This document shows positions 1 to 34,021 of a DNA stretch of 34,021 bases, one piece after another. Made by a program: the position numbers and the translations under genes. Position 1 is the stretch's first letter. Every line of letters begins with the position of its first letter. This stretch comes from Chitinophagaceae bacterium. Lineage in GTDB: Bacteria > Bacteroidota > Bacteroidia > Chitinophagales > UBA10324. Where the stretch lies: assembly GCA_947474435.1 (NCBI GenBank), contig CANJII010000035.1, forward strand, positions 1-34,021, given 5' to 3'. Below the pieces are notes generated by a model that saw only the letters and a list, made by a program, of their open reading frames with translations, was not told the origin of the DNA and ran no database searches.

Positions 1-885
1 ACCATTATTTATGGTAATTGCATTTCCGCCCACTGAACCGGTTCCATGAATTTCACAATAAATTCTGTTAGCTCCTCCACCATTAGCAATTACACCAGAA
101 AATTTACCGAGATAAACATCCTGATGAACATAAATTAAAAAATCACCAGATGAAGTGTTATTAAAATTATAGACAAACGAACAGTTGTTTCCATTATTGA
201 TAGAGTTGAATACATAAACACCGGGGCCATTAAGCGTTAAAACCTGGTTGTTTGATAGCGCCACATTTCCATATGCACCGGGAGTGAGAGTAGTAGATGT
301 TGTAATATTTGTAATTCCAGCTGAAGGAAAAACCATAGGAGTTGGCAGTGAAGGCAAAGTTGGAAGTGTAGGCGCACCGGTTACATTACCACCTCCGGGA
401 ATTGGGCCTGTATAAGTTGTACCAACTGGGTGAGTTACTTTTCCTGAAACTGTTCCGCTGCTTACTACTACATTTCCATTTACATCAATATTGCCACTTA
501 GATTTGCACCTGTTCCTATTGAAAGAATAGTTCCGGTAGAGCTGTAAGAATTTGCCGCAGTTATTTTTCCAGATACAGTATTGCTTCCTGAAAGAATAAT
601 TGTTCCACCTGAGTTAATGTTCCCACCAAAATTTCCTGACCCGGAAGTTTTAACCAGTCTGTTACTACCAACAGAGCCATTCACCACTATACATGGTGAA
701 CCTAAATGAACTCCATAGCCGGGTGAAGGTGGAGTGGTTGTTCCTGCACCGCCTGCTCCTGAGAATAATACATAATTGGAAATGGGTAATGTTTGTGCAT
801 CAACTTTTTTTGAATTTGCAAATAGTAAAATCAAAATTGCGATTAAAAGGCTGCAATGAGTTAATGATAAACGGAACTGTTTCAT
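1..885 (-). CDS. Secreted Gly/Ser/Thr-rich surface protein, partial (C-terminus beyond window)
   Basis: An open minus-strand frame runs from an ATG at 885-883 to the window edge, 295 codons without a stop; the end of the gene is outside. The first 30 or so residues (MKQFRLSLTHCSLLIAILIL, then a hydrophobic stretch ending near VDAQT) look like a signal peptide. The rest is low in charge and rich in Gly, Ser, Thr, Asn and Val, with beta-strand-repeat texture such as short GNI, SGTVSGK and NGNVVVSSG segments. A Pro-rich linker (TLPTLPSLPTP) lies near residue 165, followed by a segment with LTPGAYGNVALSNN and GPGVYVFNS. This composition is typical of exported Bacteroidota adhesin-like or filament-forming proteins, possibly with a T9SS sorting domain at the missing end. 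No catalytic motif is visible, and the exact family is not recognised. It is divergent from rpoC. Confidence 0.75.
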   Translation of the reverse strand, partial: MKQFRLSLTHCSLLIAILILLFANSKKVDAQTLPISNYVLFSGAGGAGTTTPPSPGYGVHLGSPCIVVNGSVGSNRLVKTSGSGNFGGNINSGGTIILSGSNTVSGKITAANSYSSTGTILSIGTGANLSGNIDVNGNVVVSSGTVSGKVTHPVGTTYTGPIPGGGNVTGAPTLPTLPSLPTPMVFPSAGITNITTSTTLTPGAYGNVALSNNQVLTLNGPGVYVFNSINNGNNCSFVYNFNNTSSGDFLIYVHQDVYLGKFSGVIANGGGANRIYCEIHGTGSVGGNAITINNG

Positions 886-1410
886 GGGGGAAAAAATTTA
901 ATTAATTAAAGAAAAAAATTGAAATTTCTGCTTTAAAATTAAGAGCATTTTTTAAATTTTTTTAACTCTTTTTTTTTAAGGAGGCCCGAAGAAAAAAAAA
1001 TATAATTTTATCGGACTTTTTTTCCGACGAGTGGATGGATTAGTTAGTTAAAAGTTTAAAATGTTAATAACATTCAGAATTCTTGCTAATATTAATATAC
1101 ATATTCATTAGAATTATGCTATTAGCGGTGGCAAAACTTAATTAATTAACAAGAAATAAATACTAACTTTTCATTTGACCACTCTTAACCCCGTTCGTAA
1201 TTTTCACTTGCAAATGTCACATATTCAGTTACATTTGCACTCCCTTGAAAAAGGAAAAACTTTTTGGCTGGCCGCTACAACAAATTAATGCACTCATTAC
1301 TAATATCATACACCACTTTATGTGTATCATCCGGGTTGAATCAATCTGCCTGTGGTGTGCCTGTTTTATTTCGTTCACATTTTCTAAACCAACTAAATCC
1401 GCTTTGATTT
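886..1410. other. Divergent intergenic region upstream of rpoC
   Basis: This 525-base gap separates the minus-strand surface protein from rpoC. It is very AT-rich with several long A and T runs (about 960-1023). I find no credible coding frame. It holds the rpoC promoter near 1208-1237 and then a leader of roughly 170 bases. A minor 5-base-arm hairpin (TCGGA/TCCGA, 1011-1027) is present but too weak to call. The notable point is absence: rpoB would normally lie here. Confidence 0.7.
1208..1237 (+). promoter_or_regulatory. Promoter for rpoC (Bacteroidota type)
   Basis: TTG at 1208-1210, a 19-base spacer, and TACATTTG at 1230-1237 match the primary sigma consensus TTG-N19-TAnnTTTG exactly. Transcription would start near 1242, giving an untranslated leader of about 170 bases before the rpoC ATG. 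It shows that rpoC can be transcribed without rpoB. Confidence 0.75.
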
Positions 1411-4400
1411 ATGTCGTTCAAAAAGGATATTAAAATAAAGGCCAACTTCACTAAGATTACAATTGGTCTTGCCTCTCCCGATTCAATTCTCGAGAGAAGT
1501 TTCGGAGAGATTCTGAAACCTGAAACTATTAACTACCGAACCTACAAACCCGAGAGAGACGGTTTGTTTTGCGAGCGTGTATTCGGTCCTGTTAAGGATT
1601 ACGAATGTTACTGCGGCAAGTACAAGCGCATTCGCTACAAAGGAATTGTATGCGACCGTTGCGGTGTGGAAGTAACAGAAAAGAAAGTTCGCCGCGAGCG
1701 CATGGGGCACATTCGCCTTGTGGTTCCAATCGTTCATATCTGGTACTTCAAATCATTACCGAATAAAATCGGTTACCTGCTTGGTGTATCATCCAAGAAA
1801 ATGGAAATGATTGTTTACTACGAGCGTTTCGTAGTAATTCAAGCTGGTGTAGTTGAAGACCGCGCAAAGATGGATTTGCTAACTGAAGAAGAATACCTCG
1901 ATATAGTTGACAAACTTCCAAAAGATAATCAGCACTTAGATAATTCTGACCCTCGCAAATTCATCGCAATGATGGGTGGCGATGCTGTTCGTGAATTACT
2001 ATCTCGCATTGATTTGGATGCATTGTCATACCAGTTGCGCGATCAGGCAGCAAACGAAACTTCACAACAACGGAAAGCAGAAGCATTAAAACGCTTGAGT
2101 GTAGTTGAAGCTTTCCGCGATGCACAAACAAGAACTGTTAATCGTCCAGAATGGATGGTGGTGCAGTACTTACCGGTTATACCACCAGAACTTCGTCCGT
2201 TGGTACCTTTAGATGGTGGCCGTTTCGCAAGTTCTGATTTGAATGATTTATATCGCCGTGTCATTATCCGCAACAATCGTTTAAAAAGATTATTGGAAAT
2301 AAAAGCTCCTGATGTAATTCTTCGAAATGAAAAAAGAATGCTGCAGGAAGCAGTAGATTCATTGTTCGATAACTCCCGTAAGTCAAATGCGGTGAAAGCC
2401 GAAGGTGGTCGCGCATTGAAATCATTGAGCGATGTATTGAAGGGAAAGCAAGGTCGCTTCCGTCAGAACCTTTTAGGAAAGCGTGTAGATTATTCAGGTC
2501 GTTCGGTTATTGTAGTTGGACCTGAATTGAAATTAAACGAGTGCGGTTTGCCAAAGGATATGGCAGCTGAATTATTCAAGCCATTCATCATCCGCAAACT
2601 CATTGAAAGAGGAATAGTAAAAACTGTAAAGTCAGCTAAGAAATTAGTTGACCGTAAGGAGCCAATCATCTGGGATATACTTGAAAACATTTTGAAAGGA
2701 CACCCTGTTCTGCTCAATCGTGCTCCAACACTTCACCGTTTATCCATTCAGGCCTTCCAGCCAAAGATGATAGAAGGAAAGGCCATTCATCTTCACCCGT
2801 TGGTGTGCGGATCGTTCAACGCCGATTTCGATGGTGACCAGATGGCGGTGCATGTACCTCTTAGTAATGCAGCAATATTGGAAGCGCAGTTATTAATGCT
2901 TTCTTCTCACAACATTTTGAATCCGCAAAACGGAGCCCCTATCACCGTACCTTCTCAGGACATGGTGTTAGGTCTTTATTATATTTCTAAAGGAAAGAAA
3001 ACAACAAAGGATGAAAAGGTAAAAGGTGAAGGAAAAGCATTTTATTCTCCTGAAGAAGTTACAATCGCTTACAACGAAGGCAAAGTAGATTTACATGCCT
3101 GGATCAGAGTGAAAGTGAATGTTCTGGAAGATGGTGTATTGGTAAACAAACTTCTTGAAACAACTGTTGGTCGTGTAATCTTCAATCAATCAGTACCGGA
3201 AGAAGTTGGGTTCATTAATATACTTTTAACCAAGAAGGCGCTTCGTGAAGTTATCTCTAATGTAATCAAAATCACTGACATACCTCGTACTGCCCGTTTC
3301 TTAGATGATATAAAACATTTAGGATACACAATGGCATTCAAAGGCGGTTTGTCGTTCAACATTTCTGATTTATTGGAATCAGAATCGAAAGACAAAATGC
3401 TGAAAACTGCTCAGGCAGAAGTGGATGATGTTTGGAATAATTACAACATGGGTTTGATTACAAACAACGAGCGTTACAATCAGATCATTGATATCTGGAC
3501 TCGTGTGAACAATCGTATTTCTGATGTATTGATAAAAGAATTATCAGCACATAAACAAGGATTCAACTCCGTGTTCATGATGTTGGATTCCGGTGCCCGT
3601 GGATCTAAAGAACAGATTCGTCAGTTAGGTGGTATTCGTGGATTGATGCAGAAGCCTCGTAAATCTGGTGGTAATACAGGTGGAGAAATTATTGAGAATC
3701 CGATTCTTGCAAACTTTAAAGACGGACTTTCAGTATTGGAGTACTTCATTTCTACACACGGTGCTCGTAAAGGTCTCGCAGATACTGCCTTGAAAACAGC
3801 AGATGCCGGTTACTTAACCCGTCGTTTGGTGGATGTATCGCAGGATGTGGTGATATCAGAAGCCGATTGCGAAACCCTTCGTGGAATTGCAATCTCTGCT
3901 CTAAAAGATAATGAAGACATAGTTGAGCCTTTGAGTGATAGAATCATTGGTCGTGTTGCCTTGAATGATGTTTTGGATCCAATAACTGATAAACTAATTA
4001 TCAAAGGTGGAGAAGAAATTACTGATGACATGGCTAAACTGATTGACAACACTTCAATTGAAAGTGTCGAAATCCGTTCTGTACTTACCTGCGAATCAAA
4101 GAAAGGAGTTTGTGTTAAATGTTATGGCCGTAACCTCGCTACCGGAAGAACTTCAGAGTTAGGAGATGCAGTTGGAATCATTGCCGCACAATCAATCGGT
4201 GAACCTGGAACACAGTTAACACTTCGTACTTTCCACACGGGTGGTGCTGCAGGTGGAGGAACAACCGAATCAAAATTAGAAGCCAAATTTGAAGGTGTTA
4301 TTCAAACTGAGGAATTAAAAATCACTCCTTATAAAAACGAAAAGGGTGTACAGGTAAATGTGGTATTAAGCCGCATGGGTGAGTTACGGATTGTGGAACC

Positions 4401-5715
4401 AAAAACAGGCAAACAATTAATTAACTACAACATTCCTTACGGTGCTTACATTAATGTTAAAGAAGGAGATAAGGTAACCAAGGGACAAGAGATATGTTCA
4501 TGGGACCCTTACAATGCGGTTATCATTACCGAGTTCAAAGGAAAAATTGAATTCGAAAATATTATTGAAGGTATTACTTGTCGCGAAGAGTCAGATGAAC
4601 AAACCGGTCACCGTGAAAAGGTGATTGTTGAGTCACGCGATAAAACCAAGATTCCTTCTATTAAAGTAATGAAGGGTTCTAACGAACTGAAGTCATATAA
4701 CATTCCGGTTGGTTCACACATCAACATTGAAGATGGAGATGATGTATTACCGGGAGCTATCATTGTTAAGATTCCGCGTTCAATGGGAAAACTAAAAGGT
4801 GATATCACTGGTGGTCTTCCTCGTGTTACAGAATTGTTTGAAGCGCGTAACCCAAGTAACCCTGCAGTGGTAAGTGAAATTGATGGAGTGGTGCAGTTCG
4901 GAACAGTGAAGCGTGGTAATCGCGAAATCATTGTTGAATCTCGCGATGGCGAACAAAAGAAATACCTGGTTCCGTTGAGCAAGCACATCCTTATTCAGGA
5001 TGGCGACTTTGTGAAAGCAGGAACTCCTTTGTCCGACGGTGCAATAACTCCTTCTGATATTTTAAACATCAAGGGACCATTTGCTTTGCAGTCATACATG
5101 GTAAATGAAATTCAGGAAGTATATCGTTTGCAGGGTGTAAAAATCAATGACAAACACATTGAAACTATTGTTCGTCAGATGATGCGCAAGGTTCACATTG
5201 TTGACCCGGGCGACACTACTTTCTTAGAGGGTGAAGCTGTGAATAAACACGAGTTCCTTGAAGAGAACGAAAACATGTTCGATAAAAAAGTGGTGACTGA
5301 AGCAGGTGCTTCTCCAAACTTAAAAGTCGGACAAATTGTAACCGTTCGTCAGGTGCGGGAAGAAAATTCTGTTCTTCGCCGTACTGATAAAGCATTGGTT
5401 GAATACCGCGATGCATTTGCTGCCACTTCAACGCCAATGTTGCTGGGTATCACTCGCGCTTCTCTTGGAACCAAGAGTTGGATTTCTGCGGCATCGTTCC
5501 AGGAAACAACTAAAGTTCTAAGTACTGCTGCCATCACCGGTAAAACAGACTTCTTAAATGGCTTGAAAGAAAATGTAATCATTGGTCACTTGATTCCAGC
5601 CGGAACCGGTTTACCTGAGTATGAAAACTTAGTGGTTGGTTCGAAAGAAGAATACGAGCGCTTGTTAGCATCTAAGAAAGAACTGCTTGTTCCTATTGAT
5701 GAGATTGATGAATAG
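1411..5715 (+). CDS. rpoC: DNA-directed RNA polymerase subunit beta'
   Basis: This is the largest catalytic subunit of RNA polymerase, 1434 residues, the usual Bacteroidota length. The N-terminal zinc ligands are C66, C68, C81 and C84. The active-site NADFDGDQ motif places the Mg-binding aspartates at D472, D474 and D476. The second zinc site is C820, C894, C901 and C904. The [18 protein letters not shown] bridge/trigger-loop region follows the second zinc site, and the C-terminal region is complete. The ATG at 1411 fits the family start (MSFKKD, compare MAFRKD in relatives). The gene has its own promoter and a strong terminator. The oddity is its context: no rpoB upstream, although the usual downstream neighbour DUF3467 is kept. 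Its identity is certain. Confidence 0.99.
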
Positions 5716-5754
5716 CATTTTAGCTTTTAGCAATTAGCTTTTAGCAATTAGCTG
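5712..5754 (+). repeat. Heptamer repeat tract (TTAGCNN)n, copy 1
   Basis: Five perfect-phase heptamers TTAGCTT, TTAGCAA, TTAGCTT, TTAGCAA and TTAGCTG occupy 5720-5754. A related ATAGCAT (5712-5718) overlaps the rpoC stop codon TAG. A second tract in the opposite orientation lies at 5873-5907, and the rpoC terminator hairpin sits between them. An 18-base word (5735-5752) has its exact reverse complement at 5882-5899. Confidence 0.85.
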
Positions 5755-5794
5755 AATTCAAATGAATAGAAATTATGATAAATAAATAAATTAC

Positions 5795-5830
5795 AGAAAA
5801 GCCATTCAGCAAGCGTTGAATGGCTTTTCT
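5795..5830 (+). terminator. rpoC transcription terminator
   Basis: A perfect 14-base-pair stem (5795-5808 with 5817-5830) closes an 8-base loop. The 3' arm ends in CTTTTCT and is followed by an AT-rich stretch. It lies 80 bases after the rpoC stop. Because the stem is nearly symmetric it may also act on minus-strand transcripts. Confidence 0.8.
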
Positions 5831-5872
5831 ATTAATAATAAATTTTAACAAAGAACAATTTCTAACCGCTGC

Positions 5873-5907
5873 TATCTAAATGCTAATTGCTAAAAGCTAT
5901 CAGCTAA
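5873..5907 (-). repeat. Heptamer repeat tract (TTAGCNN)n, copy 2, inverted
   Basis: Read on the minus strand from 5907, the heptamers are TTAGCTG, ATAGCTT, TTAGCAA, TTAGCAT and TTAGATA, in phase. The tract ends 10 bases before the DUF3467 start codon, so it lies in that gene's leader. It is inverted relative to the tract at 5712-5754 and could pair with it in a read-through transcript. Confidence 0.8.
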
Positions 5908-5917
5908 AAAAACAAAC

Positions 5918-6238
5918 ATGGAAAAGAAAATACCTGGACCCGAAAATCAAATCAATATTGAACTGACTGAAGAAATTGCTGAAGGAATTTACAGCAATCT
6001 TGCAATTATTACCCATAGCAATCAGGAATTCATTTTAGATTTTATTAAGATGATGCCCGGCATACCAAAAGCAAAAGTGAAAGCGCGCATTGTTTTAACT
6101 CCACAACATGCAAAGCGTTTTATGAAAGCATTAAACGAAAACATCAGAAAATTCGAAAGCCAGAATGGCGAGATTGCTGATATGGAAGATTTCCCGGGTA
6201 TGAACATGAACTTCGGAGTTCCTACAGCGCAGGCATAA
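5918..6238 (+). CDS. DUF3467 family protein
   Basis: This 106-residue soluble protein is a member of DUF3467, a small family often found beside rpoC in Bacteroidota. The diagnostic features are the N-terminal INIELTEEIAEGIYSNLAII stretch, the central FILDF and MMPGIPKAKVKARIVLTP segment, and an amphipathic helix (AKRFMKALNENIRKFE). No signal peptide, membrane segment or catalytic residues are visible. Its function is unknown; location beside rpoC suggests a link to transcription, but that is inference. The ATG at 5918 is the only reasonable start. It is separated from rpoC by a strong terminator, so it probably has its own promoter, which I could not identify among the AT-rich repeats. Confidence 0.9.
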   Translation: MEKKIPGPENQINIELTEEIAEGIYSNLAIITHSNQEFILDFIKMMPGIPKAKVKARIVLTPQHAKRFMKALNENIRKFESQNGEIADMEDFPGMNMNFGVPTAQA

Positions 6239-6370
6239 AAAAATTTATAAATCACAGTCTACTATAAATCGTTAAGCATTAGTTTTTTACACTTTGTTTT
6301 TTACTTAAACTGAAGTTCATATCAGTCATTTGATTTAATGCAAATAAATTAATTTGATTGTTGAAACTTT

Positions 6371-6404
6371 CTGAACTTTTAATTGAGGGCTTTGTTCACC
6401 TTTG
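6371..6404 (+). promoter_or_regulatory. Possible promoter for thioredoxin gene
   Basis: CACCTTTG at 6397-6404 matches seven of the eight positions (T at position 1 is C) of TAnnTTTG. A weaker TTTCTG lies upstream at 6368-6373. Predicted transcription start is near 6409, about 33 bases before the ATG. The -33 element is poor, so this is tentative. Confidence 0.4.
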
Positions 6405-6441
6405 CATAAGAATTAACTGAATTCAAAAAATAATTAAGCAC

Positions 6442-6759
6442 ATGGCATTAGAAATAACAGACGCAAATTTTAAGCAGACAATTATGGAAAGTGATAAGGT
6501 GGCAATCGTTGACTTTTGGGCTGAATGGTGTGGTCCGTGTCGGATGATTGGACCTATTGTAGAAGAACTTTCCAAAGAATATGCAGACACAGCAGTAATA
6601 GGAAAGTTAAATGTGGATAATAATCCCGAAGTATCGACCGAGTTTGGCGTTCGCAGCATTCCAACAATTCTTTTTTTCAAAGGAGGAAAATTAGTGGACA
6701 AACAGGTTGGTGTAGTTCCCAAATCAGTATTAGAAGGCAAGTTAAAATTGCACATGTAA
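6442..6759 (+). CDS. trxA: Thioredoxin
   Basis: This is a cytoplasmic dithiol-disulfide reductant of 105 residues, the normal length for a single-domain thioredoxin. The active site is WCGPC with C30 and C33, the buried aspartate is D24, and the cis-proline is P74 in RSIPTILFF; all key residues are present. There is no signal peptide, so it is the cytosolic form reduced by thioredoxin reductase (not in this window). It stands as its own transcription unit between a possible promoter and a clear terminator. Confidence 0.95.
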   Translation: MALEITDANFKQTIMESDKVAIVDFWAEWCGPCRMIGPIVEELSKEYADTAVIGKLNVDNNPEVSTEFGVRSIPTILFFKGGKLVDKQVGVVPKSVLEGKLKLHM

Positions 6760-6784
6760 AAGAAATCTAAATTAGCATCGTTAA

Positions 6785-6820
6785 TAAAGCTCTTTCAATT
6801 TCGAAAGAGCTTTATAGTTT
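6785..6820 (+). terminator. Thioredoxin gene terminator
   Basis: A perfect 12-base-pair stem (6785-6796 with 6803-6814) has a 6-base loop and is followed by TAGTTTT. Unusually, the stem ends only 12 bases before the start codon of the next gene (DUF58), so downstream expression must depend on read-through or a promoter hidden in or near the hairpin. Confidence 0.75.
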
Positions 6821-6826
6821 TACTCC

Positions 6827-7777
6827 ATGCCTTTCGAACAATTAATTGATCCTTCGCACTTAGCACAGACAGGAAATCTTGAGTTACTTGCCAAGCAAGT
6901 AGTAGAAGGATTTATAATAGGATTACATAAAAGCCCGTTTCACGGTTTCTCTGTTGAGTTTGCTGAACACAGATTATACAATCAAGGCGAATCGACACGC
7001 AATATGGATTGGAAGGTATTTGCACGATCAGATAAAATGTTTGTGAAGCGATACGAAGAAGAAACTAATCTAAGGTGTCATATAGTAATGGATATTTCCT
7101 CATCCATGTATTATCCCGATAAACAAGAACAACTACATCGAAAAATTTTATCAAAAATACAATTCAGTGCAGTTGCAGCTGCTGCTCTGATGGAATTATT
7201 AAGGAAACAAAGGGATGCATTTGCATTGCATTTATTTGCAAATGAAATTGAATTGAATTCACAAGTTCGTTCAACCACACAACATTATCGATTATTGATA
7301 TCTCACCTTGAAAATTTATTGAAGAATGAGAATCAAAAAAAAAACACTTCAGCCGCAGATGCAATACACTTAATAGCAGAATCAATTCATCGGCGGTCAC
7401 TTGTAGTTTTATTTACCGACATGCTTGATGATGTAATTGGAGATACTGAGCAAATGGAAAAAATATTTGCAGCGTTGCAACATCTTCGATACAATAAACA
7501 CGAAGTGATTTTGTTTTATGTTGCAGATAGAAAAAAAGAAATTGAATTTGAATTTGAAAACCGCCCATATCAGTTTGTTGATTTAGAAACCGGAGAAAAA
7601 ATAAAATTACAGCCAACAGAATTGAAAAAAAAATATTCTGAAAGAATGCATCAAATGGAAAAGGAAATAAAGCTTCGCTGTGGTCAAAATCGAATTGATT
7701 TAATAGAAGCCGATATAAATCAAGGCTTCCAGCAAATATTAACACCATACTTATTAAAGCGCGCAAGGTTGATGTGA
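6827..7777 (+). CDS. DUF58 / von Willebrand A-like domain protein
   Basis: This 316-residue protein belongs to the DUF58 family. The family signature region (STRNMDWKVFARSDKMFVKRYEEE, about residues 57-79) precedes a vWA-like metal-ion-dependent adhesion motif DISSSM at residues 89-94. Later stretches (RRSLVVLFTDMLDD) match the second part of the Rossmann-like fold. No transmembrane segment is visible. Relatives often sit next to a MoxR AAA+ ATPase in Bat or MoxR operons; none is present here. It is followed after one base by ispE, so the two are probably co-transcribed. The gene contains A runs of 10 (7335-7344) and 9 (7625-7633) bases yet keeps its frame. Family is confident, function is not. 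Confidence 0.88.
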   Translation: MPFEQLIDPSHLAQTGNLELLAKQVVEGFIIGLHKSPFHGFSVEFAEHRLYNQGESTRNMDWKVFARSDKMFVKRYEEETNLRCHIVMDISSSMYYPDKQEQLHRKILSKIQFSAVAAAALMELLRKQRDAFALHLFANEIELNSQVRSTTQHYRLLISHLENLLKNENQKKNTSAADAIHLIAESIHRRSLVVLFTDMLDDVIGDTEQMEKIFAALQHLRYNKHEVILFYVADRKKEIEFEFENRPYQFVDLETGEKIKLQPTELKKKYSERMHQMEKEIKLRCGQNRIDLIEADINQGFQQILTPYLLKRARLM

Positions 7778-7778
7778 C

Positions 7779-8615
7779 ATGATAGTATTTCCTAATTGCA
7801 AAATAAATTTCGGGTTAAATATTCTTGACAAAAGAGAAGATGGCTTTCATAATTTACATAGCATTTTTATTCCGGTTCAATTGTGCGATGCTTTGGAAAT
7901 AATTGAATCCGAAAAAGATGAACTATTTATTTATGGAAGAGAAGTGATTGGTGAGGTGGAAAGAAACAGTTGTTTTAAAGCACTTCAAGTTCTCAGAAGC
8001 GTAAGAAAATTTCCGCCTGTTCAAATTCATTTATTGAAAAATATTCCAATGGGTGCTGGATTAGGTGGAGGCTCTGCTGATGGCGCATTTACTTTAAAAT
8101 TATTAAATGAAAAATTTAAACTTGGTTTATCAGATAATGAATTGGTGAAAATAGCTTTATTAATAGGAAGCGATTGTGCTTTTTTTATTTACAATCAACC
8201 TATGTTAGTAGAGGGAAGAGGCGAGAAAATATCGCCGATTAATATTTCAACGAAGGATTTGCAAATCGCAGTTTCTTTTCCAGATGTTCATATTGATACT
8301 GCATTTGCTTATCATCAGCTTTCAGAATTGCGAAAAAAAAATAATTCGAATCGAGTTGCTTTTTCAATCGAAAAAATTCTTCAATCAAAACCAGATGACT
8401 GGAAAAATATTTTATTCAACGATTTTGAAGAGGTGGTTTTTAAACAACACCCTGAAATAAAACAGTTGAAAGATGATTTCTATAAACATGGATCATTGTT
8501 TTCTTTAATGAGTGGAAGCGGATCTGCAGTTTATGCTTTTTTCAGAAAGAGCGATATTATTTATTCAGAAAAAAAAGATTTTTTAAAAAAGACTTTTTTT
8601 ATAAAAAATTTATGA
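7779..8615 (+). CDS. ispE: 4-diphosphocytidyl-2-C-methyl-D-erythritol kinase
   Basis: This GHMP kinase phosphorylates CDP-methylerythritol in the non-mevalonate (MEP) route to isoprenoids. Its 278 residues are close to the usual length. The N-terminal substrate-site K8 and N10, the Gly-rich ATP loop (PMGAGLGGGSADGA, residues 90-103), the catalytic aspartate D132 in GSDCAFF, and the C-terminal MSGSGSAVYAFF motif are all visible. The ATG at 7779 lies one base after the DUF58 stop, indicating translational linkage. Codon use is very AT-biased and there is a nine-A run at 8333-8341. The last residues (KKDFLKKTFFIKNL) are Lys/Phe-rich and variable in the family. Confidence 0.95.
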   Translation: MIVFPNCKINFGLNILDKREDGFHNLHSIFIPVQLCDALEIIESEKDELFIYGREVIGEVERNSCFKALQVLRSVRKFPPVQIHLLKNIPMGAGLGGGSADGAFTLKLLNEKFKLGLSDNELVKIALLIGSDCAFFIYNQPMLVEGRGEKISPINISTKDLQIAVSFPDVHIDTAFAYHQLSELRKKNNSNRVAFSIEKILQSKPDDWKNILFNDFEEVVFKQHPEIKQLKDDFYKHGSLFSLMSGSGSAVYAFFRKSDIIYSEKKDFLKKTFFIKNL

Positions 8616-8658
8616 TTTGAAAGTGAAAGAATTAAAACCAATGTTTGTTTTTAAAAAA

Positions 8659-8688
8659 TTGCCTCGATGAATTAGAATTCTATATTTG
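8659..8688 (+). promoter_or_regulatory. Promoter for the T9SS cargo-PorP pair
   Basis: TTG at 8659-8661, a 19-base spacer and TATATTTG at 8681-8688 match the Bacteroidota consensus fully. Predicted start is near 8693, giving a leader of about 16 bases before the ATG at 8709 that includes a nine-A run. Confidence 0.75.
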
Positions 8689-8708
8689 AACACTTCAAAA
8701 AAAAATCC

Positions 8709-11405
8709 ATGATTAAAAAAATCAAAATCCTATCAATTTGTATTGTAATATTTATGATCTGTTATAATCCAGCTAAAGCTTCTCATATTATGGGAGCAGA
8801 TTTATCTTATAAATGTTTATCAAATGATACAATTGAATTCACTTTAAAAATTTACCGGGATTGTGATGGCATTTTACCTGATGCTTCTTATCCTATAAAT
8901 ATTGAAGCAGCTTCTTGCGGATTTTTTAGTTTTTGTGATGTATTGCAGATTGGAAATGCAATTGAAGTATCACCGCTTTGTCCATCTCAAATTAATAATA
9001 GCACCTGTGGCGGTGGTACTTTGCCTGGGGTAGAACAATATATCTACAAAGGAAAAATCAGATTAACACAAATATGTTCTGACTATCTTTTTTACTGGGA
9101 AAGTTGTTGTCGAAATTCTATCATAACAAATATTGTAACACCTGGAAGTATTGGAACACGAGTAGAAGCAACTTGGAATAAAACCGTAGCGAATTGTGAT
9201 AATTCTCCTGCTTTTAGTGCACTACCAGTTCCATTTATTTGTCAAGGGCAATTAATAAATTATAATCATGGTGGATATGATCCTGACGGAGATTCGCTTG
9301 TTTATAGTTTGGTAACTCCATTAACAGATATCGGGGGAGCTGGTGTACCATTTCAATACAATTCACCTTTCACTGCTAATTATCCATTAACCACAACTAC
9401 AGGAGCAGTTGGGTTTAATACTGGTACCGGTCAATTAACTTTAACAGCTTTAAATCAGGAAATTACTTGTGTAGCTATAAAAATTGAAGAGTATAGAAAC
9501 GATACTTTAATCGGATCTGTAATGCGCGATATACAAATTGTTGTGCTCCCTTGTAACAACCTATCTCCGGAACAAGTCTTAAATAATTTCGAAAATTTGC
9601 AAGGTGGTATTGTAACTGGTACAAACACAATTGAAGTTTGCCCAGGAAGTTCAATGTCATTTGATATATATAGTCACGACCCTGATGGAAATAATTTAAG
9701 CATGTTTTCAAATATTGCCACAGTATTAAATGGCGGAACATTTACAGTTACAACCTATTCACCCGATTCTTCAAAAATTCATTTGGCATGGACACCAACA
9801 GGAGTTGATACCGGAAATTATGTAATCACAGTCACAATGAGTGATGATGCTTGTCCGGTATTTGGTCAGTCAGCTTATTCATTTGTCATTAATGTACCGC
9901 AATCAACTTACGCCGGCCCCGATATTTCTTTGTGTTGGCCTGATACTTCAACACAATTAATTGTAACAGGAGGAATTAATTTTTCATGGACTCCATCAGC
10001 TGGTTTAAATGATACTTCCATTTATAATCCTTTTTGTATTCCAACATCAACCACAACATATTATGTTGAAAGTGATTTAAGTTCAAATTGTAAAAATAAA
10101 GATACCATTGTTGTGTTTGTGCTTCCCGCTTTAATTCTGAACCCAACTTCGAATTTAGACACTGTTTGTGCTGGCGATGAGATTCATTTATTTGCAGGCA
10201 TTTCAGGTGGCGGAGGAGCTGGTTACGATGTTAACTGGAGCAGTACAGGAACACCCTTTACATCAACTCAAATGAACCCGCTTGCCAATCCGGTTATACC
10301 CACTATTTATTATTTAGATGTATCAAGTGGTAGTTGCCTGCAAAATGATTCTGTGTATGTTTTTGCAAGACCAATTCCTTCCTCCAATTTCATTATTGCA
10401 CCTACGGATCTTTGCCCACTGCAACATGCGACAGTAAATTACACGGGTACATCTACTGGTCTTATTAGTAACTGGACTTTTGGAAGTGCAAATATTATTA
10501 GTGGAACCGGATTTGGACCTTACAATGTTTATTGGAACAACTCGGGTGTTTTTTCAATTAGTCTTCAAGTTACAGATTTAACTTCGTGTAACTCAAGTAC
10601 AACAAAGACGGTTAATGTGCATCCAAATCCAATTGCTGATTTCATAGGTACTCCAACTGAAGATTGCGCCCCTGTAATTGTCAATTTTCTTAATCAATCT
10701 TCAGGTAACGACTCAACTTATTCCTGGGATTTTGGAAATGGCTTAACATCCTCAATTGAAAACCCAAATAATGTGTATACAAATAGCGGTGATTATAATG
10801 TTACTTTAATTGCAACAACTTATTGGGGATGTAAAGACACTGCAGAAAAAACAGGATATATACATGTTATTGATCATGTAATTCCAAGCTTTACAACTAC
10901 CGCGATTTCAGGAGTAGAATATGATCTTTCACAGGCAACATTTAGTTTTACAAATACCAGCCAATTTGCTGACACTTATTTATGGTACTTTGGTGATGGA
11001 AGTTCAAGTACTGAAGAAAATCCAATACATACTTATTTATCAGTAGGAAATGATACAGTTATTTTAATTGCGTCTAACCAATACTGCACTGAGTCAGACA
11101 CATTTGTATTTATAAAAATTGTATCTTGGAATGATATTGTTTTTCCCACAGGCTTTACTCCAAATAGTGATGGCGCAAATGATTTATTTAAAGAACTTTA
11201 TAAAAAGGGAGTTGTTTCTTTGAGTTATAAAATTTATAATCGTTGGGGTAGTTTGGTTTTTGAGACAGGTAGTACGAATGGTGTTTGGGATGGAAAACAA
11301 AATGGTGAAGATTGTGAAGTAGGAGTTTATATTTGGGAGGCAAATGCTACCATGTTGAATGGTAATCATTTGTATAAAAAAGGAAATGTTACACTCTTGA
11401 GATAA
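8709..11405 (+). CDS. PKD-containing type B T9SS cargo (gliding-motility-associated C-terminal domain)
   Basis: This is an exported surface protein of 898 residues. A signal peptide covers about residues 1-24 (ending near AKA). It is followed by a Cys-rich module of about 270 residues beginning SHIMGADLSYKCL, of a kind seen in many Bacteroidota surface proteins. Cys-containing and Ig-like segments follow. Two clear PKD domains (about 640-720 with YSWDFGNG and 724-803 with YLWYFGDGSSS) and a weaker one before them (from about 555) come next. The last 85 or so residues (FPTGFTPNSDGANDLF, then YNRWGSLVFE, WDGK and GVYIWE) are the CHU_C / TIGR04131 domain that serves as a type B T9SS sorting signal. 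The next gene encodes a PorP/SprF protein, the usual partner for such cargos. Ligand or role is unknown; adhesion is an inference. Confidence 0.92.
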   Translation: MIKKIKILSICIVIFMICYNPAKASHIMGADLSYKCLSNDTIEFTLKIYRDCDGILPDASYPINIEAASCGFFSFCDVLQIGNAIEVSPLCPSQINNSTCGGGTLPGVEQYIYKGKIRLTQICSDYLFYWESCCRNSIITNIVTPGSIGTRVEATWNKTVANCDNSPAFSALPVPFICQGQLINYNHGGYDPDGDSLVYSLVTPLTDIGGAGVPFQYNSPFTANYPLTTTTGAVGFNTGTGQLTLTALNQEITCVAIKIEEYRNDTLIGSVMRDIQIVVLPCNNLSPEQVLNNFENLQGGIVTGTNTIEVCPGSSMSFDIYSHDPDGNNLSMFSNIATVLNGGTFTVTTYSPDSSKIHLAWTPTGVDTGNYVITVTMSDDACPVFGQSAYSFVINVPQSTYAGPDISLCWPDTSTQLIVTGGINFSWTPSAGLNDTSIYNPFCIPTSTTTYYVESDLSSNCKNKDTIVVFVLPALILNPTSNLDTVCAGDEIHLFAGISGGGGAGYDVNWSSTGTPFTSTQMNPLANPVIPTIYYLDVSSGSCLQNDSVYVFARPIPSSNFIIAPTDLCPLQHATVNYTGTSTGLISNWTFGSANIISGTGFGPYNVYWNNSGVFSISLQVTDLTSCNSSTTKTVNVHPNPIADFIGTPTEDCAPVIVNFLNQSSGNDSTYSWDFGNGLTSSIENPNNVYTNSGDYNVTLIATTYWGCKDTAEKTGYIHVIDHVIPSFTTTAISGVEYDLSQATFSFTNTSQFADTYLWYFGDGSSSTEENPIHTYLSVGNDTVILIASNQYCTESDTFVFIKIVSWNDIVFPTGFTPNSDGANDLFKELYKKGVVSLSYKIYNRWGSLVFETGSTNGVWDGKQNGEDCEVGVYIWEANATMLNGNHLYKKGNVTLLR

Positions 11406-11455
11406 ATTAATTGAACTGAAAAAATTTTTTTGCGTAGAAGTTAAATTCTTAAATA

Positions 11456-12499
11456 ATGAAAATGAAAAAAAACCTGTTAATTGTAATGATTTTTATTGGG
11501 AATTTAGTGAATGCACAGGACCTTCACCTTACTCAATTTTACATGTCACCATTAACACTAAACCCAGCTTTGACAGGTGTTTTTAACGGCAATTATCGAT
11601 TTACAGGTAATTACCGAAATCAGTGGTCAAGTGTTATTGCAAACCCTTACGAAACAGTGGCTGGTGCAATTGAGTTTTCTGGTAAATCCGGCGACTTTAA
11701 CAGAATTGGTGCGGGCCTGCATATCTTAAGTGATCAGGCAGGAACTTCGCAATTAACAACTAATATTTTTGCAGGTTCAGTTTCGTACAATTTTGCCCTC
11801 TCAAGAAATATGGATTATTTTATTAGTACAGGATTAAATGTTGCTTATACACAAAAATCAATTAATCCGTTTTACTTGACTTTTGGAAGTCAATATGGCG
11901 ATTCAGGTTATGATCCAAATAACGCATCAAACGAAACAATTTCTACAAACAATTATTCGTATGCTGATGCATCACTTGGATTTTTATGGTATCATATTAA
12001 TGGGAAAAGGCATAATCAATTTTTAGGAGTTTCTATGTGGCATGTAAACCGTCCGAATCTTGCTTTTATTGACAATGATTTAGATAAACTTTATACAAAA
12101 ATTGTCGGCCATGCAGGTATCGGATTTCCGATTAGCGGAAAAGCTGATATGACACCCTATTTATTGGCAATGAAACAAGGACCGCATACTGAATTAGAAG
12201 TTGGAACATTGTTTAAATTTATTTTAGAGGAAAGAAAAGGTCAGATACTTGGTGGAACAAATTTTTATATCGGACCTTTTTATAGAATTGTTGGAAATCA
12301 GGATGTATTTATTTTTAGTGATGCATTAATATTAGCTACTAAACTGGATGTAGGCGGATTTACTTTTGGAATGAGTTACGATATTAATGTAAGTGGCTTA
12401 GTTCCTGCAAGTGCCAGTCGTGGTGGCCCTGAATTAGCCATTCAATATACAGGTGCATTCAAACACCAGAATTCTAAAACTTTCTGCCCAAGATTTTAA
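11456..12499 (+). CDS. PorP/SprF family outer-membrane protein
   Basis: This 347-residue protein has a signal peptide (about residues 1-20, ending VNAQ). The conserved start of the mature protein (DLHLTQFYMSPLTLNPALTGVFNGNYR) is the hallmark of the PorP/SprF (TIGR03519) family. The rest alternates hydrophobic and polar residues as in an outer-membrane beta barrel and ends in an aromatic residue (CPRF). SprF-type proteins are required for secretion or surface attachment of type B T9SS cargos such as SprB. Here it lies 50 bases after such a cargo with no terminator between, so a dedicated pair is likely. ATGs at 11456 and 11462 are both plausible starts. Confidence 0.93.
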   Translation: MKMKKNLLIVMIFIGNLVNAQDLHLTQFYMSPLTLNPALTGVFNGNYRFTGNYRNQWSSVIANPYETVAGAIEFSGKSGDFNRIGAGLHILSDQAGTSQLTTNIFAGSVSYNFALSRNMDYFISTGLNVAYTQKSINPFYLTFGSQYGDSGYDPNNASNETISTNNYSYADASLGFLWYHINGKRHNQFLGVSMWHVNRPNLAFIDNDLDKLYTKIVGHAGIGFPISGKADMTPYLLAMKQGPHTELEVGTLFKFILEERKGQILGGTNFYIGPFYRIVGNQDVFIFSDALILATKLDVGGFTFGMSYDINVSGLVPASASRGGPELAIQYTGAFKHQNSKTFCPRF

Positions 12500-12522
12500 T
12501 ATTGAATAATAACTTTATTATG

Positions 12523-12557
12523 CAGCCCTTCAATTTAATTGAAGGGCTGTTCTTTTT
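12523..12557 (+). terminator. Terminator of the cargo-PorP unit
   Basis: A perfect 12-base-pair stem (12523-12534 with 12538-12549) has a TTA loop and is followed by TTCTTTTTT. It lies 24 bases after the PorP stop. A short frame across 12502-12699 runs through this hairpin and is not a gene. The remaining 230 bases to parC are AT-rich and without a convincing promoter. Confidence 0.85.
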
Positions 12558-12789
12558 TATTTTATCTATGATTTTATTTAGAAAAAGTATGACGATAAAA
12601 AAAGGTATAATTGAAGAAATGGTTTGTCACATTAACATTTTTATGTTAATCAGTATTAACGAAATTGAGCCAATTCAATTGATAAAAAAAGATATTTGAA
12701 TAGTGATAAGGAATTTTTTTTTTAATTAAACAACAGCGGCAAAATCATATAAATTAATACCTGTTGATTTTGAAAATAGAAGCAAACGG

Positions 12790-15576
12790 ATGTCTGAAGA
12801 TCAAATAAAAAAATTGCAGGAAAGCAAGCATGTTGAAACCATGTACAACGATTGGTTTCTCGATTATGCTTCCTATGTAATATTGGAAAGAGCTGTTCCG
12901 GCAGTTGAAGATGGATTTAAGCCGGTGCAGCGTCGTATTCTTCATGCGATGAAGGAAATGGATGACGGTCGTTTTAACAAGGCGGCGAACATCATCGGGC
13001 AAACAATGCAGTATCATCCGCACGGCGATGCAAGCATTGGTGACGCCATGGTTAACATTGGTCAGAAGGATTTATTAATCGAAACGCAGGGAAACTGGGG
13101 CGATGTGCGCACAGGAGATTCTGCAGCTGCACCGAGATACATTGAAGCACGGCTTTCGAAATTTGCATTGGAGGTTGTGTTCAACGCGCAAACCACACGA
13201 TGGCAACTGAGTTACGACGGACGAAAAAAGGAACCATTAACACTTCCTGTAAAATTTCCATTACTGTTGGCGCAGGGAGTGGAAGGCATTGCAGTTGGTT
13301 TATCAACTAAAGTGTTGCCACATAACTTTTGCGAATTGCTCAAAGGTTCTATTGATGTTATTAGGGGAAGAAAAGTTTCGTTGTATCCTGATTTTCTAAC
13401 CGGAGGTTTGATTGATGTTACAAATTATAATGATGGAGCGCGTGGCGGAAAGGTTCGTGTGCGTGCGCGAATTGAAGAGCGCGATAAAAAAACTTTAATT
13501 ATTAAAGATGTTCCGTTCAGTGTAACTACAACTCAATTGATTGATTCCATTATCAAAGCCAACGATAACGGAAAAATAAAAATCAAAAAAGTAGTTGACA
13601 ATACTGCTGCCGATGTTGAAGTTGAAATTCAACTGGCACCAGGGATTTCTCCTGACATTACCATTGATGCATTGTATGCATTTACTGATTGTGAAATTTC
13701 TATTTCACCAAGCGCTTGTGTTATTATCAACGACAAACCTCACTTTGTTTCTGTATATGAATTGCTGAAAATAAGTACCGACAACACCATGGAGTTGTTG
13801 AAGCGCGAACTGGAAATTAAGTTAGGTGAGTTGGAAGAAGACTGGCATTTTTCTTCACTCGAAAAAATATTTATTGAAAAGCGGATTTACCGCGACATTG
13901 AAGAATGCGAAACATGGGAAGCTGTAATAGCAGCCATAGACAAGGGTTTGCAGAAGTACAAGAAATTATTCCGCCGTGCAATTACTGAAGAAGATATAGT
14001 GAGTCTGACTGAAATAAAAATCAAGCGAATATCAAAGTTTGATTCATTCAAAGCCGATGAACACATCAAAGGAGTTGAAGCGCAAATGCAGCAGGTGAAA
14101 AATAATCTTGATCATCTGAAAGATTATGCAATAGAATATTTTGAAAATCTTTTGAAAAAATATGGTAAGGGAAGAGAACGCAAAACCGAAGTGAAAATAT
14201 TTGATACCATTCAGGCAAAGAGCGTTGCCATTGCAAATCAGAAAATTTATGTGAATCGTGCAGAAGGTTTCATTGGACATGGATTGAAAAAAGATGAATT
14301 TGTTTGCGATTGTTCAGACCTCGATGACATTATTGTATTTCGCCGCGATGGAAAAATGATGGTGACACGAGTAGCTGAAAAAACATTTGTAGGAAAGGAT
14401 ATCCTCTACCTCAGTATTTTTAATAAGAACGACGAGCGAATTGTTTACCACATGATATATCAGGATGGAAAAACAGGTCCTGCAATGGTGAAACGATTTA
14501 ATGTTACCGGAATTACAAGAGACAAGGAATATGATTTAACAAAGGAAACCGAAGGAAGCAAAGTGCTGTATTTCTCTGTGAATCCGAATGGCGAAAATGA
14601 AATTGTGACTGTAACTTTAAATCCATCATCAAGCGCGCGCATAAAAGTTTTTGAATACGACTTTAAAGAAATAGGTGTGAAGGGGCGCGGTTCAATCGGA
14701 AATATTATTACTAAGTATCCCGTGCGAACTGTGAAGTTGAAATCGAAGGGCGCACCGATGATTACCGGAAAACGATTGTGGTTCGATGAGCAATTCGGAA
14801 AACTGAACACAGAAGAGAAAGGAAAATACCTCGGAAATTTTGAAGCCGGAGAAACAATCCTTTCTGTTTTCAAAGATGGAAATTATGAAATCACCAATAC
14901 CGAACTGACCAACAAGTTCGATGCGTCGCAATTATTAGTGATTGAAAAATTTAATCCCTCTGAAATTATTTCAGCGCTGTATTATCATGGAGGAAATAAA
15001 GCATACTACCTCAAGCGATTCAATATTGAAACACAAACAATTGATAAGAAATTTTCTTTCATGCCGGAAGATGATGGCTGTAATGCTGTATTGGCAACTA
15101 CTTCATATGAACCGAAATTGTTATTAAAATCAGGAAAGAAAAAATCTCCGAAAGAAGAAAAAATAAATGTTGCCAAAACCATTGAAATAAAAACATGGAA
15201 GGCTGTTGGAAATAAAGTATGCGAAAACGATTTTGTTGATGCAGAATGGATAGGAGAGAAGACTGAAAAAATAGCAGAACCGAAAAAAGAAAATTTTACG
15301 AAACAAATAACTTCATCTTCTTCAGGCAAAACTGAAATTAAAACTGCGGTAGTAAAAACTACAATACAAAAACCTGATTCGGTAAATCCTAAATCCGGAG
15401 CAAAAAATCAAATTCGTTCCGGTCAATTAAAAAAAAATATTTCTAAAATGAAGGATGTGACTGATACAGATTTATTCAATGTAAAAGCTGATATGGAATG
15501 GGAAATAAATCCAGCAGCAAAAAAAGACGAAGATAAAAAATCAGGCAAGAAAAGTAATCAGGCGAGTTTGTTTTAA
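12790..15576 (+). CDS. parC: DNA topoisomerase IV subunit A
   Basis: This is the DNA-cleaving subunit of a type IIA topoisomerase, which decatenates daughter chromosomes; it is 928 residues long. The N-terminus has ASYVILERAVPAVEDG, the sequence expected for Bacteroidota ParC rather than GyrA. The catalytic tyrosine is Y117 in AAPRYIEARLS, and the winged-helix and tower regions follow. The C-terminal beta-propeller-like region is followed from about residue 790 by a Lys/Glu/Ser-rich, probably disordered tail of about 140 residues ending NQASLF. parE, usually adjacent in this phylum, is not in the window. A bidirectional-looking terminator follows. Confidence 0.93.
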   Translation: MSEDQIKKLQESKHVETMYNDWFLDYASYVILERAVPAVEDGFKPVQRRILHAMKEMDDGRFNKAANIIGQTMQYHPHGDASIGDAMVNIGQKDLLIETQGNWGDVRTGDSAAAPRYIEARLSKFALEVVFNAQTTRWQLSYDGRKKEPLTLPVKFPLLLAQGVEGIAVGLSTKVLPHNFCELLKGSIDVIRGRKVSLYPDFLTGGLIDVTNYNDGARGGKVRVRARIEERDKKTLIIKDVPFSVTTTQLIDSIIKANDNGKIKIKKVVDNTAADVEVEIQLAPGISPDITIDALYAFTDCEISISPSACVIINDKPHFVSVYELLKISTDNTMELLKRELEIKLGELEEDWHFSSLEKIFIEKRIYRDIEECETWEAVIAAIDKGLQKYKKLFRRAITEEDIVSLTEIKIKRISKFDSFKADEHIKGVEAQMQQVKNNLDHLKDYAIEYFENLLKKYGKGRERKTEVKIFDTIQAKSVAIANQKIYVNRAEGFIGHGLKKDEFVCDCSDLDDIIVFRRDGKMMVTRVAEKTFVGKDILYLSIFNKNDERIVYHMIYQDGKTGPAMVKRFNVTGITRDKEYDLTKETEGSKVLYFSVNPNGENEIVTVTLNPSSSARIKVFEYDFKEIGVKGRGSIGNIITKYPVRTVKLKSKGAPMITGKRLWFDEQFGKLNTEEKGKYLGNFEAGETILSVFKDGNYEITNTELTNKFDASQLLVIEKFNPSEIISALYYHGGNKAYYLKRFNIETQTIDKKFSFMPEDDGCNAVLATTSYEPKLLLKSGKKKSPKEEKINVAKTIEIKTWKAVGNKVCENDFVDAEWIGEKTEKIAEPKKENFTKQITSSSSGKTEIKTAVVKTTIQKPDSVNPKSGAKNQIRSGQLKKNISKMKDVTDTDLFNVKADMEWEINPAAKKDEDKKSGKKSNQASLF

Positions 15577-15601
15577 CTCTGACTAAAAATTAAATTTTCA
15601 T

Positions 15602-15638
15602 AAAGCATTATTCAGAAATGAATGATGCTTTTTTTTTG
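15602..15638 (+). terminator. parC terminator in convergent gap with rnz
   Basis: A 13-base-pair stem (15602-15614 with 15619-15631, one G-U pair) closes a GAAA tetraloop of the stable GNRA type. It is followed by a T run. It lies between the convergent parC and rnz stops, 7 bases before the rnz stop codon, and could serve both genes. Confidence 0.85.
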
Positions 15639-15645
15639 TTTACCT

Positions 15646-16554
15646 CTAAATAGAAAACACCTGCCCTTCAATTGCTAATTCAGTTTCAGAAAAAATTTCT
15701 TTAGCTTCTGCAAGTAGTGGTAGAAGGTTATCATACTTCGCAGAGAAATGACCTATCAATAATTTTTTTACACCAATTGCTTTTCCCATTGCTGCTGCTT
15801 GTCGGGCAGTGGAATGAAAAGTAATGATTGCTCTTTCAGAAGATTCTTCCATAAAGGTTGCTTCGTGATAAATAACATCGCAACCGGCAATGTATTGTTT
15901 CAGTTCTTCATGATAAACAGTATCAGCACAAAAAGCATAAGAGTGTGGAGCTACAGGCGGCAAAGTCCACTCGTTTGATTTTAATAATTTTCCTTCCCAC
16001 TCACAATCATTTCCTTTTTTCAATTCAGCAATAATCTGAAAAGGAAAATTCAACTCGGAAATTTTATCAGGATTTATTTTTCGTAACCCAATTTTTTCTT
16101 TAAACAAAAACCCATGGGTAGGTATGCGGTGCTTCACCGGAAAAGAGCTGATGCTGTATTCATCGGTTTCCAATAACACATTCACTAGTTCACTTTTCAC
16201 TTCATGAAAAATTAATTCATAATATAGTGTGGTGTTCGAAACTGCCAATTGCAAATTGATAATATCCAATAAACCTTTTGGTCCATGCACATGCAGTGGT
16301 CTTTCGCGGTGCATTAAATGATAAGAAGTAATTAATCCAATCAACCCGAAATAATGATCGCCATGTAAGTGTGAAATAAAAATATGGTCGAATTTATTTT
16401 TTCGTATTTTATATTTCGCTAATTGCATTTGCGTCCCTTCGCCGCAATCAACCAAAAAAAAGTGTTCATGAATTTGCACTACCTGCGAAGTCGGATGCCT
16501 GCCGTGTGCAGGAATTGCAGAATTATTTCCTAAGATAGTAACCTCAAAAGGCAT
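15646..16554 (-). CDS. rnz: Ribonuclease Z
   Basis: This metallo-beta-lactamase-fold endonuclease removes 3' trailers from precursor tRNAs. It is 302 residues, the usual short bacterial form. The HxHxDH metal motif is H62, H64, D66 and H67; further ligands are H142 (KHRIPTHG), D211 (CADT) and H269 (IGHFSAKY). The flexible-arm or exosite region (GRHPTSQ at the N-terminus and the 150-200 segment) is present. The start at 16554 is one base from the stop of the upstream STAS gene, so the pair is a tight operon. All active-site residues are intact. Confidence 0.95.
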   Translation of the reverse strand: MPFEVTILGNNSAIPAHGRHPTSQVVQIHEHFFLVDCGEGTQMQLAKYKIRKNKFDHIFISHLHGDHYFGLIGLITSYHLMHRERPLHVHGPKGLLDIINLQLAVSNTTLYYELIFHEVKSELVNVLLETDEYSISSFPVKHRIPTHGFLFKEKIGLRKINPDKISELNFPFQIIAELKKGNDCEWEGKLLKSNEWTLPPVAPHSYAFCADTVYHEELKQYIAGCDVIYHEATFMEESSERAIITFHSTARQAAAMGKAIGVKKLLIGHFSAKYDNLLPLLAEAKEIFSETELAIEGQVFSI

Positions 16555-16555
16555 T

Positions 16556-16930
16556 TTAATTTTTAGCCTTCAGCTCGCGCTCCAGTTCCTCCATCATAAT
16601 CAGATCACTCGCTTCCTGCTGAGTAGGGATAATAGTGAGTATGGAATCCAACTGAGAAATTTTAATCAGTTTCAAAACATTATCGTTCACCTTGCAAAGT
16701 ATCAACGAACCATTTACACCCTTGCATAGACGATTAGCAATTAATATAGAACTCAATCCTGATGAATCAACAAACCGAATGGAACTCATATCAAAAATTA
16801 TATTTTTTACTCCTTCGGCATTCAGCACAATCATTTCCGATTTCAATGATGGAGCTAAAACAGAATTCAATTTTTCATCTTCTAATTTAAAAACTGAATA
16901 TTTTTCTTGTTTGTCTATTGAGAACTTCAT
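16556..16930 (-). CDS. STAS-domain anti-anti-sigma-like protein
   Basis: This small cytoplasmic protein of 124 residues is a single STAS domain. The core phospho-site motif VDSSGLSSIL lies at residues 54-63, with S57 at the position phosphorylated in SpoIIAA/RsbV-type antagonists. The IIFDMSSIRFVDSSG segment is diagnostic. The C-terminus is a Glu/Lys-rich helix. No anti-sigma kinase is encoded nearby. Its stop is one base from the rnz start, so a STAS switch and a tRNA-processing enzyme share a transcript. What it controls is unknown. Confidence 0.92.
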   Translation of the reverse strand: MKFSIDKQEKYSVFKLEDEKLNSVLAPSLKSEMIVLNAEGVKNIIFDMSSIRFVDSSGLSSILIANRLCKGVNGSLILCKVNDNVLKLIKISQLDSILTIIPTQQEASDLIMMEELERELKAKN

Positions 16931-16955
16931 GCTGCGTGTTTGATTATTGAATCAC

Positions 16956-16963
16956 AAACTTAC
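16956..16963 (-). promoter_or_regulatory. Possible -7 element for STAS-rnz
   Basis: Read on the minus strand this is TAAGTTTG, a full match to TAnnTTTG, 26 bases before the STAS start codon. At the -33 position there is only a TTT-type sequence, so it is a partial promoter. Confidence 0.5.
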
Positions 16964-17160
16964 ATGAATAAAACGACACTTAAAATAGCGGAGATATTAT
17001 GTGAAGACTATTTTTGAAATTCAGGCTTCTTACAATTGAATTATTTAAGTAAACCAATTGTCATAAAACACCGAATGTTAATAGATGTGGGAAACCTTTG
17101 GAAACAAATAACAGTTGACTGTGTAAAAATGGTCAAGTGATTAATCTCATTTAGTTTTGA

Positions 17161-17191
17161 TTTGTGACACAAGCAATTAATTTCAACTTTG
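17161..17191 (+). promoter_or_regulatory. Promoter for clpC
   Basis: TTTG at 17161-17164, a 19-base spacer, and CAACTTTG at 17184-17191 (one mismatch to TAnnTTTG) give the expected Bacteroidota spacing. Start would be near 17196, a leader of about 60 bases. Confidence 0.6.
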
Positions 17192-17255
17192 AAAAAAACT
17201 GACACAATGCATGCTCACTAACATTTGGAGCGCGGTTTGTCTAACACTATAAATT

Positions 17256-19793
17256 ATGGAAGCTAAATTTTCACCCAAAGTCAGAGAAGTGATTTCTTTC
17301 AGCCGTGAAGAAGCACTCAGGTTAGGACACGATTTCATTGGAACTGAACATTTATTACTCGGTCTCATTCGCGAAGGAGAGGGACTGGCAATAAAAGTTA
17401 TTAAGTCAATGGATGTGGATGTGGTTATGCTGCGCAAGGCAGTTGAAGACTCTATTCGAGAAAAGGGCGGACATCAATCGCTGAATGTGAGCAATCTTCC
17501 GCTGACAAAACAGGCAGAAAAAATATTGAAGATTGCCATTTTGGAAGCCAAACTTATGAAGAGTGAAACAATAGGAACTGAACATTTAATGCTTTCGATT
17601 TTGAAAAATAAAGATTCAGTTGCCACAGAATTGTTAACTCGTTTTGAAGTCGAGTACGAACGGTTCAAAGATGAGTTAGACTTTTTACAGCAGGATATTA
17701 AAAATGAAATGCCCGGCGAAAGTGGCGACGATGAAGCTTTTGAAGATGAAGAAAAATCGAAATCAGCAGGAACTGCCCGTAAGCAAGGTGCTGTAAAATC
17801 CAGAACACCGGTACTTGATAATTTTGGAAGAGATATAACCAAGATGGGTGAAGAAGGAAATTTGGATCCGATTGTTGGTCGCGAAGTGGAGATAGAAAGA
17901 GTATCGCAGATTTTAAGTCGCCGCAAAAAAAATAATCCGATTCTTATTGGAGAACCAGGGGTTGGTAAAACAGCAATCGTTGAAGGATTGGCTTTAAGAA
18001 TTATCCAACGAAAAGTTTCGCGAGTTTTATATGATAAAAGAATTGTGATGCTTGACCTTGCAGCATTGGTTGCAGGCACAAAGTATCGCGGTCAGTTTGA
18101 AGAGCGAATGAAAGCAATCATGAACGAGTTGGAAAAAAATCGCGATGTGATTTTATTCATAGATGAAATTCATACAATAGTTGGCGCTGGTGGAGCAACC
18201 GGTTCCTTGGATGCTTCGAATATTTTTAAACCTGCTCTTGCGCGCGGAGAATTGCAATGCATCGGTGCTTCAACATTAGATGAATATCGTCAGTACATTG
18301 AAAAAGATGGAGCACTTGATAGAAGATTCCAAAAAGTTTTGGTTGAACCACCATCAGCAGATGAAGCAGTTATTATTCTGACCAACATAAAAAGCAAGTA
18401 CGAAGAATTTCACAATGTGAATTATTCTGACGAAGCAATTAAAGCGTGCGTGCATTTATCAAACCGATACATCACCGATCGTTTGTTGCCCGATAAAGCA
18501 ATTGATGTGCTGGATGAAGTAGGTGCGAAAGTTCACTTGAAAAATATTCATGTTCCACAAAGTCTTCTTGATTTAGAAAAGAAGATTGAAGATGTGAAGG
18601 TTGAAAAAAACAAAGTGGTAAAGAGTCAGAAGTATGAGGAAGCCGCCCGACTTCGTGATTCTGAAAAGAAATTGCAGGAAGAATTAGAGGGTGCGAAAAA
18701 GAATTGGGAAGAAGAAACAAAAATTGCACGCTATCCTGTAACTGAAGATGATATTGCAGAAGTAGTGGCAATGATTACTGGTGTACCTGTGAAGCGTGTT
18801 GCACAGGGTGAAGGCGCTCGTTTGTTAAAGATGAGTGAAGAATTAAGAGGCAGTGTGATTGGGCAGGATGATGCAATTATAAAAGTGACCAAGGCCATTC
18901 AACGCAACCGTGCAGGATTAAAAGATCCGAAGAAACCAATTGGTTCATTTATTTTCTTAGGACCAACAGGAGTTGGTAAAACAGAATTGGCAAAAGTTTT
19001 AGCGAGATATTTATTCGACTCTGATGATGCGTTGGTTAGAATTGACATGAGTGAATACATGGAAAAATTTTCTGTATCGCGATTGATTGGTGCTCCTCCG
19101 GGATATGTTGGGTACGAAGAAGGCGGACAGTTAACCGAAAAAGTTCGCCGCAAACCATACTCTGTTATTTTACTCGATGAAATTGAGAAGGCGCATCCTG
19201 ATGTGTACAGTGTTTTATTGCAAGTATTGGATGATGGAATTTTGACTGATGGACTTGGACGAAAAGTTGATTTCAAGAATACATTGATCATCATGACTTC
19301 AAACATTGGTGCACGACAGTTGAAAGACTTCGGAACCGGAATCGGATTCGCAACCGGTGCAAAGGCTGCTTCTGCAGATACTCACAGCAAAACGGTTATT
19401 GAAAATGCAATGAAGCGCACTTTTGCTCCTGAGTTTTTAAATCGTATTGACGATGTGATTGTGTTTAACTCATTGACAAAAGAACACATTCATGTTATTA
19501 TCGACATCATGATGAAGGATGTGTATGCTCGCGTTCAACATCTTGGTTTCACTATGGAGTTGAGTAAGTCAGCAAAAGATTTTTTAAGTGAAAAAGGATA
19601 CGATGAAAAATACGGAGCAAGACCATTGCACCGTGCTATTCAAAAATATTTAGAAGATCCGTTGGCTGAAGAAATTCTGAATTCGCAAATTAAACCCGGT
19701 GATATTGTGATGGTAGATTTGGATGTGAAGGATAAAGAAAAATTAAAAATCACTGTAAAGAAGTTAAAGAAATCAGAAAAGTCTGATGCTTAA
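17256..19793 (+). CDS. clpC: ATP-dependent Clp protease ATPase subunit ClpC
   Basis: This Hsp100 unfoldase feeds substrates to ClpP; it is 845 residues. Two Clp-N repeats cover about residues 1-145 ([23 protein letters not shown]). The first AAA+ module has Walker A GEPGVGKT at 232-239 and Walker B acidic pair D303/E304. A UVR-type linker lies at about 442-475 ([15 protein letters not shown]), which marks ClpC rather than ClpB. The second AAA+ module has GPTGVGKT at 569-576 and D641/E642. The middle region lacks the long ClpB coiled coil. An acidic Ser-rich linker lies near 145-185. The gene is monocistronic by its own promoter and terminator. Confidence 0.96.
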
Positions 19794-19812
19794 TTGAAAT
19801 AATTTTCAGATA

Positions 19813-19852
19813 ACAAAAGGCAATTCACAATTGTGGGTTGCCTTTTGTTTTA
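19813..19852 (+). terminator. clpC terminator
   Basis: An 11-base-pair stem (19813-19823 with 19838-19848) encloses a short palindrome CACAATTGTG and is followed by a TTT run. It lies 20 bases after the clpC stop and 15 bases before the next start codon. Confidence 0.8.
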
Positions 19853-19866
19853 AATAGAAATGCTGA

Positions 19867-20850
19867 ATGGTTTTGTTCAATAATTTATTTCGAATTTCTG
19901 TTATCAGCATTTTATTTTATTCAAATGCTCTTGGTCAAACTTCAATGACCGAGATAAATAATTTCGGATCGAACCCTGGAAATCTGAAATTATATTTTTA
20001 TTCACCAATCGACTCATCGAAAATTTCAGAAAGGAAACCATTGGTAATTGTATTGCATGGATGTTGGCAAACAGCGGAAATTGTTGAGCGGCAATCTGGT
20101 TGGAATAAACTGGCAGATGGAAATGGATTTTATGTTTTATATCCAGAACAACTGTTTTTGAATAACACTGCATCGTGTTTTAACTGGTTCAATGTAAATG
20201 ATGTTTCAAAAGATAATGGCGAAGTATTGTCAATAAGGCAAATGATTTCTTATGCTGTTAAAAATTATTCGATTGATACCACTCAAATATTTATTTATGG
20301 ATTGTCTGCCGGCGCTGTAATGACGGTTTCAATGATGGTTGATTATCCTGAGTTATTTAATGCCGGAGCATCGCTTGCAGGAGGTCCGTTTATGGTATCA
20401 ACTAACCCTTTGGAAGGAGTAAGTATGATGAATAATCCTATTTTAAAATCACCGGATGAATTGGGCGCTTTAGTGAAAAATCAAAATCCGGATTACAAGG
20501 GGAAGTATCCACGATTAATAATTATTCATGGTGAGAAAGACTTTGTAGTAAATTATAAAAATGCAAATGAGTTAATTAAACAGTGGACAAATGTGATTCA
20601 CATAGATACAATTCCTTCAATGGAATTTGATTCTTTTCAAAACCATGTCGATATTAAAAGATTGTCCTGGATAGATAAAATGAAAAATGAAATCATCATT
20701 TTTTATTCATTCAATGATATGGGGCATTCACTTCCTGTTGATCCCGGAAATGAAAAAAATCAGGGAGGAGAAACAGGATTGTTTGCAAGCGATAAAAATT
20801 TTTTCAGTACTTATTATATTGCTAAAGATTTTGGATTGATAAAAGAATAA
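19867..20850 (+). CDS. Secreted PHB-depolymerase-like (Esterase_phd) alpha/beta hydrolase
   Basis: This 327-residue hydrolase has an N-terminal signal peptide (about residues 1-23, ending ALGQ), so it is exported. The alpha/beta-hydrolase features are the oxyanion-loop VLHGCWQTAE, the nucleophile S147 in GLSAGA, the acid D225 in HGEKDF and the base H287 in DMGHSLPVD. The CF(N)WFN stretch after YPEQ and the Ser-Ala-Gly-Ala nucleophile are typical of the PHB depolymerase / feruloyl-esterase group. Substrate cannot be decided from sequence: polyester, acetylated or feruloylated polysaccharide are all possible. It stands alone between the clpC terminator and a convergent gene. Confidence 0.85.
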   Translation: MVLFNNLFRISVISILFYSNALGQTSMTEINNFGSNPGNLKLYFYSPIDSSKISERKPLVIVLHGCWQTAEIVERQSGWNKLADGNGFYVLYPEQLFLNNTASCFNWFNVNDVSKDNGEVLSIRQMISYAVKNYSIDTTQIFIYGLSAGAVMTVSMMVDYPELFNAGASLAGGPFMVSTNPLEGVSMMNNPILKSPDELGALVKNQNPDYKGKYPRLIIIHGEKDFVVNYKNANELIKQWTNVIHIDTIPSMEFDSFQNHVDIKRLSWIDKMKNEIIIFYSFNDMGHSLPVDPGNEKNQGGETGLFASDKNFFSTYYIAKDFGLIKE

Positions 20851-20874
20851 ATGCTTTAATACTGCAATTGAAGT

Positions 20875-21612
20875 TTATTCATCATCATTAAAATTAAAAT
20901 CGAAATTAATAATGAGATTAACTGCAAAAAGTATATTAAAATAAATTCCGGAGCTTGGTTTATAGGCAGATGTAGTGGGGATTTTACTTTCATAAACTAT
21001 TGGCGCGCTCACTTCAAATTCTGCACTGAATAATTTATCGGGCATAAATAAAATTCCTCCATAAGGTACTAACCCGAATTGAGTGGATTTATAATTATTT
21101 ATTCCAACAGCGTAATTAATCCGGCTGATGGAATCATTCAATTGAAAAACCCCCATACTATCCTTCAGATAAGTAACATAATTATTTCCTTCTTCTGTTA
21201 ATGCCGTTCCTCCTGTTAATCCAATTCCCATATAAAATTCAAGATTATTGTTGACTTTAAGCCGATGGTATTTTTCAAAACTCAGGCTTACTGCACCACC
21301 TGAGTTAAACGAATATTTATAAGTATAAATTGAATTTGAATCTGTGTTGAAAATTGCAGAAGGCAATCCGGAATAATTATGATCAAACTGCCGGTCAAAA
21401 TAACCGGAGTTCATTGTTAACCTGAATGCATGGTCATTCACTCTGTATTTTATAAAACCAACCGGTAATTCAGTTGTTGTTCCATTTGGAATTAATGAAT
21501 GAAGAACATTATAACCTGCTGAAAATTGTTTCCACTTTATACTGTCTGCATTTGTTTGTGCATTCACAACATTGTAAAACAGAAGGATGAATACAAGACT
21601 TTTTAATTTCAT
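20875..21612 (-). CDS. Putative outer-membrane beta-barrel protein, family not recognised
   Basis: This 245-residue protein has a signal peptide (about 1-18, ending VNAQ). The rest shows alternating strands with many aromatic residues (FIKYRVNDHAFRLTMNSGYF, NLEFYMGIGLTGG, GLVPYGGILFMPDKLFSAEFEVS). It ends in a hydrophobic strand followed by an acidic tail (FNFNDDE). This is the texture of a small Bacteroidota beta-barrel protein, but I do not recognise the family. It is convergent with the esterase (24 bases apart) and divergent from the GtrA gene. Confidence 0.7.
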   Translation of the reverse strand: MKLKSLVFILLFYNVVNAQTNADSIKWKQFSAGYNVLHSLIPNGTTTELPVGFIKYRVNDHAFRLTMNSGYFDRQFDHNYSGLPSAIFNTDSNSIYTYKYSFNSGGAVSLSFEKYHRLKVNNNLEFYMGIGLTGGTALTEEGNNYVTYLKDSMGVFQLNDSISRINYAVGINNYKSTQFGLVPYGGILFMPDKLFSAEFEVSAPIVYESKIPTTSAYKPSSGIYFNILFAVNLIINFDFNFNDDE

Positions 21613-21632
21613 GAAATTATTTTTTCGTTAAA

Positions 21633-21661
21633 CGAATGTACGGATGAATTTATTTCAGCAA
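21633..21661 (-). promoter_or_regulatory. Possible promoter for the beta-barrel protein
   Basis: On the minus strand TTG (21661-21659), an 18-base spacer and TACATTCG (21640-21633, one mismatch) are found. An 8-base inverted repeat (TGTACGGA at 21637-21644, TCCGTACA at 21672-21679) overlaps it and could be an operator. Confidence 0.45.
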
Positions 21662-21702
21662 CATTTCAATTTCCGTACAAAAATATTTTCTGCATTAAGT
21701 AG

Positions 21703-21733
21703 TTTGAAGTTCATTTGATAAAGCACACTTTTG
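21703..21733 (+). promoter_or_regulatory. Promoter for GtrA-family gene
   Basis: TTTG at 21703-21706, a 19-base spacer, and CACTTTTG at 21726-21733 (one mismatch) fit the consensus. The TTG at 21731 that would extend the GtrA frame lies inside this -7 box, so it cannot be the start codon of this transcript. Confidence 0.6.
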
Positions 21734-21751
21734 CAGCGCAATAATTTTAAT

Positions 21752-22219
21752 GTGATCATTCATTTAAGTAAAAAAATATTCCGGTTGCGTGTGGTGAGGT
21801 ATTTCTTTACCGCAATTACTGCTACATCAGTTGATGTGTTTGCTTATTTTTTAACATACAATTATGTTATACGCAAAAATGATTTTCACATTGCCGATCA
21901 CTTTACTATCGGCGCGCCAACAGTAGCACTGATGATTTCTTTTTGTTTTGGCCTGGTAACCAATTTTACATTGACAAGAAAATTTGTTTTTACCGAATCT
22001 GATTTGCGGGTTCGTCATCAGTTAATGCGTTACACTGCAGTTGCTTTGGGTGCATTGGTAATGAATTATTTTCTGATGAATTTTTTAATCCGCGAATTCC
22101 AATGGTATCCGACTTTATCAAGAGCTGCGGCCGCAGTAAGTGTTGGAGTTATAAGTTTTATGGTGCACAAAACATTTTCTTTCACTATAAAGAATGAAGA
22201 AGAAGTGGAGGAACAGTAG
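21752..22219 (+). CDS. GtrA-like membrane protein
   Basis: This is a small integral inner-membrane protein of 155 residues from a GTG at 21752. The frame is open upstream to a TTG at 21731, but that codon overlaps the predicted -7 element. Four hydrophobic segments are visible (around YFFTAITATSVDVFAYFLTY, PTVALMISFCFGLVTNF, AVALGALVMNYFLMNF and AAAAVSVGVISFMV). The FGLVTNFTLTRKFVF motif and the C-terminal KTFSF are hallmarks of the GtrA family. Members are linked to lipid-linked sugar transfer or teichoic acid and O-antigen decoration. The short Glu-rich tail is unremarkable. No glycosyltransferase is adjacent. Confidence 0.85.
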   Translation: MIIHLSKKIFRLRVVRYFFTAITATSVDVFAYFLTYNYVIRKNDFHIADHFTIGAPTVALMISFCFGLVTNFTLTRKFVFTESDLRVRHQLMRYTAVALGALVMNYFLMNFLIREFQWYPTLSRAAAAVSVGVISFMVHKTFSFTIKNEEEVEEQ

Positions 22220-22231
22220 GCAGTTTATAAG

Positions 22232-22252
22232 TCCCGACTTTGAGGTCCGGGA
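22232..22252. repeat. GC-rich imperfect palindrome after GtrA
   Basis: TCCCGAC (22232-22238) pairs with GTCCGGGA (22245-22252) with one bulged base around a short loop. There is no following T run, so it is more like an interspersed palindromic element than a standard terminator. It lies 12 bases after the GtrA stop in otherwise AT-rich DNA. Confidence 0.45.
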
Positions 22253-22339
22253 TCTAAAATAATTAGTAATCACAAAGCAGTATTCAGAATTCAGTGTACG
22301 GTATTGAAACAATACGCTCTATTTAGAAATAACTAAAAT

Positions 22340-22369
22340 AGAAAAGCAGCTTTTATAAAATGCTTTTCT
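22340..22369 (-). terminator. Terminator overlapping the acetyltransferase stop codon
   Basis: Arms 22340-22348 and 22361-22369 form a 9-base-pair stem. On the minus strand the first arm still encodes the last residues of the acetyltransferase and its TAA lies in the loop. The T run after it is weak (ATTTTAG). Confidence 0.5.
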
Positions 22370-22892
22370 CCAACAAAATAAATTCCAATGGTTTTTTTGG
22401 TAACCCGAATCTTTTGTCGTGCGACGGAAATGGTTTTTTTACTCCCGTATTTTTATATCCATGTTTTATATACCATTCCATTAATACTCTTCTATCTGTT
22501 ATAACTGACATATAAACGGCGGAACAATTTACTGCCTTCGCCTGTACTTCTGCTTCTTTCATCATTTCTTTTCCAAGTCCTCTGTTCTGCAAATCGGGTT
22601 GCACAGTTAACATGCCGAGGTATAATTTATATCCATGTTTTTCCAAATGCACGCAGCCGATAATTTTATTTTCATCATCCACATATTTCAAAAGCATGGA
22701 ATCCTTTTTCTGAATAAATTCTTTCAACCGTTCTTCGTCCACACGAATTCCGTCTAATAAATCAGCTTCGGTGGTCCAGCCGATTTTTGATGATTCTCCC
22801 CTGTAAGCTGAGTTTACCAATTCATTTATTTCCTGCACATCAGCAACTGTTGCCTTTACAATTTTCATTTTTTTTTCAACTTTCATTTTCAT
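22353..22892 (-). CDS. GNAT-family N-acetyltransferase
   Basis: The frame has 179 residues from the first ATG, or 171 from the ATG at 22868 that gives MKIVKATVADVQEI, which is the more usual family start. Motif A is LGMLTVQPDLQNRGLGKEMM with the acetyl-CoA pyrophosphate-binding QNRGLG. The upstream IGCVHLE strand and the downstream YIKHGYKNTG segment complete the GNAT fold. Substrate is unknown. It lies 7 bases after the pseudouridine synthase stop, so the two are probably co-transcribed, but this gives no direct hint to the target. Confidence 0.87.
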   Translation of the reverse strand: MKMKVEKKMKIVKATVADVQEINELVNSAYRGESSKIGWTTEADLLDGIRVDEERLKEFIQKKDSMLLKYVDDENKIIGCVHLEKHGYKLYLGMLTVQPDLQNRGLGKEMMKEAEVQAKAVNCSAVYMSVITDRRVLMEWYIKHGYKNTGVKKPFPSHDKRFGLPKKPLEFILLEKSIL

Positions 22893-22899
22893 TTTCTCT

Positions 22900-23520
22900 T
22901 CAGCTCAATTTTAATAAATGGTATAATTCTGTTTTTTCAATTTCAAGTACATCGCCACTCAACATTTTTTCAGCAGTCAGGTTTTCTATCTTCCATCTGA
23001 TCAATCGCAATGTTGGAAAACCAACGGCTGCGGTCATTTTTCGTACCTGGTGATTTTTTCCTTCGGTCAAAGATAACTCAATCCACGAGGTCGGGCTGTT
23101 TTTTCTGAAACGAATTGGAGGAACCCGTTCAGGTAACAATGGTTCTTCCACTAAAAATTTTGCTTTCGCAGATTTTGTTTTATGTCTTTCTCCCCTGATT
23201 TTTATTGCCAATCCGCTTTCTAATTTCTTCAATGCTTCATCTGTTATTATTCCTTCCACCTGAATCAGGTAGGTTCTGATGTGCGAATTTTTCGGGTCAA
23301 GTAATTTATTATTCAGTGAAGTATAGTTAGTTAAAATCAATAATCCTTCGGTGTCTTCGTCCAACCGTCCAACCGGATAAACATCTTTCGGAAAATCAAA
23401 AAACTCTTTGAGTGTTCGCTTGCCTTCAGCCTGCGAAAACTGACACAACACTTTAAACGGTTTGTACATAACAAAATAACTAAACGATTCTACCCGTTTT
23501 GGTTTCTCTTTTATCATCAT
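22900..23520 (-). CDS. RsuA/RluE-family rRNA pseudouridine synthase
   Basis: This 206-residue enzyme isomerises a uridine of rRNA to pseudouridine. The catalytic motif is GRLDEDTEGLLILTN with D54; KNHQVRKM and GFPTLRLIR are the other family motifs. There is no N-terminal S4 domain, which is the RluE-like architecture (RluE modifies 23S rRNA U2457 in E. coli); the exact target here is inferred only. Two adjacent ATGs begin the frame (23520 and 23517). It is divergent from the S8 peptidase across a 73-base gap. Confidence 0.9.
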   Translation of the reverse strand: MMIKEKPKRVESFSYFVMYKPFKVLCQFSQAEGKRTLKEFFDFPKDVYPVGRLDEDTEGLLILTNYTSLNNKLLDPKNSHIRTYLIQVEGIITDEALKKLESGLAIKIRGERHKTKSAKAKFLVEEPLLPERVPPIRFRKNSPTSWIELSLTEGKNHQVRKMTAAVGFPTLRLIRWKIENLTAEKMLSGDVLEIEKTELYHLLKLS

Positions 23521-23593
23521 TTCAACTGTTAAATTTCAATTTCTAATCTCGCAATTATCAAATTACTTTGCCGCTCAAATTTCAAACTACAAA

Positions 23594-25162
23594 ATGATTA
23601 ACAAAATTTTCAGACTCTCCTTTTTCGTTTTTATTTTTTCTGTTCAGTTTGCCCTTGCACAACAAGCGCCGCACAATTGGTTTTTGCTAAACCCCGAAAC
23701 TGATGCCTACAAAGGTACTGCCGCCAATGCAGCTTACGATAAATTGCTGCAGGAAAAAACCGGGTCGCAGGTAATAGTTGCTGTTATTGATGGAGGTGTT
23801 GATGTATCGCATCCTGATTTAAGTGAGGATATATGGACTAATGAAAGGGAAATTGCAGGAAACGGAATTGACGATGATAAGAATGGTTATGTGGATGATA
23901 TACATGGATGGGATTTTATTGGTGGTAAGGACGGAACCGATGTGAACCAGGATAACTATGAACTCACACGGGTTTATCGCGATTTGAAAAAGAAATATGC
24001 AAACGGAAATACTTCTGGTGATAGTAAAGAGTATGAATATTATTTAAAAATTCAAACCGAGTTCAATGCTAAAATTGATGACGGACAAAAAAATCTTGCC
24101 TTCTTCAATAACCTGTGTACTTCGGTTGATGATTTGGTGAAAGACATAAATAAATCGCCCATTACTGCCGAAGATTTAAAGAATTACAACCCGACTGATA
24201 ACAAGCTGATGATGGCAAAAATATTTTTAAATGCATATGCACAGCAAATGGGAACTACTGATTACCAGAGCGTGATTAATGATTTGCAGGAAGGAAAAAA
24301 GCAATACGAAAGCATGGTGAACTTTGGATACAATCTGGATTTTGACCCACGAAACATTGTTGGAGATAATTATGCAGATGTAAATGAAAAAGGATATGGC
24401 AACAATGAAGTACAGGGCCCCGATGGTTTACATGGTACTCATGTGTCGGGAATTATTGCTGCTATTCGCAACAATAATTTGGGAATGGATGGAGTTGGCA
24501 CTAATGTAAAAATTATGGTTATCCGTTGTGTGCCTGATGGCGATGAGCGGGATAAAGATGTTGCCAATGCCATTCGGTATGCTGCTGATAATGGTGCAAA
24601 AATTATTAACATGAGTTTCGGTAAAGGTTTCGGATACAATAAAACCGCAGTAGATGATGCAGTAAAATATGCAGTATCAAAGGATGTATTGTTAGTGCAC
24701 GCAGCTGGTAACGATGGAAAGAACAATGATCAGTCTGATAATTTTCCAAATGATAAATATGCTGATGGTTCAGGCTACGCTGCTTCGTGGATTGAAGTTG
24801 GTGCCAGCGGACCTGAAGGCAGTGCCGCACCATTTTCTAATTATGGAAAATCAGGTGTTGATATTTTTGCTCCTGGAGAGGAAATTTATTCTACAGTGCC
24901 TGATAATAAGTATTTGAATGAACAAGGAACCAGCATGGCATCACCGGTTTGTGCAGGAGTAGCAGCCATTATCAGGTCTTATTTTCCGAATTTAACAGCC
25001 GTACAGGTAAAGCAGATTTTACTTTCTTCGGTTTACAAACCAATTGCAAAAACTATAATTCCAGGGTCAGAAAAAAAGACTGCGAAGTATAAGAAATTGT
25101 GTGTGAGCGGTGGAATAGTAAATGCTTACATGGCTGTACAGATGGCGATGAATATGAAGTAG
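23594..25162 (+). CDS. Secreted subtilisin-like S8 serine peptidase
   Basis: This 522-residue peptidase has a signal peptide (about 1-22, ending ALAQ). The catalytic triad is D66 (VIDGGVD), H280 (LHGTHVSG) and S447 (GTSMASP); N373 (AAGND) supplies the oxyanion hole. The Asp-His spacing is 214 residues against about 32 in subtilisin, because an insert of roughly 180 residues of charged, mostly helical sequence (about 100-265) lies between them. Similar inserts occur in Bacteroidota S8 enzymes. A calcium-binding-like GIDDDKNGYVDD stretch follows D66. No separate propeptide and no T9SS C-terminal domain is evident, so it is probably periplasmic or released. Substrate is unknown. Confidence 0.93.
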   Translation: MINKIFRLSFFVFIFSVQFALAQQAPHNWFLLNPETDAYKGTAANAAYDKLLQEKTGSQVIVAVIDGGVDVSHPDLSEDIWTNEREIAGNGIDDDKNGYVDDIHGWDFIGGKDGTDVNQDNYELTRVYRDLKKKYANGNTSGDSKEYEYYLKIQTEFNAKIDDGQKNLAFFNNLCTSVDDLVKDINKSPITAEDLKNYNPTDNKLMMAKIFLNAYAQQMGTTDYQSVINDLQEGKKQYESMVNFGYNLDFDPRNIVGDNYADVNEKGYGNNEVQGPDGLHGTHVSGIIAAIRNNNLGMDGVGTNVKIMVIRCVPDGDERDKDVANAIRYAADNGAKIINMSFGKGFGYNKTAVDDAVKYAVSKDVLLVHAAGNDGKNNDQSDNFPNDKYADGSGYAASWIEVGASGPEGSAAPFSNYGKSGVDIFAPGEEIYSTVPDNKYLNEQGTSMASPVCAGVAAIIRSYFPNLTAVQVKQILLSSVYKPIAKTIIPGSEKKTAKYKKLCVSGGIVNAYMAVQMAMNMK

Positions 25163-25287
25163 TGATTTAAGTATTTCGCAAACAGTTTTTTTGCTTTTTC
25201 TCAACAAAAGGAATTTGTGAATTTAATTTTCATATTTAAAATTAAAATGCATCAGAATGAAACCAAATTGGCGTAATGAAAAAAGCG

Positions 25288-26949
25288 TTAATTCTCCATT
25301 AATTCTTTTGCATTTTTCAGGGCTGCTTCAGTTGGTTTTTCACCAGATAACATTCTGGCAATTTCAATTATCCGTTCATCGGTTTTGAGTTCACGCACTC
25401 GTGTGTAAGTGCGACTCTTTAAATTTTCTTTGTAAACGAAGAAATGTTTTTCTCCCTTTCCCGCAATTTGCGGAAGATGTGTGATGCAAATAACCTGATG
25501 CCTTGATGAAAGTTTTTGAAGTATGATAGATACTTTGCGGGCAGCTTCACCTGAAACTCCGGTATCAATTTCATCAAAAATGAGTGTAGGCATTGATACA
25601 GATTCCGCCACTAATGATTGAAGACACAACATTAATCGCGATAACTCACCACCCGAAGCCACTTTATTCAGTTCAATAAATTCACTGCCTTTGTTGGAAG
25701 CAAATAGCAAACGAAAATGATCAATTCCATTTTCAGTAAATTCATTTTCGGGTTTCAGTTTGTGTTCAAATTTTATCTGAGCATACGGCATGCTCGCTTC
25801 TTTTAGTAAATTGTTTACTTCTTTTTCTATTGAAGAAATAACCGAAATTCTTTTTTTTGAAAGAGATTGAGCAAGTGCTGTGAGTTCATTTTTCAGTTTT
25901 GTTAATTCTTCATTCCACTCATCCAGTTTGCTTGTATCGTTTTGCATGGATAGCAATTGCAAATCAAATTGATTTTGCAATAACAATAATTCAGGAATAG
26001 AATTTAAACGATGTTTTTTCTGCAACCGATAAATAATATCCAGCCGGTTTTGCAATTCTACTAATCTATCAGGTGAGAATTGCAATTTCAGTTCGCGGTT
26101 TTCCAATTCTACTGCAATGTCTTTTACTTCAATGGTTGCGCTCTTCAATCTGTTTACTAATTCCTCCAGATCAGGTTGAAACTTTAAGGTTGATTGTAAC
26201 AACTGTAAAACAGTTCTTAATTCATCACTGATGTTTCCTTCATTGTTTTGCAATTGATCTGATGCTATTGAAAGATTTCGTTTTATTTCTTCGGCATGAA
26301 CAAGTGCGTTCATTTCCTGTTCAATGTTTTCCTGTTCGCCTTCTGTGAGCGATGCTTCTTTCAGTTCGGTAAATTGAAATAAAATGTAATCCTGTTCGCG
26401 GGCAGCTTTATCCAATTGTTCTTTTAATTCATTAATATTTTTATCTAACTCGCGAAATGATTTGAATCGCAGTTGATATTTTAATAATAAATCTTTTGTA
26501 CCGGCAATGGAGTCAATCAGTTTTAATTGAAATGAAGTATCATTCAATTCCAAAGTATCGTGCTGCTGATGAAGGTTGACTAACTGCGCTGTGAGTTTTT
26601 TTAAAGTCTGAAGATTTACCGGAGTGTCATTGATAAAAGCGCGACTCTTTCCACCAGGAATAATTTCTCTACGCACTAATGTATGTTCTTCAAAATCCAA
26701 ACCTTCTTCCTCAAAAAAAGAATTCAGTTCCAATTCTTTCACATCAAACTCCGCTTCCACTACGCACTTTTTTTCTTTATCGAAAAACGAAGTTGCTTCA
26801 GCACGCTCACCAAGTATCAGTGACAAACCTCCAAGTAAAATTGATTTTCCGGCACCGGTTTCTCCGGTAATAATAGATAGGTGAGGAGAGAAGCTGATTG
26901 TTGCTTCGTCAATGATGGCGAAATTTTGTATTGATAATCGGGTCAGCAT
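25288..26949 (-). CDS. recN: DNA repair protein RecN
   Basis: This SMC-like ATPase acts in double-strand-break repair by bringing DNA ends and sister duplexes together. It is 553 residues, the normal length. Walker A is GETGAGKS at residues 29-36, the ABC signature is ASGGELSRLMLCL near residue 430, and Walker B has D459/E460 (LIFDEIDTGVSG). A long coiled coil with many Glu/Gln/Leu residues fills the middle (about 150-370). The start MLTRLSIQNFAIIDE is the family start. It appears to be its own unit; no LexA or other repair operator was recognised upstream. Confidence 0.96.
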   Translation of the reverse strand: MLTRLSIQNFAIIDEATISFSPHLSIITGETGAGKSILLGGLSLILGERAEATSFFDKEKKCVVEAEFDVKELELNSFFEEEGLDFEEHTLVRREIIPGGKSRAFINDTPVNLQTLKKLTAQLVNLHQQHDTLELNDTSFQLKLIDSIAGTKDLLLKYQLRFKSFRELDKNINELKEQLDKAAREQDYILFQFTELKEASLTEGEQENIEQEMNALVHAEEIKRNLSIASDQLQNNEGNISDELRTVLQLLQSTLKFQPDLEELVNRLKSATIEVKDIAVELENRELKLQFSPDRLVELQNRLDIIYRLQKKHRLNSIPELLLLQNQFDLQLLSMQNDTSKLDEWNEELTKLKNELTALAQSLSKKRISVISSIEKEVNNLLKEASMPYAQIKFEHKLKPENEFTENGIDHFRLLFASNKGSEFIELNKVASGGELSRLMLCLQSLVAESVSMPTLIFDEIDTGVSGEAARKVSIILQKLSSRHQVICITHLPQIAGKGEKHFFVYKENLKSRTYTRVRELKTDERIIEIARMLSGEKPTEAALKNAKELMEN

Positions 26950-27080
26950 TTCAGTTTTTTCCTGGTTCAGAGTTTATAGTTGCGAATTAAAATATATTTA
27001 ACTGCGACGCAAGATAAATACAATTGGAACTGATTACCTAAATTTATTAACTATGAATTATTTATAAAGAAATCAGGAAT

Positions 27081-27473
27081 TTATTTCCGCTCGAATTCTT
27101 TTTTTACAATGCTGAAAATTTCGTCTTCTGCCTTGCTATGGTGATGGTAAACAGCGGCAATTTCTTCCATCACTTTCAAACAAACTTTTTTCCGCTCATC
27201 GGTAAAATCATGACGATGTTGTTTCACATAAGAAATAAAAGATTCCAATGCATCTTCTGATGTCATTTGTTGTTCGGTTGCAACTTCAAATTCGAACTGT
27301 GTATAAAAAGCACTATCGGTTCCAAATTGATCTGTGGAAGTTTCCATTGGCACCAATTCGTTTTTTACAATGTCCTTCAGTTTTATGTATTCTTTTTTTG
27401 TTACATCGTGGTCAGCATCCGCAATGGCGTAAAGCAATTTTCCGAGTTCGGCATAAAATTTTTTACTGTTCAT
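27081..27473 (-). CDS. TerB-like hypothetical protein
   Basis: This 130-residue soluble acidic and helical protein is not confidently recognised. The N-terminal segment LGKLLYAIADADHDVTKKEYIKLKDIV resembles the first helices of TerB/DjlA-like domains, where an acidic DADHD-type loop precedes a helix. Three further helices follow, with several His residues near the C-terminus (YVKQHRHDF, VYHHHSKAEDE). There is no signal peptide or membrane segment. It lies between recN and a DsbA-like gene, both on the same strand but with gaps of about 130 bases, so operon linkage is not clear. Confidence 0.6.
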   Translation of the reverse strand: MNSKKFYAELGKLLYAIADADHDVTKKEYIKLKDIVKNELVPMETSTDQFGTDSAFYTQFEFEVATEQQMTSEDALESFISYVKQHRHDFTDERKKVCLKVMEEIAAVYHHHSKAEDEIFSIVKKEFERK

Positions 27474-27604
27474 GATTCAGACTGTTTTGTTTTTCAATGC
27501 ATAGTTCCTGTTAAAAAAGAAGAAAAAGTATAACATTTATCATCTGCTGTGAAAAGATTATTTCTTAACAACTGCTTTCTTTAACAGATTAAAATCTTAT
27601 TTTA

Positions 27605-28267
27605 TCAAACTCTTGAAATTGAATTGAATTTTTCAAATTCATTCCACGATTGAGTTAGCGCATTTAAAAATGTTGCAGGCTCTTGTGCACCTGAAATGGC
27701 ATACATATTATTAAATAAAAAAAACGGAACACCTCGAACACCAATCTGCTGTGCTTCATAAATATCTTTTTGCACATCTTCAGCAAATTCATTGCTGCTT
27801 AAAGTGTTTTCTATTTCTGTGGAATCAATTCCTAAAGAAGTGCCGAGTTCAATTAATGTTTCATCATCATCAGTATTTTTTCCATTTTTAAAGTAGGCGT
27901 CAAATAATGTTTCTTCTGCCTGATTTTGTAATCCGTGTTTCTTAGCTAAATGAGAAAAGCGATGCGCATTAAATGAATTGGCAACTATAGCTTTTTCTAA
28001 ATTATAAGTAAGGCCAACCTGTTGTGCTATGCCAGAAACATAATCATTCATCTCTTTTGCTTTCTCTAAACTCCATCCTTTTATCTCAGCAAGATATTGA
28101 TTAATATTTTTAGCAGCATCAGTTTTCATTGCCGGATTCAGCTGAAAACTCTTCCATATAATTTCTATTTTGTCTTTTTGGTTAAATTGTTCCAATGCCA
28201 TTTCAAATTTTCGTTTGCCTATGTAACAAAACGGACACATTACATCACTCCAGATTTCTACTTTCAT
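27605..28267 (-). CDS. DsbA/FrnE-like dithiol oxidoreductase
   Basis: This 220-residue thioredoxin-fold protein has an inserted helical domain. The active site is CPFC at C11-C14 and the cis-proline is P181 in RGVPFFLF. The short N-terminus has no signal peptide, so the protein is cytoplasmic, as in FrnE-type members rather than periplasmic DsbA. The family is thought to act in thiol redox and stress tolerance, and some related members are polyketide or chromene isomerases. The helical insert (about 45-145) carries NSFNAHRFSHLAKKHGL, which is family-typical. It is divergent from the DinB-like gene. Confidence 0.9.
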   Translation of the reverse strand: MKVEIWSDVMCPFCYIGKRKFEMALEQFNQKDKIEIIWKSFQLNPAMKTDAAKNINQYLAEIKGWSLEKAKEMNDYVSGIAQQVGLTYNLEKAIVANSFNAHRFSHLAKKHGLQNQAEETLFDAYFKNGKNTDDDETLIELGTSLGIDSTEIENTLSSNEFAEDVQKDIYEAQQIGVRGVPFFLFNNMYAISGAQEPATFLNALTQSWNEFEKFNSISRV

Positions 28268-28420
28268 TTAATTATTTTGCTTTGGCAATAGTATACTTGT
28301 TTCAGTTGTGATTGGTTCAATAAAACTGATGTTGTTTATTTTATTTCTCATAATATTATGAACATTATTGCATAAGGAAAATGAAAAGAGAATTTAAAAG
28401 CGAATTTGAAAACTTGTTTT

Positions 28421-28951
28421 ATGAATATAGAAGAAATTAAAAAGCAGCTAACTGATAACCATAATGATTTTATAAAAATTATTTCGTCGTTGAGTGAAAA
28501 GGAATTTATGTTTTCAGTAAATGACAAATGGACAGCAGGTCAGCAACTCCATCACATTGTATTGAGTGTTTCTCCGTTAACAAAAATATTTTTTCTTCCT
28601 TCTTTTATGATCAAACTAATTTTCGGAAAAGCAAACCGAACATCAAAAGATTATGATTCGTTGATTAAAAAATATTTAATAAAAATTGACCAAGGTGGCA
28701 AGGCCACCAAAAGATTTGTTCCACCAACCGTTGAATACATGGGCAGAGAAAAACTGATTTCACAACTTACAGCCTTAATAAAAAAATTGGTGAATCAACT
28801 TGAAGGCTTTTCCGAAAAACAACTGGATGATTTAATTCTTCCGCATCCGTTACTTGGGAAATTGACTGTTCGTGAAATGTTTATGTTCTCTGTTTACCAT
28901 GTGCAGCATCATCAGAAAATAACTTTACGGAATCTGGAAGCCAAACAATAA
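28421..28951 (+). CDS. DinB-like (DinB_2) family protein
   Basis: This 176-residue protein starts at the ATG at 28421. The frame is open to an upstream TTG at 28406, but that would add only five residues and is less likely. It forms a four-helix-bundle fold with possible metal ligands H44/H45 (QQLHHIVLS) and H160/H163/H164 (YHVQHHQ). The family includes thiol-dependent S-transferases and DNA-damage-inducible proteins, and its role here is unknown. The DinB_2 hallmarks are NDKWTAGQQLHHI near the start and LTVREMFMFSVYHVQHH near the end. Confidence 0.82.
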   Translation: MNIEEIKKQLTDNHNDFIKIISSLSEKEFMFSVNDKWTAGQQLHHIVLSVSPLTKIFFLPSFMIKLIFGKANRTSKDYDSLIKKYLIKIDQGGKATKRFVPPTVEYMGREKLISQLTALIKKLVNQLEGFSEKQLDDLILPHPLLGKLTVREMFMFSVYHVQHHQKITLRNLEAKQ

Positions 28952-29302
28952 ATCTTATCGGGGAAGAAAATCCTGCATATTTTCATGCTCTTACGAATCT
29001 GTTGGACCGGATTCTATTTTCAATGCAAACACACTGATATTATTGACGGTAAACAATTGGAAAGCATTACAGAGGTGAACAATAAACACTGAACCAGCGA
29101 AATTATTATTACTAAGAGATCGTGTTGAAAAAATATTTAAAACATTTATTTAATTAATAATTATCCGGTTTTATTATATGTCATTTTATTTTAGCTACAG
29201 ATTCTAATGTTTTAGCTATTTTTTTCACAGCTCAAGCAAAATAATAGTTCTATATAAAACTGAAAATTAATTTTGCGGTACAAAATAGAAAAGCACAATT
29301 AA
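28952..29302. other. Intergenic region between DinB-like gene and mscL
   Basis: This 351-base gap has no intact gene. The first 110 bases are less AT-rich and, read on the minus strand from about 29060, give a protein-like run (TVNNISVFALKIESGPTDS, one stop, then EHENMQDFLPR), so a gene relic is possible but not shown. The rest is AT-rich and carries the mscL promoter (near 29268). Confidence 0.4.
29268..29275 (+). promoter_or_regulatory. -7 promoter element for mscL
   Basis: TAATTTTG is a full match to TAnnTTTG, 27 bases before the mscL ATG. The -33 position holds only a weak AGT, so a complete promoter is not certain. Confidence 0.5.
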
Positions 29303-29698
29303 ATGGGAATGATGAAAGAATTTAAGGAGTTCGCAATGCGCGGAAGCCTTGTTGATGTTGCAGTTGCATTTGTTATGGGAGCTGCCTTTGGGAAAATAGT
29401 AACCGCCTTTGTTGATGGAATGGTAATGCCGGTTGTAGGAATGCTTGCAAGCGGACAGGATTTCTCCCAGCTAAAATACATTTTAAAGGCAGCAGTGGAT
29501 GATAAACCCGAAGTGGCTATTATGTATGGTTCGTTTTTAACTGTGTTACTTGATTTTATAATAGTTGCTTTTGCAGTATTCATGGTTATAAAAGCATTGA
29601 ATGCTTCAAAGAAAAAAGAAGTTGCTGCGGCTGTTCCACCTCCACCATCCAATGAAGAAAAATTATTAATGGAAATCCGTGACGCTTTAAAAAAATAA
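29303..29698 (+). CDS. mscL: Large-conductance mechanosensitive channel
   Basis: This 131-residue inner-membrane protein opens under membrane tension to release solutes after osmotic downshift. The N-terminal KEFKEFAMRGSLVDVAVAFVMGAAFGKIV matches the amphipathic helix and first transmembrane helix. The periplasmic loop follows, and the second helix (about 75-100, YGSFLTVLLDFIIVAFAVFMVIKAL) is followed by a Lys-rich and Pro-rich linker and the C-terminal helical bundle (EEKLLMEIRDALKK). It is normal in length and composition for the family. ATGs at 29303 and 29309 are both possible; the first is used. Confidence 0.95.
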   Translation: MGMMKEFKEFAMRGSLVDVAVAFVMGAAFGKIVTAFVDGMVMPVVGMLASGQDFSQLKYILKAAVDDKPEVAIMYGSFLTVLLDFIIVAFAVFMVIKALNASKKKEVAAAVPPPPSNEEKLLMEIRDALKK

Positions 29699-29809
29699 AT
29701 GGAGAATACCAAAATGTAGTTGTCCGAATTTCTTTCACAACAACATGAACGAAAATTATCCAATGCCTAAACACTATTCGCTAATTGCTTAAACACTAAT
29801 TTATCGATT

Positions 29810-29840
29810 GAAAGATTAAAATCTTTCACCCGATTTTTTT
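29810..29840 (+). terminator. Possible mscL terminator
   Basis: A 7-base-pair stem (29810-29816 with 29821-29827) with a TAAA loop is followed, after five bases, by a T run. It is 112 bases after the mscL stop and is weaker than the other terminators in the window. No other clear signal lies in the 280 bases before the next gene. Confidence 0.35.
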
Positions 29841-29978
29841 AAAAAACAAAAAACCAAAGCATCCAATTCATTACGATAATTTATGCTTTGAAAAATAAAA
29901 TTCTAAACACTAATTACGGTGCAAAAAATTTATTTCTTTTGCCCGCTTCTTTTAAACTTTTTTAAAAACACTTTTTGA

Positions 29979-30917
29979 ATGAGAAAATTAATTACCCCTC
30001 TGTTTTGCCTTCTTGTAATAAATTCTTTTGCACAAACTCCAGCTGATACATCGTGGAAGAAAGGTGGATTTTTTGCTGTCAATCTTTCACAAACCCAATA
30101 TAACAACTGGGCCGGTGGCGGAGAAAATTCATTGGCAATAAATGGAATGTTAAATGTGTTTTGTAATTATAAAGTAGAAAAAACAAGTTGGGAGAATTCG
30201 CTCGACTTAGGCTACGGCATGGTAAAACTTTCGAATAACCCATTGCGCAAGAGCGATGATAAAATGGAATTAAATTCAAAATATGGACGACTTGCAAAAG
30301 GAAAATTCTTTTATAGCGGCATGTTAAATTTTAAATCGCAGTTTGCTTCGGGCTACAATTATCCTGATGACTCTAATGCCATATCAAGGTTTTTGGCTCC
30401 TGCCTATTTAACCATTGCAATTGGTATAGATTATAAACCGTGCGATTATTTTTCAGTATTTCTGTCGCCGGCTACAGGAAAATTTACTTTTGTGAACGAT
30501 GCCTCCATTGCCGATGCCGGATTGTATGGAAATAAACCAGCTTATTTTGACAGCTCTGCAAATAAATTAATTCACGGAAAAAAATCGCGTGCTGAGTTCG
30601 GTGCATCACTTAGTGCTAAATTTCAAAAAGACATTTTCAAGAATGTAAATCTTTTGGCCAAGTTGAACTTATTTGACAATTACACTGATGAAATTGCAGC
30701 TGCCCGAGGAAACATTGATGTAAACTTTGAAGGTTTACTTACTTTGAAAGTTAACAAATTGCTTTCAGCAAGCATTTATGGAAATATATTGTACGACGAT
30801 AATATTTTGATACCTCTTTATTCTGATTCAGTGAACGGAGTGAAAACACAAACCGGAACCGGAAAGCGTGTGCAGATAAAGGATGTAATTGGAGTTGGTC
30901 TTGCTTATAAATTTTGA
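29979..30917 (+). CDS. DUF3078 family outer-membrane beta-barrel protein
   Basis: This 312-residue protein has a signal peptide (about 1-18, ending SFAQ). The DUF3078 hallmark WKKGGFFAVNLSQTQYNNWAGGGENSLAING lies at residues 25-56. The rest is a series of amphipathic strands with an aromatic end (GVGLAYKF), as expected for an outer-membrane barrel. The family is widespread in Bacteroidota and has no established function. It is transcribed toward the adenylate cyclase, 83 bases upstream, so the two could share a transcript, but functional linkage is unproven. Confidence 0.88.
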   Translation: MRKLITPLFCLLVINSFAQTPADTSWKKGGFFAVNLSQTQYNNWAGGGENSLAINGMLNVFCNYKVEKTSWENSLDLGYGMVKLSNNPLRKSDDKMELNSKYGRLAKGKFFYSGMLNFKSQFASGYNYPDDSNAISRFLAPAYLTIAIGIDYKPCDYFSVFLSPATGKFTFVNDASIADAGLYGNKPAYFDSSANKLIHGKKSRAEFGASLSAKFQKDIFKNVNLLAKLNLFDNYTDEIAAARGNIDVNFEGLLTLKVNKLLSASIYGNILYDDNILIPLYSDSVNGVKTQTGTGKRVQIKDVIGVGLAYKF

Positions 30918-31000
30918 GTATCAGATTCTGTTTGGGAATTAAATATTTTAGATTCAATTTCTGATTAAATAATAATTATTAGTAGTTATTATTACTAATT

Positions 31001-32974
31001 ATGACAAAGAAATTTCTGCTGTTAATTGTAGTGCTATTACCATTTTCACTATATGCAAATGATTATGTCATATCTGCTGATAGTTTATCAATTGTATTTG
31101 ATAACAACTGGAGATTTTCTGAGAACGATAACCCGGAAATGGCAAATGCAGAATACAATGACAGTAGTTGGTCAGTGCAAAGAGCATACATTGATAAAGA
31201 TGAAAGTCGTTCCGGATTTTTTAAAGGGTTCGGTTGGTTTCGATTTCACTTTGTTGTTGATTCAAGTTTGATAAATATTCCGCTGGCATTTTCAATGGAA
31301 CAACCCGGCGCATCAGAAATTTATCTCGATGGAAAACTAATTGTGAAGTATGGATTCATTAACGGAAAAGACAGCAGCATTTATTACAATCCGATTAAAA
31401 CACCTGAAATAATTTATCTGGCAAAGTCAGGCGCCCATGTATTTGCTGTGCGATATGCGAATTACAATCTCGGAGAAAACTATAATTCAGGTTTTCGTTT
31501 TGTGCTTGGTAAAGCCAGCCAAATGATAGCACAAAAAGAAACAAATGGTATTGCAACAACTTTCATTTCAGTTTCACTCGGCTTTATTTTTCTCACTCTC
31601 AGCTTTCTTCACCTATTTTTTTTCCTGTACTACCGGAGCATTAAGTCGAATTTGTTTTTCAGCATTTTTATGTTCAGTGTTGCCACACTTTTTTTTATAT
31701 TATTTATCGGTTCACTTGCACACAATCCACTGGTGATTTTAAAACTCCGGATATTCACTTTCTTCTTTATTGCATTCACTTGTTTATCATTTACTTTTTT
31801 TATTCACTATTTGTTTTCCAAAAAAACAAAATTCTGGCTCTGGCTTATTTCTCTATTCAATGTGTTTATGCTTGTATCGCTCTTTTGGATTGAAGATATT
31901 TTTCCGATGGCTATCACATCGCTTATAATCGGCGTTTGTTTTTACGGTTTGTTCAGTATTGGAGCGGCCCTTGTACAAAAAGTAAAGGGAGCATGGATAA
32001 TAGGCGCAGGAATTTTGTTCTTCATTTTGTTTTTGCTTACGGTAATTGCTTTTGCAATTATCAATGGAAATTTTGAATTAAATGACAGCACCCTTTTAGG
32101 GAAAATACTTTTACTGGCTTGTATACTCGCAGTGGTAAGTATTCCGCTTTCCATGTCTATTTATCAGGCATGGGGTTTTTCTGAATTGAATAAAGATTTA
32201 ACCAAACAATTGATTCAGGTAAAATATTTAGCCGGAATAACTTTAAAACAGGAAAACGAAAAAAAAGAAATTCTTGAAAACCAAAAAGCAGAATTGGAAA
32301 TAAAAGTAGAACAGCGAACACATGAATTACAAGTTGAAAAGAAAAAATCGGATGATTTATTACTGAATATTTTGCCCGAAGAAGTTGCGGAAGAATTAAA
32401 AGCAAAAGGCAGTGCCGATGCAAAACTGTTTGATGATGTAACAGTCATGTTCACCGATTTTAAAAACTTCACACAGATTTCAGAAAAACTTTCGCCGACT
32501 GAATTGGTCAATGAAATTCACACTTGCTTCAAAGCGTTTGATGAAATCATTTCAAAACACAACATCGAAAAAATAAAAACAATTGGCGATAGTTACATGT
32601 GCGCAGGTGGTTTACCTGTAACGAATAAAACAAATGCGATTGATGTTGTAGCAGCTGCAATGGAAATTCAAACTTTCATGCAGCAACACTCAGCAAAACG
32701 AATTAGCGAAGGCAAGGAAGTATTTGAAATCAGAATTGGTGTTCACACCGGTCCTGTGGTAGCAGGAATTGTCGGAGTAAAAAAATTCGCTTACGATATA
32801 TGGGGCGATACAGTAAACATTGCTTCAAGAATGGAATCATCAGGTGAAGCAGGTAAAGTAAATATCAGCGGAAGCACTTATGCATTAGTGAAGGATAAAT
32901 TCAACTGCAAATACAGAGGCGAAATAGAAACCAAGGGCAAAGGAAATATGCAGATGTATTTTGTGGAAGTATGA
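31001..32974 (+). CDS. Receptor-type class III adenylate cyclase
   Basis: This 657-residue membrane protein starts with a signal peptide (1-19). Next comes a periplasmic beta-rich domain (about 20-175) of the galactose-binding-like type, with WFRFHFVVD and YLDGKLIVKYG segments, then about seven transmembrane helices (about 185-390). A cytoplasmic coiled coil (about 395-460, VEQRTHELQVEKKKSDDLLLNILP) leads to a C-terminal class III cyclase domain (about 470-657). The catalytic metal aspartates are D486 (FTDFKNF) and D530 (KTIGDSYM). Adenine selectivity is indicated by K526 and D599 (YDIWG), with transition-state N606 and R610. All are intact, so an active ATP cyclase sensing an extracellular ligand is likely; the ligand is unknown. 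It is followed by two degenerate copies of its C-terminal coding motif. Confidence 0.92.
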   Translation: MTKKFLLLIVVLLPFSLYANDYVISADSLSIVFDNNWRFSENDNPEMANAEYNDSSWSVQRAYIDKDESRSGFFKGFGWFRFHFVVDSSLINIPLAFSMEQPGASEIYLDGKLIVKYGFINGKDSSIYYNPIKTPEIIYLAKSGAHVFAVRYANYNLGENYNSGFRFVLGKASQMIAQKETNGIATTFISVSLGFIFLTLSFLHLFFFLYYRSIKSNLFFSIFMFSVATLFFILFIGSLAHNPLVILKLRIFTFFFIAFTCLSFTFFIHYLFSKKTKFWLWLISLFNVFMLVSLFWIEDIFPMAITSLIIGVCFYGLFSIGAALVQKVKGAWIIGAGILFFILFLLTVIAFAIINGNFELNDSTLLGKILLLACILAVVSIPLSMSIYQAWGFSELNKDLTKQLIQVKYLAGITLKQENEKKEILENQKAELEIKVEQRTHELQVEKKKSDDLLLNILPEEVAEELKAKGSADAKLFDDVTVMFTDFKNFTQISEKLSPTELVNEIHTCFKAFDEIISKHNIEKIKTIGDSYMCAGGLPVTNKTNAIDVVAAAMEIQTFMQQHSAKRISEGKEVFEIRIGVHTGPVVAGIVGVKKFAYDIWGDTVNIASRMESSGEAGKVNISGSTYALVKDKFNCKYRGEIETKGKGNMQMYFVEV

Positions 32975-33109
32975 AGTCTTCCCTTTGGGAAGATTTAGAT
33001 GGGCTGAAGAATAAAGGAGAGATTGATATGTATTTCGTGGAAGGTTGAGTGAAACGAAATCCGCCTCTGGCGGAAAGCGATTGATATGTACTTTGTTGAT
33101 GCTGAATAA
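32975..33109 (+). pseudogene. Two degenerate cyclase C-terminal tails separated by palindromes
   Basis: After the cyclase stop, frame 33001-33048 encodes GLKNKGEIDMYFVEG and a stop, and frame 33074-33109 encodes KAIDMYFVDAE and a stop. Both resemble the true end (KGKGNMQMYFVEV). The ATG of the MYFV codons lies at 32954, 33028 and 33086, spacings of 74 and 58 bases. A perfect palindrome precedes each copy: TCTTCCC-TTT-GGGAAGA (32977-32993) and TCCGCC-TCT-GGCGGA (33060-33074). They are probably remnants from repeated insertion or duplication at the gene's 3' end, not expressed genes. Confidence 0.65.
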
Positions 33110-33137
33110 AACACTTAACAAAAAAAAGCCACATACT

Positions 33138-33167
33138 TTTTACAGACAGCAGCATTATTTATTTTTG
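33138..33167 (+). promoter_or_regulatory. Possible promoter for the DUF559 gene
   Basis: TATTTTTG at 33160-33167 is a full match to TAnnTTTG, 21 bases before the ATG at 33189. At the -33 position there is TTT (33138-33140) instead of TTG, with a 19-base spacer. Confidence 0.5.
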
Positions 33168-33188
33168 AAATGAAATTCAGGGATTGAA

Positions 33189-33542
33189 ATGAGTAAAAAT
33201 AAATTACATGAATATGCCCGTGAAAATAGAAAGAAGGCTACTGAAGCAGAGAATTGTTTATGGCAATGGTTGAGAAATAATAAACTGCACGGGTGGAAAT
33301 TCAGACGCCAACATCCATTGGCCGGAAACATGATTGCTGATTTTTATTGTGCACAGTTTTTTTTGATTGTTGAGGTAGATGGAGGAATTCACAATACTGA
33401 AGAAATTAAAGAAAAAGATGCAGGTCGTGATGAATGGAGTAAGGAATTAAATTATAAAGTATTGAGATTTACCAATGAGGAAATATTGAGTGATATTGAT
33501 TCTGTTTTGAAAAAAATAACAGCATTTATTCGCGCGCTTTAA
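33189..33542 (+). CDS. DUF559 (Vsr-like endonuclease fold) protein
   Basis: This is a 117-residue single-domain protein of DUF559, a family related to very-short-patch repair and PD-(D/E)XK nucleases. The conserved core is FRRQHPLAGNMIADFYCAQFFLIVEVDGGIHN with likely metal-binding residues D51, E62 and D64 and a conserved H68. The later DAGRDEWSKELNYKVLRFTNEEIL segment is also family-typical. There is no signal peptide. Its TAA stop (33540-33542) directly abuts a palindromic tandem repeat array, and the possible promoter lies just after the degenerate cyclase tails. Whether it acts on DNA repeats, in repair or in transfer is not shown by sequence. Confidence 0.88.
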   Translation: MSKNKLHEYARENRKKATEAENCLWQWLRNNKLHGWKFRRQHPLAGNMIADFYCAQFFLIVEVDGGIHNTEEIKEKDAGRDEWSKELNYKVLRFTNEEILSDIDSVLKKITAFIRAL

Positions 33543-34021
33543 ACCTCACCCCTAACCCCTCTCCAAACCTCATCCGCCTTCGGCACCTTCTCCACTCATG
33601 GAGAAGGGAAATTGCTAAGTATTTAATTAATTGAGAGGGGAACAGTCTCGACAAAATACATCGTGTCAATCTTCCTCTCCTTGAAAAGGAGAGGATTGAG
33701 GTGAGGTTGGCAGCGACAAATTCACCTCACCCCTAACACCTCTCCAAACCTCATCCGCCTTCGGCACCTTCTCCACGGATGGAGAAGGGAAGCGGATATG
33801 TGTTTGCTTTTTGGAGGGGGAACAGTCTCGACAAAATACATCGTGTCAATCTTCCTCTCCTTGAAAAGGAGAGGATTGAGGTGAGGTTGGTCGCGACAAA
33901 CAAACCTCACCCCTAACCCCTCTCCACACCTCATCCGCCTTCGGCACCTTCTCCACTCATGGAGAAGGGGAATTGCTAAGTATTTAATTAATTGAGAGGG
34001 GAACAGTCTCGACAAAATACA
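33543..34021. repeat. Tandem array of ~180-base palindrome-rich repeats, partial
   Basis: Three units start with ACCTCACCCCTAAC at 33543, 33724 and 33904, a period of 181 and 180 bases; the third is cut by the window end. Each complete unit contains GCC-TTC-GGC (33576-33584), CCTTCTCC/GGAGAAGG arms (33586-33607), and a 10-base-pair TCCTCTCCTT-gaa-AAGGAGAGGA hairpin (33673-33695). It ends in GGTGAGGTTGG, roughly inverted to its start, so each unit has imperfect terminal inverted repeats. A core of about 30 bases varies: units 1 and 3 are nearly identical there (one difference), unit 2 differs. No transposase is visible. A minus-strand frame across 33722-34015 is an artefact of the repeat. Confidence 0.9.

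Follow-up and report, generated by a model that had tools for sequence, protein, structure and literature searches.

DUF559 nuclease genes lie beside BoxC-like intrastrand triplex repeats and may be the movers of a minimal mobile element

The REP and REPIN sequences are short hairpin repeats that are dispersed in bacterial genomes as solo copies and as inverted pairs, and they are found beside the gene of a small HUH nuclease, the RAYT or TnpA-REP. Another family, the Rickettsia palindromic elements, consists of palindromes inserted in frame in coding genes; to our knowledge, no nuclease gene goes with them. A small nuclease of a different kind is seen in PDB entry 3r3p, annotated as a “mobile intron protein”, which we take to be the EDxHD homing endonuclease I-Bth0305I. 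Finally there are the BoxC or PIT elements, also described as the intrastrand triplex motif (TM), in which a pyrimidine–purine hairpin is accompanied by a third strand that mirrors the purine arm of the stem. According to the available text of Holder et al. 2015 (PMC4666352), E. coli MG1655 has 23 TMs, always intergenic and in five cases arranged as inverted pairs; BoxC/TM elements are reported there from over 260 genomes and are linked to instability of the genome, earlier work is cited as having found no promoter or terminator activity in the repeats, and no mobility function was found in their gene context. Its main text mentions neither DUF559 nor ycjD. In the accessible part of the open-licence PMC literature we found no paper that joins DUF559 or ycjD to intrastrand triplex repeats.

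The DNA analyzed here (the window) is the entire contig C35, 34,021 bp in length, of a 3.5 Mb genome in 98 contigs. Toward its end, a small DUF559 gene runs into a tandem array of hairpin repeats. The features are as follows.

31001–32974, plus strand: neighbor gene, an adenylate/guanylate cyclase (PF00211).
32977–33003, plus strand: upstream triplex-like unit TCTTCCC-TT-GGGAAGA-TTTAGATGGG, diverged, lying between copies of the cyclase tail; found by the relaxed scan only.
33189–33542, plus strand: DUF559 gene (PF04480, YcjD-like, PD-(D/E)XK nuclease) of 117 aa; ATG-to-TAA reading frame, assigned by Pfam.
33541–34021, no strand: tandem array with a 180-bp unit, of which 2.7 copies fit in before the contig ends, by Tandem Repeats Finder; it continues in contig C57.
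33544–33640, minus strand: first repeat of unit 1, with tail CCTCACCCC, linker TAA, stem CCCCTCTCC, closing GAGAGGGG (33633–33640) and a long loop that holds a nested hairpin repeat; by sequence inspection and the relaxed triplex scan.
33570–33609, minus strand: the nested triplex-like repeat (TTCTCC..GGAGAA) in that loop; relaxed scan.
33673–33706, plus strand: BoxC-like intrastrand triplex motif of unit 1, forming an inverted pair with that unit's first repeat; strict structural scan.
33853–33886, plus strand: BoxC-like intrastrand triplex motif of unit 2; strict structural scan.
33931–33970: unit 3 copy of the nested repeat, which passes the strict structural scan.

An earlier reading of this DNA from the sequence alone (the sequence-only reading) had the DUF559 stop codon followed by the first repeat without a gap. 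This is right: the TAA, at 33540–33542, overlaps the array, which starts at 33541. Tandem Repeats Finder gives the array a period of 180, 2.7 copies, 87% matches and a score of 808, the next-best array of the window scoring 68; the spacing of the copies is 181 and then 180. The complete array probably has about six units, because the final 112 bases of the window are identical to the initial 112 of contig C57 and the array extends from there to about position 706 of that contig. Within each unit two repeats stand in inverted orientation: CCTCACCCC-TAA-CCCCTCTCC, with a second hairpin nested in its loop, is joined by TCCTCTCC-TTGAAA-AGGAGAGGA-TTG-AGGTGAGG. Our strict structural scan looks for a pyrimidine-rich stem of 8 and then the third strand, with at most one mismatch per part; in the whole 34-kb window it finds just the three motifs listed above, all of them inside the array.

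Judged by their sequence, the repeats of the window obey the rule of the BoxC/PIT elements, and from this structural rule they can be predicted to fold as triplexes. On inspection, the window copies do not match the exact TM_ECO consensus, CCCTCNCCC N3-6 GGGNGAGGG N3 GGGNGAGGG, and they are classed as TMs by structure, not as TM_ECO. Rfam returned only two matches to microRNA families, far below the gathering scores. As far as the available text of PMC4666352 describes BoxC/TM_ECO, the likeness extends to the hairpin with its mirrored third strand, to linkers such as TTA, CCG and TCG, and to the occurrence of single copies and inverted pairs; unlike the MG1655 elements, which are always intergenic and have no mobility gene, the elements described here are tied to DUF559, occur in tandem arrays and are found inside coding genes. 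The sequence-only reading had likened the locus to a RAYT-type pairing of a nuclease with palindromic repeats, albeit with another class of nuclease. The arrangement holds, with one small nuclease gene adjoining short hairpin repeats that come solo and in inverted pairs; membership in the REP/RAYT family is rejected, since Pfam shows DUF559 and no HUH domain. The nuclease here is, by its sequence, of the PD-(D/E)XK type, the repeat is a triplex motif, and the cutting of the repeats by the nuclease is something we infer.

The window protein matches PF04480 over residues 5–114 with an E of 5e-33 (113.6 bits, against a curated cut-off of 20.6); apart from DUF559, Pfam reports two weak restriction-nuclease matches. 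A profile built from 11 DUF559 proteins recovered PDB 3hrl (E 1.4e-33), 3r3p (E 1.4e-6) and PvuRts1I (E 0.003), matches with E above 0.1 being treated as chance; the single-sequence AlphaFold2 model of the window protein is weak (pLDDT 66.5), and Foldseek found no significant match for it. Among the 80 best-scoring DUF559 matches listed in the survey described below, 14 positions were checked, and E21, W25, Q41, D51, E62, G65, H68, D77, R80 and R93 are invariant in 80/80, while R40, H42, D64 and N96 are not. Because these 10 of the 14 positions are invariant throughout, the nuclease copies look intact. This speaks against the part of the sequence-only reading that suggested a domesticated or non-autonomous element; the second of these terms does seem apt for the solo TMs, which look non-autonomous. 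From the motif, D51, E62 and H68 are candidate catalytic residues. Published work, as far as the texts are available, adds some background. YcjD was placed in the PD-(D/E)XK superfamily as early as 2005, when a YcjD profile matched Vsr at 1e-5 (PMC1189080). In Caulobacter, VsrA, which has a DUF559 domain, is responsible for an SOS response seen when a cytosine methylase is missing, and a role in repair has been proposed for this enzyme (PMC12907096); the family can therefore act on DNA in cells. In a Legionella evolution experiment, the recombination hotspots included three segments with a transposase and DUF559 (PMC12308824).

The survey covered 296 genomes of the window's phylum, 170 of which have a DUF559 match; judging from the nearest named relative, a Bacteroidetes MAG, the phylum is presumably Bacteroidota. 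From 61 genomes we took 80 DUF559 loci of up to 20 kb each, these being the best-scoring matches listed, with several from some genomes and the window's own left out. DUF559 genes are associated with TMs: the strict scan finds a TM within 500 bp at 64 of the 80 loci, as compared with 27 of 760 other ORFs of at least 100 aa in the same regions (5/222 for those of up to 200 aa; Fisher P 1.6e-58), none of 30 GIY-YIG loci and none of 30 Vsr loci. The sequence-only reading had proposed such a test of whether, in related genomes, the repeat adjoins DUF559 genes more often than expected, and the outcome is positive. The maximum in 20,000 permutations was 10, and the TM-positive loci come from 48/61 genomes and 22/27 families. 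In terms of density there are 156 TMs in 104 kb near DUF559 versus 61 in 1353 kb far from it, a 33-fold difference; reversed sequence, which keeps the hairpins but has the third strand on the wrong side, gives 2 near and 5 far with the same scan. When the 21-base motif of the window was searched for with up to 4 mismatches in 80 regions of other genomes, 14 hits fell within 500 bp of DUF559 and 4 elsewhere, while the reversed motif, similar in make-up, gave 5 and 5; the structural test is far stronger. Short words tell the same story, in that a set of 8-mers derived from 41 loci, when applied to 39 loci from other genomes, is represented by at least three members in 33/39 DUF559 flanks and in 28/421 control gene flanks.

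The association can also be read from the side of the repeats. Among the 51 genomes with at least two repeat-pattern hits, 39 have DUF559 at E 1e-10 or better, against 126/296 overall (Fisher 1e-7), and a strong DUF559 is absent from the remaining 12. There is no strict TM near 16 of the 80 survey loci. In the window's own family, where 12 loci were scanned out of 15 DUF559 matches, a strict TM lies within 500 bp at 5/12; the 7 without one include the two other DUF559 genes of the window's genome, which has three in all and a TM beside only one. Outside the survey, 19 loci were scanned, drawn from 17 of 38 matching plasmid-collection records, chosen across organisms, together with E. coli C600 and one MAG, three phage matches being left out. 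A TM is near 11 of these 19, in Gamma- and Alphaproteobacteria, Cyanobacteria, Deinococcota and a Bacteroidetes MAG: two E. coli loci that are one and the same gene, two loci each in Azospirillum and Synechocystis, three in Deinococcus, and one each in Photobacterium and the MAG. The 8 loci with none near are from Pseudanabaena, Sinorhizobium, Picosynechococcus, Sphingomonas, Shinella, Novosphingobium, Sphingobium and Methylobacterium. Taken together, the outside loci have 22 motifs in 25 kb near and 23 in 249 kb far, with 14 of the far ones in Photobacterium.

At 23 of the 80 survey loci, DUF559 lies in frame inside a longer reading frame (a looser rule gave 29), and a TM is within 500 bp at 22 of these 23; at 7 further loci it is fused to one end of the host frame. 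For 24 host proteins, inserts and end fusions together, Pfam identified MetH (4), HsdR (4), HsdM (2), methylmalonyl-CoA mutase (2), UvrD helicase (2), type ISP enzymes (2), two other methylases, an M23 peptidase, coproporphyrinogen oxidase (a fusion), a CobB/CobQ-type amidotransferase (a fusion, whose host was taken for PurL) and three cases of DUF559 alone. The in-frame repeats are translated as linkers such as SPLPLGEDLGEG. No splicing (Hint) domain was found at E 1e-8 in these 24 proteins, among which the LeuRS hosts discussed below do not figure, and in this the elements are unlike inteins. They are like the Rickettsia palindromic elements in placing palindromes in frame in coding genes, but the sequence is another one and a DUF559 gene is present here. 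As to I-Bth0305I, in the available text of PMC3943268, the resemblance lies both in sequence, DUF559 being related to 3r3p, and in having a small nuclease within a mobile unit placed in conserved genes; that endonuclease is hosted by an intron, whereas the DUF559 units are bounded by TMs and are either intergenic or inserted in frame.

Leucyl-tRNA synthetase was recognized as a host from its sequence and by a search with the leuS family. In a set of 30 chosen genomes, two places of insertion were compared, S1 (before FTTRPDT; extracted in 17/30) and S2 (after the RAKDW region; extracted in 21/30). At S1, a DUF559 domain is present in G068, G044, G217 and G118, with a strict TM on one side only in G068 and G118; the domain that G169 has there is degenerate. 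S2 offers a graded series: a DUF559 domain in G064, G095 and G153, a TM pair without the nuclease in G114, a single TM in G229, G276 and G118, and an empty site in G201 (from the genus of G064), in G017 and in the window's own genome. G064 has only one LeuRS frame over the family cut-off among the matches listed, and its interrupted LeuRS is therefore presumably functional. The idea of one lineage for each LeuRS site was found to be unsupported, as the tree, with 5 and 4 label changes, does not sort the inserts according to their site. In two of the LeuRS loci something else was noticed. In L244 (G083) the open LeuRS frame is 1127 aa long and no DUF559 match is listed for the genome, so that some other large in-frame insert is probable; in L250 (G137) the S2 region measures 480 bp, about 390 above its empty relatives, with no DUF559 in the part read. 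An HsdR frame at L122 (8375–12391) carries both GIY-YIG and DUF559 domains.

What would be the unit that moves? At the 45 loci with a TM on both sides of DUF559, the nearest flanking TMs are inverted in 36 (binomial P 7e-5), with tails outward in 18 and inward in 18. The clearest copy pair comes from G093, in which two DUF559 copies at unrelated loci have a 490-bp block in common, 85.5% identical and ending just outside the two hairpins; whatever else the two regions share is shorter and lies at different offsets. This 490-bp unit holds DUF559 only and no transposase, which sets it apart from DDE insertion sequences. A pair from G303 and G188 (L101/L106), which likewise has a 490-bp block in common, was considered as a second bare unit and dropped: upstream of that block another 140 bp match as well, with an almost unchanged offset, and the pair therefore marks no clean ends. 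In a tree of DUF559 proteins, built on few columns and with rough support, family f4 has its S2 LeuRS insert and its mutase insert in one clade (96/93), the M23 insert of G048 falls in a clade with MetH inserts (100/98) and three copies of G181 are one clade (100/97), groupings that would be expected of jumps within lineages. The HsdR inserts are one clade. Furthermore, the TMs that lie over 1.5 kb away from DUF559 are similar to those beside DUF559 in the same genome (mean rank 0.115; 23/40 in the top 5%), a likeness to which base composition may contribute in part. From these genome comparisons the TM–DUF559–TM unit seems to move as one, and we hold it very probable that the gene and its hairpin repeats make up a single family of mobile elements.

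In E. coli K-12, ycjD (b1289, 1351407–1351760) is a DUF559 gene, listed only as a DUF559 protein. There are BoxC-like places in E. coli with and without it. In 59 of the 60 E. coli records listed (the partial record H196 was dropped), and with a K-12 query made up of ycjD and TM no. 9 and the ycjD place itself counted, their median number is 22 (14–33) with ycjD (n=37) and 5 (2–19) without it (n=22). Twelve of the 22 records without ycjD have 2–5 places, and these are presumably for the most part of one phylogroup, B2. When the 12 records with at most 5 places are left out, the median without ycjD is 14, still lower (P 1e-5). This contrast fits a driver role of ycjD and is confounded by phylogeny, the strains being related, and by the K-12 query. 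The published TM no. 9 of MG1655 (1,351,204–1,351,239, in the available text of PMC4666352) sits between ycjD and fabI, 167 bp from ycjD; for one gene and 18 TM loci, the chance of such proximity is about 0.5%. A sapF–ycjD–fabI query is covered to at least 80% in 3,332 of 5,426 E. coli genomes, and a query of ycjD with TM no. 9 in 3,364 of 5,426.

In strain SCU-485, an efflux operon separates sapF from fabI, and FXCREC043 has the same genes after sapF in a stretch whose read part ends before fabI. These strains were rejected as clean empty sites of ycjD: there is no clean junction, because the efflux operon occupies the place after sapF. Not even the relaxed scan finds a triplex motif in the 13.5-kb stretch of SCU-485. 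The available text of PMC12817139 describes ycjD and the efflux operon as alternatives at the sapF–fabI locus. In the loci we looked at there (L261, L262, L263, L265), ycjD with its BoxC cluster alternates with the efflux operon, which has been read in a published paper as loss of the pump. A BoxC pair between hrpB and mrcB, with no nuclease gene, is absent in three E. coli strains, and a fourth has part of it; about 100 bp are missing. This is the one E. coli site whose joint was compared. It lacks a target duplication, and 10–15 nt differ at the joint, so this junction singles out no mechanism. Together with LeuRS S2, this pair supplies partial forms and also the empty sites in relatives that the sequence-only reading had proposed to look for. 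At a further BoxC site, zntA–tusA, the whole query is covered in 21 of 25 rows among the matches listed.

We consider it quite likely that the elements work in the following way. A full element would be TM–DUF559–TM with inverted TMs, about 490 bp long in the copy pair that was measured. The small PD-(D/E)XK nuclease would recognize TM DNA and nick or break it, perhaps at replication forks where the strand has folded; repair of the break from another copy would carry TMs, sometimes with the gene, to new places. TM pairs, single TMs and tandem arrays such as that of the window would then be non-autonomous derivatives, the arrays and solo TMs arising as by-products. That DUF559 is the mover is, taken by itself, likely to about the same degree. 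The more sweeping proposition, for which we see a little better than an even chance, is that DUF559–TM is an undescribed class of minimal mobile element of several bacterial phyla, consisting of one 120-aa PD-(D/E)XK nuclease between triplex-forming ends, whose in-frame entry into essential genes is tolerated in the form of additional protein, and that it is the missing mover of BoxC in E. coli, through ycjD, as well as in Cyanobacteria and others.

The same observations have been weighed against three other explanations. DUF559 could be a passenger, sitting in TM-rich places or carried along while other means, such as replication slippage or host recombination, move and amplify the TMs. The available text of PMC4666352 links TMs to instability without a known mobility gene, some genomes have the repeat pattern without a strong DUF559, and BoxC-like places persist in E. 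coli strains that lack ycjD, all of which would suit a passenger. However, the other gene classes, GIY-YIG, Vsr and the remaining ORFs, do not have the association, the DUF559 gene stands between an inverted TM pair in 36/45 loci, and in G093 it is the block from TM to TM that recurs at a second place, so that we think this account unlikely. A role of the protein in the host, as a repair enzyme or a Vsr-type anti-phage nuclease whose breaks let TMs accumulate or whose expression the hairpins aid, draws on the SOS response caused by Caulobacter VsrA in the available text of PMC12907096, on the 10 of 24 scanned host proteins that are of restriction-modification type, and on weak PADLOC matches of the window protein (best E 1e-5; none for YcjD). 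Against such a role are the inserts in LeuRS, MetH and methylmalonyl-CoA mutase, the fusion to coproporphyrinogen oxidase, presence and absence that vary at the strain level, and the Vsr genes without a TM near them; its probability is, in our estimate, smaller still.

Much the least probable is that the repeats are ordinary terminators or mRNA-stabilizing hairpins of small genes, an idea to which their being hairpins next to a stop codon lends some appeal. The enrichment is for the third-strand rule in the right order, with just 2 near hits in reversed sequence; the repeats also stand in frame within coding regions, small control ORFs rarely have a TM, and an equal frequency beside unrelated genes was checked for and not seen. 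The earlier promoter and terminator results, as reported in the available text of PMC4666352, count against it as well.

The preferred reading, in which the DUF559 nuclease mobilizes TMs, would have consequences beyond the window. By analogy, the elements look like REP/RAYT and homing elements in their working, and the REP/RAYT way of life would gain a second, unrelated class of nuclease. The BoxC/TM repeats, which in the available text of PMC4666352 have spread without known means, would gain a likely mover; with a nuclease paired with TMs, their spread would become testable in E. coli K-12, where ycjD adjoins one. Many DUF559 genes would acquire a role, and both the repeat-coded peptides and the DUF559 domains embedded in LeuRS, MetH, HsdR and others would be explained.

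A few further observations concern individual loci. On Deinococcus plasmids of two species (L276 and L279), TM–DUF559–TM units lie in the hpaB–hpaE neighborhood. The second DUF559 gene of the window's genome (L002, 1890–2269, in G000:C69) is near a contig end and also adjoins a repeat, in this case two 120-nt stretches of 97.5% identity, 260 bp apart, that do not follow the triplex rule. Counterparts of the cyclase gene in G011 and, as a partial match, in G012 have no DUF559 gene or array within the following 1.5 kb; they were dropped as an exact empty site of the window locus, since the downstream genes differ as well, and they show absence, not a clean empty site. In the window itself, 32941–33110 contains three copies of the cyclase gene's tail, with 24-nt direct repeats at 32944, 33018 and 33076, and two different hairpins, one of them triplex-like, separate the copies; it looks as if a cyclase tail had been brought in, or duplicated, with every insertion. 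The array unit, read as its reverse complement (33648–33672 and again in each further unit), encodes KIDTMYFVE together with a repeat-coded peptide, to be compared with GEIDMYFVE at the cyclase C-terminus, and it seems that the unit has acquired a piece of a cyclase gene.
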